This document shows positions 1-64,000 of a stretch of 64,000 nucleotides of DNA, one piece after another (position 1 is the stretch's first letter; each line of letters begins with the position of its first letter). A program made the position numbers and the translations under genes. The stretch comes from Roseobacter sp. SK209-2-6 (GTDB lineage: Bacteria > Pseudomonadota > Alphaproteobacteria > Rhodobacterales > Rhodobacteraceae), in NCBI RefSeq assembly GCF_000169455.1, contig NZ_AAYC01000004.1, positions 62,001 through 126,000 on the forward strand. The letters run 5' to 3'. The notes under the pieces are model-generated. The model was not told the DNA's origin, searched no databases, and saw only the letters and a list, made by a program, of their open reading frames with translations.

Positions 1-485
1 GCAGACGAAGTTGCAGGCTCAGCCTTCTTCTTTTCTGCCTCAGCAGCCGCACGCTTGGCCGCTTCTTCAGCTTCGCGCTTTTTGCGTTCTTCGTCTTCAG
101 CCTTCTGGCGCGCACGTTCTTCAGCTTCACGCTGTTCACGTTCTTTCGCCTCAGCTTCAGCACGACGGCGCGCGCGCTCTTCTTCACGCGCCTTCTCTTC
201 TGCCTCACGCTTAGCGGCTTCTTCCGCTTCGCGGGCTTTCGCAGCCTGAAGGGCCTTTAGGCGGCGTGCCATTTCCGCATCAGTGATGCCAGCGGGCCGA
301 CGTGAACCATCAGTGGCAGGGGTGCCGCCACCTTTGTTGCCGCCCGGCTTGGGAACCACAACGCGCTTACGCTTGGTTTCCACCACGACATTCTTGGTCC
401 GCCCATGGCTGAAACTCTGTTTCACGTTCCCTGGCCGGGAACCGCCGCGCAGACCCAAGGTCTTTTTGCCGTCACTATCGCTCAT
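1..485 (-). CDS. infB: Translation initiation factor IF-2, N-terminal part (partial)
   Basis: The gene runs off the left edge; about 161 residues are present, from the ATG at 485 (MSDSDGKKTLGLRGG). The KKTLGL start and the VVVETKRKRVVV segment are typical of the alphaproteobacterial IF-2 N-terminus. They are followed, from about residue 75, by a long charged Ala/Glu/Lys/Arg-rich stretch that reads as a low-complexity helix. The GTPase and tRNA-binding domains lie outside the window. IF-2 places initiator tRNA on the 30S subunit using GTP. Only 8 bases separate it from the ylxR stop, and the rimP-nusA-ylxR-infB order is the classic one, so it is surely in that operon. Confidence 0.93.
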   Translation of the reverse strand, partial: MSDSDGKKTLGLRGGSRPGNVKQSFSHGRTKNVVVETKRKRVVVPKPGGNKGGGTPATDGSRRPAGITDAEMARRLKALQAAKAREAEEAAKREAEEKAREEERARRRAEAEAKEREQREAEERARQKAEDEERKKREAEEAAKRAAAEAEKKKAEPATSS

Positions 486-493
486 AAAGCTCT

Positions 494-1114
494 TTATCCT
501 TCCGTGCGGCCCTTGCCGCCCACCATTTCTCGCAAACCCTGCAACCGTTGCGCCTCATCTACAACACGTTTGCTGAGTCCGCCAGAGGCGAGCGCCGCAT
601 GTATCACAGTTTGACGTCCAAAAGCCATCCCCAGCTCATCCGCTGTGAGGCAATCAATGTATTTTCCCCGGTGCGGGGTACTCAATTTCGACTTTCCGCG
701 CCCAGAGCCATCCAGGGCCTGAATCAGGACCTGGGCTTCTTCTTTCAGCAGCCAGTCTTTGACTTTCTCATAGCCACCAATCGCATCGCCGGACTTTCTG
801 GCAAGGCTCAGCAGGTCAACGACTCGGCGCAGGACTTGGCGCTCGACCTCTGCGACCAAATCCTCTGACACCTTGACCTGTGCCTTGAAACCACGGGCAA
901 AGAGCTTTTTCTTTACCGCCAGCTCCAAAGCTGCGCGCGTCGCGGCGACATAAACACCCCGTCCCGGCAGCTTGCCCAGCACATCTGGCACAACCTGACC
1001 TTCAGGACCCATCACAAAACGGACCAGTCCCGATTTGGGCTGAGTTTCACCAGTCGCAATGCACTTGCGCTCTGGTCCGTCTTCGCGATTTTTGGTGGCG
1101 CCTCCGCGTCCCAT
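494..1114 (-). CDS. ylxR: YlxR/DUF448 RNA-binding protein with L7Ae-like C-terminal domain
   Basis: 206 residues. Residues about 12-90 match the YlxR family: ERKCIATGE near the start, then the GRGVYVA signature. The second half (about 95-190, with SLARKSGDAIGGYEKV and the AFGRQTVIHAAL segment) resembles the L7Ae/YlxQ-like RNA-binding fold; this two-domain arrangement is usual in alphaproteobacteria. The start is the ATG at 1114 with GGAG just upstream. It sits between nusA (27 bases away) and infB and probably acts on RNA or the ribosome during translation or transcription coupling. The exact role is not settled in the family. Confidence 0.85.
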   Translation of the reverse strand: MGRGGATKNREDGPERKCIATGETQPKSGLVRFVMGPEGQVVPDVLGKLPGRGVYVAATRAALELAVKKKLFARGFKAQVKVSEDLVAEVERQVLRRVVDLLSLARKSGDAIGGYEKVKDWLLKEEAQVLIQALDGSGRGKSKLSTPHRGKYIDCLTADELGMAFGRQTVIHAALASGGLSKRVVDEAQRLQGLREMVGGKGRTEG

Positions 1115-1141
1115 GCTGTTTCTCCTACTGGAAGCCTAGTT

Positions 1142-2761
1142 TCAGGCTTCCCCTTCTTCCTGAGCGTCTTCGCCTTCGGCTTCTTCGCTGTCACCGATCA
1201 GCTCTTCAGGATCAACCCAGCCCAACATGATGCGCGCAGTCATGACCAGATCCTGAGCCTCTTCGAGCGACATGCCAAAGGGTTCCAGAATGCCGTCATC
1301 CTTGATCCGCTCACCGCCGTCATTAGTCCAGCCACCGGCCAATTCCCAATCCGCGCAGGTTGCAAAATCTTCCAGCGTTTTCACATCGTCCTTCGCCAAT
1401 GCTTCAACCATTTGCGGCGTCAGACCGTCAAATTGGATCAGGCTGTCTTCGGCGCCCAGCGCACGGGCCGCATCGATTGCTGCCTTGGCCTGTGCCTCAA
1501 GATAGTCGCGCGCACGGGCCTGCAGTTCTTCGGCGGTACCCTCATCAACCCCATCGATAACCAGAAGCTCTTCGATTTCGACGTAGGCGACTTCTTCCAG
1601 GTTGGTGAAACCTTCGGAAACCAGAAGCTGGGCAAAGAACTCATCCAGATCCAGAGTTTCCATGAAGAGACCGGTACGCGCTTCGAATTCTTTCTGACGG
1701 CGAGCGGATTCTTCTTCCTCGGTCATGATGTCGATGTCGAGCGCAGTCAGCTGCGAGGCCAGACGCACGTTCTGGCCACGACGACCAATGGCGAGGCTCA
1801 GCTGCTCTTCAGGAACCACAACCTCGATCTTGCCCGCTTCTTCGTCCAGAACAACCTTCGAAACTTCAGCAGGCTGCAGTGCGTTCACCAGGAAGGTTGG
1901 CTGATCTTCGTTCCATGGGATGATGTCGATCTTTTCGCCCTGCAGTTCGTTCACAACGGCCTGCACGCGGGAGCCACGCATACCCACACAAGCGCCAACC
2001 GGATCGATCGAGCCATCATGGGAAATAACGGCGATCTTTGCGCGCGAACCGGGGTCACGGGCCACGGCCTTGATCTCGATGATGCCATCATAGATTTCGG
2101 GCACTTCCATCTTGAACAGCTCAGCCATGAATTCTGGCGCTGTACGGCTCAGGAAAATCTGAGGGCCACGGGGTTCACGGCGTACATCTTTGATGTAGCA
2201 ACGGATCCGGTCATTGGGGCGATAGCTCTCGCGGCCAATTTTCTCGTTGCGACGCAGGATGCCTTCGCCCGCACCAACATCAACGATGACATTGCCGTAT
2301 TCTTCACGCTTGACCACACCATTGATGATGGTGCCGTTGCGATCTTTGAACTCTTCGTACTGACGGTCGCGCTCTGCTTCGCGTACCTTTTGCAGAATCA
2401 CCTGCTTGGCGGATTGTGCTGCGATCCGGCCCATTTCAACCGGCGGCACCTCTTCAGAGAAGACATCGCCAACTTCTGGGTTTTCCATATACTGACGCGC
2501 CTGTTCGACGGTCATTTCTGCCTGGTAGTTTTCCAGCTCATCATCCGCAACAACGGTGCGCACGCGAGTAAAGGTCGCCTTGCCGGTCTTGCGGTCGATG
2601 GTGACACGGATGTCCATCTCGCTGCCGTAGCGACTCTTGGCCGCCCGAGCGAGGCTTTCTTCCATCGCATCAACCACCAGACCGGGGTCGATCATCTTTT
2701 CACGCGCCACAGCTTCGGCGGTTTGCAGCAGCTCCAGCTGGTTTGCAGAGGTGATGGCCAT
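1142..2761 (-). CDS. nusA: Transcription termination/antitermination factor NusA
   Basis: 539 residues, full length for alphaproteobacteria. In order: an N-terminal RNA-polymerase-binding domain (about 1-130), an S1 domain (about 135-200, with INGVVKREEYGNVIVDVG), two KH domains (about 205-345, including VGACVGMRGSRVQAV and SLAIGRRGQNVRLASQL), then helical repeats and a very acidic tail. NusA binds paused polymerase and nascent RNA and promotes pausing, termination or antitermination with Nus factors. Its ATG overlaps the last base of the rimP stop codon, which indicates translational coupling. Confidence 0.97.
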   Translation of the reverse strand: MAITSANQLELLQTAEAVAREKMIDPGLVVDAMEESLARAAKSRYGSEMDIRVTIDRKTGKATFTRVRTVVADDELENYQAEMTVEQARQYMENPEVGDVFSEEVPPVEMGRIAAQSAKQVILQKVREAERDRQYEEFKDRNGTIINGVVKREEYGNVIVDVGAGEGILRRNEKIGRESYRPNDRIRCYIKDVRREPRGPQIFLSRTAPEFMAELFKMEVPEIYDGIIEIKAVARDPGSRAKIAVISHDGSIDPVGACVGMRGSRVQAVVNELQGEKIDIIPWNEDQPTFLVNALQPAEVSKVVLDEEAGKIEVVVPEEQLSLAIGRRGQNVRLASQLTALDIDIMTEEEESARRQKEFEARTGLFMETLDLDEFFAQLLVSEGFTNLEEVAYVEIEELLVIDGVDEGTAEELQARARDYLEAQAKAAIDAARALGAEDSLIQFDGLTPQMVEALAKDDVKTLEDFATCADWELAGGWTNDGGERIKDDGILEPFGMSLEEAQDLVMTARIMLGWVDPEELIGDSEEAEGEDAQEEGEA

Positions 2762-3354
2762 TACTTCGTCTCCTCTTCGGACCCTTCATCGGTCTCGATT
2801 TCGTCGAATGCGTCTTCGTTCAATGTACCCGCCGCTTTGCGCTGGCGCAGCATTTCTTTGATCAGTTCATCGGTCAGGACCAGCTTGGCATCTGTCAGCC
2901 AGTCGAATTTCAGACCAATGGTCACGGTCTCACCCTGATCCTCGATATTGATCAGGACCTCGTCCTCTTCAGTGCCGGCCAATTCGCCCTTAAAGCGACG
3001 GCGACCGCCAACCAGTTCCTCGGTCTCCAGCTTCGCCTCATAGCCTTCGAACATGTCGAAGTCCTTCATGCGGGTCAGGGGCCGGTCGATGCCGGGGCTG
3101 GAAACCTCCAGCGAATAGGCATCCAGAATCGGATCTTCGACGTCCAGCGTCGCGCTGACGGCGTTGGAGATTTCGGCGCAGTCATCCACTTCGATGCCGC
3201 CCTCTGGCTTATCCGCCATAATCTGCAGCGTGGTGGTCTTGCCGGACATCAGCCGGATCCGCACCAGTTCAAAGCCCAGATCTTCGATCACAGGGATCAA
3301 GATCTCGGCCAGACGGCGGTCAATCGCAGCTTTGGCTATCAGGTCGTTGGTCAT
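2761..3354 (-). CDS. rimP: Ribosome maturation factor RimP
   Basis: 197 residues. The N-terminal alpha/beta domain carries the family signature around GFELVRIRL, the central segment contains the [11 protein letters not shown] motif that is diagnostic of RimP, and the C-terminal part (about 105-165) forms the SH3-like domain. The last 30 residues are acidic and probably disordered. RimP assists 30S subunit assembly. The start is the ATG at 3354 with only a weak GGGAA ribosome-binding site. It is the first gene of the nusA operon; a candidate promoter and a hairpin with a T-run lie just upstream, so readthrough may be regulated. Confidence 0.95.
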
Positions 3355-3380
3355 TCAGGTTCCCAGTATCATGCGGGCAC

Positions 3381-3403
3381 AAAAAAACGGGCGCGCGGCC
3401 CGT
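3381..3403 (-). terminator. Intrinsic terminator in the rimP leader
   Basis: On the minus strand ACGGGC pairs with GCCCGT around a five-base loop and is followed by seven T (3387 to 3381). It lies between the anti-sigma gene and rimP. It may simply end the sigma/anti-sigma transcript. It is also about 70 bases downstream of a candidate promoter, so it could end a short RNA or attenuate rimP-nusA transcription. Confidence 0.75.
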
Positions 3404-3458
3404 TGAAACTTCCCGGTGGTGTCTTGAACCAGAGCTCAACACGCCGCTGTTGCAAGGG

Positions 3459-3487
3459 CATATAGGCCAGTTCCGAGAAATCCGCAA
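3459..3487 (-). promoter_or_regulatory. Candidate sigma-70 promoter for the rimP operon or a short RNA
   Basis: On the minus strand TTGCGG (3487-3482) and TATATG (3464-3459) are separated by 17 bases, a good match to a housekeeping promoter. Transcription would start near 3452. The terminator at 3381-3403 lies downstream of it and upstream of the rimP start. Confidence 0.5.
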
Positions 3488-3515
3488 GGGGTCTTCACCG
3501 CTCGGTTGGTTATCG

Positions 3516-4265
3516 CTAGCCCAGCCTACCGCGAATATCCGCCGCCACAGCATCAACAAAGCCCTGATCCTGACCACCAATCACCAGATAGCCCACACCA
3601 TTCTCAACCCAAGAGGCGGCTGCCATGCCTGCAAGAGACTCGCTTTGCATCGCACTATTGTCACCATTTGAGCGGGTGACACAGAAGGCAATGGGCGCGC
3701 CATCCGGGCCAATATATGCCATTTGCAACAGCGGCTTTCCCTTAAAGCCTAAGAGTTGGGCCCGCTTGAACTCCAATCCCTCCACGCTCTGCGCGGGCAC
3801 AAGATCAACACTATGTGTGCTACCAAACTCCGCCAAAACCTTTGTAGTAACCTCAAGCGGCTGCGCCGCTCCGGCAACGGTTTCTGCCGTGTATAGAGAT
3901 TGATAGGAGGCCACGACAGCTTTCCAACCAGGTGCTTTGACCGGCTCCGCGCCTGGCTGCAACATAAAGACTGAAAGCGCACCAAGACCAAAGGCCAAGG
4001 CAAACCCGGCCACCATTTGCATTGGCGCTTGAGTCTTTTGTGGCTCAGGAAGCAACCCTGTCGGAAGCGCGGGCGCCTGCAGTGACTGCGTGGAAAAACC
4101 TTCCTGCAGAGCCGCCAGGGGTATGTCCAAAGCCTGAAAGCGTTGCTGCAATAGAGGATCGGTCCGAAGCGCGGCTTCGATCTGCGACGCAAGTGCTGCA
4201 TCAGCTTCCCCATCCAGGAAAGCCGTCAGTTCTTCATCATTGAACGCCGCTTGTGCTTCGCTCAT
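3516..4265 (-). CDS. Anti-sigma factor, single-pass membrane type
   Basis: 249 residues. The N-terminal cytoplasmic part has the DEELTAFLDGEAD motif common to anti-sigma factors but no HxxxCxxC zinc motif. One transmembrane helix follows (about 83-105, MVAGFALAFGLGALSVFML), then a periplasmic domain of about 145 residues without a recognised fold. The ATG overlaps the TGA of the upstream ECF sigma gene by four bases, so the two are translationally coupled. It is expected to hold the sigma factor inactive at the inner membrane until a signal reaches the periplasmic part. The signal is not known; the neighbouring redox protein suggests an envelope redox or oxidative cue. Confidence 0.82.
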   Translation of the reverse strand: MSEAQAAFNDEELTAFLDGEADAALASQIEAALRTDPLLQQRFQALDIPLAALQEGFSTQSLQAPALPTGLLPEPQKTQAPMQMVAGFALAFGLGALSVFMLQPGAEPVKAPGWKAVVASYQSLYTAETVAGAAQPLEVTTKVLAEFGSTHSVDLVPAQSVEGLEFKRAQLLGFKGKPLLQMAYIGPDGAPIAFCVTRSNGDNSAMQSESLAGMAAASWVENGVGYLVIGGQDQGFVDAVAADIRGRLG

Positions 4266-4786
4266 GTGCCAGTCTCCGTTTCCCGCATGACGCCAGAGAT
4301 CCGCTTGCGAGCCGCCGCAAGTCTGCTCATCACCGTGCCAATTGGAACATTCAAAATTTCGGCGGCTTCCTTGTAAGAAAAGCCCTCCACATAGACGAGC
4401 AAAACCGTGACCCGCTGGCTCTCGGGAAGCTCCCCTATTCTAGAAAACACCTGACGAGCAAAAATATTCGTTTCTGTATCCGCGCGCTGATCTGGGATTT
4501 CTGTCTCTTCCAGCGCCACCAGCCCACCGCCAGTGCGCACAGCGGTTGCGCGCAGCTCATTCAACCAAAGCCGGTGTGCGATACGAAACAACCAACGATC
4601 CAAATGGGTGCCTGGTTGATAGGAGTGATGTTTTTCCAGCGCGCGCAGACAAGCCATCTGCGCAAGATCATCGGCACGGTCACGCCTGCCAGTCTGCATC
4701 AGGCAAAACCGCCAAAGCCGCGGATAGAGCGGGCTTATCCCCTCCCGGATCTCCGCCTCTGCCGTTTTTTTGCCAAACCAGCGAAT
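4262..4786 (-). CDS. ECF RNA polymerase sigma factor, probable ATT start
   Basis: The in-frame ATG at 4699 would give only 145 residues and would cut off sigma region 2.1. The frame upstream encodes residues that clearly belong to the family (SPLYPRLWRFCLMQTGRRDR, DDLAQMACLRAL) and stays open to a TGA just beyond 4810, with no ATG, GTG or TTG in it. Two ATT codons (4789 and 4786) stand 5 and 8 bases after AGGAG, so I place the start at ATT 4786 (174 residues). Region 2 is followed by region 4 (ELPESQRVTVLLVYVEGFSY, then IGTVMSRLAAARKRI). A homopolymer error in the run of seven A is the alternative explanation. It directs polymerase to a small regulon, probably including the divergent YceI-cytochrome gene. 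Confidence 0.8.
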   Translation of the reverse strand: MRWFGKKTAEAEIREGISPLYPRLWRFCLMQTGRRDRADDLAQMACLRALEKHHSYQPGTHLDRWLFRIAHRLWLNELRATAVRTGGGLVALEETEIPDQRADTETNIFARQVFSRIGELPESQRVTVLLVYVEGFSYKEAAEILNVPIGTVMSRLAAARKRISGVMRETETGT

Positions 4787-4866
4787 AATCCGCGCTCCTG
4801 CCGTGTTTTCCTCTCAACCGCGGCACATTGCCCGGCTTTGCACCTTGATACCCGGAAGGATACAGA

Positions 4867-5802
4867 ATGCTCAACTCACTGTTTCGTGGCGCCACATTGG
4901 CAGCTTTGTTGTTGGCTGGTCAAACCGCCCTTGCCGCCGATTGGCAGTTGGACAATGACAGCTCTAAACTGGCTTTTGGCTCGATCAAGAAAGACAGCGT
5001 CGGAGAAGTTCACCATTTTCAGCAGCTTTCCGGCCAGGTGAGCAGTAGTGGCGTGGTTGAGATCGATATTTCCCTACCCTCGATCGAGACCTTTATCGAC
5101 ATACGCAACGAACGCATGATTGAGCATGTCTTCAAAGGTGCCACGGCGGCAAAACTAACTGCTCAGATAGACCTTGCCGCGCTGGAAGCCCTGCCCGCCG
5201 GCGGCACCACAGTGACAGAGATCGACGGCAAGCTGAACCTTTTGGGGCGGGACATCCCGATTGAAGCAGAGATTTTTGTCGCCCGCTTGTCGGAAACCAA
5301 AGCTCTTATAACCACCGACAACATCGTTTTTCTTGGAATTGAGGATGCAGGTTTGACCGCGGGCGTGGATACCTTGCAAAGCCTCGCCAAACTTTCCGGC
5401 ATCACCCGCACAGCGCCTGTCACTGCCCGTTTTATCTTTACAGCAACAGAAGATGCCGCCCAAGCAAGCCAAGCCCAACCCACTGAGCTTGCGGTCGCCG
5501 GGGATGCAACGCTGGGCAAGAAAGTCTTTCGCAAATGCAAAGCCTGCCACAGCCTAAAGGAAGGTAAAAATGGTGCCGGTCCCAGCCTTCACGGCATCTT
5601 AGGCACAGCTTCGGCCCAGGTCCCTGGTTTCAAGTATTCAAAGGCCTTTCAGCAGGCAGATCTCACCTGGAGCGTTGAGCAACTGCAGGCCTTTATGCTG
5701 GATCCCAAAGGCATCGTGCCGGGAAACCGCATGGCATTCAAAGGTTTGAAGAAACTAGAAGAGGCTGAAAACCTCATCGCTTATCTGCAAGAACAAGGCT
5801 GA
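4867..5802 (+). CDS. Exported YceI-domain / cytochrome c fusion protein
   Basis: 311 residues. A Sec signal peptide (about 1-23, ending ALA-A) is followed by a YceI-type lipocalin-like domain (about 24-195, from WQLDNDSSKLAFGSIKKD). After a short linker comes a class I cytochrome c domain with haem motif C224-K-A-C-H228 and a likely distal ligand M289 (GNRMAFKG). YceI proteins bind isoprenoid lipids such as quinones, so the fusion may couple a quinone-like ligand to periplasmic electron transfer; that is inference. A good ribosome-binding site (GGAAGGA) precedes the ATG. It is divergent from the ECF sigma/anti-sigma pair with about 80 bases between the genes, so it is a likely target of that sigma factor. 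Confidence 0.88.
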   Translation: MLNSLFRGATLAALLLAGQTALAADWQLDNDSSKLAFGSIKKDSVGEVHHFQQLSGQVSSSGVVEIDISLPSIETFIDIRNERMIEHVFKGATAAKLTAQIDLAALEALPAGGTTVTEIDGKLNLLGRDIPIEAEIFVARLSETKALITTDNIVFLGIEDAGLTAGVDTLQSLAKLSGITRTAPVTARFIFTATEDAAQASQAQPTELAVAGDATLGKKVFRKCKACHSLKEGKNGAGPSLHGILGTASAQVPGFKYSKAFQQADLTWSVEQLQAFMLDPKGIVPGNRMAFKGLKKLEEAENLIAYLQEQG

Positions 5803-5823
5803 AATATCAGCACTGGATGGCCC

Positions 5824-6663
5824 CTAGGTCATCCACCAGCGTTCCACGATTCGACCATCATCCATAGGAGATTGCCGCCCGACGGTTGACGGAATGCCAA
5901 CCTCTTTTCTGGCCACCAGCGCCATTTCTTCTTTTGAAGGATGGAACTGGAAGGCATTGCTATTGCGCAGCACCTCAGAGTGTGGGAGCGCGGCTACATC
6001 GACAAACCCTTCGATCAGCGCATCTGCACGGACCGCGGCATCAGGGATCACGATAATTTCCAAAGTGTCGGCCCAGCCCGCCTGTCCCTCTTTATAGTGG
6101 TTCACGACTTTGCTGGCCTTGAAATGACGGTCACGTTGGGAGCGCTCCTGTCGGTAACACCCCGTGCCACAAAGATAATCCTGCCCCTGATCCTTTGCGC
6201 CATTTATCAGGAATTCACTTCCGGCCAAGAGATAGGGTAAATGCGGATTGGCCTGAGTTAGGGTGATTTGCAGCTTTTGTGGATCCAGAGCCTCCACCTG
6301 CAACGGGCCTCCTTGCGCTAGGCTTAGCCCCTGCATGCGAGCAGCTGCAACCTCCGCATCAAACGGCTGCCCATCATGGAATGTAACCCCCTCACGGAGT
6401 TCAAAATCCCAGATCTTGCCACCATTGCGACTCTGCCAAGCCAAGGCCAGCTCTCCGCGCAGCAAGCCATCTGGCCCGATTTCCGTCAGCCCGTCCAGAA
6501 CCGCGCGACGCACGACAAGGCCAAAGAAACCACCGTCTCGCGGCAAGGCCAGGCGCAATGCACCACCCGACTTGGGCTTTGCAGCAAGCGATGTCCCCGT
6601 TGCAGCCAAAAGCGCGGCTGCAGCACCAGAGGTAAAAAGGGCACGGCGGTCAATTCGGGTCAA
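5824..6663 (-). CDS. Short periplasmic peptide/solute-binding protein (SBP family 5-like)
   Basis: 279 residues, about half the usual 500 of family 5 binding proteins. The N-terminus (DRRALFTSGAAAALL) is a twin-arginine-like signal peptide. Family-like segments follow: SGGALRLALPRD, DGLTEIGPDG and WDFELREGVTFHDGQPFDAE. The C-terminal lobe is much reduced, so it is either a compact variant or a gene that lost its second half. The start is a TTG that overlaps the TGA of pip (TTGA), with GAGGA upstream inside pip, so the two are coupled. The pairing with a peptidase suggests peptide use, but no permease genes are beside it. Confidence 0.72.
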   Translation of the reverse strand: MTRIDRRALFTSGAAAALLAATGTSLAAKPKSGGALRLALPRDGGFFGLVVRRAVLDGLTEIGPDGLLRGELALAWQSRNGGKIWDFELREGVTFHDGQPFDAEVAAARMQGLSLAQGGPLQVEALDPQKLQITLTQANPHLPYLLAGSEFLINGAKDQGQDYLCGTGCYRQERSQRDRHFKASKVVNHYKEGQAGWADTLEIIVIPDAAVRADALIEGFVDVAALPHSEVLRNSNAFQFHPSKEEMALVARKEVGIPSTVGRQSPMDDGRIVERWWMT

Positions 6664-7640
6664 GGCAGCATATCCTCAGCAATGCGATCCATCGCCTGCA
6701 CCAGTTCGGCACTGATTCCAGGCTCTGACAGAGCATGCCCTGCATTGCGCACCATGATCAATTCCGCATTTGGCCACAGCTCGTTCAACTTCCAGGCAGA
6801 GCTGGGCGGGCAAATCATGTCATAGCGTCCCTGAACAATCACGCCGGGGATATGAGAGATCCGACCCATATTGGCTAGGATCTGCCCATCAAAATCCAGA
6901 AAACCGCCATTGATAAAGTAATGATTCTCCAACCGTGCAAAGGCGCGAGCATAGTCACCGGGGCTTTCAACAGAAGTGCCATTGGAGTGGATTGAAGCGA
7001 GGGCGTTCTCCCAGGCCGACCAGGCCTTACCATGTCGGACCTCCTCAGCCTTATCGCCTGAGAACAAACGCTTGTTATAGGCAGAAATCAGATCCCCACG
7101 TTCTCGATCCGGGATGAGTGAGGTGAATTTCGCCCAGGTTTCGGGCCAGAACCGCCCAGCGCCACCGCCATAGAACCAATCCAGCTCTGATTTGGTCATG
7201 AGGAAGACCCCACGCAGGATCAAATGCTTCACCCTCTCTGGGTGGGTTTGCGCATAAATCAGCGAAAGCGTGGCGCCCCAGCTGCCACCAAAAACCAGCC
7301 AGCTTTCGATCTCAAGCTGCTGACGGATCTTTTCCATATCCGCAACCAGATGCCAGGTGGTATTTTCCTTGCAGGAGGCATGTGGCACCGAACGCCCGCA
7401 GCCACGCTGATCAAAGAGAATCACCCGATAAACCTTGGGATCAAAATAGCGACGCATCGCCGGGCTGCTGCCGCCGCCGGGGCCACCGTGGCAAACCACC
7501 ACAGGGATCCCACGTGGATTCCCCGATTGTTCTACATATATCTTATGGCCCTGGCCAACCTCGAGCATCCGCTGGTCAAAAGTATCAACCGGTGGATAGA
7601 GATAGTGCACTGCGCGCTTTTGATCTGAGTATTTGTCCAT
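6660..7640 (-). CDS. pip: Proline iminopeptidase (alpha/beta hydrolase)
   Basis: 326 residues, the usual length of the S33 family. The oxyanion motif HGGPGGGSSP and the nucleophile elbow GGSWGATLSL are both intact, as is VIQGRYDMICPP before the late Asp and the NAGHALSEPG segment carrying the catalytic His. The enzyme removes N-terminal proline from peptides in the cytoplasm. It starts at the ATG at 7640 and diverges from ubiG; only 50 bases separate the two start codons. A binding-protein gene is coupled to its 3' end. Confidence 0.93.
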   Translation of the reverse strand: MDKYSDQKRAVHYLYPPVDTFDQRMLEVGQGHKIYVEQSGNPRGIPVVVCHGGPGGGSSPAMRRYFDPKVYRVILFDQRGCGRSVPHASCKENTTWHLVADMEKIRQQLEIESWLVFGGSWGATLSLIYAQTHPERVKHLILRGVFLMTKSELDWFYGGGAGRFWPETWAKFTSLIPDRERGDLISAYNKRLFSGDKAEEVRHGKAWSAWENALASIHSNGTSVESPGDYARAFARLENHYFINGGFLDFDGQILANMGRISHIPGVIVQGRYDMICPPSSAWKLNELWPNAELIMVRNAGHALSEPGISAELVQAMDRIAEDMLP

Positions 7641-7690
7641 TACTGACCTAAATGAAGCCTTACACCACAGAAGACCATACGGAGACAGGA

Positions 7691-8437
7691 ATGCAAGCGC
7701 CTCAATCTACCGTTGACCCGTCGGAGATCGCAAAATTCGAAGCCATGGCGGCCGAATGGTGGGATCCAAAGGGTAAGTTCAAACCACTGCATATGCTGAA
7801 CCCCTGCCGTTTGGACTATATCACCCGCCAAATCGCAGCGGAGTTTCATCGCGACCTGACCCAACCGGAACCCTTCAAAGGGCTGCGGCTTCTGGATATC
7901 GGCTGTGGCGGTGGTCTCTTGTGTGAGCCTATGGCGCGGCTTGGGGCTGATGTCACTGGCGCGGATGCGGCGGCGGGCAACCTGCCTGTTGCGCAGCTCC
8001 ATGCTGAGCAGAGCGGATTGAAGATCGACTACCGCCACACCACTGCCGAAGATATGGCCGCAGCTGGTGAACAGTTCGATGTGGTCCTGAACATGGAAGT
8101 TGTAGAGCACGTCGCTGATCCACTCAGCTATCTGACAGCTACCTATGATTTGCTGAAACCCGGTGGCCTGGAGATCTGTTCCACCATCAACCGCAATCCC
8201 AAGAGCTACGCCATGGCAATTTTTGGCGCAGAAGTTATCATGCGCTGGCTACCGCGCGGCACCCATGAATGGCATAAATTCATCACCCCGGATGAGCTGG
8301 TAGAGCTTTTAAGCAAAGCCGGGCTGACACCGGTGGATCGCAAGGGGTTTGTCTTTAATCCCATCAGCTGGAACTGGTCGATTTCTGATCGGGATCTCTC
8401 TGTCAACTATGTCACTTCCAGCATCAAAAAGTCATGA
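7691..8437 (+). CDS. ubiG: Ubiquinone biosynthesis O-methyltransferase UbiG
   Basis: 248 residues from the ATG at 7691, chosen because GGAGACAGGA stands directly upstream; a start at 7652 is possible but lacks a site. UbiG signatures: [19 protein letters not shown] at the start, the SAM-binding loop [30 protein letters not shown], and the C-terminal [14 protein letters not shown]. It carries out both O-methylations of ubiquinone synthesis using S-adenosylmethionine. It is transcribed alone and followed by a strong palindromic hairpin. Confidence 0.95.
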
Positions 8438-8478
8438 GTTTCAAGGTTAACCCACTAAATTAATTCAATAAAATGCAA

Positions 8479-8504
8479 CCCTCCTATCCATATGGATAGG
8501 AGGG
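8479..8504 (+). terminator. Perfect 26-bp palindrome, ubiG terminator
   Basis: CCCTCCTATCC, ATAT, GGATAGGAGGG form a perfect palindrome followed on the plus strand by TGTTCTTTT. It is 41 bases after the ubiG stop and is best read as its intrinsic terminator. Confidence 0.75.
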
Positions 8505-8682
8505 TGTTCTTTTACCACCCTAGGTTTAATGACAAATTCAATGTAGGTTTGAATCAGGGAAAAACAGAACATTTGGGTTAGAAACACCCGACATGGATAT
8601 CCCCATTTGGCTTCCGCAGCCAGAGCATAAGCTTTGGTTCTGTCACCACTCACATCTGCCAGATGGAACAAAGTGGGGAGAA

Positions 8683-8709
8683 GGGGAGCGTAACAGGTTT
8701 ACGCTCCCC
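8683..8709. terminator. Hairpin between convergent genes
   Basis: GGGGAGCGTAA and TTACGCTCCCC form an 11-bp stem around CAGGT. The plus strand continues CTTTGGTTT. The hairpin lies 57 bases beyond the stop of the MarR gene on the minus strand and probably stops transcription from that side too, though a clean T-run is missing. Confidence 0.5.
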
Positions 8710-8766
8710 CTTTGGTTTGGTCTGCTGCCAACCAAAAAACCAAGAAAATTGCTCTGTGGACAGTCT

Positions 8767-9210
8767 CTATCCGCTCGCTTCGAGTTTAAGGCGCAGCTCA
8801 CGCAGAATTGGTAAGGTCGCTTTGACGCGATCGCTCCCCAACTCGCTGACCACCTCAGAGATGATTGGAACGATACCCGCCAGTGCCGCATCGCGCGCCT
8901 GTTTTCCCGCAGGGCTGATGGCCACCATCTTGCGTCGCGCATCATCCCAATCCGGGCGGATGTGAATATAGCCCGCAACCTCAAGCTTGCTCAGGGTATT
9001 TGTCATCGCCCCACGGGTTACATGAAAGGCCTTGGCCAGCTGCGCAGGGCTGCGTTCAACGCCGGTTCGGGTCAGGTGGTTGAGCACCGAAAAATGCGAC
9101 AATTCCATCCCCTTTGGCAGGGCTTTTCCCAGTCGGGACCGCGCCAATTGGTCTGCCATCAATATTTCACTGAACAGCGAAACAGCCAGGGAATGAGTTT
9201 CTTCCTTCAA
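8767..9210 (-). CDS. MarR-family transcriptional regulator
   Basis: 147 residues with the winged helix-turn-helix of MarR: ELSHFSVLNHL, then SPAQLAKAFHVTRGAMTNTLSKLEVAGYI (recognition helix) and the wing RPDWDDARRKMVAISPAG. Such proteins bind DNA as dimers and respond to small aromatic or redox ligands. The start is a TTG at 9210 overlapping the nitrilase stop (TTGA), so it is coupled to that gene. The target is unknown; autoregulation of the grxC-nitrilase-marR group is a plausible guess. Confidence 0.85.
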   Translation of the reverse strand: MKEETHSLAVSLFSEILMADQLARSRLGKALPKGMELSHFSVLNHLTRTGVERSPAQLAKAFHVTRGAMTNTLSKLEVAGYIHIRPDWDDARRKMVAISPAGKQARDAALAGIVPIISEVVSELGSDRVKATLPILRELRLKLEASG

Positions 9211-10037
9211 GGTCCTTCGAACTCTCTGTCATGGGTCAAGGAGGGCACACGCTTGCGTGCTTGTGCCACTTTTTCCATGTCGAGATCAACGAAAGTAATT
9301 CCAGGTTCCGTGCCGGCATCCGCCAGAATTTCACCCCAGGGCGCCACCACCAGGCTGTGTCCGTAGGTCTTTCTGACCGCTCCCCGGCTGGTCTTATGGG
9401 TGCCGGTTTGTGCTGCCGCCAAGACATAACAACCGGTTTCGATTGCGCGTGCCTGCAACAAGGCGTGCCAATGGGCCGCACCCGTGACAGGCGAAAAAGC
9501 CGCGGGGGCGACAAGGATCTGCGCCCCAACCTGGGCCAAAGCCCGATGCAGTTTGGGAAAGCGCAGATCATAGCAAATTGTCAGACCTAGGATGCCAAAG
9601 GGGGTTTCAGCCACCACCGCCCGGTTACCAGGGCGGTAACCATCGGATTCGCGAAAGGTCTCTTCTGGTGTGACCTCCACATCAAACATGTGGATCTTGT
9701 CATAACGTGCTGCAATTTCACCCTCGGGCGAAATCAGGAACTGCCGGTTGGCAAATCGGCCATCTGCATCATGGGTCTTTACACCAAAAGAGCCGAGGGA
9801 CAGCCATATCCCGTGCTCACCTGCGACTTCGCGCAAAACCTTCAAACTTGAGTCGTCTTCCTCATGGCAGAGCACGTCATTCTGATGGCTCCTACTCAGG
9901 GAAACGCAGTTACTGACCTCCGGCGTCAGGACAAACCCCGCGCCTCCCTTTGCAGCTTCGGCAATCATCACGCGAAGCGTCTCCAGGTTTTCAGCAGGTG
10001 AATCGCTGGAAGTGATCTGCAAAAGGGCGGCACGCAT
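9207..10037 (-). CDS. Carbon-nitrogen hydrolase (Nit1-like deaminated-glutathione amidase family)
   Basis: 276 residues from the ATG at 10037 (MRAALLQITSSDSP); an upstream extension would read into grxC. The nitrilase triad is visible: E40 in LTPEVSN, K114 in YDKIHMFD and C155 in LTICYDLRFP. Sequence and length fit the Nit1/YbeM branch, which hydrolyses deaminated glutathione; that assignment is inferred from motif style and the glutaredoxin next door. It lies 25 bases after grxC and overlaps the MarR gene by four bases, so the three probably form one operon. Confidence 0.88.
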   Translation of the reverse strand: MRAALLQITSSDSPAENLETLRVMIAEAAKGGAGFVLTPEVSNCVSLSRSHQNDVLCHEEDDSSLKVLREVAGEHGIWLSLGSFGVKTHDADGRFANRQFLISPEGEIAARYDKIHMFDVEVTPEETFRESDGYRPGNRAVVAETPFGILGLTICYDLRFPKLHRALAQVGAQILVAPAAFSPVTGAAHWHALLQARAIETGCYVLAAAQTGTHKTSRGAVRKTYGHSLVVAPWGEILADAGTEPGITFVDLDMEKVAQARKRVPSLTHDREFEGP

Positions 10038-10062
10038 TGTATGGGTTCCTAGGTTCTGAGGA

Positions 10063-10320
10063 TCAGGCTGCCAGAAGCGAATCCAGCTTTCCTGCCTGTT
10101 CAAGCGCATAAAGATCATCGCAGCCACCAACATGGGTATCGCCGATAAAGATCTGTGGCACCGTACGGCCACCATTCGCGCGCTTTATCATCTCACCTTT
10201 GCGACCGGGGTCGGCCAGCACGTTCACCTCTGAAAAGGTAACACCCTTTTGTTTCAACAGGCGCTTGGCGGCATGGCAATAGCCACAGAGAGGAGAGGTA
10301 TAGATCTCGACCGGTTTCAT
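10063..10320 (-). CDS. grxC: Glutaredoxin 3
   Basis: 85 residues. The active site C12-G-Y-C15 (SPLCGYCHAAK), the cis-proline segment GGRTVPQIFIG and the GGCDDLYALE motif are all present, as expected for a dithiol glutaredoxin of the GrxC type. It reduces disulfides with glutathione in the cytoplasm. I chose the second ATG at 10320 because GGAG lies seven bases upstream; an ATG four codons earlier overlaps that site. The comF gene lies upstream on the same strand, with 93 bases between. Confidence 0.94.
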   Translation of the reverse strand: MKPVEIYTSPLCGYCHAAKRLLKQKGVTFSEVNVLADPGRKGEMIKRANGGRTVPQIFIGDTHVGGCDDLYALEQAGKLDSLLAA

Positions 10321-10413
10321 ACAGGTCTCCATTGGTCAGGTTGCATGGGTTTTGCGCCATATGGGGCTGCTTTGCAATCTTTGCCAGTGCTTCGCGGAAA
10401 CTCCGGGCTCAGT

Positions 10414-11142
10414 TCACGCGCGTGTGACCCGCGCCAGCACAGCAACCCGCACTTCGGCAGCCCCTGCCGCAAGGCAAACATCGGCACAGGCTGTCAAAGT
10501 CGCACCAGAGGTCATCACATCATCAACCAGCACCACCACACGGCCCTGCATCAGAGCCTGGTGCCGTGGATGCGCCACGATAGCCCGGCTCAGAGCAGCA
10601 AAGCGCTGTGCTCTGGATTTACCCTCCAGCGAGGGGGTTGGCTTCACGCGCTTCAAAAGGTCAGGCCAATAGTCCAGCCCTCCCTGTTTTGCCAGGTTCT
10701 GGGCTAGCAAAGCTGATTGGTTATACCGCCGCTTGAGCAACCGTGACCAATGCAGAGGCACCGGACAGATCAGCGGATTATCCCGCAAGAGAGGGCCTGC
10801 CGCCCGCTCAATCCAATGGGCAGCAGGTGCCGCCAGATCTGTGCGATCCCCATGTTTGAGCGCCATCACCAGACTACGCGCTTTGTCCTTATAGAGCATC
10901 GCCGCGCGACCTTGGCTCCAGGGGCGAGGGGTAGACATGCATTCATCACATTCCAGATGATAACCGTCCCCTTCGCCTGGCAAAGGGATGCCGCAACCCT
11001 CGCAAACCGTGCCACTAATAAAATGCGTTTGTCCCCAGCAGGTCCCGCAAAGGCCAAAATCCTGCTCAACCAATTCGTCGCAGCCAAGGCAACGCGGCGG
11101 ATAGATCAGCGAAACAGCGGTTTGAAACTGCGCGCGCAACAT
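10414..11142 (-). CDS. comF: ComF-family double zinc-ribbon phosphoribosyltransferase
   Basis: 242 residues. The N-terminal zinc ribbon has four CxxC pairs (CLGC, CGTC, CEGC, CDEC), and the C-terminal phosphoribosyltransferase domain carries the PRPP motif VVVLVDDVMTSGATL. Homologues are linked to DNA uptake (ComF/GntX), but the biochemical activity is unsettled. Its ATG at 11142 is only 13 bases from the start of the divergent methyltransferase gene, so the promoters must overlap coding sequence. Confidence 0.9.
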   Translation of the reverse strand: MLRAQFQTAVSLIYPPRCLGCDELVEQDFGLCGTCWGQTHFISGTVCEGCGIPLPGEGDGYHLECDECMSTPRPWSQGRAAMLYKDKARSLVMALKHGDRTDLAAPAAHWIERAAGPLLRDNPLICPVPLHWSRLLKRRYNQSALLAQNLAKQGGLDYWPDLLKRVKPTPSLEGKSRAQRFAALSRAIVAHPRHQALMQGRVVVLVDDVMTSGATLTACADVCLAAGAAEVRVAVLARVTRA

Positions 11143-11155
11143 CTAAATAGCCCTC

Positions 11156-11989
11156 ATGACACAAGCACCCAAATCACAGCCAGACCTTTTTGATCGCCGG
11201 GCCCTGACACTCCATCGTGCCCGTCGCCAGCCGGAAGCCCTATTCCTTCACGAGCTGGCGCGGGACGAGGTTGAGGATCGCTTAAGCTTGGTTAACAGGA
11301 GCTTTACAAAACCGGCGATTGTGACCCCTTTTGCCGAAATTTGGCAAAATTCTTTCCAAGACCCTAAAATCACCGCCGATGCGGAGGTTTTGGATCTGGA
11401 GCCAGGCGCCCATGATCTGGTGGTGCATGCCATGGCCCTGCATTGGGCCAACGATCCGGTTGGACAGTTGATCCAATGTCGGCGCGCGCTGAGCGAGGAC
11501 GGCCTCATGCTGGTGATCGCCCTTGGCGGCCGCACCCTGCATGAATTGCGCAGCTCCTTGGCCGAAGCCGAAACCCGGGTCTCCGGCGGGATTTCCCCAC
11601 GCATAGCCCCCATGGGCGAGGTCCGGGATCTAGGTGGACTGCTTCAACGCGCTGGCTTTGCCCTGCCGGTGGCCGATGTGGTGCCGCTGACCGCGGAATA
11701 CCGGGACATCCTGCACCTGATGCATGAGCTGCGCGCCATGGGCGAAAGCAATGCCCTGGCCCAGCGCCTGAAGACCGCCAGCCCGCGCGCACTTTTCGCC
11801 GCTGCGCAAGAGATCTACCAGGCGCATTTCGCCCTGCCCTCCGGCAAGCTGCCCGCAACCTTTGAGCTGATCTGCCTAACCGGTTGGTCTCCTTCCGAAA
11901 GCCAGCAAAAACCTCTGCGACCGGGATCAGCCCAGATGCGCCTGGCGGATGCACTGAAAGTGCCAGAAACCAACATTCCTGAAAGCTGA
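11156..11989 (+). CDS. SAM-dependent methyltransferase, BioC/NDUFAF5-like
   Basis: 277 residues. It opens with DLFDRRALTLHRARRQ, as seen in alphaproteobacterial relatives of the mitochondrial complex I assembly factor NDUFAF5. The class I methyltransferase fold follows, but the first glycine loop is poorly conserved; HALHWAND-like VHAMALHWANDPVGQL and the later SGGISPRIAPMGEVRDLG segment are typical of this subgroup. Its substrate is unknown; a role in respiratory chain assembly is inference. It is divergent from comF. Confidence 0.75.
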   Translation: MTQAPKSQPDLFDRRALTLHRARRQPEALFLHELARDEVEDRLSLVNRSFTKPAIVTPFAEIWQNSFQDPKITADAEVLDLEPGAHDLVVHAMALHWANDPVGQLIQCRRALSEDGLMLVIALGGRTLHELRSSLAEAETRVSGGISPRIAPMGEVRDLGGLLQRAGFALPVADVVPLTAEYRDILHLMHELRAMGESNALAQRLKTASPRALFAAAQEIYQAHFALPSGKLPATFELICLTGWSPSESQQKPLRPGSAQMRLADALKVPETNIPES

Positions 11990-12109
11990 GCGCACTCCCC
12001 TGCCATAACGCCTGACTATCGACTACAAAACCGGAACCAATTGGTCTTTTGCTGCAAGCATGCCTATGTTGCCGCCAGACATGAGACCGTTTTTTACTAG
12101 GACCCTTTG

Positions 12110-13171
12110 ATGCTGGATTCTTCTGCCACAGACGCGCTCCCCGAAAACGCCCCCAACGATCATCCTAAGGTGCGGCGTGGAAAAACTGGCGTCCTCCTGG
12201 CCAACCTCGGCACGCCGGATGACTATAGCTATTGGCCGATGCGGCGCTACCTGAGCGAATTTCTCTCGGACAAGCGGGTGATCGATTATCCGGCCTGGAA
12301 ATGGCAGCCGCTTTTGCAGCTGATCATTCTGACAAAACGGCCCTTTGCATCCGGTGCGGCCTATAAATCGATCTGGAACCATGACAAGGGCGAAAGCCCG
12401 TTGATGACCATCACACGCGACCAGACAGCCAAGATGGCCGGGGTCATGGCCCAGCGTTACGGCGACCAGGTCATGGTCGATTTCTGCATGCGCTACGGCA
12501 ATCCCTCGACCAAATCCAAGGTCCGCGCCATGGTCGCGGCGGGTTGCGAGCGGATCCTCTTTGTGCCGCTTTACCCGCACTATGCCGGCGCCACCTCTGC
12601 CACCGCCAATGATCAGTTCTTCCGCGCCCTGATGGAAGAGACCTGGCAGCCGGCCGCCCGCACCATCGAACCCTATTTCGACGACCCGGCCTATATCGAG
12701 GCCCTGGCGCGTTCAGTCGAGGAGGCCTATGGCCAGGCCGCTAAGCGCCCGGATATTCTGGTGGTCTCTTACCACGGCATGCCCAAGCGGTATCTGATGC
12801 AGGGCGATCCCTATCATTGCCAGTGCCAGAAGACGACACGCCTGTTGCGCGAACGCCTGGGCTGGGAGGAGACCGAGATCACCACCACCTTCCAGTCGGT
12901 CTTTGGACCCGAAGAATGGCTGAAACCCTATACCGTTGATCACGTCGCGACCCTGGCCCAGGAGGGCAAGAAGAGCATCGCGGTAATCGCGCCGGCTTTC
13001 TCTGCCGATTGCATCGAGACGCTGGAAGAGATCAACGAGGAAATCAAAGAGAGCTTTGAAGAAGCCGGCGGCGAGAATTTCCTCTATATCCCCTGCCTCA
13101 ATGATGATGATGATCACATTGCCGCACTTGCCGGGGTGATCGAAAACAATCTCAAAGGCTGGCTGGACTAA
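12110..13171 (+). CDS. hemH: Ferrochelatase
   Basis: 353 residues from the ATG at 12110 (TAGGA eight bases upstream; a TTG directly before it is also possible). Family motifs: GVLLANLGTPDDYSYWPMRRY at the start, QVMVDFCMRYGNPS, ILFVPLYPHYAGATSAT, the catalytic-His segment VVSYHGMPKRYLMQGDPY, and APAFSADCIETLEE near the end. It inserts iron into protoporphyrin IX at the inner face of the membrane, the last step of haem synthesis. A second haem-pathway gene, hemJ, lies at 57 kb. Confidence 0.97.
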   Translation: MLDSSATDALPENAPNDHPKVRRGKTGVLLANLGTPDDYSYWPMRRYLSEFLSDKRVIDYPAWKWQPLLQLIILTKRPFASGAAYKSIWNHDKGESPLMTITRDQTAKMAGVMAQRYGDQVMVDFCMRYGNPSTKSKVRAMVAAGCERILFVPLYPHYAGATSATANDQFFRALMEETWQPAARTIEPYFDDPAYIEALARSVEEAYGQAAKRPDILVVSYHGMPKRYLMQGDPYHCQCQKTTRLLRERLGWEETEITTTFQSVFGPEEWLKPYTVDHVATLAQEGKKSIAVIAPAFSADCIETLEEINEEIKESFEEAGGENFLYIPCLNDDDDHIAALAGVIENNLKGWLD

Positions 13172-13244
13172 GCCGCCTCCCCCGGTCCAAATAGGATCCA
13201 ATATTGGATCTCTGCACATTGCAGACACGGGGGAGAAATTTGGA

Positions 13245-16200
13245 ATGAGCCTGAAGCACTGGAGCGATGCCCTGGAACACCACTGGGGCATCAAGGCCAC
13301 GCTGCGCCCGCTAGACGGGGAATATGATCTGAACTTCATGGCCGAGGTCGATGACGGCAGCGGCTATGTGCTGAAGGCGATGCGTCCGGGCTGTGAGGAA
13401 TGGCTGGTCGACATGCAGGTCCGTGCCTTTCAGCACATCGCTGAGAGCCAGCCGGATCTGCCCTGCCCGCGCGTGATCCCAGCGCTGGACGGTACCGCGA
13501 TGCTGACCCTTGCGGATGAGAGTGGTGTCCAGCGCCTGGTCTGGCTGCTCGAGCGGCTGCCTGGTCTCTGTTACGCCAAATCAGAGCCAAAAACACCGGA
13601 ACTGATCCGCGAGATAGGCTCTGTTCTGGGCGGCACCGCCAAGGCCCTTACGGGTTTTCAACACCCCGGACTAGAGCGCGATTTCAAATGGGATCTGATG
13701 CGCGCCGGCTGGATAGGCGCTGAATTCGACTCTATCAAAAATCTGCAAAAACAGGCTCTAATCAAAGAAATTGAGACTGAATTCACCAAGCTAGAGCCTG
13801 CCTTGCAGTCTCTGCCAAAACAAGCCATTCACAATGACGCCAATGACTACAACATCATGGTGGAGGGTACTCTAACCACCCCGCGCCGTGTCTCTGGCCT
13901 CATTGATCTCGGCGACATGTGTGCTGCCCCCCGCATCTGCGATCTGGCGATTGCTGCGGCATATATCGTGCTCGACCACCCCGACCCGGAGGCGGCGCTG
14001 GCTGCCTTGGTGACGGGCTATCACGCGGCCTATCCACTGACCCCGCAGGAAGTGGATCTGATCTACCCCTTGCTGCGGATGCGGTTGGCGGTCAGCGTCG
14101 TGAACTCCACACTGATGGCAGTCGAAAATCCGGATGACCCCTATGTGACCATTTCCCAGGCCCCGGCCTGGCGGTTCCTGGAAGGCCATGATCTGCACCC
14201 CGGTCTGCTCGCCGCCCGGCTGCGCGCCGCCTGCGGCATATCCGTGGTGGAGGGCGCAGACAGGGTCATGACCTGGCTGAATGAGGAACGCGGGAATTTT
14301 GCCCCGCTGATGGGGGAGGATCTGAGCAGTGCCCCGATGGGATCACTGTCGGTGGAGAACTCCACCTGGCCGCAGAACCCCTTTCACATGCCGCTGGAGG
14401 AAGCCGCCCGCGTTGGTGAAGAATTCGAGGACGAGGGCCGGATCTGGCTTGGCTACTACCACGAGCCGCGACTGATCTATGCAGAGCCCGCCTTCCGAAA
14501 AGGGCCGTATAAGGCCAGCAACCGGCGCACAGTGCATCTGGCAATTGATGCCTTCGCCCCGGCCAAAACGCCGATGTTCGCACCGCTTGCTGGCGAGGTC
14601 TTTGCGGCCGAGAACCGCACCGGGCATCTCGATTACGGCGGGGTGATCATCCTGCGCCATGAGACCCCGGAAGGGGATCCGTTCTACACGCTTTATGGCC
14701 ACCTCAACCCAGAGTTCATGGATCGGCTGAAACCTGGGGACAAAATTGCCAAGGGAGAAGAATTCTGCCGCCTCGGCGATGCCTCGCAAAACGGCGGCTG
14801 GGCGCCGCATGTGCATTTCCAGCTGGCTCTCACCACCGAGGGCATCGAGGCCGATTGGCCCGGCGTCGGCGACCCGGAGGAGATGTATATGTGGCGCGCC
14901 ATCTGTCCGAACCCGGCAGCGCTGCTGAACCTGCCGGATGAGAAATGCCGCTACTCCCCCGCCAGCAAGGAAGAAGTCCGGCAGGGGCGCCAGGATCATT
15001 TCGGCGGCAACCTCAGCCTGACCTATTCAGATCCGGTGATGCTGCTGCGGGGCTGGAAGCATCACCTCTTTGACGAATGGGGCCGCCCATACTTAGATGC
15101 CTATAACAATGTGCCGCATGTGGGCCACGCCCATCCGCGCATCCAGGCAGTGGCAGCGGATCAGTTGAAACGGATGAATTCCAACACACGCTACCTGCAC
15201 CCGGCCCAGACCGCTTTTGCCGACAAAATCCTGTCGAAAATGCCGGATCACCTGCAGGTCTGTTTCTTTGTGAATTCCGGCACCGAGGCCAATGAGCTGG
15301 CGCTGCGCCTGGCCCGCGCCCATACCGGCGCCAAGGGCATGGTCACGCCGGACCACGGCTATCACGGCAATACCACCGGCGCGATCGGCATCTCCGCCTA
15401 TAAGTTCAACAAACCGGGCGGCGTGGGCAAAGCCGACTGGGTGGAATTGCTTGAGGTTGCCGATGATTATCGAGGCAGCTTCAAGCGAGAGGACCCGGAG
15501 CGGGCGCAGAAATTTGCAGATCTGGTCGATCCGGCGATCGCAGCCTTGCAGCTGCGCGGCCAGGATCTCGCCGGATTTATTGCCGAGACCTTCCCCTCGG
15601 TCGGTGGCCAGATCATCCCACCAAAGGGCTATTTGTCGGCGGTCTACGAGAAAATCCGTGCCGCCGGGGGCGTCTGCATCGCGGATGAGGTTCAGACTGG
15701 ATTGGGTCGCCTGGGCGACTATTACTTTGGCTTTGAACACCAGGGCGCCAGCCCCGATATCGTTGTCCTCGGCAAACCCATCGGCAATGGACACCCGCTG
15801 GGCGTCTTGGTCACAACCAGGGAAATCGCCGAGAGCTTTGACAACGGGATCGAGTTTTTCTCGACTTTCGGCGGCTCTACACTGTCTTGTCGTATCGGCA
15901 AGGAAGTGCTGGATATTGTCGATGACGAAGGCCTGCAGGAAAATGCCCGCGTGATGGGCGCGCACCTTATGGCTGGGCTGAAACAGCTGGAACAGGAGTT
16001 CACCTGCGTCGGCGATACCCGCGGCATGGGGCTGTTTCTGGGGTTGGAGCTGATCAATCCGGACGGTTCAGAGGCCACGGAGATTTGCTCTTACGTTAAG
16101 AATCGGATGCGCGATCACCGGATCCTGATCGGCAGCGAAGGGCCAAAGGACAATATCCTGAAAATTCGTCCTCCTTTGACAATCGACGCCGAGGGCGTGG

Positions 16201-16250
16201 ACATGATCCTCGTTTCTCTGAAATCCGTTTTACAGGAGGTGGAGGCTTAA
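13245..16250 (+). CDS. Three-domain fusion: aminoglycoside-phosphotransferase-like kinase, M23 peptidase, class III aminotransferase-like phospholyase
   Basis: 1001 residues in one continuous frame. Domain 1 (about 1-340) is an APH/choline-kinase-type fold with catalytic loop H196-NDANDYN and the metal-binding LIDLGDM (D221 onward), related to hydroxylysine kinase. Domain 2 (about 360-560) is an M23 LytM-type metallopeptidase with all zinc ligands: H431 and D435 (HLAID), then H522-V-H524; H486 (YGHL) is also present. Domain 3 (about 590-1000) is a class III PLP enzyme: NSGTEANE (677-684), D814 in DEVQTG and K844 in GKPIGNGHPLG. The closest known activities are ethanolamine-phosphate and phosphohydroxylysine phospholyases. 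No signal peptide is visible, so the peptidase would be cytoplasmic. The substrate is unknown. Confidence 0.9.
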   Translation: MSLKHWSDALEHHWGIKATLRPLDGEYDLNFMAEVDDGSGYVLKAMRPGCEEWLVDMQVRAFQHIAESQPDLPCPRVIPALDGTAMLTLADESGVQRLVWLLERLPGLCYAKSEPKTPELIREIGSVLGGTAKALTGFQHPGLERDFKWDLMRAGWIGAEFDSIKNLQKQALIKEIETEFTKLEPALQSLPKQAIHNDANDYNIMVEGTLTTPRRVSGLIDLGDMCAAPRICDLAIAAAYIVLDHPDPEAALAALVTGYHAAYPLTPQEVDLIYPLLRMRLAVSVVNSTLMAVENPDDPYVTISQAPAWRFLEGHDLHPGLLAARLRAACGISVVEGADRVMTWLNEERGNFAPLMGEDLSSAPMGSLSVENSTWPQNPFHMPLEEAARVGEEFEDEGRIWLGYYHEPRLIYAEPAFRKGPYKASNRRTVHLAIDAFAPAKTPMFAPLAGEVFAAENRTGHLDYGGVIILRHETPEGDPFYTLYGHLNPEFMDRLKPGDKIAKGEEFCRLGDASQNGGWAPHVHFQLALTTEGIEADWPGVGDPEEMYMWRAICPNPAALLNLPDEKCRYSPASKEEVRQGRQDHFGGNLSLTYSDPVMLLRGWKHHLFDEWGRPYLDAYNNVPHVGHAHPRIQAVAADQLKRMNSNTRYLHPAQTAFADKILSKMPDHLQVCFFVNSGTEANELALRLARAHTGAKGMVTPDHGYHGNTTGAIGISAYKFNKPGGVGKADWVELLEVADDYRGSFKREDPERAQKFADLVDPAIAALQLRGQDLAGFIAETFPSVGGQIIPPKGYLSAVYEKIRAAGGVCIADEVQTGLGRLGDYYFGFEHQGASPDIVVLGKPIGNGHPLGVLVTTREIAESFDNGIEFFSTFGGSTLSCRIGKEVLDIVDDEGLQENARVMGAHLMAGLKQLEQEFTCVGDTRGMGLFLGLELINPDGSEATEICSYVKNRMRDHRILIGSEGPKDNILKIRPPLTIDAEGVDMILVSLKSVLQEVEA

Positions 16251-16290
16251 TAGCCTGCATCTCTATTCCCCAAAGGAGATTGCAACAAAA

Positions 16291-16316
16291 AAAGGCGGTG
16301 GAAACCCACCGCCTTT
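16291..16316. terminator. Bidirectional intrinsic terminator
   Basis: AAAGGCGGTGG pairs with CCACCGCCTTT around AAAC. A-runs precede and a T-rich CTTT follows, so it can stop both the three-domain fusion gene (plus) and the 59-residue gene (minus). Confidence 0.85.
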
Positions 16317-16335
16317 CTTTAAGCTGTGTCAGCTA

Positions 16336-16515
16336 TTAGCTGCTTGCAACAGCCGCGCCAACCAGAACCAGCAGCAGCAATGGCAGCAGGATGCCGCTGG
16401 AAGAGCTGGTTGCTTCTTCGATAACAACAGGCTCAACGATTGGCTCTGCCAGGTTGCCAGCAGTTGCAGTGGAAGCGGCGGCGGTCAGTGCAGCAGCGAG
16501 TACAAGTTTCTTCAT
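16336..16515 (-). CDS. Small exported membrane protein (59 residues)
   Basis: Start at the ATG at 16515, directed by a strong GGAGGTTAAC; an open extension upstream has no site. A signal peptide (MKKLVLAAALTAAASTATAG) is followed by an acidic stretch (NLAEPIVEPVVIEE), four serines and a C-terminal transmembrane helix (GILLPLLLLVLVGAAVASS). I recall similar short proteins in Rhodobacteraceae, but no function is known. It is monocistronic with its own terminator. It may be an abundant envelope peptide. Confidence 0.8.
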   Translation of the reverse strand: MKKLVLAAALTAAASTATAGNLAEPIVEPVVIEEATSSSSGILLPLLLLVLVGAAVASS

Positions 16516-16653
16516 GTTAACCTCCAGAATACGCGCAGGGTCCAATTTTGACCTGCGCACCCAAGACTTACCTCGTGGTTTTTTCTAACCAGTATTGTTG
16601 CGGGATTGCAATTGCTTGTTGCCCAGAACACGTTTCGCTCAAAGGCTTTGTCG

Positions 16654-17274
16654 TCAAATTAGCAACACCTGAGTGCCCACTTTTGCAAAGCCAAAAAGCT
16701 GCGCAATATGCTCATTATAAAGGCCAATACAGCCATTGGACGATTTGCGACCAATCTTGCGCGTATCATGGGTCCCATGGATGCGATAGAACTTCCAGCT
16801 GAGGTATAAAGCGTGTGTTCCCAAAGGGTTATCAGGACCTGGCGGAATGTACGCCGGCCATTCCGGGTTTCGTTTTCGCATATTCGGCGTCGGGGCCCAG
16901 CCCGGTCCTTCGACTTTGCGAATGATTTTTGTTCTTCCACGACGGGTCAAATCGTCCGAAAGGGGCACAGAAGAGGGGAAAAGCCTGTAATCTTTCCCAT
17001 CTTCCGACCAGTAGTGCAGTGCCCGGCTATCAATATCCACCAGAATCGCGCCACGGCGCAGATTGTCGAAGTAAGGCTCCCAGCGTTTTGAACGGAAGGC
17101 AGAGATATTACGTTTGACCGGTGGTTCTGGCTCGGGTGGCGGTCGCAGCGGATCAAAGGCCGGTTCTTCGGTTTCTGGTTGAAGATTCTGCGCCAAAGCT
17201 GGCGCTGAAAGCAGCGCTGCCGTTCCGGCCAGGAAGCTGCGGCGGTTCAGTTGTCTAAAGAGATCGCGCGTCAT
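16654..17274 (-). CDS. L,D-transpeptidase (YkuD family), exported
   Basis: 206 residues from the ATG at 17274 (AGGAA upstream). The N-terminus NRRSFLAGTAALLSAPALAQ is a twin-arginine-like signal. After a proline-rich linker comes the YkuD domain with the catalytic signature HGTHD (His) and SSNGCIGLYNEH (nucleophile Cys). Such enzymes make 3-3 crosslinks in peptidoglycan or attach proteins to it in the periplasm. It is divergent from the CAP-domain gene, with about 160 bases between. Confidence 0.92.
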   Translation of the reverse strand: MTRDLFRQLNRRSFLAGTAALLSAPALAQNLQPETEEPAFDPLRPPPEPEPPVKRNISAFRSKRWEPYFDNLRRGAILVDIDSRALHYWSEDGKDYRLFPSSVPLSDDLTRRGRTKIIRKVEGPGWAPTPNMRKRNPEWPAYIPPGPDNPLGTHALYLSWKFYRIHGTHDTRKIGRKSSNGCIGLYNEHIAQLFGFAKVGTQVLLI

Positions 17275-17434
17275 GAACAATTCCTGCGGAAAACAATTGG
17301 GTCAATCACCATATTATGGCCAGAAAGCCGCAGTCGCAAATCAACAAGCTTTTGTGGTGGCAGATTCCTGCAGGGCCATTTGCACCAATGCCACAGGACA
17401 GGTAAGTGCAAGTACAAGCGACAAAGCGAGAGAC

Positions 17435-17929
17435 ATGATGAAGCGCGTTTTTCTGATCCTGACAGCAATGGCTCTGACCTTCACTGCAGCCTGCACCACG
17501 ACTTCGGATTCGTCCCAAAACGGCTCCGCTTATCGAATTCGCAACGAAGGCAAGGTGCAACTGCGGATGCTTGATTCTGTGAACGCACTACGCCAGGCTT
17601 CAGGTGCTGTTCAAGTGCAGCTCAACGCGCAGCTGAATGCGGCGGCGGCGACCCACTCCCGCGATATGTCAGTGCAAAACCGCCCATGGCACTTTGGCTC
17701 TGACGGTTCTTCGCCTTTGGACCGGGTTGCGCGGACAGGATATGTCGGCACAGTTCAGGGCGAGAATATCTCTGAAACCTATGAGAATGAGCTTCAGACG
17801 CTAACCGCTTGGATGGAGGAGCCCAGCACCCGGGCCGTTATCCTGGATCCAAAAGCAAACAATATGGGATTTTCTTGGCATCAAGAGCCGAACGGCAAGA
17901 TCTGGTGGACAATGATCATGGCGAATTAG
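17435..17929 (+). CDS. Exported CAP-domain (SCP/PR1) protein, probable lipoprotein
   Basis: 164 residues from the first of two adjacent ATG codons at 17435 (GCGAGAG upstream). The N-terminus MMKRVFLILTAMALTFTAAC looks like a lipoprotein signal, though the residue at -3 is T rather than L. The CAP domain covers about 45-160: LNAAAATHSRDMSVQNRP with the conserved His, HFGSDGSSPLDRVARTGY, QGENISETY and NNMGFSWHQEPNGKIWW. CAP proteins are secreted and bind sterols, lipids or metals; the role here is unknown. It lies between two L,D-transpeptidases, which suggests the cell envelope. Confidence 0.85.
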   Translation: MMKRVFLILTAMALTFTAACTTTSDSSQNGSAYRIRNEGKVQLRMLDSVNALRQASGAVQVQLNAQLNAAAATHSRDMSVQNRPWHFGSDGSSPLDRVARTGYVGTVQGENISETYENELQTLTAWMEEPSTRAVILDPKANNMGFSWHQEPNGKIWWTMIMAN

Positions 17930-17961
17930 CCTAAGCCATTGATTCTATAATATAGGAATCG

Positions 17962-17990
17962 AAAAGGGGCCAAGCGGCCCCTTTTTTTTT
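17962..17990. terminator. Strong bidirectional intrinsic terminator
   Basis: AAAAGGGGCC and GGCCCCTTTT form a ten-pair stem around AAGC, ending in a long T-run. It separates the CAP gene (plus) from the convergent L,D-transpeptidase gene (minus). Confidence 0.92.
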
Positions 17991-18018
17991 GCCCTGCCAG
18001 AATTTCAGGGCTCTTGCC

Positions 18019-18543
18019 TCAGGCGCGAAGTGCGATAGGTGTCCCGTCTCTTACCATCGCATAAATCTCCTCGATCTCGCTGTTTTTGACGGCGATGCAA
18101 CCGGCAGTCCAATCACTCACGCGGGACGCTCGTTTACGGGCTTTGCGCTCGTTTGGCTCACCATGAATGAAAATCTCACCCCCTGGCCGCTTACCTATCG
18201 AACGTGCATAGGCAACATCAGAGGCATTTGGATAAGAAATACCAATAGAGAGATGGTAGGAGCTGTTCGGGTTGCGCCGGTCAATTCGATAGAGACCTTC
18301 AGGCGTTTTGCCGTCGCCTTCGATTTGTTTATGGCCAAGCGGCGCAAAACCAAGGTCCATCTTGTACTCACGCAGGATGCTCTCCCCGTTGAGAAGATAG
18401 ATCTTACGAGCACCTTTGTTGACCACAACAGAGGTCACCTCTGGCCCATTGTAGGTTTTGAACCTGCTCGCGTAATTCGTGCTGCCACAGCCTGCGAGTG
18501 TCAGGCTAGCTGCGACACTTAAACCAAATACCCGTCTGTCCAT
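18019..18543 (-). CDS. L,D-transpeptidase lipoprotein
   Basis: 174 residues from the ATG at 18543 (AGGAAATGGGAC upstream). The signal ends in a classic lipobox, LTLAGC, so the mature protein should be lipid-anchored. The YkuD domain contains VNKGARKIYLLNGESILREY, the His motif IFIHGEPNE and the Cys motif SDWTAGCIAVKNSE. It probably remodels peptidoglycan crosslinks at the outer membrane face of the periplasm. This is the second enzyme of this family within 2 kb. Confidence 0.92.
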   Translation of the reverse strand: MDRRVFGLSVAASLTLAGCGSTNYASRFKTYNGPEVTSVVVNKGARKIYLLNGESILREYKMDLGFAPLGHKQIEGDGKTPEGLYRIDRRNPNSSYHLSIGISYPNASDVAYARSIGKRPGGEIFIHGEPNERKARKRASRVSDWTAGCIAVKNSEIEEIYAMVRDGTPIALRA

Positions 18544-18608
18544 GTCCCATTTCCTGTTCAAATCTGCTCTTTTTGGGCGAAATAGCCCGAATCAAATGGA
18601 ATTCAAAA

Positions 18609-19394
18609 TCACAACTTGCTGTGTTGCTGTTCTTCTCTGTCCAAACGCGCTTCGATGGCCTTTAGGCGAGAGAGAACCTCATCACGATAGGCATCGGTGC
18701 GCTGTCCCTCTTCTTCGGAATGCGCATCCTGCATCGAGTTCACGATCAAACCCACCAATAGGTTCACCACTGCAAAGGTTGTGACCATGATGAAGGGCAC
18801 AAAGAAAGCCCAAGCATAGGGGAATACCTCCATCACCGGGCGGACAATACCCATGGACCAGCTTTCCAGCGTCATGATCTGAAACAGCGAGTACCCCGAT
18901 CGTCCCAGGGTACCGAACCATTCCGGGAAACTGGCGCCAAACAATTTGGTCGCCATAACAGCGCCGATATAGAAAATGATCGCCATCAGCAAAAAGACGG
19001 ACCCCATCCCTGGTAGTGCGGTCACAAAGCCTTCGACCACACGGCGCAGGCGCGGCGCTACCGAGACAACCCGCAAAACCCGCAGGATCCGCAGAGCCCG
19101 CAGCACAGAGAAGCCCTGAGCACCGGGCACAAGGGCGATGCCGACAATCACAAAATCAAAAACACTCCATCCATTCAGGAAAAACCGCAGACGCCGAGCG
19201 ATGAGCTTCATCAGAATTTCGACAATGAAGATGCCCAGGCAAAGCTCATCTATCAGATGGATCAAGCCACCAACCCGTGCCATCACCTGCTCAGATGTTT
19301 CCAGACCCAGGGTCACCGCATTCACCATGATCACAATCATGATGAAACGGGTAAAACGGTTGTCTTGCAGAATTTGTTCGAGACGCGTTGCCAC
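18609..19394 (-). CDS. Bacterial voltage-gated sodium channel (NaChBac/NavAb type)
   Basis: 261 residues from the GTG at 19394, which has AGGAG eight bases upstream; a longer frame to 19487 lacks a site and overlaps the upstream gene. Six membrane segments: S1 (RFIMIVIMVNAVTLGLET), S2 and S3, an S4 sensor with arginines at every third position (RALRILRVLRVVSVAPRLRR), the pore helix and filter TLESWSM, then S6 (FVPFIMVTTFAVVNLLVGL). The filter is identical to that of NavAb, so the channel is predicted to be Na-selective. A charged C-terminal helix (EEEGQRTDAYRDEVLSRLKA) should form the tetramer coiled coil. It may support sodium-driven physiology in a marine cell. Confidence 0.93.
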   Translation of the reverse strand: MATRLEQILQDNRFTRFIMIVIMVNAVTLGLETSEQVMARVGGLIHLIDELCLGIFIVEILMKLIARRLRFFLNGWSVFDFVIVGIALVPGAQGFSVLRALRILRVLRVVSVAPRLRRVVEGFVTALPGMGSVFLLMAIIFYIGAVMATKLFGASFPEWFGTLGRSGYSLFQIMTLESWSMGIVRPVMEVFPYAWAFFVPFIMVTTFAVVNLLVGLIVNSMQDAHSEEEGQRTDAYRDEVLSRLKAIEARLDREEQQHSKL

Positions 19395-19438
19395 GGACCT
19401 TTTCTCCTTGCGAGTTCCTTGTGCCCCCTTTTTGGGGG

Positions 19439-20686
19439 TCAGTCGGCCAGGGTAAAACTGGCCACCAGTTCCGTATGGGCTGACCAACGGAACTGGTCAA
19501 CAACCTGCACCCAATTCAGGCTGTATCCTGCCCCCACCAGGACCTTTGCATCACGGGCAAAGCTGATGGGATTGCAGGAAACATAGGCAACAACGGGCAA
19601 CCGTGCCTTGGCTAGCTGCGCGACCTGAGCTTCGGCACCCGCACGCGGCGGATCAATCACCACGGCCTCGTAATGGGCGCCAAAAGGTTTCATATCCTCG
19701 GGCAATAGCGGATTGCGGAACAGGTCCCGTGTCTCGGCTTTCACCTGTCGCAACTCCTTGCCGCGGCGCCAGCCAGCTTCCAGCGCTGCAATCATCTCCG
19801 CTTCACCTTCAAGGGCATAGACTTCCGCTCGTTCGGCAAGCGGCAATGTAAAGGTTCCGCAGCCAGCAAAGAGATCCAGGATCCGTTTTGCGCCTGTAGT
19901 AATCTCACGCACTGCACCAAGCAGCGCTGCCTCACCATCTGTAGTGGCTTGCAGGAAAGACCCTGGCGGAGGGCAGACCGGAGCATTGCCAAAACGCTGG
20001 ATCGGTGGCTGCTCCATCGCGACCTGCTCATCCTCCCAGGTGAGGCGGGTCACACCGTGTTGGCCTGCAAGCTGTGCCAGTTCCAGCCGGAGGGGGCCAT
20101 CCAATGGTTTGCCCTGACGTACCAAGACATCCAGCCCGCATTCTGACGTGGTCACGGTTACGGACAGAGGAGTTTTTCGGCTGGCACCAGCAATCGCCAG
20201 AGCCTCTGCCAAAGCTATGGCCGAGATGAGAGTGGGGTCCAGAAGCTGACAGTCTGGAATTGGAGTAATGACATCAGAGGCCCGTCCATGAAAACCAGCC
20301 ATTGCACCCTTCTTGGTCCGGCGCACCGCAAATGTCGCACGCCGCCGCGACTGCGCCGGGGAGGTGTGGATCGGCCGAAACTCTGTCTCCAGCCCCTGCG
20401 CAGCCAAAGCGGTTTTCACCACATTCACTTTCCAATCGGCTACAAAGCTCTCGCTGGCATGTTGCAACTGGCATCCACCACAGGATTTGTAGTGACGACA
20501 ACTGGGCTGAACCCGGTGCTCAGAGGGGGTTTCAATCCGGATTTCGCGAAGTTGACTCCCCTCGCGGATACCGCTGATTTCTTCACCCGGCAGGGTACGG
20601 GGCGCAAACAATGGCCCTTCGGCGACTCCATCGCCCTGATGTCCAAGGCGGGTAATCGTAGCTGTGGTTCTGGCTGCGTCTGTCAT
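19439..20686 (-). CDS. Class I 23S rRNA (uracil-5-)-methyltransferase, RlmD/TrmA family
   Basis: 415 residues from the ATG at 20686 (MTDAARTTATITRLGHQGDG); the open frame upstream is unlikely to be coding. A TRAM-like N-terminus, then the 4Fe-4S motif CRHYKSCGGCQLQH, the SAM motif ILDLFAGCGTFTLPLA, AVVIDPPRAGAEAQ and the catalytic VAYVSCNPISFARD (Cys nucleophile) are all present. These enzymes make 5-methyluridine in rRNA or tRNA; which uridine is modified cannot be told from sequence. The sodium channel gene follows with 44 bases between. Confidence 0.9.
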   Translation of the reverse strand: MTDAARTTATITRLGHQGDGVAEGPLFAPRTLPGEEISGIREGSQLREIRIETPSEHRVQPSCRHYKSCGGCQLQHASESFVADWKVNVVKTALAAQGLETEFRPIHTSPAQSRRRATFAVRRTKKGAMAGFHGRASDVITPIPDCQLLDPTLISAIALAEALAIAGASRKTPLSVTVTTSECGLDVLVRQGKPLDGPLRLELAQLAGQHGVTRLTWEDEQVAMEQPPIQRFGNAPVCPPPGSFLQATTDGEAALLGAVREITTGAKRILDLFAGCGTFTLPLAERAEVYALEGEAEMIAALEAGWRRGKELRQVKAETRDLFRNPLLPEDMKPFGAHYEAVVIDPPRAGAEAQVAQLAKARLPVVAYVSCNPISFARDAKVLVGAGYSLNWVQVVDQFRWSAHTELVASFTLAD

Positions 20687-20775
20687 TCGGGCTAGATAGC
20701 GCTTGCATTGCCCGCACAAAAGCACAAACCCGCCACTCGGCGCATTCTGATCAAGATTGTGGTTCGAAGAAGCGC

Positions 20776-22623
20776 TTACTCTGCCGCCGCCGCGCCAGTT
20801 TCATCAGTACAGATAAAGCCACCGGACTGGCGGGCCCAGAATTGGGCATAAAGACCACCAAGCGCCAAAAGCTCGTCATGGCTGCCGCTTTCCGCAATCC
20901 GGCCTTTTTCCATGACAATGATCCGATCCATCTCGCTCAGCGTTGAAAGCCTGTGGGCAATGGCAAGCACCGTCTTACCCACCATCACCCGCTCGAGGGC
21001 GGTTTGGATCAAGGCTTCAACCTCGGAATCCAGCGCAGATGTAGCCTCATCCATGATCAGGATAGGCGCATCCTTAAGAATAGCGCGGGCCAGGGCGATA
21101 CGCTGTCGCTGCCCGCCAGAGAGTTTCACCCCGCGTTCACCCAGGAAGGCATCGTAACCTTTGCGACCTTGGCTATCTTCGAGATCCTTAATAAATTCAT
21201 GGGCCTCGGCCTGTTGCGCTGCCCATATAAGATCCTCTTCACTGGCATCCGGACGACCATAGAGGATATTTTCCCGTGCGGAGCGGTTAAACATCGCTGT
21301 CTCTTGCGTGACCATGCCGATCTGGCTGCGCAAGGAATCCTGCGTCACCCCGGCAATATCCTGCCCATCGATCAGAATGCGCCCGACTTCACCGTCATAG
21401 AGCCGCAGCAAGAGGGACACCAATGTGGATTTGCCAGCCCCCGAGGCACCAACAATTCCTAGCTTTTCTCCGGGGCGGATGGTCAGCGAAAGCTCCTGAA
21501 CTCCACCCACATCGCGGCCATAGGCAAAACCGATGGCATCAAACTCGATTTCTCCGGCAGAAACCTCCAGTGTTTTCGCGGTAGCACTGTCTTCGACACG
21601 ATCTGGGCGGGTCAGGGTCTTCATGCCGTTTTCGATCTCGCCCAGGTTGGAATAGATCGACATCAGGGTGAAACTGACCCAGCCAGTCATCTGCGAAATC
21701 CGGATTGAAACGGCGCCAGCCGCAACGATATCCCCTTCACTGGCCCCACCAGAGCGCCACAACAAGAGAGTTGCGCCAATCAACAAGACCGGCAGAAGCC
21801 CGGCCATGCACATCAGACAAAACCGGAAAGTTGCCGCCAGGCGACCAAAATGCAGTGCTGTATCTCTGAAAGAGACCATCGCTTCCTGGGCGCTTTGCTC
21901 TTCATGGCTGGAATGCGCAAAAAGCTTTACGGTTTTGATATTGGTAATGGTATCCACCACCTGCCCCGACACCAGGGCGCGAGCCCCAGCCCGTTTGCCA
22001 GATCTTTGGCGCACCCGCGGCAGGAACCAGCGGATCAGGGTAAAATACCCCACAAGCCAGAACCCAAAGAGCAAGGTAATCCACAGATTGATCGATCCCA
22101 GTAGCGCCATCGACCCAACTAGCGACGCCAGGGCAAAGGCCACGACATTGATCATCTCAGTGGTAACCGAAGTTACAGCACTGGCCGTCTGCATTTGTTT
22201 TTGGGCAATGCGGCCTGCAAAATCGTCGTCGAAAAATCGTACGGACTGACCCAATGTCCAGCGATTGAGCCTCGAGAGAACCAGCGGGTTCACATTCGGC
22301 TGAACCACAATGGCATTCATCGCCGCGGCTGAGCCAAAAAACACCGGCCTGAGCAACAGAAAGAACCCAAGCGCGCCGAAGATCACCAAGAGGTTCTGAC
22401 TGGTGAAAAAACCATCTGGCCCGCTGGAAATGGCGGTATCAATCACCTCACCCAGAATATAAGCGGTTCCCGCCTCCATCGCGCCTGCAAAGCCAGAGAT
22501 CAGCGCTGCTGCCAGCAAGACCGGCCAAGCGCCAGCCAAGCTCCAACGCAAGAAGGGCCACAGCTGTTGCGGTGGCACTCCTTTTGCAGGTTGGAAGGCG
22601 TTGATCAGATTGCCTATCTTCAT
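20776..22623 (-). CDS. ABC exporter half-transporter, second of a pair
   Basis: 615 residues. A six-helix transmembrane domain (about 25-340) precedes the nucleotide-binding domain: Walker A GASGAGKST, signature LSGGQRQRIALARA, Walker B ILIMDEATSALD and the switch His in AIAHRLSTLSEMD. The layout is that of the MsbA/multidrug family. The ATG overlaps the stop of the upstream ABC gene by four bases, so the two proteins likely form a heterodimer made in equal amounts. Both have a complete Walker B glutamate. The transported substrate (lipid, drug or other) cannot be predicted. Confidence 0.9.
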   Translation of the reverse strand: MKIGNLINAFQPAKGVPPQQLWPFLRWSLAGAWPVLLAAALISGFAGAMEAGTAYILGEVIDTAISSGPDGFFTSQNLLVIFGALGFFLLLRPVFFGSAAAMNAIVVQPNVNPLVLSRLNRWTLGQSVRFFDDDFAGRIAQKQMQTASAVTSVTTEMINVVAFALASLVGSMALLGSINLWITLLFGFWLVGYFTLIRWFLPRVRQRSGKRAGARALVSGQVVDTITNIKTVKLFAHSSHEEQSAQEAMVSFRDTALHFGRLAATFRFCLMCMAGLLPVLLIGATLLLWRSGGASEGDIVAAGAVSIRISQMTGWVSFTLMSIYSNLGEIENGMKTLTRPDRVEDSATAKTLEVSAGEIEFDAIGFAYGRDVGGVQELSLTIRPGEKLGIVGASGAGKSTLVSLLLRLYDGEVGRILIDGQDIAGVTQDSLRSQIGMVTQETAMFNRSARENILYGRPDASEEDLIWAAQQAEAHEFIKDLEDSQGRKGYDAFLGERGVKLSGGQRQRIALARAILKDAPILIMDEATSALDSEVEALIQTALERVMVGKTVLAIAHRLSTLSEMDRIIVMEKGRIAESGSHDELLALGGLYAQFWARQSGGFICTDETGAAAAE

Positions 22624-24458
22624 TCGGCTACCTCAGCATTCAAGAACCCACCGGACTGCCGCGCCCAAAACTGCGCATAGAGCCCTTCAGCGCGCAACAG
22701 ATCTTCGTGTCGACCTTCTTCCACGATCCGTCCCTGGTCCAGTACCAGGATGCGGTCCATCTGTGCGATGGTGGACAGCCGATGTGCAATCGCAATCACC
22801 GTCTTGCCCTCCATCATGCCATATAGGGTCTCTTGGATGGCGGCCTCAACCTCCGAATCCAGCGCCGATGTGGCTTCATCCAACAGCAGGATCGGCGCAT
22901 CTTTCAGGATAACCCGCGCGAGCGTGATGCGTTGTCGTTGTCCACCCGAGAGTTTTACCCCGCGTTCGCCCACATGGGCGTCATAGCCGCGCCGCCCCTG
23001 CGGGTCTTCCAGGTCTAGGACAAAATCATGCGCCTCGGCCTGTTTGGCCGCTGCGACAATCTCTGACTCGCTTGCATCAGGTCGCCCATAAAGCAGGTTC
23101 TCCCGCACCGAACGGTGCAAGAGCGCGCTGTCCTGCTGCACCATGCCGATCTGACGACGCAAGGAATCCTGCGTCACCGCGCAGATATCCTGACCGTCGA
23201 TCAGAATTTGCCCAGAATCCGGATCGTAAAAGCGCAACAGCAATTTCACCAAGGTTGACTTACCCGCGCCTGAACGACCGATCAGGCCGACTTTCTCACC
23301 AGGTTGGATCGTCAGCGTCATCCGGTCCAGCCCGCCGCTTTCACGGCCATAATGGTGGCTGAGGTCACAGAGAGAGATCTCCCCCTGGCGCAGCTCCAGT
23401 GGCGCCGCATCCGCTGCATCTGCCAGATCAATGGGTTGAGCGATGGTCTCCATACCCTCGGCCACAACCCCCAGCTGGCGAAAGAAAGACGTCAGCGCCC
23501 ACATGATCCAGCCGGTCATTGCATTCAGCCGCAGGGTGAGGGCCGTCGCAGCCGCGACGACGCCGGCAGATGCGGCCCCCTGCATCCACAGATACATAGC
23601 CCAGCCAACAACGCCGACGATCAGCAGACCATTCAGCACCACCAGTACCCCATCCATGACGGTAAAGATCCGCATTTCGACCTGAAAGGTCTCACGCGTC
23701 TTTTCGATGGCTTCCTTCGCATAGCTCAGCTCGCGGCTATCATGGGCGAACATCTTGACCGAGTGGATGTTGGAATAGCTATCAACCACCCGCCCCGTCA
23801 CGGTGGAGCGCGCATCCGAAGCGGCCTGACTGGCTGGCCCCACCCGCTCAACCGTCCAGCGAACCAGGAAGCCATAGAGCACGAACCAGGCCAAAAGAGG
23901 CAGGAGTAGCCGAGGATCCGAAGCCATCAAGAGGATGGCCGCACCTACGAGATAGGCCAGGGAAAAAGTGATGGCATCGAACACCTGAAACACAACTTCT
24001 CCCGCTGCGGGTGGCGTCTGCATGATCCGGTTGGCGATCCGGCCGGCAAAATCATTCTCAAACCACGAGACCGACTGGCGCAGCACGTGTTTATGTGACC
24101 GCCAGCGGATCAAGGTGCCGAAATTTGGCAGAATGGCATTGTTCAAAAGCAGCACATCCAAGAGTTGCAGAACAGGCCTGAGCAAAAGCACAAAGCCCGC
24201 AACCAAAAGGAATTCTGTTCCATGATCCTGCCAGACCTGAGTCGGCTCACCAGACAGGAGATCAACCACCCGGCCCATATAGTAGATGAGGCCGATTTCC
24301 ACAGCCGCCACGATCACGGACATCAGAGCAGTCAGGACAAAAATCTTCTCAAAGGGCTTTGAATAGGCTCTCAAAAAGGGCCAAAGCCGCGACGGAGGGT
24401 GGTTGCTCTCCGGGTAGTCGCAATAGGGGTCTACGAGATTTTCAAAGAAGCGAAACAT
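22620..24458 (-). CDS. ABC exporter half-transporter, first of a pair
   Basis: 612 residues from the ATG at 24458 (MFRFFENLVDPYCDYPE), with GGAG nine bases upstream. The transmembrane domain covers about 30-350 and the nucleotide-binding domain follows: Walker A GRSGAGKST, signature LSGGQRQRITLARV, Walker B ILLLDEATSALD, and AIAHRLSTIAQMD. It is a clear paralogue of the downstream gene, with which it overlaps by four bases. A structured leader with a tiny open frame precedes it. Confidence 0.9.
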   Translation of the reverse strand: MFRFFENLVDPYCDYPESNHPPSRLWPFLRAYSKPFEKIFVLTALMSVIVAAVEIGLIYYMGRVVDLLSGEPTQVWQDHGTEFLLVAGFVLLLRPVLQLLDVLLLNNAILPNFGTLIRWRSHKHVLRQSVSWFENDFAGRIANRIMQTPPAAGEVVFQVFDAITFSLAYLVGAAILLMASDPRLLLPLLAWFVLYGFLVRWTVERVGPASQAASDARSTVTGRVVDSYSNIHSVKMFAHDSRELSYAKEAIEKTRETFQVEMRIFTVMDGVLVVLNGLLIVGVVGWAMYLWMQGAASAGVVAAATALTLRLNAMTGWIMWALTSFFRQLGVVAEGMETIAQPIDLADAADAAPLELRQGEISLCDLSHHYGRESGGLDRMTLTIQPGEKVGLIGRSGAGKSTLVKLLLRFYDPDSGQILIDGQDICAVTQDSLRRQIGMVQQDSALLHRSVRENLLYGRPDASESEIVAAAKQAEAHDFVLDLEDPQGRRGYDAHVGERGVKLSGGQRQRITLARVILKDAPILLLDEATSALDSEVEAAIQETLYGMMEGKTVIAIAHRLSTIAQMDRILVLDQGRIVEEGRHEDLLRAEGLYAQFWARQSGGFLNAEVAE

Positions 24459-24518
24459 GCTTGGTGTGCTCCGATGGTTTGAGCAAATAGGGAATGCAAT
24501 AATGCTGACAAAGGGCAA

Positions 24519-24553
24519 AGCCACAGCCCCCCGTCACTACGGGTGATATGGCT
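24519..24553 (-). promoter_or_regulatory. Stem-loop in the ABC operon leader
   Basis: On the minus strand AGCCA pairs with TGGCT (24549-24553 with 24519-24523), enclosing CCCGT-AGTG-ACGGG (24539-24543 with 24530-24534). It starts one base after the stop of an eight-residue open frame. It resembles a leader-peptide/stem-loop arrangement, but no alternative pairing or terminator T-run was found. Confidence 0.4.
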
Positions 24554-24580
24554 TCAGATGAACCAGATCCCGTAATACAT
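24554..24580 (-). CDS. Candidate leader peptide MYYGIWFI
   Basis: ATG at 24580 to TGA at 24554 encodes eight residues, MYYGIWFI. GGGAGG lies seven bases before the ATG, a stronger site than those of most genes here. It is 95 bases upstream of the ABC start and directly before a stem-loop. Aromatic residues dominate. Translation is plausible but unproven. Confidence 0.4.
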   Translation of the reverse strand: MYYGIWFI

Positions 24581-24689
24581 TCGCATTCCTCCCGGCATGA
24601 TTGATCAGTTGAGCCGAGACTAGCCACATTATTTGCGGCTTGTCACCCCCTTGCGGACAGAAAAGTATCAGGGTGAAACTAACGCGGCG

Positions 24690-25844
24690 CTATTTCAACG
24701 AGTTGAGCAACTCATCCCGGCCCAGCGCAAAACCAGAGGCGATCCAACCCGTTTCCAGCTGCTTCAATGCCTTGCCCAGCGCGGCACCGGACAGACCTGG
24801 CATCAGGTCCTGGGCGGTAACCGGCAATTTCGCCGCAGCGCCCTGCTGCAGTTTGCGTTCCAGATCTGGCTCAACCGGCTGCTCCAACAGGGTGGCGCGC
24901 AGCAGCATTGCGCCATGGGCAAAGTTCCGTCCCATGCGGTAGGAGAGCTCTGCCGCACCAGCAGTGCCAATGGCAGCTTGGCGCAAATGTTCATGCAGAC
25001 GGGTTTGGCTTTTGCTGAGCCGCAGATGCGCCTGCAGCTCCACCCCTCCCAGAGCCGCGAGTCGCCGGATGGGATCCGGGGCGATGCTGCCCTCCAGATG
25101 CACCAGCGGCGCCAGTGCCCGATCATCAGCGCCCGGCAGGATCTGCCCCAGCAACCCGGTCTGGCGCATGATGGCTAGCGCAGGCGCTGGGTCCTCTGCT
25201 GCCAAGAGCTTCAGCAGCTCGCTGGTGATGCGTTCTTTCGAGAGTTTTGCCAGCCCCTCCAGATTTTCCGCGATCGCGGCCAGGGCCTCCGGGTCAAACC
25301 CGGCATCGTGATTGCCGTACCAGGCATGAAAGCGGAAATAGCGCAGGGTGCGCAGGTGATCTTCGCGGATCCGCGCACCCGCATCCCCGATAAAGCGCAC
25401 TCGGCGATGCTCTAGGTCGGGCAGGCCCTTCAACGGGTCCACCAGTGCCCCGTCAGGCCGGGCATAAAGCGCATTCATAGTGAAATCGCGGCGGGCGGCG
25501 TCCTCGGCAATATCCTTGGAGAAGGCCACTACGGCACGGCGGCCGTCGGTTGCCACATCACGACGGAAGGTTGTCACCTCATGGGGGATATGTCCCTCGA
25601 CCAGAGTGACGGTGCCATGGTCGATACCGGTGGGGATGGCTTTGATCCCGGCGGCGCGGGCCAGTTCCAGCACCTCTTCCGGGGTGGCATCGGTGGCGAT
25701 GTCGATGTCCGAAACAGGGACCCCCATCAAGGCATTGCGCACGCAGCCGCCAACAAAATAGGCTGCAGCGCCCTTTGCTGTCAGCGCCGCACAGACCCTC
25801 TGCGTGGCCGGGTGCTGTAGCCAGGGCTGGCCCGCCAGCCTCAT
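24690..25844 (-). CDS. cca: CCA tRNA nucleotidyltransferase / poly(A) polymerase family
   Basis: 384 residues. The head domain has the nucleotidyltransferase motif AYFVGGCVRNALMG with the metal-binding DIDIAT, then the RRDFTMNALYA motif and DHLRTLRYFRFHAWYG (flexible loop and template helix). The long helical body is typical of class II enzymes. It adds CCA to tRNA 3' ends. Its ATG overlaps the stop of the Nudix gene (ATGA), so it belongs to the hslO-nudix-cca operon. Confidence 0.93.
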   Translation of the reverse strand: MRLAGQPWLQHPATQRVCAALTAKGAAAYFVGGCVRNALMGVPVSDIDIATDATPEEVLELARAAGIKAIPTGIDHGTVTLVEGHIPHEVTTFRRDVATDGRRAVVAFSKDIAEDAARRDFTMNALYARPDGALVDPLKGLPDLEHRRVRFIGDAGARIREDHLRTLRYFRFHAWYGNHDAGFDPEALAAIAENLEGLAKLSKERITSELLKLLAAEDPAPALAIMRQTGLLGQILPGADDRALAPLVHLEGSIAPDPIRRLAALGGVELQAHLRLSKSQTRLHEHLRQAAIGTAGAAELSYRMGRNFAHGAMLLRATLLEQPVEPDLERKLQQGAAAKLPVTAQDLMPGLSGAALGKALKQLETGWIASGFALGRDELLNSLK

Positions 25845-26437
25845 TCGGACATTGCAGCGACCAGTCCGCGCAGCATGCGCGCCGTTGCCCCCCAGATGTA
25901 ATAGGGCCCATAAGGAACCGTGTAATAGTGCCGCCGCGCGCCCTGCCAGCGGCGGGATTCCACGATGAAGTTACCTGGATCCAGCAGATGCTGCAGCGGC
26001 ACCGAAAAGACCTCTGCCACCTCGCCCGCTTCCGGCACCGGCTCAAAACGCTCATGCAGCAGCGCCACCACTGGTGTCACCTGAAAGCTGGTCACGGTTT
26101 CATGGCAGGGTAGATGACCGATAACTTCGGGCAGGTGCATCGGCAGGCCGATTTCCTCTTGCGCCTCGCGCAGGGCGGCCTCGGTCACATCCCGATCGCT
26201 TTCTTCCTGCTTGCCGCCGGGAAAGGCGATCTGACCCGGGTGATGCTTTAGCCGGGAAGAGCGTTTGGTCAGGATCAGCCGGGGCTCATCCTCTGTCAGA
26301 GAGATAGCCGCCAGCACGCCGGCGGGCCGCAGTCGGCGGCCTTCAGGCAGGACGGTGCCGGGGTTGAGGTCAAAATCAGATGACCCCTCCCCGGCACGGG
26401 CCAGCGCCCGCTGCAATCTCTGCCGCAGATCACTCAC
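25841..26437 (-). CDS. Nudix hydrolase, CoA pyrophosphatase-like
   Basis: 198 residues from a GTG at 26437 that lies in GTGAGTGA, overlapping the hslO stop by eight bases; the open frame extends further upstream but inside hslO. The Nudix box is complete: GGKQEESDRDVTEAALREAQ followed by EEIGL, and the ILTKRSSRLKHHPGQIAFPG segment just before it is the signature of the CoA pyrophosphatase (NudL/YeaB) group. It would cleave coenzyme A or related nucleoside diphosphate compounds. Coupled to cca downstream. Confidence 0.88.
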   Translation of the reverse strand: MSDLRQRLQRALARAGEGSSDFDLNPGTVLPEGRRLRPAGVLAAISLTEDEPRLILTKRSSRLKHHPGQIAFPGGKQEESDRDVTEAALREAQEEIGLPMHLPEVIGHLPCHETVTSFQVTPVVALLHERFEPVPEAGEVAEVFSVPLQHLLDPGNFIVESRRWQGARRHYYTVPYGPYYIWGATARMLRGLVAAMSE

Positions 26438-27428
26438 CGGTTTTGTCTTCAGCGCCTTCGGCCTCAAAGCCAACGCTTTTCGGGTCGAGATCGTAATGCG
26501 CACTGCAGAACTGACAATCGGCGGTGACCCGGCCCTCTGGTGTGGTCATCTTTTCGATGTCCTTGGCGGAATAGATCGACAGGCTCTGGCGCACCCGGTC
26601 TTCGGAGCAGGTGCAGCCGAATTTGACCGATTGAGGATCATAAACGCGGGGCTCTTCTTCGTGGAACAGGCGCAGCAGCAGTTCCGTCGGCGAAACCGAA
26701 GGCCCGATCAGCTCCAGTTCTTCCACGGTGCTCAGAAGGGTATTCACCCGGTTCCAATTTTCTTCAGCTTCGCCCTTGAGCAGATCTTCGGGTTTCAGGG
26801 TCTCGCCATTGCCCTGATCGGCACTGGCCACAAAGGGCGAGGCCTTGGGCATATGCTGCAGCATCACGCCGCCGGCCCGCCAGTGTTCTGCGACACCCGG
26901 CTCGGAGGATTTACCAAAGCTGAGCCCGAAGGTGGTCGGCAGCTGTTCGGACTGGGCAAAATAGGCCCCGGCGCAGGCCGCGAGGCTCTCTCCGTCCAGG
27001 GGTGCAATGCCCTGATAGGGTTTGGTACCTTCGCCCTGATCGATCAGCACCGCAAAATAGCCGTCCCCCACCTGTTCAAAGGGGGTGGCATCGGTCAGGC
27101 GCTCCGCATCATAGCTGGCATAGGCCCGGATCCGCGCCTCATCACCCTCATTCTGGGGCGCATAATAGTCGGTCGCGATCATACGCACCGCGCCTTTGGA
27201 CTGCACCTGTAGCGAAAGTTTCCAGCGCAACTTGATGGTCTGACCGATCAAAGCGGTCAGCAGCGCCATTTCCGCCACCAGGGCTTCGACCTGCGGTGGG
27301 TAATTGTGCTGCTTTAGGATGCCATCAAGCGTGCCGTCCAACCGAGCAATACGGCCGCGCATATCCGATGCATCAAGCTGAAAGGGCAGGACGGTATCGT
27401 CCCATGCGATTTTAGAACCAAGGGTCAT
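26430..27428 (-). CDS. hslO: Hsp33 redox-regulated chaperone
   Basis: 332 residues. The substrate-binding N-terminal domain carries the Hsp33 features (GRIARLDGTLDGILKQHNYP and the KLRWKLSLQVQSKGAVRMI segment). The C-terminal redox switch has the four zinc cysteines in FGCTCSEDRV and TADCQFC. Oxidation of these cysteines releases zinc and turns on holdase activity in the cytoplasm. It is first in the hslO-nudix-cca operon and divergent from another Nudix gene. Confidence 0.95.
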   Translation of the reverse strand: MTLGSKIAWDDTVLPFQLDASDMRGRIARLDGTLDGILKQHNYPPQVEALVAEMALLTALIGQTIKLRWKLSLQVQSKGAVRMIATDYYAPQNEGDEARIRAYASYDAERLTDATPFEQVGDGYFAVLIDQGEGTKPYQGIAPLDGESLAACAGAYFAQSEQLPTTFGLSFGKSSEPGVAEHWRAGGVMLQHMPKASPFVASADQGNGETLKPEDLLKGEAEENWNRVNTLLSTVEELELIGPSVSPTELLLRLFHEEEPRVYDPQSVKFGCTCSEDRVRQSLSIYSAKDIEKMTTPEGRVTADCQFCSAHYDLDPKSVGFEAEGAEDKTGE

Positions 27429-27503
27429 GGGGTTTCCTTAAACGCCGGAGATTGGCATATCGGCCCTATATAGGGTTTTCCACATCAGAGGAAAGAGGCA
27501 GGG

Positions 27504-27953
27504 ATGATCAGACGGTTTGGACCACCGCCCGAGGCAGGCAGGATCTACAAACGGCGGCCCGGGGTCTATGCCCTTCTGCCGCGCGGCGGGCAGCTATTGG
27601 TGACCTGTCAGCTTATGAGCCAATACATGGACGAGCCGGAAATCCAGCTGCCCGGTGGAGGCATCGATCCGGGTGAATCGCCAATCCCGGCCCTACACCG
27701 CGAAGTCTACGAGGAAACTGGCTGGTCCATCGGCGCGCCCCGCCGCCTCGGCGCCTTCCGCCGCTTTACCTTTATGCCCGAGTATGACCTTTGGGCAGAA
27801 AAACTCTGCCATATCTATGTGGCCCGGCCCCAGCGCCGGCTTGGGCCGCCGTTGGAAGCCGATCATGCAGCGGTCTGGATGCAGCCGGAGGCGGTTATTG
27901 ATAGCCTCTACAACGACGGTGACCGGCATTTTGCCCTACAGTACTTCGCTTAG
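27504..27953 (+). CDS. Nudix hydrolase
   Basis: 149 residues. The Nudix box reads GGGIDPGESPIPALHREVYE then ETGW, with all metal-binding glutamates. The protein opens with MIRRFGPPPEAGRIYKRRPG, a form common in alphaproteobacteria. The substrate is unknown; a nucleoside diphosphate derivative is likely. A good start (GGCAGGG upstream) and divergence from hslO by 75 bases. Short inverted repeats follow its stop. Confidence 0.88.
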   Translation: MIRRFGPPPEAGRIYKRRPGVYALLPRGGQLLVTCQLMSQYMDEPEIQLPGGGIDPGESPIPALHREVYEETGWSIGAPRRLGAFRRFTFMPEYDLWAEKLCHIYVARPQRRLGPPLEADHAAVWMQPEAVIDSLYNDGDRHFALQYFA

Positions 27954-27964
27954 AGACCTTAAAT

Positions 27965-28417
27965 TTAGGTCTGTTCCAGCTCGATGAGGTTTCCCTCAGG
28001 GTCACGCATATAGACACAAAGACAGGGTGATTTCTCGCTTCCCAGGTTTACAGGCTCACCCTGTTTGCTCCCGCCTGCTGCCAGTATCGCAGTAAGGGTC
28101 TGATCCAAATCTTCTACGGAAAACGCAACATGTCCCAGGCCAGTTTGGTTCACCCGCGGCGCCTCCGTCCTCTTGGATCTGTCAAATTGCAAGATTTCCA
28201 GACTGACATCCTGGCTTTCGTTAAAACCTAGCCAAACAGAGTGGAAGCCGACGTCAGGCAAACCGTTTCCCTGCGAAACCGCAGATCCGCCAACATAGCG
28301 TTTTGCGCGCTTGACCCGATAGCCTAGCGCGTTTTGATAAAACTCTGACAAAAGGTCAAGGTTATGGGCAGTCAGGCTGATATGGCTGAAAGCTGGTCTT
28401 AAGCACAACTGCCGCAA
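27965..28417 (-). CDS. VOC-superfamily (glyoxalase-like) protein
   Basis: 150 residues. Two beta-alpha-beta-beta-beta modules are visible: AFSHISLTAHNLDLLSEFYQ at the start and GLGHVAFSVEDLDQTLTAIL in the second half, ending in the family motif YMRDPEGNLIELEQ. No ATG is available near the start; translation should begin at the TTG at 28417, which directly abuts the stop of the upstream phosphatase gene and has AAGG upstream. Metal-dependent lyase, dioxygenase or binding activity cannot be distinguished. Confidence 0.82.
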   Translation of the reverse strand: MRQLCLRPAFSHISLTAHNLDLLSEFYQNALGYRVKRAKRYVGGSAVSQGNGLPDVGFHSVWLGFNESQDVSLEILQFDRSKRTEAPRVNQTGLGHVAFSVEDLDQTLTAILAAGGSKQGEPVNLGSEKSPCLCVYMRDPEGNLIELEQT

Positions 28418-29689
28418 TCAAGGGCCTTCATACTCAAACAGGGTCGCTGAAACATCATCCTCAAGGCCATGTTCCTGCGACATCACCTGGGTGAGGTTCC
28501 AATAGAGATCATCCAGGAACTCTTTGCCGCTCTGCTGGGTATCGCATTTGCTGATCAGATCCAGCAGCCCCTCGGTCTCGAGCATCTCGCCGTTTTCCAG
28601 ACGGGCTTCTGTGAAACCATCGGAGTAAAGCAGAAGGCGGTCGCCTTTTTCCAGGACCGTCTCTTCCTGGGTATAGCCAATGTCCGGCACCAACCCGATA
28701 GGCACGCCACCTTTGCCCAGGAACTCAACCGAACCGTCCCGACGCAGCAGCAAGGGGTGCGGATGGCCGGCCTGCACCATCTTCAACACACCACTGCGCA
28801 GATCCACCGTGCAATAGGCCATGGTGAAGTATTCTTCGATTCCGGTGTCAGCAATCAAACGTGCATTCAGAAGCTTGGCGACCTCTTCGGGCTGACGCAG
28901 AGCATAGAAACGGTTGAACCGCTTTTCCATACCCACGTTCTGGTCAAAATAGGTCGAAGAGAGATAGCCGCCGAGACGCGCGGTCATCATCGCAGAAGTG
29001 ATGCCGTGGCCAGAAACATCGATTGAATAGAAACCAACCCGGTTTACACCTGGGCAGAACATTCCAACCAGATCACCGCCGATATGGCCACAGGGCTTCA
29101 GCAGTAGGCTGACCGTGGAAGATCCGAAATCTCGCGACAGTTCAGGTACAAGCGATTCTTGGATCTTACGCGCCTGAATCAGATCCTTGTCGATTGCGTC
29201 GTAGACACGCTGCAACTCTCCAAGCGTGTCCGACACGATCCGGTTCTTTTCAGAGAGCTCACGCTGCATGCGCAGGATTCGCTCTCCTGCTGAAATACGG
29301 GCACGCAGCTCATCCGAGCTGACTGGCTTGGTCAGAAAATCATCAGCGCCGGCATCCAAGCCTTCAGCAACTTCATTCTTTTCGCTCTTTGATGTCAGCA
29401 GAATGAAATAAGCATAGTTGTCCTTGGAGCGCTGGCGGAAGGCCTGGCAGAATTCAATCCCGCTCATCCCCGGCATCATCCAGTCACTGAGAATCAGGTC
29501 TGGAGATTCCTGGAGGCAGATTTCCATAGCGGCCTCACCGCTATCGGCCTCGATAACTTCGAATCCCCATTTCTTCAACGAGGCTACAAGGATACGTCGC
29601 TGCAAACGGCTATCGTCGACAACCAATACACGGTTGATCGACCCGCTCACCGGGTGTTCCTCTGTTTCGAGTGAACTGTCTGGCAGCAC
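28418..29689 (-). CDS. Response regulator with PP2C/SpoIIE phosphatase output (RsbU-like)
   Basis: 423 residues. A receiver domain (about 19-140) has the acidic pair D25-D26, phosphoacceptor D69 (LILSDWMMPG), T99 and K121 (LTKPVS). A helical linker (MQRELSEKNRIVSDTLGELQ) leads to a SpoIIE-type phosphatase domain (about 185-420): FYSIDVSGHGITSAM, GHPHPLLLRRDGS and LLYSDGFTEAR, with metal-binding aspartates intact. Such proteins dephosphorylate anti-sigma-factor antagonists in partner-switching pathways. No antagonist or anti-sigma kinase is adjacent; a divergent Hpt protein may phosphorylate the receiver. Confidence 0.92.
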   Translation of the reverse strand: MLPDSSLETEEHPVSGSINRVLVVDDSRLQRRILVASLKKWGFEVIEADSGEAAMEICLQESPDLILSDWMMPGMSGIEFCQAFRQRSKDNYAYFILLTSKSEKNEVAEGLDAGADDFLTKPVSSDELRARISAGERILRMQRELSEKNRIVSDTLGELQRVYDAIDKDLIQARKIQESLVPELSRDFGSSTVSLLLKPCGHIGGDLVGMFCPGVNRVGFYSIDVSGHGITSAMMTARLGGYLSSTYFDQNVGMEKRFNRFYALRQPEEVAKLLNARLIADTGIEEYFTMAYCTVDLRSGVLKMVQAGHPHPLLLRRDGSVEFLGKGGVPIGLVPDIGYTQEETVLEKGDRLLLYSDGFTEARLENGEMLETEGLLDLISKCDTQQSGKEFLDDLYWNLTQVMSQEHGLEDDVSATLFEYEGP

Positions 29690-29860
29690 CGAAGACTCCT
29701 CGTCAAATACTCTTTAGGCCAATTTCCCTGTGACACTAGCGATGCAGACCTTAATACCGGGTGAACTGTAAAATTTGCTTCATTGCCCGTTTTTCACCAT
29801 AAATTTACCACACACAACCTAAGAGTCTTCGGAAAGAAAAAAGAACTTAGGATCGAACCG

Positions 29861-30184
29861 ATGATCGACTGGCCACGCGTCAAGGAACTCCGAGAGGAAG
29901 TTGGAACCGAAGATTTTGACGAGGTTGTTGAACTTTTCCTCGAAGAAGTCGAGGAAGTTATTTCCAAACTCCGCACCGGAGACCGCAGTCAGCTGGAGCA
30001 GGATCTGCATTTTCTAAAGGGCAGCGCTCTCAATCTCGGCTTTGACAGCTTTTCGCAACTCTGCCTTGAGGGCGAGCGAAAATCCGCACAAGGAGAGGCT
30101 GCTTCTGTAGATCTTCCAGGAGTTATCCAGGGTTTCGAAAGCTCCAAAACCGTTTTTTTGGCCGAGTTACCAAATCTCACCTAA
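29861..30184 (+). CDS. Histidine phosphotransfer (Hpt) protein
   Basis: 107 residues from the ATG at 29861 (MIDWPRVKELREEVG); an upstream extension in frame has little similarity. The Hpt signature is LHFLKGSALNLGF with phosphoacceptor H50. It would relay phosphate between a hybrid kinase and a receiver in the cytoplasm. It diverges from the receiver-PP2C gene with about 170 bases between, so that receiver is the obvious partner. Confidence 0.88.
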   Translation: MIDWPRVKELREEVGTEDFDEVVELFLEEVEEVISKLRTGDRSQLEQDLHFLKGSALNLGFDSFSQLCLEGERKSAQGEAASVDLPGVIQGFESSKTVFLAELPNLT

Positions 30185-30228
30185 GTTTACGCCTTCGCCC
30201 CCATTCTCCCAAAAAGGCAATCTGCCGA

Positions 30229-31455
30229 TCAGATCAGGAACTGAGCAAGCGTCTCATCATTGGTGATATCGGTGTAAGCTAGCCCAGCATCATCCAACCG
30301 CCCAAAAAGATCTGCGAAATTTTCCGGCCGCTTCGTCTCTATCCCGATCAGGACAGAGCCAAAGTTGCGCGCAGATTTCTTCAGATATTCAAAGCGCGCA
30401 ATGTCATCCTCTGGCCCCAGGATACTCAGAAATTCCTTTAGGGCGCCGGGGCGCTGCGGCAGGCGCAACAGCAGATACTTCTTTACCCCTGAGTAGCGCT
30501 GCGCCCGTTCTTTCACTTCTGGCAGGCGTTCAAAGTCGAAATTGCCGCCAGAGGTCAGACAGACAACGCTTTTGCCGCGAATCCAGGAGCGCACATCGCC
30601 CAGAGCTTCAATCGCAAGCGCGCCAGCGGGTTCCAGCACGATGCCCTCGACATTGAGCATTTCGATTATGGTTGCACAAACGCGGTCCTCTGAAATCGAC
30701 AGGACATCGGGCAGTGGCACATCTTTTAGAATCTCATAGGGCTTGGCTCCAATTCGACCAACAGCCGCGCCATCAACAAAGGTGTCGACATGATCCAGTG
30801 CCACAGGTTTGCCCGCCTTCAGCGCCGCCCGCAGGCAAGCACCTCCATCAGGTTCTGCATAAAGACAATGTAGCCGATCCCCAAACCAGCGGGTCACCCC
30901 TGCCGACATTCCACCACCACCAACGGGCAGGATTACATGATCTGGAACGCGACCCAATTGCTCTTCGATCTCTACCGCGATTGAGCTTTGCCCTTCGATC
31001 ACATCATCATCATCAAAGGGCGACAAGAAATGTCCCCCCTCGCGCCCACACCAATCCTGCGCTGCGGCCAGCGTGTCATCAAAATAGTCGCCTATCAGAT
31101 GGATCTCTACGTTTTCGCCGCCAAACATCCTGGTTTTCTGGATTTTCTGCTGTGGGGTTGTGACCGGCATGAAGATCACCCCGCGCTTGCCCATATGCTT
31201 GCACATAAAGGCAACACCCTGCGCGTGGTTCCCCGCCGAAGCACAAACAAAGAGCTCCTGATCCGCTTGCTTACGCATGGCGTTATAGGCGCCACGAATC
31301 TTGTAGGAGCGCACCGGGCTCAGATCCTCACGTTTGAGGTAGATATCGGCCTCAAACCGTTCGGAGAGATGAACATTACGCTGGAGCGGCGTGGGCGGAA
31401 ACACATCGCGCATCGCCGCCTCGGCCGCGCGGGCCTGGGTTGGGAAATCGGTCAT
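30229..31455 (-). CDS. ilvA: Threonine dehydratase (ammonia-lyase), biosynthetic
   Basis: 408 residues from the ATG at 31455 (MTDFPTQARAAEAAM). The PLP lysine is in RSYKIRGAYNAM, the glycine loop in LPVGGGGMSAG, and CASAGNHAQG is present. A C-terminal ACT-like regulatory region (about 325-405, LLRLPQRPGALKEFLSILGP) allows feedback control. It makes 2-oxobutanoate from threonine for isoleucine synthesis. It is convergent with the Hpt gene. Confidence 0.95.
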   Translation of the reverse strand: MTDFPTQARAAEAAMRDVFPPTPLQRNVHLSERFEADIYLKREDLSPVRSYKIRGAYNAMRKQADQELFVCASAGNHAQGVAFMCKHMGKRGVIFMPVTTPQQKIQKTRMFGGENVEIHLIGDYFDDTLAAAQDWCGREGGHFLSPFDDDDVIEGQSSIAVEIEEQLGRVPDHVILPVGGGGMSAGVTRWFGDRLHCLYAEPDGGACLRAALKAGKPVALDHVDTFVDGAAVGRIGAKPYEILKDVPLPDVLSISEDRVCATIIEMLNVEGIVLEPAGALAIEALGDVRSWIRGKSVVCLTSGGNFDFERLPEVKERAQRYSGVKKYLLLRLPQRPGALKEFLSILGPEDDIARFEYLKKSARNFGSVLIGIETKRPENFADLFGRLDDAGLAYTDITNDETLAQFLI

Positions 31456-31537
31456 TCCCCTTGAGTGGCGCAAGCCTGCCCCCAAGGCAAGAGGGCAGGG
31501 TCAAAGCATACCTAAGAATACCGTTTAGACCCGGCCA

Positions 31538-32263
31538 TCAGATATCGCGGCCTTCGATGGCGATGCCGTAGATGGTGGTCAGAATACTGATGCCCACCAT
31601 GGTATAGGCCCATTGCAGCACAGCGATCATGATCACCCCAATCAGAATGCTGACCTGGAACATAACCAAGAGTGCGGCTGCGCCGCTGAGAATACTGAAA
31701 AAGATCAGCAAGAGTGCGGCTGCCAGAACTGCCCCCGAAATCTCTGAGGTCGCCTCCCAGGCTCGTTTTACCCTCATGTATTTCCCCAAAGCAGCGGCAG
31801 GAAGCAGAGGTGACAAACGGTAGAAGATCCACATCGCTGAAACAACAATCGCTAGAACCACAATCGAAAACAACGGTGTAGAACTTCCAAAGAGCATAGC
31901 TCCAACTGCGCCTGCTACTGCGCCTGCGAGAGCAAGAACCACTGTCATTAGCAAAATGACAAAGAAATAGGACAGCATGCGGGCGCCGTGAAAATTGGGT
32001 AAGCTGCCACCATGTTCTTCCAGCAGTACAAACCGGTGCCAGGCCACGGCAACCCACAGGCCTGCAATAGCGCTCAGAAGTGTCAGCAGCAGATTGGGCC
32101 CCGTGTCTTGCGGCGTCCCGGCTTCCAGATTGTCAATCGCCATCGCGCCACCCAGAAACAGGTTCAACAGCATGGTGGCAATCAGCGGCGAAGAAATCCG
32201 CAGCGCATCGCGCAGGTTGTGGTTCAGCAAGAACACCGAGTGAGAGAAAATCTTCCAGCCCAT
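31538..32263 (-). CDS. Multi-pass membrane protein, paralogue A
   Basis: 241 residues with about six predicted membrane segments. Shared with the next gene are WVAVAWHRFVLLEE, LPNFHGAR, RLSPLLPAAALG, AWEATSEISG and the C-terminal MVGISILTTIYGIAIEGRDI. I do not recognise a named family. Similar proteins in Rhodobacteraceae are annotated only as hypothetical membrane proteins. It is followed by ilvA 82 bases on and lies in tandem with its paralogue, 152 bases apart. Confidence 0.75.
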   Translation of the reverse strand: MGWKIFSHSVFLLNHNLRDALRISSPLIATMLLNLFLGGAMAIDNLEAGTPQDTGPNLLLTLLSAIAGLWVAVAWHRFVLLEEHGGSLPNFHGARMLSYFFVILLMTVVLALAGAVAGAVGAMLFGSSTPLFSIVVLAIVVSAMWIFYRLSPLLPAAALGKYMRVKRAWEATSEISGAVLAAALLLIFFSILSGAAALLVMFQVSILIGVIMIAVLQWAYTMVGISILTTIYGIAIEGRDI

Positions 32264-32415
32264 ACCAGCTCATAACTCCCTAAAGACAAGCTCAAAATTC
32301 CCGTCCACGTTAGGAGGGTGCGCAGAAAAGGAAAACCCCGGTTGTCGTTGGCCAACGACCAAACATTTAAGCCCGAATGGACCTTGTTGGCAGAAACAAC
32401 AAAAAACTCTGGCTT

Positions 32416-33171
32416 CTAAACTTCGCGACCTTCTACGACGACACCGTAGATAGACGTGAGAATGCTGATGCCCACCATCGCCCAGATGCATTGCGCAGAC
32501 GCCGCGACCAAGCCAGCAAGTAAAGAACTGACGGGGGGAACCACAGTCACAATGCCATAGCCCAGCCCAAAGCTCAGCAGGTAGAACAGAGGCAGGATCA
32601 GAACAATCGAGCCTTTGACTTTAGAAGTGACTCTCCAGGCCTCTCTTAATGTTGTTTTCTGTCCCAGCGCCACAGCCGGGAAAACAGGGGATAGTCTGGA
32701 GGTAGTCCACAGCATAGCCAAAAAAGTAGGGAGGGCTATGAGCGATTCCGGAAGGAAAGAATACATCGCCGACCCGATCAAGATTGAAGAAAACGTAGTA
32801 GCCATGAAGACAAGGAAACCCAGCAGGCTGGAGGCAAGGCCGACCAAAAGGAAGGCTCCGAAGTATTCAAGAAAGGATCGGCCATAGAAATTGGGCAATA
32901 GGTTACCCTCTTCTTCCAACAGAATGTAGCGATGCCAGGCAATGGCCACCCAGATGGAAACAAAAACCTCAATCAACCAGAAGGCCAATCCAAACCATAT
33001 CCCTCTTGTTGATCCATCGACGAGATCTTCTACCAATCTTTCATAGCTCAGATAGTTGACCAGCAAGGTTGTTACGATCATGGGCCAAAAGATTCTGACT
33101 GCGGCATTACGGTTCCAGAACAGCAAAAGCACTGAATGGTAAAAAACCTTCCATCCGATCACAGCCAACAT
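32416..33171 (-). CDS. Multi-pass membrane protein, paralogue B
   Basis: 251 residues from the ATG at 33171; a TTG six bases earlier and a GTG nine bases later (which would align best with paralogue A, IGWKVF) are alternatives. About six membrane segments. Conserved with paralogue A: WVAIAWHRYILLEE, LPNFYGRS, RLSPVFPAVALG, AWRVTSKVKG and MVGISILTSIYGVVVEGREV. Function unknown. The pair is a tandem duplication that has diverged a good deal. It is divergent from argG. Confidence 0.72.
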   Translation of the reverse strand: MLAVIGWKVFYHSVLLLFWNRNAAVRIFWPMIVTTLLVNYLSYERLVEDLVDGSTRGIWFGLAFWLIEVFVSIWVAIAWHRYILLEEEGNLLPNFYGRSFLEYFGAFLLVGLASSLLGFLVFMATTFSSILIGSAMYSFLPESLIALPTFLAMLWTTSRLSPVFPAVALGQKTTLREAWRVTSKVKGSIVLILPLFYLLSFGLGYGIVTVVPPVSSLLAGLVAASAQCIWAMVGISILTSIYGVVVEGREV

Positions 33172-33299
33172 CCTCAAATGAGTGCAAAGAATTGCCAGTC
33201 TTCCTATACGTGCACTTGGCGAAGGAAAACCCCAGTAAACCTTGCCCTTGCGGCTGAAACCCGTTATCGCCCAGTCGATCTGACCTGAGAGGAAATTCC

Positions 33300-34526
33300 A
33301 TGTCCGCGCCCAAGAAAGTTGTGCTGGCCTATTCCGGTGGCCTTGATACCTCTATCATCCTGAAATGGCTGCAGACCGAATATGGCTGCGAAGTTGTTAC
33401 CTTCACCGCCGATCTCGGCCAAGGTGAAGAGCTGGAGCCCGCCCGCCAAAAAGCGGAAATGCTGGGTATCAAGCCTGAAAACATCTTTATTGAAGATGTC
33501 CGCGAAGAATTTGTCCGCGACTTCGTCTTCCCGATGTTCCGCGCCAATGCGGTCTACGAAGGCCTCTACCTGCTGGGTACTTCCATCGCCCGCCCGCTGA
33601 TCTCCAAACGTCTTGTTGAGATCGCTGAGGCCACCGGCGCCGATGCTGTCGCCCATGGCGCCACCGGCAAGGGCAACGATCAGGTCCGTTTTGAGCTGGC
33701 GGCCTATGCGCTGAACCCCGACATCAAAGTGATCGCGCCCTGGCGCGAATGGGATCTGACCTCGCGCACCCGCTTGTTGGAGTTTGCCGAGCAGAACCAG
33801 ATCCCAGTTGCCAAGGACAAGCGCGGCGAAGCCCCCTTCTCCGTTGATGCAAACCTCTTGCACACCTCGTCCGAGGGTAAGGTTCTGGAAGATCCGGCTG
33901 TTGCGGCACCTGATTACGTTTATCAGCGCACCGTTCACCCCGAGGATGCCCCAGATCAGCCTGAGTTCATCGAGATCACCTTTGAAAAAGGTGATGCGGT
34001 TGCCATCAATGGCGAAGCCATGTCGCCTGCGACCATCCTGACTAAGTTGAATGAATATGGCGGAAAGCACGGCTGTGGCCGCCTTGACCTGGTTGAGGGT
34101 CGCTTTGTCGGCATGAAATCGCGCGGCATCTACGAGACCCCCGGCGGCACCCTGTTGCTTGAGGCGCACCGCGGCATCGAGTCCATCACCATGGACCGCG
34201 GCGCGATGCACCTCAAGGATGAGCTGATGCCGCGCTATGCCGAGCTGATCTACAACGGTTTCTGGTACTCCCCAGAGCGCGAAATGCTGCAGGCCGCCAT
34301 CGACGCCAGCCAGACCCATGTTTCCGGCACTGTGCGTCTGAAGCTCTACAAGGGCTCCGCCACCTGCGTTGGCCGCTGGTCGGATCACACGCTCTACTCC
34401 GAGGCCCATGTGACTTTTGAAGAAGACGCCGGCGCCTATGATCAGACCGATGCAGCGGGCTTTATCCAGCTGAACGCACTGCGTCTGAAGCTTCTGGCAG
34501 CCCGTGAGCGCCGCCTGAAAAAGTAA
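33300..34526 (+). CDS. argG: Argininosuccinate synthase
   Basis: 408 residues, full length. The ATP-binding P-loop [17 protein letters not shown] opens the protein, followed by [15 protein letters not shown] and the [13 protein letters not shown] and [19 protein letters not shown] segments. It joins citrulline and aspartate in arginine synthesis. GAGAGGAAATTCC precedes the ATG. A possible promoter (TTGCCC, 16 bases, TTATCG) lies near 33240-33275. A terminator follows. Confidence 0.97.
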
Positions 34527-34550
34527 GCATCAGCTTCTGTACAAAATAGT

Positions 34551-34583
34551 AAAGGGCTGCGGTTTGTCTCGTAGCCCTTTTTC
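34551..34583 (+). terminator. argG intrinsic terminator
   Basis: AAAGGGCT and AGCCCTTT pair around a 14-base loop region that can add GC and GT pairs, followed by TTTC. It lies 25 bases beyond the argG stop. Confidence 0.85.
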
Positions 34584-34722
34584 TATTCCGCAATTCTTCC
34601 TTTTTGCTCTCATCTGAAACCAAATCCACTACCTATTGTGGCCGAACCGGTGCAAAGAGCATCTGGTACAGGCCAAGAGCTTGGGCTAGGGTCAGCAAAA
34701 ATCAGCCTGGACGGAGCGTGAA

Positions 34723-35175
34723 ATGACCGATCAAGAGGATGACCTCTTTGAAGATGATTTCGCAGAAGAGCTTGAAATGTTTGTGGAAGCTCAGGACACC
34801 GTTTGGCCAGAGGTACTCTCCGAACTCAAGGCCGGGAAAAAGACCGGCCATTGGATGTGGTTTGTTTTTCCTCAACTTGCCGAACTCGGGCAATCTCACA
34901 TGGCGCAGCTCTATGGGATTGAGGATCTCTCTGAAGCCAAGGCCTACTTGGAGCATGAAGTTCTGCGGGCGCGCCTGATCGAGGTAAGCGAATTGGTCCT
35001 GTCCCATCAGGATAAAACAGCCATGGAAATACTTGGTCAAACTGATGCTAAGAAACTCTGCTCTTCGATGACTCTCTTTGCGGCTGTTCCAGGTGCGCCG
35101 GATGTATTTGCTACTATTCTGGCCACATTTTATGCCGCCGAACCCTGCGATGTAACGCTGCAGTCCGTCTCCTGA
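34723..35175 (+). CDS. DUF1810 family protein
   Basis: 150 residues. Family motifs: MFVEAQDTVWPEVLSELKAG, then KTGHWMWFVFPQLAELG, LYGIEDLSEAKAYLEHEVL and CSSMTLFAAVPGAPDVFA. The N-terminus is acidic. The family is widespread and structurally characterised but without an agreed function. The ATG at 34723 has GGAG seven bases upstream. It stands alone between argG and an SCP2 gene. Confidence 0.85.
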   Translation: MTDQEDDLFEDDFAEELEMFVEAQDTVWPEVLSELKAGKKTGHWMWFVFPQLAELGQSHMAQLYGIEDLSEAKAYLEHEVLRARLIEVSELVLSHQDKTAMEILGQTDAKKLCSSMTLFAAVPGAPDVFATILATFYAAEPCDVTLQSVS

Positions 35176-35279
35176 GATCGAGTGTTCATGCGGGATCGCT
35201 ACGCTCTTTCCCTGCCGTCATGCTTGCCTGCCACAGGGAGCGCACCTACCCAATAGGTCAAAGCGGCAGGAGAGAGAAA

Positions 35280-35564
35280 ATGGCACTGGAAGAAATCGCT
35301 GAAGGTATTCGTAAAGGCCTGACCGGCAAGAGCTTTGAGGGCACTCTCAAATTCGATTGCGGGGCTGATGGGGTTGTTGTTCTGGCAGAAGGAACTGCAG
35401 ATACACAAGATCGCGAAACAGATTGCACAATCGCCATCAGTCAGGAAAACCTGACAAAGCTGCTCACCGGTAAGCTAAACCCGATGACCGGCATAATGAT
35501 GGGCAAGCTAAAGGTTTCCGGTGATGTTTCCACAGCTATGAAACTGGGAAAGCTGATCAGCTAA
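35280..35564 (+). CDS. SCP2 sterol-carrier-type lipid-binding protein
   Basis: 94 residues from the ATG at 35280 (AGAGAGAAA upstream). The SCP2 fold is shown by DCTIAISQENLTKLLTGKLN and PMTGIMMGKLKVSGDVSTAM with the C-terminal KLGKL. These small cytoplasmic proteins bind fatty acyl or other lipids. The open frame continues upstream to 35220, but that part is not conserved in kind. No operon partner. Confidence 0.88.
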   Translation: MALEEIAEGIRKGLTGKSFEGTLKFDCGADGVVVLAEGTADTQDRETDCTIAISQENLTKLLTGKLNPMTGIMMGKLKVSGDVSTAMKLGKLIS

Positions 35565-35601
35565 AGCGTTTTCAGTTTCCCTATTTCTCTTGATTTAATA
35601 T

Positions 35602-35626
35602 GAGGCGCATAACGTGGATGCGCCTC
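35602..35626. terminator. Hairpin between convergent genes
   Basis: GAGGCGCAT and ATGCGCCTC form a nine-pair stem around AACGTGG. It lies between the SCP2 gene and the sulfotransferase-like gene. There is no clean T-run on either side. Confidence 0.45.
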
Positions 35627-35627
35627 T

Positions 35628-36341
35628 TCAGATCTTTCGGGATTTCATTTCTTCGTAGTAGGACATCGCTGCCTTGAGGACAGGCTGCTGTTCCTCTTCC
35701 ACGTCGGGCAGGTTCCCCTCTGGTCCTGCAAAACCCTCTGAATTCCAAACCGCACCATACCAGACGGGCGCCCAAACCCCATCATTGGCATGGCCGCCCT
35801 TTGGCCAGCTCAGCATCTTTGGGGAAGAAGGGATCGAAAGAGCATCACAAAGCTGCTCAAGCTTAGCCGCCGGAGCCTCGCGGATATCATGGCTATCAAT
35901 CACAATGGGGTTCTGCCCCAGATCCTGGCAAAGTTTGAACAGCTCTGCCTGCTGCCGAAAACCAATGTCATCCAATGTCGGGTTTTCCCGTTTTGCCGCA
36001 TAAGACGCGATAACGCGCGCAGGATGCCGGATCAGAAAGACATTGGTCACATCCCGCATCCAGTCCCGTGGCATCCCAGGCACCATATGCTGGGTCATGT
36101 GTTTTTGATAAAAATGAGGTTTCGCCGCCGGAACCGGCCCAAGGAGTTTTTGCGCAACCTCTACAGGATCCTGAGGCTGGCTTTCCAGGATCTCCTCTCT
36201 CATGGGATGGTCCAGGCCAGTCTGCGCAAGATATGCCGCATAGAAAGGCTCATCCACCACTGCGCAGTCACCCCTGTTGCCAAAGGCATACATCATCGCC
36301 GTAGAGAGGTTCCGTGGCCCTGACCACATCGCAATCCGCAT
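35628..36341 (-). CDS. Sulfotransferase-like protein coupled to a class IV aminotransferase
   Basis: 237 residues from the ATG at 36341, which shares one base with the stop of the upstream gene (TGATG). The start RIAMWSGPRNLSTAMMYAFG is a P-loop-like motif of the sulfotransferase fold, and VFLIRHPARVIASYAAKR is a typical 3'-phosphate-binding segment for PAPS. Some relatives are annotated as aminotransferase-associated proteins. The acceptor is unknown; coupling to the aminotransferase suggests a modified amino acid or derivative. Confidence 0.75.
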   Translation of the reverse strand: MRIAMWSGPRNLSTAMMYAFGNRGDCAVVDEPFYAAYLAQTGLDHPMREEILESQPQDPVEVAQKLLGPVPAAKPHFYQKHMTQHMVPGMPRDWMRDVTNVFLIRHPARVIASYAAKRENPTLDDIGFRQQAELFKLCQDLGQNPIVIDSHDIREAPAAKLEQLCDALSIPSSPKMLSWPKGGHANDGVWAPVWYGAVWNSEGFAGPEGNLPDVEEEQQPVLKAAMSYYEEMKSRKI

Positions 36342-37249
36342 CAGGCACACTCCCGGGTGATCAGATCTTTGTAAAGCGCTCTAATCCGCTCGGTCATTGG
36401 GCCCATCTGACCAGTGCCTATCTGGCGGCCATCGATCTGCCCCACCGGGGTTTGCGCCCCAAAAGTGCCGGTGAGGAAGGCTTCATCCGCCCCATAGGTA
36501 TCAACCAGGGAGTAATTGCGCTCGTAAACCGGGATGCCATTGGCTCGGCAGAGGTCGATCACCTTCTGTCGGGTAATGCCGTTCATGCAGTAATCTCCGG
36601 TTGAGGTCCAAACCTCCCCTTTGCGCACGATGAAAAAGTTGCAGGCATTGGTGGTATTCACAAAACCATTCACATCCAGCATCAGTCCTTCATCTGCGCC
36701 GGCTTTCTCAGCGGCGATACAAGCAAGGATGCAATTCAGCTTGGAATGAGAATTTAGTTTGGGATCCTGTGTCATCGGCAGGCCCCGCAAATGCGGCACC
36801 GTTGCCAGATGGATAGGACGTGGCAGATTGGGCCGTGAGTGCTCCATGATGATCACCATGGTTGGCCCCTGTTGAGACAGTGAAGGATGCTGAAAGGGGC
36901 GTGTTTTTGGCCCCCGTGTAACCATCAGTCTGGCATGGGCATCTGTGGTCATACCATTGGCCGTTTGTGTCTCTAACACAGCCCTTTTCAAGCCTTCTTG
37001 ATCCAAACCGATATCTAGATCAATGGCCTTGGCAGCTTCGAACAGCCGATCAAGATGCTCGTCAATAAAGGCCCATGTCCCATTGTACAGACGCAGCCCT
37101 TCCCAAACCCCATCACCCAACATAAAGCCGCTGTCATAAACACTGACGGTGGCCTCAGCCTTTGGGACAATATTGCCATTCAGATAGATCAAGATCTCTT
37201 CGTTTCTTTGATCTTCCGCCGCCTGATGGGTGCTCATTTTTTCTGCCAT
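36341..37249 (-). CDS. Class IV PLP aminotransferase, branched-chain/D-amino acid type
   Basis: 302 residues from the ATG at 37249, which has GAGGAGGATCCC before it. Fold-type IV motifs: ATVSVYDSGFMLGDGVWEGL, the catalytic Lys in LNSHSKLNCILA, GADEGLMLDVNGFVNTTNACN, and EAFLTGTFGAQTPVGQIDG. It resembles branched-chain and D-alanine aminotransferases; the true substrate is open. Translationally coupled to the sulfotransferase-like gene. Confidence 0.85.
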   Translation of the reverse strand: MAEKMSTHQAAEDQRNEEILIYLNGNIVPKAEATVSVYDSGFMLGDGVWEGLRLYNGTWAFIDEHLDRLFEAAKAIDLDIGLDQEGLKRAVLETQTANGMTTDAHARLMVTRGPKTRPFQHPSLSQQGPTMVIIMEHSRPNLPRPIHLATVPHLRGLPMTQDPKLNSHSKLNCILACIAAEKAGADEGLMLDVNGFVNTTNACNFFIVRKGEVWTSTGDYCMNGITRQKVIDLCRANGIPVYERNYSLVDTYGADEAFLTGTFGAQTPVGQIDGRQIGTGQMGPMTERIRALYKDLITRECA

Positions 37250-37391
37250 GGGATCCTCCTCGCGCGGCACGCTAGAAGGATTGGATCCGATTTCCAAGCG
37301 GTAACTTGCCCTCACCTATGCGTGACATCGCATGTCATGGACTTGTGTGTACCGCCCCCTCCCGGCAGGCTGCTGGAAAACGGAGGCTCTC

Positions 37392-38069
37392 ATGGCATTT
37401 TCACAGAAACTGAGACAGAATATTCGACCCGTTGCCCTTGCTGCTTTGATGGCAATTGCCGCTGTGCTTGATGGACAAAAAGCTCAGGCTCAAGAGGTTG
37501 AAACACTGGTCGTCGCCGGCGGTTGTTTCTGGTGTGTCGAAAGCGATTTTGAGAGCGTTCCAGGCGTGATTGAAGCGGTCTCTGGATATACTGGCGGTAG
37601 AACCAAGAACCCGACTTATAAACAGATCGGCAAAGGCGGGACCGGGCATTATGAAGCCGTGGAAATCAGCTTTGACCCCTCAAAAGTCAGCCGTGCTCAT
37701 CTTCTGGACCTCTTCTTCCGGTCCGTAGATCCCACCGATGCGGGTGGTCAGTTTTGTGATCGTGGAGAGAGCTACCGAACGGCCATTTTCGTCTCTAACC
37801 CTAGAGAAATGAGCCTTGCAGAGCAGGCTTTGGCCAAAGCGCAGTCAGAGCTGGGGCAGAAAATCGTAACTCCAGTGCTGCAGGCCAAGACCTTTTACAA
37901 AGCCGAAGACTACCATCAGGATTACTATAAGGGTGAGAAGCTGGTTTTCACACGGTTTGGGCCCAAACGGCAGTCCACCGCATATAAACGCTATCGCCAG
38001 GCCTGTGGCCGCGATGCGCGTGTTGCGCAGCTTTGGGGGGACGCTGCCCCCTTTTCAAAGGGGCATTAA
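37392..38069 (+). CDS. msrA: Peptide methionine sulfoxide reductase MsrA, exported
   Basis: 225 residues from the ATG at 37392 with GGAGG eight bases upstream. A signal peptide (about 1-34, ending AQAQEVE) precedes the enzyme domain with active site GGCFWCVESDF, then GYTGGRTKNPTYKQI and AEDYHQDYYKG. It reduces the S-epimer of methionine sulfoxide; the signal places it in the periplasm, unlike most bacterial MsrA. It is convergent with a ribokinase-like gene, with a hairpin between. Confidence 0.93.
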   Translation: MAFSQKLRQNIRPVALAALMAIAAVLDGQKAQAQEVETLVVAGGCFWCVESDFESVPGVIEAVSGYTGGRTKNPTYKQIGKGGTGHYEAVEISFDPSKVSRAHLLDLFFRSVDPTDAGGQFCDRGESYRTAIFVSNPREMSLAEQALAKAQSELGQKIVTPVLQAKTFYKAEDYHQDYYKGEKLVFTRFGPKRQSTAYKRYRQACGRDARVAQLWGDAAPFSKGH

Positions 38070-38101
38070 AACGCCAACAAGAGGACGTCAGGATGGGAAA
38101 G

Positions 38102-38122
38102 GGCGCAGTTTAGAACTGCGCC
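38102..38122. terminator. Hairpin between msrA and the ribokinase-like gene
   Basis: GGCGCAGTT and AACTGCGCC pair around TAG, overlapping the kinase stop codon on the minus strand. The minus strand continues CCCTTTCCC, the plus strand TCTTGC; without a T-run the terminator role is tentative. Confidence 0.45.
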
Positions 38123-38982
38123 TCTTGCACTTCTTTCTGATCAGGAATGACATCCGCCGTTCCATGTCGCATCACCATCAATGCGCCGGCCCGTGCAGCC
38201 TGTGCCATCGCTTGTGGCATCGGTAACCCAAGGTCCAACCCAGAGAGGACATAACCAGTGAATGTATCCCCTGCCCCGGTGGTATCAACCGGAGTAACTG
38301 GCAGGGCTGGCACCTCTAGAACCTCCCCAGTCCGGCCATCAAAATGGCGCGCGCCCTTGGCCCCAAGCGTAACAATCACATCCGCAACAACCAGATCTTG
38401 CGGTGCTTTGCCAGTGGCCTGGCTCAATTGTTCTGCCTCAACCTCATTGAGGAAAAGGATATCCAGATATGGCAGGACCGCCTGAACCGCCTCAGCTTCA
38501 AAGGGCGCGGCCGCATAGGCAACCCGCAGTCCCAGATCCTTGGCCTGTTTTGCAGCTTCGGCTTGCTGGTTGGTCTCATTCTGGAAAACCAGAATATCGT
38601 CGGCGCTGGCCCCTGACAGAGCACTGTTAATCTGGTCGCCAGTGATGGCGCGGTTTGCACCTGGAAACAGGATGATCTGGTTCTCACCCGCCTGTTCCAC
38701 GGCAATGATCGCATGACCTGTTGGCACCTCAACCCGCGCAATACGGCGCGTATCCACGCCATATTCAGTCAACCGCTCGACCGCCCAGGCCCCTTCGGGG
38801 CCTACTGCACCGATATGGTACACGGTGCTGCCTGCGCGCACGGCCGCAACAGACATATTGGCCCCTTTTCCACCCAAAAACTGCTCCAACCCGGAGGCAG
38901 AAAGGGTTTCACCCGCGGTGGGAAGATGCGGCATGGCATAAACCATATCCGCATTGATTGATCCCAGGTTCCAGATTGCCAT
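38110..38982 (-). CDS. PfkB/ribokinase-family sugar kinase
   Basis: 290 residues from the ATG at 38982 (MAIWNLGSINADMVY). PfkB signatures: LGGKGANMSVAA near the N-terminus and the anion hole with catalytic Asp in DTTGAGDTFTGYVLSGL. The length and GSINADMVY opening fit ribokinase best, but other sugar or nucleoside kinases cannot be excluded. It follows maeB by five bases. Confidence 0.85.
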   Translation of the reverse strand: MAIWNLGSINADMVYAMPHLPTAGETLSASGLEQFLGGKGANMSVAAVRAGSTVYHIGAVGPEGAWAVERLTEYGVDTRRIARVEVPTGHAIIAVEQAGENQIILFPGANRAITGDQINSALSGASADDILVFQNETNQQAEAAKQAKDLGLRVAYAAAPFEAEAVQAVLPYLDILFLNEVEAEQLSQATGKAPQDLVVADVIVTLGAKGARHFDGRTGEVLEVPALPVTPVDTTGAGDTFTGYVLSGLDLGLPMPQAMAQAARAGALMVMRHGTADVIPDQKEVQEAQF

Positions 38983-38987
38983 CGCGC

Positions 38988-41243
38988 CTACCCGATGTTG
39001 CAGGCCGCAAGCACGGCCATGTTCAGAATGTCGTTTGCTGTCGAAGTGGTCGAGCAAATCTGGATCGGCTTTGGTACGCCGGACAGGATCGGGCCCACAA
39101 CTGTGGCACCGCCCATTTCCTGCATCAGCTTCACCGAGATTGAGGCCGAGTGACGCGCTGGGACGATCAGAATGTTGGCGGGTCCAGTCAGGCGCTGGAA
39201 GGGGTAGGCTTCCTGTGCAGTGGCATTCAAGGCCACATCTACTGCCATCTCACCTTCGTATTCAAAATCCACACCGCGCGCGTCCAGAACAGTTGGCGCG
39301 ATATGCATTTTCTCCGCCCGTTCGGAAACCGGATAACCAAAAGTTGAGAAGCTGACAAAGGCCACTCTTGGCTCCAGCCCCATATGGCGGGCCACGCCGG
39401 CTGCGCGCTCGGCAATATTGGCGAGGTCATTCTCATCCGGCCATTCATGCACCACCGTATCGCCGATCAGGACGATCCGCCCCTTGTGCAAGAGCGCGGT
39501 AACGCCGGCAACGCCATGTTCCGCATCCGCATCAAAGACGCTGTTGATCCGGTCCATCACATGGGCAGATTTCCGGGTTGCCCCGGTCACCAGGCCGTCG
39601 CCATGCCCATGGGCCAACATGAGTGCAGAGAAAACATGCCTGTCGCGGGCTGCCATCCGGTGGATGTCATGCCTGTCAAAGCCTTTGCGCTGCAAACGCT
39701 TGTAAAGGAACTGTTTATAGGTCTTCAGATGTGTGGTGTTGGCGGCATTCACCACCTCCAGCTCACGTGCAGCATCCCCTAGGCCTGCGGCCTCCAGTTT
39801 GGCTTTGACGTCCTCCTGACGACCCACAACCAGCGCTTTACCAAAGCCGGACCGCTGATAGGTGACGGCTGCGCGCAGGACGCGGGGGTCGTCTCCCTCG
39901 GCAAAGATCATCCGGCTTTGGGCCGAACGTGCACGGGCATTGAGGCCGCGCAGGATCGAAGCGGTTGGATCCATCCGACCCTTGAGCGAAATCTCATAGG
40001 CTTCCATGTCGATGATCGGACGACGCGCGGCGCCGGTGTCCATGCCGGCCTTGGCTACCGCCGGAGGGATACGATAGATCAGCCGGGGATCAAAAGGCGT
40101 TGGGATAATATAGTCGCGACCAAAGGTCAGCGATTTCCCATAGGCCAGCGCCACCTCATCCGGCACATCTTCGCGCGCGAGCGCTGCCAGAGCATGGGCA
40201 CAGGCAATCTTCATCTCGTCGTTGATGGCGCGGGCGTGGATATCCAGCGCCCCGCGGAAGAGATAGGGAAAGCCCAGCACGTTATTGACCTGGTTCGGAT
40301 AGTCCGAACGCCCGGTGGCGACGATGGCATCCACCCGCACCTCATGCGCCTCTTCCGGGGTGATTTCCGGATCCGGGTTTGCCATGGCAAAGATCACCGG
40401 ATTATCCGCCATGGAGGCAACCATTTCCTGGGTCACGGCACCTTTGACCGACACGCCCAGGAAAACATCAGCACCATCCATGGCTTCTTCCAAAGTGCGC
40501 AGCTCAGTGGTGATGGCATGGGCCGATTTCCACTGGTTCATACCCTCGGTACGACCCTGATAGATCACCCCCTTGGTGTCGCAGACGATGCAATTCTCGT
40601 GCCGTGCGCCCATGCGCTTGAGCAGCTCGATACAGGCAATGCCCGCAGCCCCTGCCCCATTAAGCACGATCTTCACATCTTCGATCTTCTTTCCCGAGAT
40701 ATGCAGCGCGTTGATCAGGCCAGCTGCACAGATCACCGCCGTCCCGTGCTGATCATCGTGGAAGACCGGGATGTCCATTTCCTCTTTGAGCTTCTGCTCA
40801 ATGATGAAACACTCCGGCGCCTTGATATCCTCCAGATTGATGCCACCAAAGGTCGGCCCCATCAGCTTCACCGCCTCGATGAACTTATCCGGATCCTCAG
40901 TGTCCAGCTCAATATCGATCGAATTCACGTCAGCGAACCGCTTGAAAAGGACAGATTTCCCTTCCATCACCGGCTTGGAGCCCAAAGCACCAAGGTTGCC
41001 CAATCCCAAAACTGCGGTCCCGTTGGAGATGACTGCAACAAGATTGCCCTTGTTGGTGTAATCATACGCAGTTTCCGGATTTTCGGCGATCGCTTCGCAA
41101 GGCACCGCTACACCGGGGGAATAGGCCAGCGACAGGTCACGTTGTGTGGTCATGGGGACGGTTGCGTTTATCTCCCATTTTCCGGGGCTTGGCTCCAGGT
41201 GAAAGGCAAGGGCCTCTTCGTTGGTAATCTTAGCTTTTGGCAT
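38988..41243 (-). CDS. maeB: NADP-dependent malic enzyme with phosphotransacetylase-like domain
   Basis: 751 residues. The malic domain (about 1-165, with LAYSPGVAVPCEAIAENP and DYTNKGNLVAVISNGTAVLG) and NAD-binding domain (about 165-430, VLNGAGAAGIACIELLKRMG) are followed by a phosphate acetyltransferase-like C-terminal half (about 430-750, MIFAEGDDPRVLRAA to the STTSTANDILNMAVLA end). This hybrid type is common in alphaproteobacteria. It converts malate to pyruvate and CO2; the C-terminal part is usually regulatory. It is followed closely by the kinase gene. Confidence 0.95.
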   Translation of the reverse strand: MPKAKITNEEALAFHLEPSPGKWEINATVPMTTQRDLSLAYSPGVAVPCEAIAENPETAYDYTNKGNLVAVISNGTAVLGLGNLGALGSKPVMEGKSVLFKRFADVNSIDIELDTEDPDKFIEAVKLMGPTFGGINLEDIKAPECFIIEQKLKEEMDIPVFHDDQHGTAVICAAGLINALHISGKKIEDVKIVLNGAGAAGIACIELLKRMGARHENCIVCDTKGVIYQGRTEGMNQWKSAHAITTELRTLEEAMDGADVFLGVSVKGAVTQEMVASMADNPVIFAMANPDPEITPEEAHEVRVDAIVATGRSDYPNQVNNVLGFPYLFRGALDIHARAINDEMKIACAHALAALAREDVPDEVALAYGKSLTFGRDYIIPTPFDPRLIYRIPPAVAKAGMDTGAARRPIIDMEAYEISLKGRMDPTASILRGLNARARSAQSRMIFAEGDDPRVLRAAVTYQRSGFGKALVVGRQEDVKAKLEAAGLGDAARELEVVNAANTTHLKTYKQFLYKRLQRKGFDRHDIHRMAARDRHVFSALMLAHGHGDGLVTGATRKSAHVMDRINSVFDADAEHGVAGVTALLHKGRIVLIGDTVVHEWPDENDLANIAERAAGVARHMGLEPRVAFVSFSTFGYPVSERAEKMHIAPTVLDARGVDFEYEGEMAVDVALNATAQEAYPFQRLTGPANILIVPARHSASISVKLMQEMGGATVVGPILSGVPKPIQICSTTSTANDILNMAVLAACNIG

Positions 41244-41571
41244 GGGGTCTCGCAGTCCTCTCCTGATCGAGGACCGTCATATCGCAGCATTTCACGCCCC
41301 TCAATGCGCGGAATTGAAATTTTCAAAAGAGATGCTTCAAGAAAAAGCAATTAAAATACCGACGTTTTTGACATGGTTCCGCCACATTTCCACCACCTGA
41401 AGGCTCCATTCCTTGCGCAAGCTTTAACCCGGAGCCTCAGAAGTCGACGAAACGGCCAGGTCTGAGTTTCCCTCCTTTGTGCCAAGTGTGCCCGCCAGAA
41501 CGGCGTTGGGTTTTGCGAAATGCGACCCCGTTTTCCTTGGCGTAGTGCTGTGACCAAAAGGAAATCGAATA
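41244..41571. promoter_or_regulatory. Divergent intergenic region, maeB / flagellin
   Basis: 328 bases between divergent genes, so both promoters should be here. The flagellin gene has AAGGA ten bases before its ATG. I looked for a sigma-54 (GG-N10-GC) or sigma-28 type promoter and saw none that is convincing. An open frame on the minus strand here is not credible. Confidence 0.5.
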
Positions 41572-42411
41572 ATGCATATACCTACAAATGGTGGTGCTAT
41601 GGCCGCTTTACAGATGCTTGGCGGTATCATTCCGGCGAAGGAAAACACGCTCAACCAAGTAAGTACCGGAAAAAGCATAAGCTCTGCCAACCACAATGCT
41701 GCGATTTGGGCCATATCCCAAATCATGGAGGCAGATGTTTCCGGCTTTTCGGCCCTGTCAGATTCTCTATCTCTGGGGGAGGCCACCCTCTCAGTTGCTT
41801 CAGCAGGTGCCGAGTTTGCCACAGACATTCTGGGCGAAATGCGTCAGCTGGCAATCCTGGGAACCGGTCAGAACGTAGACCATTCCAAAATTGAAACGCA
41901 GATGCAGCATCTGACCTCTCAGTTGAATTCGGTCATTGATTCTTCCCAGTTCAATGGCGTCAATCTGCTGAAGACAGACATCGATGGCACCGGTGCAAGT
42001 TCCCTAACGATCGCTGCTTCCCTTGATCGTCAAGGCTCAGCAACGCCAACACTCACGAACATCACGGTGGATTCTCTTGATCTGGAGGGCAGTCCAAGTT
42101 TCGATATCAACAATCGAACCGCTATCACCGACGGCGCATCCGCCCTTACCGCATTGCAGGAGATTGAGGGCTTTATGCAATATGCCATTGATGGCGCGGC
42201 AGCACTGGGTGCAAGTACCCGGCAGGTCTCGGATCAGAACCAATTTGTCGGGCAATTGGCTGATGCCACAAGGCTGGGCATCAGCAACTTAACCGATACG
42301 AACATGGAAGAGTCGATTACCCGTCTCATGGCGATGGAAACTCAGCATCAGCTGGGCCTGATATCGCTTTCAATCGCCAATTCCATGCCGAACGCTCTAC
42401 TGAAACTGTAG
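41572..42411 (+). CDS. Divergent orphan flagellin
   Basis: 279 residues, shorter than typical roseobacter flagellins. The N-terminal D0/D1 region is recognisable (NGGAMAALQMLGGI, STGKSISSANHNAAIWAISQ, DSLSLGEATLSVASAGAE, DSSQFNGVNLL) and so is the C-terminal helix (ESITRLMAMETQHQLGLISL, SIANSMPNALLKL). The variable centre is short. No flagellar genes are nearby. It may be a secondary flagellin, a minor filament component or a regulated variant. Confidence 0.82.
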   Translation: MHIPTNGGAMAALQMLGGIIPAKENTLNQVSTGKSISSANHNAAIWAISQIMEADVSGFSALSDSLSLGEATLSVASAGAEFATDILGEMRQLAILGTGQNVDHSKIETQMQHLTSQLNSVIDSSQFNGVNLLKTDIDGTGASSLTIAASLDRQGSATPTLTNITVDSLDLEGSPSFDINNRTAITDGASALTALQEIEGFMQYAIDGAAALGASTRQVSDQNQFVGQLADATRLGISNLTDTNMEESITRLMAMETQHQLGLISLSIANSMPNALLKL

Positions 42412-42512
42412 AGCTTTGCACGCTCCCTGCCCCTGCCATCCAGCACAATCGGGTTTTCCTTTAGCGGGCCCCATTGTAGACATCACCCTGGGACTACCGG
42501 CAGGGGGCGCGC

Positions 42513-45146
42513 ATGACCGTTACGCCAATGATGGCACAATATCTCGAGATTAAGGCGCAGTATCCTGACGCCCTCCTCTTTTATCGGATGGGCGATTTCT
42601 ACGAGATGTTCTTTGAAGACGCCGTCAATGCTGCCGAGGCTCTGGACATCGCTCTGACCAAACGCGGCAAGCACAACGGTGATGATATTCCTATGTGTGG
42701 CGTCCCTGTCCATGCAGCTGAGGGATATCTGCTGTCACTAATCCGGAAGGGCTTTCGTGTCGCCGTAGGTGAGCAGCTAGAAAGCCCAGCCGAAGCCAAG
42801 AAAAGAGGCTCTAAATCGGTGGTAAAGCGCGATGTGGTGCGCTTGGTCACCCCGGGAACCCTAACCGAAGATTCCCTGTTGGAGGCACGCCGCCACAATT
42901 TTCTGGTCTCCTATTCAGAGCTTCGCGAAGAATCCGCCCTCGCTTGGGCAGATATTTCCACCGGGGCCTTTCACGTGATGCCCCTGAACCCGGTACGCCT
43001 GTCACCGGAACTGGCGCGACTTGCGCCTTCAGAGCTGATCCTGGCCGAGGGCGCTACCTATGAAAAAACCGTGCCACTGGCGGACGAATTTCGCATACCA
43101 ATAACGCCACTTGGCAAAGCAAGCTTTGACAGCACAGCCGCCGAAAAGCGCATCTGTGCGCTGTTTGGCGTTGGCGCTCTGGATGGATTTGGCAGTTTTT
43201 CCCGGGCTGAAATCTCAGCCATGGGCGCATTGATCGACTATCTGGAAATCACCCAAAAGGGTAAGCTACCGCTCCTGCAGCCCCCTGTTCAGGAAGCCGA
43301 AGATCGCGTGATGCAGATTGATGCCTCAACACGCGCCAGCCTGGAACTCACCCGTTCGCTTTCAGGGTCACGGGCCGGATCCCTGCTTGCGGTAGTCGAC
43401 CGCACTGTGACCCCAGGTGGGGCCAGATTGCTGGAGCAACGCCTCTCCAGCCCCTCTCGAAATCTGGACGTCATTAACGCACGCCTTGCGGCCCTGGATT
43501 TTGCGGTCGAGAAGGACCATCTGGCAGCGGATTTACGGGATGCTCTGCGCAAGACACCGGATCTGGACCGGGCTTTATCGCGCCTCGCCCTGGACCGGGG
43601 TGGGCCACGAGACCTGGCCGCCATTCGCAATGGCCTGGCTCAGGCAGAAGCAATCGCACACCGCAATGCATCCGAAGACCTTCCTCCGTTGCTGGTCGGG
43701 GCGACTTCGGATCTAACCGGCTTTGATAGCCTTTTGGACCTTCTTGATCGGGCTCTTGTTGCAGAACCCCCGCTTCTGGCACGAGATGGCGGCTTCATCG
43801 CCGCTGGATATGACGAGGAACTGGATGAGGCACGAACCTTAAGGGATGAAGGCCGATCGGTTATTGCCGGGTTTCAACAAAAATACGCCGAACACACTGG
43901 GATTACCTCGCTCAAGATTAAACACAACAATGTGTTGGGCTACTTTATCGAGACAACCGCAACCCATGCGGACAAAATGCTGTCGCCTCCTTTGTCCGAA
44001 AGCTTCATTCATCGCCAGACCACCGCCAATCAGGTGCGCTTTACCACGGTAGAGCTGAGCGAGATCGAAACCCGTATCCTGAACTCAGGCAACCGTGCCT
44101 TAGAAATCGAAAAGCGTCTCTACTCAGATCTTTCTCGGGCCATTCTGGATCAAGCACCGCGCCTAAATGCCGCCTCTCGTGGCCTGGCAGAACTGGATCT
44201 GGTGACCGGGCTCGCGAACCTGGCACGCGGAGAAAACTGGACACGTCCAAAGGTCGACACCAGTCGTGCCTTAGAGATCTCCGGCGGGCGTCACCCCGTC
44301 GTGGAACGTGCCCTGCGACAACAGAGCGGTGATAGCTTTATTGCCAATGATTGTGATCTATCTGCTGAACAGGGTGCTGCAATCTGGTTGCTAACAGGTC
44401 CAAACATGGCCGGTAAGTCAACCTTCTTGCGCCAAAACGCTTTGATCGCACTGCTCGCTCAAATGGGGAGCTATGTCCCGGCAGAAGCTGCCCATATTGG
44501 TTTGGTCAGCCAACTCTTCAGTCGCGTTGGCGCCTCTGACGATCTTGCTCGCGGACGCTCAACCTTTATGGTGGAAATGGTTGAAACAGCGGCCATCCTC
44601 AATCAGGCAGATGACCAAGCATTGGTAATCCTTGATGAGATTGGGCGGGGCACCGCCACCTATGACGGGCTTTCCATTGCTTGGGCCACGTTAGAGCACC
44701 TGCATGAGGTAAATAGATCACGCGCCCTCTTTGCCACCCATTACCATGAGCTGACACAGCTCTCGAACAAACTGGCAGGCGTTGAGAACGCCACTGTCTC
44801 GGTAAAGGAATGGGAAGGCGAAGTTATCTTCCTGCATGAGGTCAAAAAAGGGGCTGCCGATCGCTCTTATGGTGTTCAGGTGGCCCAGCTTGCTGGTCTT
44901 CCTGCCAGCGTAGTGGCTCGTGCCCGCGACGTTCTGGATTTGCTTGAACAAGGCAGCCGAGAAGGCGCAGGCGCTAAAATCCAGATTGACGATCTGCCGC
45001 TTTTTGCCGCCGCTCCGCCACCCCAGCCCAAGCCTGCCGCTGGACCCTCCCCAGCAGAACAGCTCCTGGCAGAGATCCGCCCAGACGATCTGTCACCGCG
45101 TGAAGCACTCGACATGCTCTACCAGCTGAAAGACGCTGCTGGCTGA
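42513..45146 (+). CDS. mutS: DNA mismatch repair protein MutS
   Basis: 877 residues. The mismatch-binding motif FYRMGDFYEMFFEDA (Phe-X-Glu) is at the N-terminus; the connector, lever and clamp regions follow; the ATPase has Walker A TGPNMAGKSTFLRQ, Walker B LVILDEIGRGTATYDG and the TFMVEMVETA loop. The C-terminal tail is short and proline-rich (APPPQPKPAAGPSP). It recognises mismatches and starts repair with MutL. Confidence 0.97.
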   Translation: MTVTPMMAQYLEIKAQYPDALLFYRMGDFYEMFFEDAVNAAEALDIALTKRGKHNGDDIPMCGVPVHAAEGYLLSLIRKGFRVAVGEQLESPAEAKKRGSKSVVKRDVVRLVTPGTLTEDSLLEARRHNFLVSYSELREESALAWADISTGAFHVMPLNPVRLSPELARLAPSELILAEGATYEKTVPLADEFRIPITPLGKASFDSTAAEKRICALFGVGALDGFGSFSRAEISAMGALIDYLEITQKGKLPLLQPPVQEAEDRVMQIDASTRASLELTRSLSGSRAGSLLAVVDRTVTPGGARLLEQRLSSPSRNLDVINARLAALDFAVEKDHLAADLRDALRKTPDLDRALSRLALDRGGPRDLAAIRNGLAQAEAIAHRNASEDLPPLLVGATSDLTGFDSLLDLLDRALVAEPPLLARDGGFIAAGYDEELDEARTLRDEGRSVIAGFQQKYAEHTGITSLKIKHNNVLGYFIETTATHADKMLSPPLSESFIHRQTTANQVRFTTVELSEIETRILNSGNRALEIEKRLYSDLSRAILDQAPRLNAASRGLAELDLVTGLANLARGENWTRPKVDTSRALEISGGRHPVVERALRQQSGDSFIANDCDLSAEQGAAIWLLTGPNMAGKSTFLRQNALIALLAQMGSYVPAEAAHIGLVSQLFSRVGASDDLARGRSTFMVEMVETAAILNQADDQALVILDEIGRGTATYDGLSIAWATLEHLHEVNRSRALFATHYHELTQLSNKLAGVENATVSVKEWEGEVIFLHEVKKGAADRSYGVQVAQLAGLPASVVARARDVLDLLEQGSREGAGAKIQIDDLPLFAAAPPPQPKPAAGPSPAEQLLAEIRPDDLSPREALDMLYQLKDAAG

Positions 45147-45237
45147 AACAGAAAAACGGCCTCCCAAAAGAGACCGCTGTTTCATTTTGCCCAAAATACC
45201 TGCGCCGCAGGCAGCGGGCCCCCCAGGGCCCGTCCAT

Positions 45238-45801
45238 TTATCCTGCAGGTGTCGAAGAGACGCCAACCTGCGCCGCGCGCAAAAGGCGATCATGCAACAT
45301 GAAACCCTCCGCAGAAACCTGGATAATGTCCCCCGCCTTTGTACCAGGCACTGGAGCTTCAAACATAGCTTCATGCATTTGCGGATCAAAACGATCGCCA
45401 ACTTCAGGCGAAACAATCCGAATACCATGTTTTTCAAACACACCCAGAAGCGAACGCATGGTCAGCTCAACACCTTCGATCAGGGCCGCTGCGACTTCAC
45501 GCTGCTCGTCGCTCGCTGATTCTACCGCCCGCTTGAGGTTGTCATAGACCGGCAACATATCCCGGGCCAGTTTGGAACCGCCATAGTTTTCTGCTTCACG
45601 GCGCGCCTTGTCTCCGCGCTTGCGGGCATTCTCGGCATCGGCCAGTGCGCGCATAAAGCGATCTTTGTATTGATCGCGTTCTGCCCGCAGCTCATCCAGT
45701 TCAATCGCGGCGTCATCCATTTCGGCCAGTTCCTCCGCCAGTTCCTCGGCTTCGGCATTTGCGATGTCGTCCAAAAAATCTTCGTTTCTGGGCTCTGCCA
45801 T
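45238..45801 (-). CDS. grpE: GrpE nucleotide-exchange factor
   Basis: 187 residues. A long acidic N-terminal coiled coil (AEELAEELAEMDDAAIELDE and after) is followed by the family motif KLARDMLPVYDNLKRAVESA and the C-terminal beta domain (VGDRFDPQMHEAMFEAPVPG). It exchanges ADP for ATP on DnaK and senses heat. It lies nine bases after hrcA, so the two are one operon; dnaK and dnaJ are not in the window. Confidence 0.95.
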   Translation of the reverse strand: MAEPRNEDFLDDIANAEAEELAEELAEMDDAAIELDELRAERDQYKDRFMRALADAENARKRGDKARREAENYGGSKLARDMLPVYDNLKRAVESASDEQREVAAALIEGVELTMRSLLGVFEKHGIRIVSPEVGDRFDPQMHEAMFEAPVPGTKAGDIIQVSAEGFMLHDRLLRAAQVGVSSTPAG

Positions 45802-45810
45802 TTTTCACCT

Positions 45811-46875
45811 CTATGTCCGATCGGAAAGCAGCTTTCCAACCAGTTGCGCCGTGTAATCCACAATCGGCACAATCCGTCCGTAATTCAGGCGAGTCGGGCC
45901 AATCACCCCAACCGCGCCAATGATCTTTCGATCCGAGTTCATATATGGAGAGACCACCAAAGAGGAACCCGAAAGTGAAAAAAGTTTGTTCTCTGAACCG
46001 ATAAAAATGCGCACACCGTCACCTTCTTCAGTGAGTTCCAGGAATTCCGCGATATCTTGCTTGCGTTCCAGGTCATCAAAAAGGTTGCGGATAAGATCCA
46101 ATTCTTCGGGAACGCCACTTTCTGCCAGAAGATTGGAACGCCCCCGAACAATCAACCTGGCCTGATCATTGCCATTGTCTTCCCAGGCGGCCAACCCGCT
46201 TTCGATCATATCCTGCGCCAGGACATCGATCTCCTGGCGCCGGTCTTCAATTTCCTTCAGAATATCTTTGCGCAACCCACCTAGGGTACGTCCTTCGATA
46301 AAGGCATTCAGGAAATTGGCAGCCTCTCGCATCGAACTCGGCGTCTGTCCCGGAGGGGGGGTAAAGAGCCTGTTTTCAACTCTTCCATCTGAAAAAACCA
46401 AGACCACCAATGCGCGATCAGCTGCGAGGGAAACAAACTCTATATGGCGAATCTCGCTTTCCTGCTTGGGTGTCAAGACTAGGGATGCCCCCTGGGTTAC
46501 CCCGGACAATGCCGCACCAATTCGGTCTAGCATGCCGCCCACATCGCCAGCGTTCTGTCCCAGTGTTGCATCGATCTTCTGCTGATCCTGCCGATTCAGG
46601 TCTTCGACTTCCAACAGCCCATCCACAAACATCCGCAACCCCCTTTGGGTAGGCACCCGGCCTGCACTGACATGGGGGCTGTTCAAGAGGCCCAAAAACT
46701 CCAGGTCCTGCATCACATTGCGCACAGTTGCGGCGCTGACCTTTTCGCTCAACGAACGGGTAAGGGTCCGGCTCCCCACCGGTTCCCCGCTTTCCAAATA
46801 GCTCTCTACAACGGTGCGAAACACCTCGCGGGAGCGGTCATTCAGGTCACTCAGGATTTCTTTGGCATCAGTCAT
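45811..46875 (-). CDS. hrcA: Heat-inducible transcriptional repressor HrcA
   Basis: 354 residues. The N-terminal winged helix (SREVFRTVVESYLESGEPVG, SEKVSAATVRNVMQDLEFLG) and the C-terminal GAF-like domain ending IVDYTAQLVGKLL are present. HrcA binds CIRCE elements and represses groESL or dnaK genes. No CIRCE inverted repeat is visible upstream of hrcA or elsewhere here, so this operon is probably controlled otherwise. A possible promoter is TTGACC, 17 bases, TTAATG just upstream on the minus strand. Confidence 0.95.
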   Translation of the reverse strand: MTDAKEILSDLNDRSREVFRTVVESYLESGEPVGSRTLTRSLSEKVSAATVRNVMQDLEFLGLLNSPHVSAGRVPTQRGLRMFVDGLLEVEDLNRQDQQKIDATLGQNAGDVGGMLDRIGAALSGVTQGASLVLTPKQESEIRHIEFVSLAADRALVVLVFSDGRVENRLFTPPPGQTPSSMREAANFLNAFIEGRTLGGLRKDILKEIEDRRQEIDVLAQDMIESGLAAWEDNGNDQARLIVRGRSNLLAESGVPEELDLIRNLFDDLERKQDIAEFLELTEEGDGVRIFIGSENKLFSLSGSSLVVSPYMNSDRKIIGAVGVIGPTRLNYGRIVPIVDYTAQLVGKLLSDRT

Positions 46876-47019
46876 CTGAAAATCGGCGATAGCTTGTTGA
46901 AGTAAGGGGAGCTCTTTTTCTAGTCTGCCATTAAAGAGCGAAGGGATAAAAGGTCAATCGTACTTGCATCTGCGCCGCCCCGACGGCTATCGGAGGGGCA
47001 AGCAAAAAAAGGATATTCC

Positions 47020-47733
47020 ATGCGACCCTCAGGACGTGAATTGAACGAAATGCGCCCGGTTTCCATTGAGACTGGTTTTACCAAACACGCCGAAGGCTCT
47101 TGCCTGATCAAGATGGGTGAAACCCATGTGCTCTGCACTGCCACACTGGAAGAGCGCGTCCCGCCCTTTATCAAAGGTTCGGGCCTGGGCTGGGTCACCG
47201 CCGAATACGGCATGCTACCCCGTGCCACCAATACCCGGATGCGTCGCGAGGCTGCCAGCGGCAAACAGGGTGGCCGGACTGTTGAAATTCAACGTCTCAT
47301 TGGCCGCGCCCTGCGCGCCGGCGTTGACCGGGTTGCCCTGGGCGAGCGTCAGATCACCATCGACTGTGATGTTCTGCAAGCCGATGGCGGCACCCGCTGC
47401 GCCGCAATCACCGGCGGCTGGGTTGCGCTGCGCCTCGCTGTAAACAAGCTGATGAAGGCCGGCGATGTCACCATCGACCCTCTTATGGATCCGGTCTCTG
47501 CCATTTCCTGCGGTATTTACGCCGGCCAACCGGTGCTGGATCTGGATTATCCCGAGGATTCGGAAGCCGGCGTGGATGGCAACTTTATCATGACCGGTTC
47601 TGGCAAGCTGATCGAAGTGCAGATGTCTGCCGAAGGCTCCATCTTCTCCCGTGATCAGATGAATCAGCTGATGGATCTGGCCGAGAAAGGCACTAGCGAA
47701 TTGGCCGCCTTGCAAAAGGCTGCTTGCGAATGA
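47020..47733 (+). CDS. rph: Ribonuclease PH
   Basis: 237 residues. Signature segments: [20 protein letters not shown] at the start, [17 protein letters not shown] with the phosphate-binding arginines, [20 protein letters not shown] and the [20 protein letters not shown] motif with the catalytic aspartates. It trims tRNA 3' ends using phosphate. It diverges from hrcA and its stop overlaps the rdgB start. Confidence 0.96.
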
Positions 47734-48344
47734 CCCGCAAATTCGAGGGCGACCAGATCCTGGTCGCCACCCACAACAAAGGTAAGCTGCAGGAAATCAC
47801 CGAGATCCTGGCCCCCTATGGTGTCAAGGTGATCGGCGCTGCTGCTATGGATCTGCCTGAACCGGAAGAGACCGAAGACACATTTGTCGGCAATGCCCGG
47901 ATCAAGGCCCATGCGGCAGCCAAGGCCACGGGCCTTCCTGCCCTATCTGATGATTCCGGTATTACCATCGACGCACTAGATGGCGCACCCGGTGTCTATA
48001 CCGCTGACTGGGCAGAAACCGGGAATGGGCGTGATTTCATGATGGCAATGACCCGAGCCAATGATGAAATCACTGCTAAGGGCGCTGATGCACCCCGGAG
48101 TGCGCAATTCCGCTGCACTCTGGTTCTGGCCTGGCCCGATGGCCATGACGAGGTCTTTGAAGGTGTCATGCCGGGAACTCTGGTCTGGCCGATCCGTGGT
48201 GAAGGCGGCTTTGGCTATGATCCTATGTTCATGCCAGACGGTTATGATGTAACCTGTGCAGAGATGCCCAAGGAAGAAAAGAACCAGATCAGCCACCGCG
48301 GTCGCGCGGTCTCTGCCTTTGTTCAGGGCTGCTTCGGTGGATGA
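47730..48344 (+). CDS. rdgB: dITP/XTP pyrophosphatase (RdgB/HAM1)
   Basis: 204 residues from the ATG at 47730 that overlaps the rph stop (ATGA). Motifs: [18 protein letters not shown] at the N-terminus, [34 protein letters not shown] and [13 protein letters not shown]. It removes non-canonical purine nucleotides from the pool. Part of rph-rdgB-hemW, all overlapping. Confidence 0.95.
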
Positions 48345-49491
48345 TTGGCACAACGGGGGGTTTGGCCTCTATGTCCACTGGCCATTCTGTCAGGCCAAAT
48401 GCCCCTATTGCGATTTCAACAGCCATGTCTCTGCCAAGATTGATCAAGAGATCTGGGCAAAGGCCTATCTCGCAGAATTGGAACGCAATGCCCCTGCCCT
48501 TGATGGGCGTGTCCTAAATTCGATCTTTTTTGGCGGCGGGACCCCCTCCTTGATGCATCCGGATACCGTTACAACAGTCATAGAGGCTGCCGCCAAGATC
48601 TGGCCATTTGCAAATGACATCGAAATCTCACTGGAGGCCAATCCCGGTTCTGTCGAAGCCGGCCGGTTTGCCGGGTACCGCGACGCGGGCGTCAATCGGA
48701 TCTCTATGGGGATCCAGGCCCTGAACGATGAGGACCTGCGCCGCCTGGGCCGCATTCATTCAGTAGCCGAGGCCCGCGCGGCTTTTGACATTGCACGCAA
48801 CTGTTTTGACCGAGTGAGCTTTGATCTCATCTATGCCCGCCAGGGTCAGGACCTGCGACACTGGCAAGCAGAACTAACAGAGGCCCTCTCCATGGCGATA
48901 GATCATCTGTCTCTCTATCAGCTGACTATCGAAGAAGGCACCGCCTTTGGCGATCGCTATGCCCGTGGTAAACTTAGAGATCTACCGACAGACGATACTG
49001 CGGCGGATATGTATCAGGCAACTCAGGACATCTGCGATGCCCACGGTATGCCAGCCTATGAGGTTTCGAACCATGCACGCGAAGGGGCGGAATCCCGGCA
49101 TAATCTGATCTACTGGCGCTATGGGGACTACTTGGGAATTGGACCCGGTGCGCATGGGCGAGTGACATTGGCCGGTCGGAAGTATGCTACGGAAACCCAT
49201 AAAGCGCCCGGAAAGTGGTTAGATCAGATACGTAAAGGATCCGGTGAAAGCCTGCGTGAAGAACTCACCTTTGTAGATCAATCTATCGAATACATGATGA
49301 TGTCCATGCGACTCTCTGAAGGTATGGATATTCCCCGCTATCAACAGCTTTCTGGATCGGAACTGCCTGCGGAACGGGTTCAGGACCTTGTCAATCTGGG
49401 CATGGTGACTATCTCGGATCAGAGAATTCGGGCAACAGCGCAGGGTCGCTCCGTTTTGAACGCAGTTCTCAGAGAGCTATTAGTCGACTAA
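48337..49491 (+). CDS. hemW: Radical SAM HemW-like haem chaperone
   Basis: 384 residues from the GTG at 48337, inside the end of rdgB (eight bases of overlap); a longer frame further into rdgB is unlikely. The radical-SAM motif is CQAKCPYCDF (CxxxCxxC). The HemN-like SIFFGGGTPSLM and SMGIQALND follow, and YEVSNHAREGAESRHNLIYW is typical of HemW. HemW lacks coproporphyrinogen oxidase activity and delivers haem. It is the last gene of the overlapping rph-rdgB-hemW set. Confidence 0.92.
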   Translation: MDDWHNGGFGLYVHWPFCQAKCPYCDFNSHVSAKIDQEIWAKAYLAELERNAPALDGRVLNSIFFGGGTPSLMHPDTVTTVIEAAAKIWPFANDIEISLEANPGSVEAGRFAGYRDAGVNRISMGIQALNDEDLRRLGRIHSVAEARAAFDIARNCFDRVSFDLIYARQGQDLRHWQAELTEALSMAIDHLSLYQLTIEEGTAFGDRYARGKLRDLPTDDTAADMYQATQDICDAHGMPAYEVSNHAREGAESRHNLIYWRYGDYLGIGPGAHGRVTLAGRKYATETHKAPGKWLDQIRKGSGESLREELTFVDQSIEYMMMSMRLSEGMDIPRYQQLSGSELPAERVQDLVNLGMVTISDQRIRATAQGRSVLNAVLRELLVD

Positions 49492-49503
49492 CAGGTTGAA
49501 ATA

Positions 49504-49857
49504 ATGCGGTTTATCTACGCTGGTTTGGGATTTATTTGTGTCGCCTTAGCCCTGATCGGTGTCGTGCTACCGCTTTTGCCAACCGTTCCTTTCCTACTTC
49601 TCGCGACGTTCTTTTTTGCAAACTCATCTGAGCGCTTGCATGGCTGGATTATCAGTCATCCCCGCTTCGGACCGATGATCGTGGATTGGCAGGAACGCGG
49701 TGCCATACGACCTGGTGCAAAAAAGGCGGCAAGTCTTTCGATCGCCGCCGTTTTTCTATTTTCGCTTTTTGCTGGAGTACCTCTAAAAGTACTTCTAGTC
49801 CAAGTGCTGGTTTTGTCAGTAGTACTGACCTTTATTTGGACCCGGCCCTCCAGTTAA
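49504..49857 (+). CDS. YbaN/DUF454 small inner-membrane protein
   Basis: 117 residues with three hydrophobic segments. The family pattern is clear: GLGFICVALALIGVVLPLLP, TVPFLLLATFFFANSSERLH and WIISHPRFGPMIVDWQERGA, a conserved cytoplasmic loop. The function is not known. It starts 12 bases after hemW, so it may be cotranscribed; it ends one base before parB, which is convergent. Confidence 0.88.
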   Translation: MRFIYAGLGFICVALALIGVVLPLLPTVPFLLLATFFFANSSERLHGWIISHPRFGPMIVDWQERGAIRPGAKKAASLSIAAVFLFSLFAGVPLKVLLVQVLVLSVVLTFIWTRPSS

Positions 49858-50754
49858 CTATTTGCTAAGAATATTACAAAGCTCATCGAGTTGATCCAGA
49901 GAATCATAGTTGATTGTGATGGATCCCTTTTCGCCGCCAGCGACGTGATCAATGGAGACTTTCATTCGCAGGATCGCGGACAAATCCCCTTCTAGGGCGC
50001 GTGTATCTGCATCCTTCTCCACTGGTTTGCGCGCACTTCGCGGCTTGGACGGAGTACTATCCCCCGCCGCATCCTTTTTCACCAGTGCTTCGGTTGCGCG
50101 AACAGATAGGCCCCCTTTTACGATCTTCTTTGCCAACTCAGAGGCATTGTCGGAGGTAATCAATGCTCGCGCATGACCTGCCGACAACTTCCTATCGTGA
50201 ACCAGATTCCGAACGTCTTCAGGCAGGTGCAAGAGGCGTACAAGATTGGCAATATGGCTCCGGCTTTTGCCCAATGCTTCAGCCATCTTTTCCTGCGTAT
50301 GGCCAAAGCGCTCCATCAACTGCTTATAGCTCTGTGCTTCCTCCATTGCATTGAGGTCAGAGCGCTGAATGTTCTCAATGATCGCAACTTCCAGCATCTC
50401 CAGATCGGAATAGTCGCGAATAAGAACAGGAACTTCATGCAGCTGCGCAGCCTGGGCTGCACGCCAACGCCGCTCGCCTGCGACAATCTCATAAATTCCC
50501 GTAGGACGTGGGCGCACGATCAGGGGTTGAAGGACACCCTTCTCTTTGATTGATGCGGTTAGATCGTCCAGGTCTTCTTGTAGAAATTGCCTACGAGGTT
50601 GATCTGGGTTGGCTTGAACTTTTTCAATCGGCACCAGAACCTCAGAGTTTCTTGGTGACTGGTTTTCGGTGCTTACCGGATCAGGATTTACATCTGCCAT
50701 CAAAGCAGAAAGACCACGACCCAAACCACGCGGTTTCGTTTTTTTCTCTGACAT
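49858..50754 (-). CDS. parB: Chromosome partitioning protein ParB
   Basis: 298 residues. Near the N-terminus is the ParA-interacting segment KKTKPRGLGRGLSALMAD. The CTPase/ParB domain has VPIEKVQANPDQPRRQF and IVAGERRWRAAQ; the HTH is KMAEALGKSRSHIANLVRLL with SAGHARALI. The C-terminal dimer domain is present. It binds parS and spreads as a CTP-dependent clamp. Two perfect parS sites lie 1.4 and 3.3 kb upstream. Confidence 0.97.
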   Translation of the reverse strand: MSEKKTKPRGLGRGLSALMADVNPDPVSTENQSPRNSEVLVPIEKVQANPDQPRRQFLQEDLDDLTASIKEKGVLQPLIVRPRPTGIYEIVAGERRWRAAQAAQLHEVPVLIRDYSDLEMLEVAIIENIQRSDLNAMEEAQSYKQLMERFGHTQEKMAEALGKSRSHIANLVRLLHLPEDVRNLVHDRKLSAGHARALITSDNASELAKKIVKGGLSVRATEALVKKDAAGDSTPSKPRSARKPVEKDADTRALEGDLSAILRMKVSIDHVAGGEKGSITINYDSLDQLDELCNILSK

Positions 50755-50769
50755 TCTATCCTCCGCTTT

Positions 50770-51579
50770 CTAGGCCGCTACATTCTGGTGAACTGAAATC
50801 AATTCTTCCGCCAAGGCACGATAGGCCTGTGCCCCGAGTGAGTTACTGTCATAGTTCAAGACGGGAAGAGCAAAGGATGGAGCTTCGCTAACTCTGACAT
50901 TCCGGGGAATTTTTGTTTTAAAAACAAGCTCTCCCAGATTTTCTCGTGCATCCTGCTCCACCTGTTGGGACAGATTGTTTCGACGGTCAAACATTGTCAA
51001 AACAACGCCCTCGATACGAAGATTTGGATTCGCGGCTTGGCGAACTTCCCGAATTGTCAGCATCAACTGCGAAACCCCTTCAAGTGCAAAAAACTCGCTT
51101 TGCAAAGGGATCAGTACCGAATGTGCCGCGACCATTGCATTCACAGTCAACAGGTTAAGAGAGGGTGGACAATCGATTAGGACATAGTCCCAATCATACT
51201 CATCCATCGCTGTCTGGCGAAGCGCATCATGCAAGAGGAAACTGCGTTTCTCATTTGCAAACAATTCAATGTCAGCTGAACTCAGATCTACTGTTGCTGG
51301 AATAATGCAAAGATCTTCAATCTCTGTTGCATAAATCACCTCTTCTAGCGGAGTATCATCCACTAGAAGATCGTATGTTGTGAGGCCACGGTCTCCGGCT
51401 TCAATCCCCAGACCTGTTGAAGCGTTTCCCTGAGGGTCGAGATCAACGACGAGAACCCTCAGTCCAGTCTCAACCAAAGCAGCTGCCAAGTTTATGGCCG
51501 TAGTCGTCTTTCCTACGCCACCCTTTTGATTAGCTACCGCGATAATTCGTGGACCCTCAGGGCGGGAGAAATCAGACAC
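50770..51579 (-). CDS. parA: Chromosome partitioning ATPase ParA
   Basis: 269 residues from a GTG at 51579 with AAGGAG seven bases upstream. The deviant Walker A ANQKGGVGKTTTAINLAAAL, switch VVDLDPQGNAST and VLIDCPPSLNLLTVNAMVAA are intact. It forms gradients on the nucleoid and moves ParB-parS complexes. It overlaps the rsmG end by eight bases and precedes parB by 15. Confidence 0.97.
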   Translation of the reverse strand: MSDFSRPEGPRIIAVANQKGGVGKTTTAINLAAALVETGLRVLVVDLDPQGNASTGLGIEAGDRGLTTYDLLVDDTPLEEVIYATEIEDLCIIPATVDLSSADIELFANEKRSFLLHDALRQTAMDEYDWDYVLIDCPPSLNLLTVNAMVAAHSVLIPLQSEFFALEGVSQLMLTIREVRQAANPNLRIEGVVLTMFDRRNNLSQQVEQDARENLGELVFKTKIPRNVRVSEAPSFALPVLNYDSNSLGAQAYRALAEELISVHQNVAA

Positions 51580-52207
51580 GAGACACTCCTTTGATTTTCA
51601 AAACAACGGCTTCTTCTTCAGTTAAACTTGTAATCTCTTCCTGATCAAAGCGCCATCGTCTTGCAGCGTTATCCACTTCTTTTTTCCAAGTAGCGCCCTT
51701 TGGAAAGAAAGAAATGCCTCGCGGATGCAGATGTCTCTCAGAAAACTCAAAAAGAAGGTCCAAATCAGCAAGGGCACGCGCTGACAAAAAGTTTGCGTTT
51801 TGGGGATCAACCTTCTCAATTCTATCGGAAATAACTTTCACCCGAACATCGCATTCACGCGCAGCTGTTCTCAGGAAGGCCGCCTTCCTCTTATCACTTT
51901 CAATGAGTGTAACCGAGAGCCGCGCGGCACGCTCTGCAGCCAATATCGCAATGACCAAACCGGGAAAACCGCCACCACTGCCAATATCCAGCCAGTTGGT
52001 ATCTTCCTCTTTGGAGATATAGTCCTCCGCCAGTAGAAAGACCTGCGCTGAATCGACGATATGGCGTGTCCAAAAATCCTGAAGGCTACTTTTCGATACA
52101 AGATTGATCTTCGGGTTCCACTTGAAAAGCGTTTGCTCAAAATGAGACAATCTGTCGATTGTTTCACGTGAAACATCCAAGCTTCCACAGATCAGATCAC
52201 GAGTCAT
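51572..52207 (-). CDS. rsmG: 16S rRNA (guanine-N7) methyltransferase RsmG (GidB)
   Basis: 211 residues. The SAM motif [18 protein letters not shown] and [11 protein letters not shown] are diagnostic. It methylates G527 of 16S rRNA in the family. A perfect parS site lies in its 5' coding region, where it encodes DVSRET. The ATG overlaps the mnmG stop (ATGA). Confidence 0.95.
52160..52175. promoter_or_regulatory. parS site (in rsmG)
   Basis: TGTTTCACGTGAAACA, an exact match to the consensus ParB-binding palindrome. It is inside rsmG, 1.4 kb from the parB start and about 5.2 kb from the putative origin. Confidence 0.95.
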
Positions 52208-54087
52208 CCTTGTGCCCTCTGACCACCTTGATTTCGTCTCAGCCGAGCAAGAACAAGTGCAAGACCAGCCGGAGTCATTCCATTTATGCGACTCGCTTTT
52301 GCCAATGTCTCTGGCCTTGCAGCGGTGAGCTTTTGGATCAACTCAGCAGAAAGCCCTTCTATCAGGGAATAGTCGAAATCTCGAGGAATTTTATGTCCTT
52401 CATCTTTCTTCATTGCAGCGATCTCTCGCTCCTGGCGCACAATGTAATTCGAATAAAGAGCATCACGTTCCAGCTGCTTTTGGATCTCTGGTTCTGTGGA
52501 CAGGACCTCCGGAACCAAGTTCGCCACATCATTGAAGCTTACATTTGGAAAGCCCAGGACTTCGAATCCTGTTCGCTTTTTGCCATCCTGATTGACATGA
52601 ATTCCCGCACTGGATACCTGTTTAGGAGTAAATCTGTTCCCTTCCAGATGACGCCTAGCTGTATCCAGTTTTTCGGACTTTGCGCTAAAGGCTTTCCAGC
52701 GCTCTTCGCTGATACATCCAATTGAGTGACCTTCGGGAGTAAGTCGTTGGTCCGCATTATCAGCCCGAAGCGACAATCGGAACTCAGCACGCGAGGTAAA
52801 CATGCGATAAGGTTCCGTAACCCCATTCGTAGTTAGATCGTCGATCATTACCCCGATGTAGCTATTTGCGCGACTGAAGATGATGGGATCCTTCTCGAGG
52901 ACTTTTCTAGCAGCGTTGACACCAGCAACTAACCCTTGCGCAGCAGCTTCTTCATAGCCCGTAGTTCCATTGATCTGACCGGCAAGATATAGACCAGGCA
53001 CATCCTTTAACTCTAGTTCCAGCGTAAGAGCTCTTGGATCAACATAGTCATATTCTATCGCATAACCTGATTGCAGAATTTTGGCTGCCTCCAAGCCAAT
53101 AATAGAACGAACATAGTCCTCCTGCACATCAACAGGCAAACTAGTCGATATTCCATTCGGGTAAACGGTAGAATCTCTAACCCCCTCGGGCTCCAAGAAG
53201 ATTTGGTGGGAGTTCTTCTCAGCAAATCGGACGATCTTATCTTCAATTGAGGGACAGTACCTGGGCCCTATACCATCAATATGACCACCATACATTGCTG
53301 AGCGACTGAGGTTCTCACGAATGATCTCATGAGTCTTTTCATTGGTATGTGTTATTCCACAATCGACTTGAGGAATATTCAACTTCTGCGTCTGAAAAGA
53401 GAAGAAGACTGGATCTTCGTCACCTGGCTGTTTTTCCAGAATGTCCCAATTGATCGTCCGGCCATCCAAGCGAGGTGGTGTACCAGTTTTCAATCGTCCT
53501 AACGGAAGTTCGAAGCTCTGAAGCTTTTCAGCGAGTTTTATGGACGGGCGATCCCCCATCCTCCCACCTGAATGCGAGGAATCACCGATATGGATAACCC
53601 CTCGTAGAAAGGTTCCCGATGTCAATATGACAGCGCCTGCTGAAATCTCCGAATTGTCTGCCAAGACCACCCCGGACACGGTCGTTCCTTTCATCACAAA
53701 ATCAGTGGCTTCACCCTCGATGATAGTCAAATTCTTTTGCGCCTTGGTTTCTCGGAGCATTTCAGATCGGTAGACCGAACGATCAGACTGCGCCCTAGGT
53801 CCCTGAACAGCAGGCCCTTTTCTGCGGTTTAGCAACCTGAATTGAATGCCGGCCAGGTCAGCGACGCGCCCCATAACCCCATCCATGGCGTCAATCTCTC
53901 GAACCAAGTGTCCCTTACCTAGACCACCTATAGCTGGATTGCATGACATTACCCCGATACCATCTTGGGAAAGAGTGACCAAAGCAGTCCGGACTCCCAG
54001 GCGTGCAGAAGCATGAGCTGCTTCCGTACCCGCATGTCCACCACCAACAACGATTACATCAAAGTTTGAATGTTTCACGTGAAACAC
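52204..54087 (-). CDS. mnmG: tRNA uridine 5-carboxymethylaminomethyl modification enzyme MnmG (GidA)
   Basis: 627 residues. The FAD-binding [57 protein letters not shown] and [15 protein letters not shown] are family hallmarks, and the C-terminal helical part is complete. With MnmE it modifies wobble uridine 34. The start is GTG at 54087, whose first codons (MFHVKH) are encoded by a parS site. It begins three bases after the mnmE stop. Confidence 0.97.
54071..54086. promoter_or_regulatory. parS site (at the mnmG start)
   Basis: TGTTTCACGTGAAACA, a second exact parS, covering codons 1-6 of mnmG and read in a different frame from the site in rsmG. It is about 3.2 kb from the putative origin. 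Confidence 0.95.
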
Positions 54088-54090
54088 TCC

Positions 54091-55377
54091 CTATTTTCCA
54101 AGACAGAAACTGGAGAAAATCTCATCCAGAAGATTTTCGACACCAACGCGTCCAACTAACAATTCCAAGGCCCGAATCGCCGAACGCATATCTTCAGCAG
54201 CCAAATCATAGAACTCCGGCCCCTGCTCTAGGACATTTTGTGCCTGTCTCAAACTAGACAAAGCAATGGTCATTGTCTCTCGATGTCGAACCCGAGTAGC
54301 TACACCAACCTGTAAAGAGCGCTTCCTAAGCTCTTCCGAAATCGCTGAAACAAGTGAATCGAGACCATAACCGGACGCACCGGAAATACTGTTTTCCTTG
54401 TCGTCTCGCAAATCCGCTTTGGGCTTCAATCTGATATCACCAGAACAAAAGGTAAGCTCCAGATCTTCGTCCTCTTCACAGAGAAACACTCTAAGATCTG
54501 CATCCTCAGCTCTCTTTTTTGCCAGAGCAATACCTATTCCTTCGACATGATCTTCTGTTTCGCGCAACCCAGCGGTATCAAGAAGCGTGACTGGAAGCCC
54601 TGAGAGATCCATGCGCACTTCGATAATATCTCGAGTTGTACCGGCATATTCAGAAGTGATTGCTGCTTCCCGTCCCGCTAACGCATTCAAAAGCGTAGAT
54701 TTTCCAACATTGGGTGCCCCAATGATTGCAACCTCGAATCCCTCTCGGATTCTCTCTGCAATCTGTACGCCCTGTGTCTCCCTTTGGAGATCCTGGGAAA
54801 CACCTTCTAAAAGGCTAGAAACTTCCGGAGTGACATCAACCGGTACATCCTCATCAGCGAAATCGATAGTCACTTCGATCAGTGAGGCTGCGCGAATAAG
54901 ATCTTGGCGCCACCGTTCTGCAAGACGGCCCAGGCCACCAGAGAGGATTACCTGCGCTTGTTTCCTCTGGGCTTCGGTCTCAGCATCTATAAGATCCGCC
55001 AAACCTTCGACCTGAGAAAGGTCCAGCTTTCCGGCTTCAAGAGCGCGTCGGGTAAATTCTCCAGGCTCAGCAAGGCGCAGATCCGCCTCATCTGACAAGG
55101 TTGCAAGTACTGCAGAAACAACGGCCGTACTTCCATGTACCTGAAATTCAACAACATTCTCTCCAGTAAAGCTCTCTGGAGAAGCAAATGTTAGTACCAG
55201 CGCTTCATCAAGGACCTCTCCTTGCTGGTCCTGGATTCGTCTGACTCCCCTACCCTTTTCTGGCAAGGGGTAATGACAGATCCTGTTCGCAACGATCAAG
55301 GACTCAGGTCCTGAAAGACGAATGACCGAAACCCCAGCCTTCCCCTGGGCAGAGGCCAACGCAAAGATCGTATCCAT
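54091..55377 (-). CDS. mnmE: tRNA modification GTPase MnmE (TrmE)
   Basis: 428 residues. The N-terminal tetrahydrofolate-binding domain ([31 protein letters not shown]) and the embedded G domain ([28 protein letters not shown]) lead to the C-terminal FCLGK motif with the catalytic Cys. It acts with MnmG on uridine 34. First of the mnmE-mnmG-rsmG-parA-parB run, 31 bases after rho. Confidence 0.96.
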
Positions 55378-55408
55378 GGTGGCCTTCCTTAACTGCCAAG
55401 CCGCTTTT

Positions 55409-56680
55409 TTAGGTATTCATCGAGTCGAAGAAATCAGAGTTGGATTTGGTTTGCTTCAACTTGCCCAGCAAAAACTCAATAGCATCCGTGGTTCCCATCG
55501 GGTTCAGGATCCGCCGCAGCACGAAGGTCTTCGCCAAATCACCTTTGTCAACCAGCAGGTCTTCCTTACGGGTGCCAGATTTGAGGATATCAATGGCTGG
55601 GAAGACTCGCTTGTCGGCTATCTTACGATCCAGCACGATTTCAGAGTTACCGGTGCCTTTGAATTCTTCGAAGATGACCTCATCCATCCGGCTGCCAGTA
55701 TCGATCAGCGCGGTTGCAATGATGGTGAGTGATCCACCCTCTTCGATATTTCGAGCTGCACCAAAGAAACGCTTTGGCCGCTGCAGAGCGTTGGCGTCGA
55801 CACCACCGGTCAGAACTTTACCCGAAGATGGCACAACAGTGTTAAACGCCCTACCAAGTCTGGTAATAGAGTCGAGAAGGATCACAACATCTCGTTTATG
55901 TTCTACCAGACGCTTGGCTTTTTCAATAACCATTTCCGAAACAGCCACGTGGCGGGTTGCCGGCTCGTCAAAGGTGGAGGAGACAACCTCACCCTTCACC
56001 GAGCGCTGCATATCCGTCACCTCTTCGGGACGTTCATCGATCAAGAGCACGATCAGATAGCATTCGGGGTGATTTTTTTCGATCGAATGGGCGATATTCT
56101 GCAAGATCACGGTCTTACCCGTCCGCGGTGGCGCAACGATCAGCGAACGCTGACCTTTACCAATCGGCGCTACCAGATCAATCACCCGTGCTGAGCGATC
56201 CTTGATGGTGGGATCCTCGATCTCCATCTTCAACCGTTCATCGGGGTAAAGCGGCGTCAGGTTGTCAAAGGCGATCTTGTGACGCGCTTTCTCCGGCTCT
56301 TCAAAGTTGATCTTGGTAACGCTGGTCATCGCGAAATAACGCTCGCTGTCCAGCGGCGCTTTGATCTGACCTTCGATGGTATCGCCTGTCCGCAGGGAAA
56401 ACTTGCGGATCATGTCTGGCGACACATAGATATCATCAGGACCCGGCAGGTAATTTGCCTCTGGCGAGCGCAGGAAGCCAAAGCCGTCTTGTAGCACCTC
56501 TAGGACACCATCACCGCCAATTTCCCAACCCTCATCCGCACGTTCGCGCAGGATCTGGAACATCATCTCGCCTTTACGCATGGTAGAAGCGTTTTCGATC
56601 TCCAGCTCTTCAGCCATAGCCAAAAGTGCTTTGGGGCTTTTCGCCTTAAGATCGGACAGATTTAGGGAATCGACGGTCAT
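55409..56680 (-). CDS. rho: Transcription termination factor Rho
   Basis: 423 residues. The N-terminal helical domain, the RNA-binding cold-shock fold ([38 protein letters not shown]) and the ATPase ([34 protein letters not shown], the Q-loop area [15 protein letters not shown]) are complete. It is a hexameric RNA helicase that ends transcription. It lies between mnmE and hemJ near the origin. Confidence 0.97.
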
Positions 56681-56861
56681 TAATATATGGCCCTTTTACC
56701 CAAGCAATTTGGGGAATGAGATCACTAAGAAGTGCGGAAAACACGTATGCCCGGACGGGCCCGTTGGGCGCCATTTCTAGGCGCAGAGGAGAGTGAAGTC
56801 AATAAGGGGCGTAGATCTCTCTAAAACGCCTTACAAGCGCTCTTTCCCCCTCAGAGAGGGA

Positions 56862-57317
56862 TCAGAACTTAAATATCACCGAGACAACGATGACTACCAT
56901 CAAAATGGTTGGGACCTCATTCATCAGGCGATACTGTCGTCCTGTGAGCGTGTTCTTCTCTGCTTCAAAATCCCGGTACCGACGCAAGAGCCAGATGTGA
57001 AACCATGTCATGGCAATAACGGAGGCACCTTTGGTCCAGGGCCAGATATAGCTCCAGTCGACAATACCAGGCGTCGCTACGATCAGCAGTCCTGCACCCC
57101 AGCTTACCATCATTGCCGGACGCATGATGAAACGCAGCAGTTTGTACTCCATGGTTAAGAAAATCTGAGTACTTCCTGGCACATTCTCAGCTTGTTCCAC
57201 GTGGTAAACAAAAAGCCGAGGAAGATAGAAGAGACCAGCCATCCAGCTAAGCACCGCCATAATGTGCAGAGACTTGGCATAGGGGTAGACTGTGAACAGG
57301 AAATCACTCAGGTCCAT
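56862..57317 (-). CDS. hemJ: Protoporphyrinogen IX oxidase HemJ
   Basis: 151 residues and about four membrane helices. The family motifs SLHIMAVLSWMAGLFYLPRL (with the conserved His) and YKLLRFIMRPAMMVSWGAGL are intact, and the C-terminal RLMNEVPTILMVVIV is typical. It oxidises protoporphyrinogen in the inner membrane and feeds hemH. It directly borders the putative origin, where Caulobacter has hemE. A gap of 181 bases separates it from rho. Confidence 0.92.
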   Translation of the reverse strand: MDLSDFLFTVYPYAKSLHIMAVLSWMAGLFYLPRLFVYHVEQAENVPGSTQIFLTMEYKLLRFIMRPAMMVSWGAGLLIVATPGIVDWSYIWPWTKGASVIAMTWFHIWLLRRYRDFEAEKNTLTGRQYRLMNEVPTILMVVIVVSVIFKF

Positions 57318-57429
57318 GGTTCTTGCGCTCCGGTTCGCTTGCTCACCCTAATAAATAAAAGAAAGATTTAAAGGATGATGTTTTTGTAGGCCCTAGGGAT
57401 TTCAGTGGATTACTGAGTCCTTCCTTGGC

Positions 57430-57438
57430 TTATCCCCA
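57430..57438 (+). promoter_or_regulatory. DnaA-box-like 9-mer
   Basis: TTATCCCCA, one base from TTATCCACA. It lies in the loop of an inverted repeat, CCTTGG (57423-57428) with CCAAGG (57436-57441). Confidence 0.6.
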
Positions 57439-57512
57439 AGGGGCATAACTTACCAGTCCGTGGTCTGCCACATTGGTGACATTTTTCTTAACGGCCTTAG
57501 AAATATGGGAAA

Positions 57513-57527
57513 TTAACACTCTGTTAA
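57513..57527. promoter_or_regulatory. CtrA full binding site
   Basis: TTAACACTCTGTTAA, an exact TTAA-N7-TTAA match to the CtrA consensus. It lies inside the putative origin between two DnaA-box-like 9-mers. Confidence 0.65.
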
Positions 57528-57539
57528 TGAAGGTTACTC

Positions 57540-57548
57540 TGGGGATAA
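57540..57548 (-). promoter_or_regulatory. DnaA-box-like 9-mer
   Basis: TTATCCCCA on the minus strand, the same 9-mer as at 57430 in inverted orientation, 12 bases from the CtrA site. Confidence 0.6.
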
Positions 57549-57593
57549 ACCATGGAGGAATCGAGGAAGATCAGGATATCCCGCATTTGGAAG

Positions 57594-57602
57594 TTATCCC
57601 TT
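57594..57602 (+). promoter_or_regulatory. Weak DnaA-box-like 9-mer
   Basis: TTATCCCTT, sharing the first six bases with the DnaA box consensus; the weakest of the four. Confidence 0.4.
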
Positions 57603-57720
57603 TCCCCGGAGGAGGAATCAGCCGGCGAAAACTTGAGATAGGGGAGCAAGCACGGGACTTGCTAAATCGGATAGATTTCATACAAACCCTCCCAACTTGC
57701 TCTGCTGTTTTTCCTAGGGG

Positions 57721-57729
57721 TTTTCCACA
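57721..57729 (+). promoter_or_regulatory. DnaA box at the maf start
   Basis: TTTTCCACA, a full match to the consensus TTWTNCACA, ending on the A of the maf ATG. Confidence 0.6.
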
Positions 57730-58328
57730 TGGCTACCCACATCGTGCTGGCGTCAGGATCAGAAATTCGTGCCCAGCTTCTGCGCCAGGCTGGGCTGACC
57801 TTTGACATTCAGACCGCACGCCTGGATGAGGACGCGATAAAACAGGCCCTTTTGGCAGAGGAGGCGACGCCCCGCGACATTGCTGATGCATTGGCGGAAG
57901 CCAAAGCAAGAAAGGTTAGCGGCAGATCTCCCGATAAGATGGTATTGGGCTGCGACCAAGTGCTGGATTTCCAGGGCAAGCTTCTTTCAAAACCAAAATC
58001 TCCTGAAAATGCGCTTTCTCAGCTCAGAGAGATGCGCGGACAGCGACATATGCTTTTGTCAGCTGCCGTACTGTATAAAGCAGGGGAGCCGGTCTGGCGG
58101 CATGTTGGTCAGGTTCGCATGCGTATGCATGAATGTTCCGACGCTTTTCTGGAAGGCTATGTCGAACGGAACTGGGATAGTATTCGTCATTCCGTTGGGG
58201 CTTATAAGCTGGAAGAAGAGGGAGTTCGACTTTTCTCCAGCATCGAGGGTAGTTACTTTAATGTGTTAGGACTACCTCTAATTGAACTGCTCAACTATCT
58301 GAGACTGCAGGGAGTCATTGATCAATGA
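57729..58328 (+). CDS. maf: Maf-like nucleoside triphosphate pyrophosphatase
   Basis: 199 residues. The N-terminal IVLASGSEIRAQLLRQAGL and the MVLGCDQVLDFQGKLLSKPK motif with the catalytic aspartate mark the Maf family, though the N-terminus here has IRAQ in place of the usual RR. It hydrolyses non-canonical nucleotides. It starts at the right edge of the putative origin and its stop overlaps aroE. Confidence 0.92.
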   Translation: MATHIVLASGSEIRAQLLRQAGLTFDIQTARLDEDAIKQALLAEEATPRDIADALAEAKARKVSGRSPDKMVLGCDQVLDFQGKLLSKPKSPENALSQLREMRGQRHMLLSAAVLYKAGEPVWRHVGQVRMRMHECSDAFLEGYVERNWDSIRHSVGAYKLEEEGVRLFSSIEGSYFNVLGLPLIELLNYLRLQGVIDQ

Positions 58329-59158
58329 GTGACAAAAAGATCCCCTTGGCTGGAGTTATCGGCTGTCCGGTGGCGCATTCGAAATCGCCACAGCTGCAAA
58401 CTCATTGGCTGACCACGCTCGGCATTGCGGGTCACTATGTGCCAATGCATGTGGAAGCTGAGGATCTGGAGACTGTTATCCGAACCTTGCCAAAAGCAGG
58501 CTTTGTCGGAGCAAATGTGACCATCCCGCACAAAGAAGCGGTGATGGAGATTGCTGATAAGATCACGGACCGGGCAAAGCTGATGGGCGCTGCGAATACG
58601 TTGATATTTCGGCCTGACGGATCAATTATGGCTGATAATACAGATGGTTACGGATTCATCACCAATCTACATCAAGGCGCGCCGAATTGGAATCCAGGTA
58701 GCGGGCCGGCCGCTGTTTTGGGGGCAGGAGGTGCCTGTCGCGCGGTTATTGCCTCTTTGTTGGAGGCAGGTATCCCGGAGATCATGTTGACCAACAGGAC
58801 CCAGGAACGTGCTGAAAAACTGCGCAAGGAATTTGGCAAAAAAATCAAAGTGGTTGAGTGGCTGCATGCCGGCAATATCATCGAGGATGCCAAACTGGTG
58901 GTGAATACGACTTCACTGGGTATGGAAGGCAAGCCGCGGCTACGTGTTCCATTGGATGGGTTGGCGCCCGACAAGGTTGTGACTGATTTGATCTATACGC
59001 CGCTCAAAACCCACCTGATCAAAACCGCAGAGGAAGTGGGCTGTACGGTTGTTGATGGGTTGGGCATGCTTTTGCACCAAGCTGTACCAGGGTTTGAGCG
59101 CTGGTTTGGTCAACGTCCCGAGGTGGACGATGAAACCCGTGCGGCCGTATTGAAATGA
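58325..59158 (+). CDS. aroE: Shikimate dehydrogenase
   Basis: 277 residues. GCPVAHSKSPQLQTHWL and GANVTIPHKEAVMEIADKIT (catalytic Lys) bind shikimate; the NADP fold has AAVLGAGGACRAVIASLLEA. It makes shikimate in aromatic synthesis. It overlaps maf (ATGA) and coaE (ATGA), so the set is coupled. Confidence 0.95.
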   Translation: MSDKKIPLAGVIGCPVAHSKSPQLQTHWLTTLGIAGHYVPMHVEAEDLETVIRTLPKAGFVGANVTIPHKEAVMEIADKITDRAKLMGAANTLIFRPDGSIMADNTDGYGFITNLHQGAPNWNPGSGPAAVLGAGGACRAVIASLLEAGIPEIMLTNRTQERAEKLRKEFGKKIKVVEWLHAGNIIEDAKLVVNTTSLGMEGKPRLRVPLDGLAPDKVVTDLIYTPLKTHLIKTAEEVGCTVVDGLGMLLHQAVPGFERWFGQRPEVDDETRAAVLK

Positions 59159-59748
59159 GCTTTCTCTTGGGCCTGACAGGGTCAATTGGTATGGGCAAAA
59201 GCACCACGGCAGCTCTCTTTACTGAAATGGGGTGCGCTGTTTGGGATGCGGATGCCGCAGTTCATCGGCTTTACGAAACTGGGGGTGATGCTGTTGGGCC
59301 TATAGCCCAGCTGTTTCCCGATGCCATTGTAGATGGTGCTGTCAGCCGCGATGTCTTGAAACGCATCATTGGGCAGTCACCGGAAGCACTGAAGCAAATA
59401 GAAAATGTCGTTCACCCGCTCTTGGCCGAAGATCGCCGTCAGTTTCGGGAACAGGCCACAAGCGACATTCTGGTGTTTGACATTCCATTGCTTTTTGAAA
59501 CAGGCGGGGATGTGGCCATGGATGCTGTTGCCTGTGTTTTTGTCGATGCTATGACACAGCGTTCCCGTGTGCTTGCGCGTGGAACGATGAGTGAAGAGCA
59601 ATTCGAACAGATCCGTTCCAAACAGATGCCAATTGACGAAAAAATAGAACGATCAGATTTTGTGATCGAAACCGATACGATGGATCACGCTCGGGCTCAG
59701 GTCTCTGAGGTCCTGACCAAAATCAGAGTGAGGATTGCCAATGCGTGA
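59155..59748 (+). CDS. coaE: Dephospho-CoA kinase
   Basis: 197 residues. The P-loop LGLTGSIGMGKSTTAALFTE, DADAAVHRLYE and the VFDIPLLFETGGD motif with the base are intact. It phosphorylates dephospho-CoA in the last step of coenzyme A synthesis. Coupled to aroE and overlapping dnaQ by eight bases. Confidence 0.95.
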   Translation: MSFLLGLTGSIGMGKSTTAALFTEMGCAVWDADAAVHRLYETGGDAVGPIAQLFPDAIVDGAVSRDVLKRIIGQSPEALKQIENVVHPLLAEDRRQFREQATSDILVFDIPLLFETGGDVAMDAVACVFVDAMTQRSRVLARGTMSEEQFEQIRSKQMPIDEKIERSDFVIETDTMDHARAQVSEVLTKIRVRIANA

Positions 59749-60469
59749 GATCGTACTGGATACGGAAACCACCGGTTTTGATCCTTTTTCCGGGGATCGG
59801 ATTGTGGAAATTGGCGCGGTTGAGCTGTTCAATCACATGCCAACCGGCAAAACCTACCACGAATACATCAATCCCGAACGCAGCATGCCGCATGAGGCCT
59901 TTGGCGTGCATGGCATTGGGCCTGATTTGCTGGAGCCCCCGCAACAGCCGGAAAAGGGTCAGGTGACCCTGCGGGACAAGCCGGTTTTTGCCAAGGTCGG
60001 CCAGAGCTTTCTGGATTTTGTGCAGGATTCAAAGCTGGTGATTCACAATGCCAGCTTTGACATGAAATTCCTCAATGCCGAACTTGACTGGATGGGCCTG
60101 CCCAAACTTCCGTTGAATCAAGCAATCGATACCCTGGCAGTGGCGCGCAAGCGTTTTCCTGGTGCGCCGGCCACATTGGACGCGCTATGTCGCCGGTTCC
60201 AGATCGACAACAGCAATCGAACCCTGCATGGGGCTTTGCTCGACTCTGAAATCCTGGCGGAAGTTTACCTGGAGCTGATTGGTGGCCGACAGCCCGATTT
60301 TGGCCTCTCAACTTCGACTTCGGGCAGCAAGGAAGGTCAGGTAGCTGAAGATTGGCGCCCAACCCAACGTGCAACCCCATTACCAAGCCGACTGACGCAA
60401 GAAGAGCTTTCTGCACATGACGCTTTTGTTGAGAAAATGGGTGACGCAGCTCTATGGCGCCAAGGCTAA
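59741..60469 (+). CDS. dnaQ: DNA polymerase III epsilon subunit
   Basis: 242 residues from the ATG at 59741 inside the end of coaE. The proofreading motifs are EIVLDTETTGFDPFSGDRIV (Exo I), VIHNASFDMKFLNAELDW (Exo II) and HGALLDSEILAEVY (Exo III). It removes mismatched 3' ends in the polymerase core. Last gene of the maf-aroE-coaE-dnaQ run, ended by a terminator. Confidence 0.95.
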   Translation: MREIVLDTETTGFDPFSGDRIVEIGAVELFNHMPTGKTYHEYINPERSMPHEAFGVHGIGPDLLEPPQQPEKGQVTLRDKPVFAKVGQSFLDFVQDSKLVIHNASFDMKFLNAELDWMGLPKLPLNQAIDTLAVARKRFPGAPATLDALCRRFQIDNSNRTLHGALLDSEILAEVYLELIGGRQPDFGLSTSTSGSKEGQVAEDWRPTQRATPLPSRLTQEELSAHDAFVEKMGDAALWRQG

Positions 60470-60496
60470 AGATGTAAAGGACTGTCAGGTAAGAAA

Positions 60497-60521
60497 AAAG
60501 CCGCTGATTACAGCGGCTTTT
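60497..60521. terminator. Bidirectional terminator, dnaQ / secB
   Basis: AAAGCCGCTG and CAGCGGCTTT form a ten-pair stem around ATTA with A-run and T-run flanks, serving both convergent genes. Confidence 0.9.
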
Positions 60522-60543
60522 CTAGTCTCGTATCCGGGTCAGC

Positions 60544-61029
60544 TTATTGCTGAGGGGCGGCCTCGGCCTGGCGGCGGGCCAACTCGTTGCGATAGATCGC
60601 GACAAAATCGATATTGTCGAGGTTCAGAGGCGGGAAGCCACCATCACGTGTCACATCGGAAACGATGCGGCGCAGGAAGGGGAAGGTCATGCGTGGGCAT
60701 TCAATCAGCAAGAAGGGGTGCAACTGGTCTTCCGGCACGCCAACGATATTGAAAATGCCGACATATTCCAGTTCCAAAACAAAGAGGACATCGTCACCTT
60801 CCTTGTTTTTGGATTCGATGTTCAGTTTGGTCATCACTTCAAACTGGTTATCTGTGGAACGCTTCTTTGCATCCAGGTTCACCGAGACATTTACATCAGG
60901 CTGAACTTCGCCGCCGGCACCTTTTTGCGCCATGACATTTTCAAAGGACATGTCACGGATGTATTGTCCCAGGATGTTCATCTGGACTTGAGGCTGCTGT
61001 GCACCCTCTGCTGCGCCATTTTCGGCCAT
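60544..61029 (-). CDS. secB: Protein-export chaperone SecB
   Basis: 161 residues. Family features: MNILGQYIRDMSFENVMAQK, FVLELEYVGIFNIVGVPEDQ and IECPRMTFPFLRRIVSDVTR, DGGFPPLNLDNIDF. It keeps precursors unfolded and passes them to SecA. It is convergent with dnaQ and followed upstream by fxsA. Confidence 0.96.
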   Translation of the reverse strand: MAENGAAEGAQQPQVQMNILGQYIRDMSFENVMAQKGAGGEVQPDVNVSVNLDAKKRSTDNQFEVMTKLNIESKNKEGDDVLFVLELEYVGIFNIVGVPEDQLHPFLLIECPRMTFPFLRRIVSDVTRDGGFPPLNLDNIDFVAIYRNELARRQAEAAPQQ

Positions 61030-61119
61030 ATTGATACTCCAAATACGTTGTTTGCCCCGTGCTTATCAGCTTGATGCTGGTAGCTCAACGGTCACGCAAG
61101 GCAAGAGAGCCCCAAGGGT

Positions 61120-61647
61120 TTACTTGGGTCCATCGACCCACTTGGAAGGCCGAGCAGAGGGGTTCTTTGGGCGAATTTCTTCAAACTCACCATCGATAAC
61201 CTCTCCCTGATCGCGAAAATCACCTTGTGTGGGGCGGGGGCCAGTATCACCGGGATAGTGACGTCCCTGCATTGATCCCGGTCCCATTTGGAATTGGGCC
61301 ACTGTGATCTTCTTTGACAGGTATCTGTAGGCTGCAACCCGAACAGGTGGCATCAACAGCGCAAAGCCAACCGCATCCGTGAAAAAGCCAGGAGTGAGCA
61401 AAAGCGCTCCGGCAAATAGGATCATGGCACCATGAGCCAGGGGTTCAGCTGGATCAGAAAGCGTCTGGAACGAACTGCGCATCTGCCCAAGCGCCATCCG
61501 GCCCTGTGATTTTACCAGTGAGGTTCCCAATATGGCGGTCAGGACCACAATTGCCAGTGTAGGCCACAGTCCGATTGCGCCACCAACCTGTATAAACAGG
61601 CCAATTTCAATCAGAGGTACCATCAGAAAAGCGAGAAAAAGATACAT
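61120..61647 (-). CDS. fxsA: FxsA-family membrane protein
   Basis: 175 residues. Two to three membrane helices at the N-terminus (LFLAFLMVPLIEIGLFIQVG) with the motifs TAILGTSLVKSQGRMALGQM and LLLTPGFFTDAVGFALLMPP of the FxsA family. A polar C-terminal tail of about 60 residues follows. The function is unclear; the Escherichia coli protein alleviates phage T7 F exclusion. It is divergent from timA. Confidence 0.88.
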   Translation of the reverse strand: MYLFLAFLMVPLIEIGLFIQVGGAIGLWPTLAIVVLTAILGTSLVKSQGRMALGQMRSSFQTLSDPAEPLAHGAMILFAGALLLTPGFFTDAVGFALLMPPVRVAAYRYLSKKITVAQFQMGPGSMQGRHYPGDTGPRPTQGDFRDQGEVIDGEFEEIRPKNPSARPSKWVDGPK

Positions 61648-61760
61648 CAGTGCGTCCTTGGTTCACATCTTGGACGGTAGACTTGCCACCCATGGTCACC
61701 TACATAAGGACGGAGCGCCTGGGTTTCAAACCAGGCAGGCATGCCCAGCGAGAGGTTCTG

Positions 61761-62417
61761 ATGGAGTCGCCTTTGATTCAGCTTTTGGTTTTGGCCGGTA
61801 TAGCGGTGTTTTTGATCCTGCGCTTGAAAAGCGTCCTGGGTACACGGGAAGGATTTGAAAAACCGCCTGTTAGTGCTGCAGAGAAACGTCAGGGTCGTCC
61901 GGATCTTGAAGTGATCGAAGGCGGGCCGGACCGCGACATCACAGATCACGTGGAAGAAGAATCCCCTGCAGCTCAGGCCTTTGCCTCGATGAAGCGGGCA
62001 GAGCCTAGCTTTAGTGTCAGTGAATTTGTTCAGGGCGCGCGCGGCGCCTATGAGATGATCCTGATGGGTTTTGAGAACGGTGAACTCGACGCGCTTAAAG
62101 GGTTCCTGGCCGAAGACGTCTATGACAGCTTTGTCGAAGCGGTTGCAGATCGGGAAGACAAGGGTCTGACAATCGAAGCAGAGTTCATCGGAGTACGTGA
62201 AACCGCCGTCGTAGGGGCGCATTTTGATGATGCGAATAACACAGCCGAAGTTACAATGCGCTTTGTTGGTGAACTAACCTCTGTTGTGCGCGACCGCGAT
62301 GGCGAAATTGTTGAAGGCGATGCCAAAGCTGTTAAGCGTCAGAAAGATACCTGGGTCTTTGCGCGCTCCATGGGCACTGATGACCCCAACTGGCAATTGG
62401 TGGCCACGGACGGATGA
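61761..62417 (+). CDS. timA: Tim44/TimA-family membrane-anchored protein
   Basis: 218 residues from the ATG at 61761 (AGAGG upstream). An N-terminal anchor helix (SPLIQLLVLAGIAVFLILRL) and a Tim44-like domain (about 85-215, ASMKRAEPSFSVSEFVQGAR, ALKGFLAEDVYDSFVEAV, AEVTMRFVGELTSVVRD). Bacterial relatives are linked to membrane protein handling. It overlaps mltA by four bases. Confidence 0.88.
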   Translation: MESPLIQLLVLAGIAVFLILRLKSVLGTREGFEKPPVSAAEKRQGRPDLEVIEGGPDRDITDHVEEESPAAQAFASMKRAEPSFSVSEFVQGARGAYEMILMGFENGELDALKGFLAEDVYDSFVEAVADREDKGLTIEAEFIGVRETAVVGAHFDDANNTAEVTMRFVGELTSVVRDRDGEIVEGDAKAVKRQKDTWVFARSMGTDDPNWQLVATDG

Positions 62418-63466
62418 TTGCAGCACTCCGGGATGCTTTCCGGGCGGTGGTATTTGCGGGGGCTGCAATGACAGCCTCTGCCGCTTCTGCGGAAACCAGC
62501 TATAAGATGCTGGATTATTCCGGGCTTGATGGCTGGGCAGAGGATAATCATGCCACTGCCCTGAAAGTCTTTCTAGAGACCTGCATGGATCTGGATGATC
62601 AGGATTGGCAAAGCCTTTGTGCGGTTGCACAAAACCAAGATCCAGCGGGCGCGCGCCATTTCTTTGAATTGTTTTTTCGGCCTGTCCTGATTGAGGACGG
62701 AAACCCCGCTTTGTTCACCGGATATTTTGAGCCAGAGCTTGATGGATCCAGATACCGTACATCGCGATTTCGCTATCCCGTTTACAAAATGCCACCCGAG
62801 GCCAAGCGTTCTGGAGTGTGGCTCGCACGGCGTGAGATTCTGTCCGGTGATGTAATGCAGGGCAGGGGGCTGGAAATCGCCTGGGTGGATGACCCTGTTG
62901 AGTTGTTCTTTCTGCAGATCCAGGGGTCCGGTCGGATCCGAATGCCGGATGGAACTTCCGTCCGTGTTGGATATGGAGGCGCAAATGGGCATCCATATCG
63001 TTCCATCGGTGCTGAAATGGTGCGCCGGGGGATTTACAACGCACATCAGGTGAGTGCTCAGGTAATCAAATCCTGGGTGCGCCGAAACCCTGCGGCGGGT
63101 CACGAACTCCTGATGCACAACCCATCCTATGTGTTCTTTCGTGAGATCCGAAAGATTTCGGCCTCAAAGGGGCCCCTTGGTGCGATGAACCGGTCTGTTA
63201 CTGCGATGCGTAGCCTCGCTGTTGATCCAAAGTTCACGCCTCTTGGCGCTCCGGTATGGTTGGAAAAAGACGGGGAAAGCCGCCTGCGACGCTTGATGAT
63301 TGCGCAGGATACCGGATCCGCGATCAAAGGCGCCCAGCGGGCGGATGTCTTTTATGGAACCGGTGATGAGGCCGGCCAGGCCGCAGGTCGTCTGCGCGAC
63401 CCTGGACGCATGGTGGTCCTTCTGCCGATCCAACGCGCCTATGCTCTGTTGCCAGAGGATCTCTGA
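62414..63466 (+). CDS. mltA: Membrane-bound lytic murein transglycosylase A
   Basis: 350 residues. A signal peptide (about 1-25) precedes the MltA domain: LFTGYFEPELDGSRYRTSRF, WVDDPVELFFLQIQGSGRIR and the 3D domain with IAQDTGSAIKGAQRADVFYG, where the catalytic Asp lies. It cleaves peptidoglycan glycan strands into 1,6-anhydro products. It overlaps timA (ATGA) and the next gene by one base (TGATG). Confidence 0.93.
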   Translation: MIAALRDAFRAVVFAGAAMTASAASAETSYKMLDYSGLDGWAEDNHATALKVFLETCMDLDDQDWQSLCAVAQNQDPAGARHFFELFFRPVLIEDGNPALFTGYFEPELDGSRYRTSRFRYPVYKMPPEAKRSGVWLARREILSGDVMQGRGLEIAWVDDPVELFFLQIQGSGRIRMPDGTSVRVGYGGANGHPYRSIGAEMVRRGIYNAHQVSAQVIKSWVRRNPAAGHELLMHNPSYVFFREIRKISASKGPLGAMNRSVTAMRSLAVDPKFTPLGAPVWLEKDGESRLRRLMIAQDTGSAIKGAQRADVFYGTGDEAGQAAGRLRDPGRMVVLLPIQRAYALLPEDL

Positions 63467-64000
63467 TGACTCGGCGCAAACTGACAACTGAGGAAGTCGA
63501 CCTATGGCACAAGGTGGTCGAGCATACAGAGAAGCTCAACCCGGGAAGTCATAGCGCTCCCCCGGCACTGCCTCTGCCCAAGCCAAAGCCCATGAAACAC
63601 CCGCAACCAAAGCTGGATCGTTTTGACATTGGTTCTATGGCGAAACCAAAACCTGCTAAACATGAACTAAAGCCAAGCCCCGCGCGCCAACTGGCACAGG
63701 CACCGCTGAAAATGGATGAAAAATCCTTTCGCAGAATGAAGCGGGGCAAGCTGAAGCCAGAAGGTAAGCTGGATCTGCACGGAATGCGGGTTGATGGTGC
63801 GCATCCAGCATTGACGCGTTTCATCCTCTCGGCACAGGCATCAGGGAAACGGCTGGTTCTGGTTGTGACAGGAAAAGGCAAGGATAGGGATGAACCGGGT
63901 CCCATGCCAATCCCACGAGGGGTGTTGCGTCATCATGTGCCGCAATGGTTGGCACTGCCTCCGCTTGCCCAAGCGGTTTTGCAGGTAACGCCAGCGCATG
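63466..64000 (+). CDS. Smr-domain protein (partial)
   Basis: The ATG at 63466 overlaps the mltA stop. About 178 residues are present before the window ends. A proline/lysine-rich N-terminus (PALPLPKPKPMKHPQPKLDR) leads to the Smr domain: KLDLHGMRVDGAHPALTRFI and LVLVVTGKGKDRDEPGPMP, ending in PRGVLRHHVPQWL. Smr domains act as nucleases on DNA or RNA; the family role here is open. Confidence 0.9.
   Translation, partial: MTRRKLTTEEVDLWHKVVEHTEKLNPGSHSAPPALPLPKPKPMKHPQPKLDRFDIGSMAKPKPAKHELKPSPARQLAQAPLKMDEKSFRRMKRGKLKPEGKLDLHGMRVDGAHPALTRFILSAQASGKRLVLVVTGKGKDRDEPGPMPIPRGVLRHHVPQWLALPPLAQAVLQVTPAH

Follow-up and report, generated by a model that had tools for sequence, protein, structure and literature searches.

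Replication origins of Rhodobacteraceae chromosomes have been described with Ori-Finder, which is reported to have pinpointed oriC by GC skew and parAB in 101 strains, with eight strains in which it could not be pinpointed (PMC6699656). At the origin of Caulobacter, the IHF site is printed as TAACGCTCTGTT in the description consulted here and overlaps a CtrA site (PMC4285127). For the opening of the origin, the closest described system is the BUS of Bacillus subtilis, which comprises DnaA-boxes #6/#7 and the DnaA-trios (PMC8287927, PMC10721633). In the BUS model DnaA captures the middle adenine of each trio, with Asn187 of the B. subtilis protein hydrogen-bonded to this adenine and Arg202 and Glu228 binding the guanine, and in B. 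subtilis the substitution of thymine for the middle adenine is reported to have slowed strand separation and lowered initiation (PMC10721633). The same account notes that conservation of the trio-reading residues is not universal and extends only to their general properties. The published search for trios calls for three or more NAN triplets no farther than 16 bp from a DnaA box; no trios are reported in 15% of genomes, and trios without a middle adenine are suspected (PMC8287927).

Here we describe a window, the stretch of 64,000 nucleotides that was analysed, in which a first-pass annotation had proposed a putative replication origin between hemJ and maf. Because the 101 Rhodobacteraceae origins had already been placed by skew and parAB (PMC6699656), the location of this origin is of a known kind, as existing predictors would give. 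The value of the finding lies in the unwinding element, and not in the place of the origin. Most genomes of the family keep a guanine phase next to their DnaA boxes with a middle thymine in most triplets, and their DnaA is without the adenine-reading residue. The Rhodobacteraceae track thus provides a concrete, testable case of the suspected trios without a middle adenine. We found no description of this track, of the tyrosine replacement in DnaA, or of the CtrA/IHF site discussed below for Rhodobacteraceae in the open-access literature, and the BUS or DoriC tables may list them earlier.

The hemJ–maf gap as chromosomal origin

The gap is a non-coding region of 411 bp (57318..57728) between two divergent genes, hemJ on the minus strand (56862..57317) and maf on the plus strand (57729..58328). 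The hemJ product matches Pfam UPF0093 with an E-value of 1.8e-55 and has HemJ TIGR00701 as its best NCBIfam match, at 122 bits and under the 138-bit cut-off, and the maf product matches TIGR00172 above cut-off as well as Pfam Maf. Gene calls and identities agree with the first-pass annotation, as do the profile matches for the right-hand gene order maf-aroE-coaE-dnaQ-secB, with secB on the minus strand; we take this to be the order to the right of the Caulobacter origin as well. The annotation had also remarked on hemJ in place of hemE on the left. hemJ is present there, and it is the usual neighbor in the Rhodobacteraceae genomes examined rather than a peculiarity of this one. In the window's genome hemE lies on a different contig (C17), and COG1806 (PF03618) was not found by a search that does find the Caulobacter copy. 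The dnaA gene is on the same contig as the gap, 117 kb away. The genus of the window is probably Pseudophaeobacter, because two genomes of this genus, G010 and G001, share their gap sequences exactly with Pseudophaeobacter flagellatus and P. leonis.

A search for maf contributed regions from 100 genomes: 141 of 150 genomes matched, 30 of these already had loci, and regions were taken for 100 of the other 111. Two of the 11 matched genomes without a region taken had loci otherwise, and weaker second maf matches were ignored. From 191 candidate loci, the exclusion of 11 without maf and 36 without detectable hemJ led to 145 gaps including that of the window, 127 of them distinct after removal of identical ones (median 402 bp), and the 123 with a length of 330–450 bp were aligned. 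DNA similarity to the gap itself was the route by which 20 of the 123 rows were found. In 27 further loci, from 26 genomes, rho abuts the gap and leaves no room for hemJ.

GC skew had been named as a check on the proposed origin, and the cumulative skew of the 64-kb window has its minimum at 57200, only 118 bp left of the gap and not elsewhere, in keeping with the origin reading. On the 321,686-bp contig that contains the window, sampled in 10-kb bins with four stretches left unread, all 12 bins to the left (including the origin's own bin) have negative skew and 14 of the 16 to the right have positive skew, the two non-positive bins having values of -0.016 and -0.001. The assembly is a draft of 29 contigs, and chromosome-length skew was taken from a relative of the same genus (G003). 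Of 20 samples of 20 kb along its contig of 4,121,483 bp, the two at 0 and 0.2 Mb have positive skew, all 10 between 0.4 and 2.2 Mb have negative skew, and all 8 between 2.4 and 3.8 Mb have positive skew; the sign changes only twice, at 2.22–2.40 Mb and 0.22–0.40 Mb. The hemJ gene of this relative is at 2.286 Mb, inside the first of these intervals, and therefore the other switch is about half a contig away, as expected of a terminus. The skew minimum is found at the gap and the maximum about half a chromosome off, the whole-chromosome part of this statement coming from the 20 samples of the same-genus relative. In six named relatives, comprising two Pseudophaeobacter, one Tritonibacter, two Leisingera, and one Yoonia, the skew minimum of a 16-kb locus falls at most 110 bp from the homologous gap.

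Genome-wide there are two perfect parS sites, TGTTTCACGTGAAACA at 52160..52175 and at 54071..54086, both within 5.2 kb of the gap and ending 5.1 and 3.2 kb from it. The sole further match within two mismatches has two mismatches. Both perfect sites coincide with the first codons of genes, rsmG and mnmG, where parS is read near the N-terminus of the protein as FHVKQ or FHVKH. The parA gene (50770..51579, minus strand), which encodes a ParA-type ATPase that scores under the equivalog cut-off, adjoins parB (49858..50754, minus strand), which matches TIGR00180 above cut-off. A distance of 3–6 kb had been given for parAB and the two parS sites together; it is accurate for parS and too short for parAB, with the start of parA 5.7 kb and the end of parB 7.5 kb from the gap.

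All four of the DnaA-box-like 9-mers listed in the first-pass annotation are present in the gap. TTATCCCCA occurs twice in opposite orientation, at 57430..57438 (plus strand) and 57540..57548 (minus strand), TAATCCACT is at 57404..57412 (minus strand), and TTTTCCACA is at 57721..57729 (plus strand), where it shares one base with the maf start codon. This last box had been called full-consensus and is in fact one mismatch from the consensus TTATCCACA. Three 9-mers within one mismatch of TTATCCACA fall in the 411-bp gap, where the density over the whole window (11 in 64 kb) predicts 0.07. By this count the boxes are clustered beyond chance. The narrower form TTATCCMCA gives a less marked signal, occurring twice in the window, both times in the gap, a count of at least two being reached by 7 of 100 shuffles. 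The cluster is conserved: the 123 aligned gaps have eleven DnaA-box positions, each within two mismatches of consensus in 26–90 rows compared with 0.6–1.2 by shuffles, and a mean of 3.04 boxes within one mismatch per gap compared with 0.08 after shuffling.

The window keeps four of the eleven positions well. These are found within two mismatches in 90 rows (57404; 1.2 expected), 89 rows (57430; 0.8 expected), 80 rows (57540; 0.6 expected), and 84 rows (57721; 0.6 expected) of the 123. The other seven have 3–6 mismatches in the window. On the minus strand, 57394..57402 (AAATCCCTA, 4 mismatches; 41 rows, 1.0 expected) and 57608..57616 (4 mismatches; 31 rows, 1.1 expected) are degenerate. On the plus strand, 57418..57426 is lost (6 mismatches; 26 rows, 1.1 expected), 57594..57602 is weak (TTATCCCTT, 3 mismatches; 36 rows, 0.7 expected), and the three at 57576..57584 (52 rows, 0.9 expected), 57600..57608 (34 rows, 0.9 expected), and 57709..57717 (48 rows, 0.6 expected) are degenerate with 4 mismatches each. 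Because the right-most box, 57721..57729, overlaps the start of maf and is kept in 84 of 123 rows, DnaA bound to it could regulate maf as well.

AT-rich segments had also been noted, and the gap is indeed AT-rich for the window, with 45.7% GC. By nearest-neighbor energy it includes the least stable of all 40-mers in the window (57349..57388), an A-rich tract that continues into the triplet track described below and that the family alignment also shows as A-rich. Another 40-mer, starting at 57496, ranks fourth in instability among the non-overlapping ones. The segment 57349..57388, AT-rich, easily melted, and beside the boxes, is likely the DNA unwinding element of the origin. The three reported GANTC sites are present, compared with 0.73 expected from 114 in 64 kb. 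However, we dropped them as origin evidence because their number ranges from 0 to 9 among relatives. From the skew, the conserved boxes, and the proximity of parS, which bear out the first-pass proposal, the gap at 57318..57728 is almost certainly oriC, the bidirectional origin of the main chromosome.

A putative combined CtrA/IHF site

The sequence TTAACACTCTGTTAA at 57513..57527 is the only strict TTAA-N7-TTAA in the 64-kb window and forms a putative combined site for CtrA and IHF. In the 12 rows from the genus, 8 of 8 half-site columns are invariant, compared with 1 of 7 columns in the spacer and 27 of 59 in the surrounding sequence. An IHF core lies on the minus strand inside the TTAA-N7-TTAA in 10 of these 12 rows, including the window, and the remaining two keep the TTAA halves without the core. 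A plus-strand IHF core is at the aligned place in none of the 12, TTAA-N7-TTAA being there instead. In the 106 rows left when the genus and five near rows are set aside, the plus-strand core, CARNNNNTTR (57506–57515), is at the aligned place in 52 and missing from 54, with 1.1 expected from local shuffles, and the full WATCARNNNNTTR is there in 18, with 0.1 expected. The strict TTAA-N7-TTAA is at the aligned place in none of the 111 rows outside the genus and TTAA-N7-TTWA in 6 of them, including Tritonibacter and Leisingera. On these counts the CtrA site was rejected as a family-wide trait, and the TTAA-N7-TTAA looks like a clade-specific gain that resembles Caulobacter rather than a shared inheritance.

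The genome encodes a CtrA-like protein that is 78% identical to the query, well clear of the second-best match at 36%, and the chance that CtrA controls this origin falls only a little short of even. Its absence as a regulator deserves comparable weight: with a probability also slightly below one half, TTAACACTCTGTTAA serves IHF alone or is AT-rich by chance, and in this group the origin is never bound by CtrA. A ctrA deletion strain of D. shibae is reported to be viable (PMC4046655), at least one TTAA-N7-TTAA turns up in 15 of 100 shuffles of the window, and the lack of the strict site outside the genus points the same way. Against this reading, an IHF core does not need an outer TTAA on both sides, the half-sites are invariant around a variable spacer, and two genus rows keep the halves without the core. 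Furthermore, loss of phosphorelay genes in D. shibae is reported to give fewer cells with larger chromosome numbers (PMC4046655). If the Dinoroseobacter origin has a comparable site, the combined CtrA/IHF site could provide a direct mechanism by which the CtrA phosphorelay there influences chromosome number as reported.

A guanine-phased triplet track beside the reverse DnaA boxes

Columns 57371–57390, which separate the A-rich tract from the reverse boxes, form one of the best conserved runs in the 123 gaps. The window reads AGG ATG ATG TTT TTG TAG here (57372..57389, plus strand), in a triplet register set by the box-proximal TAG. From triplet 1 to triplet 6, the third base is G in 106/122, 111/122, 122/122, 46/121, 112/123, and 106/122 rows. 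A third-position G is present in four or more of the six triplets in 120 of the 123 gaps, and in either other phase no gap shows this. Across 57366–57389, C fills 16 of 2924 cells of the aligned gaps. The middle base in the family is mostly T in triplets 2–5, a mixture of G and A in the outermost triplet, and A in the box-proximal one; in the window, triplets 2–5 have T, not A, in the middle.

Selection of 20 rows by their similarity to the gap favors conservation, and therefore a recount omitted these and the 12 genus rows. The guanine phase is found in 88 of the 91 rows that are left, which have a median pairwise identity of 0.42 over the gap (1500 sampled pairs). Because the aligner lines up Gs, pairs of Gs were also counted within single rows, in the 30 bases to the left of 57392. 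Distances of 3, 6, and 9 give 440, 341, and 321 pairs, compared with 308.5, 272.8, and 235.0 in shuffled rows, and the other six of the nine distances tested fall under the shuffles. A more demanding count, likewise independent of the alignment, asks for 75% or more of all Gs of a 30-base stretch in one phase, and only 13 of 123 rows show this, compared with 0.7 after shuffling.

A DnaA box with at most two mismatches on the unwinding side, as in the BUS, is present in the window (57404–57412, 2 mismatches) and in 116 of the 123 rows. By the published rule, NAN trios at the unwinding-side boxes are not enriched, with 34 of 123 rows compared with 41.0 expected, and the window itself has a NAN run of only one triplet at these boxes and of two at any box. 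Runs with other centers at the unwinding-side boxes are found in 88 (NTN; 25.9 expected), 71 (NGN; 30.0 expected), and 2 (NCN; 9.2 expected) of the 123 rows. These counts show that the repeat within 16 bp of the unwinding-side boxes is not A-centered. Since NGN is enriched as well, the excess of NTN alone does not fix the register. Application of the NAN rule to any box on either strand was uninformative, with 95 of 123 rows for A compared with 106 for T, 98 for G, and 76 for C.

The extended track motif, allowing two mismatches, occurs once in the window's genome. In the family the track is kept with a motif score of at least 12 in 15 of the 27 loci without hemJ (14 of 26 genomes, two of the loci, L127 and L171, being from one genome), compared with 3 of 540 shuffles. 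The track is therefore hardly a hemJ promoter, a reading that we disfavor since the track persists where there is no room for the gene. In those 27 loci hemJ is missing from the origin flank and maf is retained. Scores under 12, with no recognizable track, are found in 21 of the 127 gaps (for example L167, L169, L183, L256, and L273), and one of 20 unrelated 20-kb samples scores 14.5. A class-wide search of 240 genomes returned 61 matches, spread over 54 of the genomes. The family accounts for two of these matches (the window and G237) and for one of the 41 matches to the reversed motif. Outside the family, the 59 matches in 237 genomes are not far above the 40 of the reversed control, which was counted by eye, and they give no clear sign of the exact motif as a trait beyond the family.

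The window's DnaA was aligned to 8btg_A in a numbering consistent with the structural account (PMC10721633). At the positions of B. subtilis Asn187, Arg202, and Glu228 it has Tyr239, Lys254, and Glu280. A sample of 119 genomes yielded 117 with a DnaA match, of which 89 were examined besides the window's own. In these alphaproteobacterial proteins the Asn187 position is Tyr in 80 and Phe in 5, the Arg202 position is Lys in 88, and the Glu228 position is Glu in all 89. Across the class sample, then, the residue that reads adenine differs from that of B. subtilis, whereas those that read guanine are the same or conservative substitutes, in parallel with the retained guanine phase of the track.

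Taken together, we consider it probable, with real room for doubt, that the origin opens through the triplet track at 57372–57389. A broader proposal is tentative, and on present evidence unlikely to hold in full: Rhodobacteraceae, and perhaps Alphaproteobacteria, might use a different single-strand code, in which a G-phased, T-centered trio (3'-GTW-5' after a box-proximal 3'-GAT-5') goes with an aromatic DnaA residue in place of Asn187, the origin and the initiator having changed together, and in which the window's genus would have independently gained a Caulobacter-like CtrA/IHF switch. The aromatic change was seen class-wide, and the track was aligned in Rhodobacteraceae only.

The main competing explanation for the track, which has a substantial though lesser chance of being correct, is that 57372–57389 serves as an unwinding sequence by being AT-rich, or is where a different conserved protein binds, with guanine phasing that has no trio function. 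The failure of A-centered runs to be enriched, when T- and G-centered runs both are, is consistent with this explanation, for it reveals a repeat and leaves the register unchosen. Alternative registers would read GAT GAT one base further on, more than 16 bp from the box at 57404, or would run along the complementary strand, with A as the middle base. The aligned rows share descent and their Gs are lined up by the aligner itself, and no motif score of 12 is reached in the 21 gaps mentioned above or in 12 of the 27 loci without hemJ. However, the track is placed as a DnaA-trio is expected to be, adjoining reverse DnaA boxes on the unwinding side. Its phase survives the removal of the genus and similarity-chosen rows, and the within-row excess of G pairs is confined to multiples of three among the nine distances. 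Outside the family, the motif does not greatly exceed its reversed control. That the gap is only the divergent promoter region of hemJ and maf, with DnaA, CtrA, and IHF as transcription regulators and the origin elsewhere nearby, is very improbable: the two genes do diverge, DnaA and CtrA are described as transcription regulators (PMC4468827, PMC2877005), and a skew minimum resolves an origin to about a kilobase and not to a base, but the minimum is at or beside the gap in the window and all six named relatives, boxes and track hold fixed places across the 123 aligned gaps, and the track persists at loci where rho abuts.

Proposed working of the origin and comparison with described systems

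From these elements we infer a sequence of binding events, their order, a bend, and control by CtrA. DnaA would bind the box clusters at 57404–57438, 57540–57548, and 57721–57729, and probably the weaker boxes at 57576–57616. A bend at 57513–57527, probably made by IHF, could draw the box clusters together. A DnaA filament might then extend from the reverse boxes at 57394–57412, triplet by triplet, into the adjacent strand at 57372–57389, opening the A-rich stretch at 57349–57372 and allowing the helicase to be loaded. In this genus, phosphorylated CtrA could sit on 57513–57527 and oppose IHF, as in the Caulobacter origin. ParB at the two parS sites would then segregate the copies.

The origin resembles the Rhodobacteraceae origins described with Ori-Finder in being near the GC-disparity minimum and a local GC minimum, with parAB nearby (PMC6699656). 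In contrast to the present description, no box map, triplet track, or IHF or CtrA site and no mention of hemE was found in the Ori-Finder account (PMC6699656).

Like Cori of Caulobacter crescentus, the origin combines an AT-rich region with DnaA boxes, and its TTAA-N7-TTAA overlaps a putative IHF site, as in Cori. The window's TAACACTCTGTT differs by one base from the Cori site TAACGCTCTGTT as printed (PMC4285127). However, the flanking genes here are hemJ and maf, whereas those reported for Caulobacter are hemE and COG1806 (PMC1914354), and the window has one strict CtrA site where five are reported for Caulobacter (PMC4468827). The boxes also differ, being of the TTATCCMCA type here and G-boxes, TGATCCACA, in Caulobacter.

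The hemJ–maf gap has a box pair, a short spacer, and a triplet repeat mostly with guanine, in the order in which the BUS is described (PMC8287927, PMC10721633). An AT-rich stretch comes next in the gap, as it does in B. subtilis. Unlike the BUS, triplets 2–5 have T in place of the middle A, and the DnaA has Tyr at the position of Asn187 and Lys at that of Arg202, with Glu228 kept.
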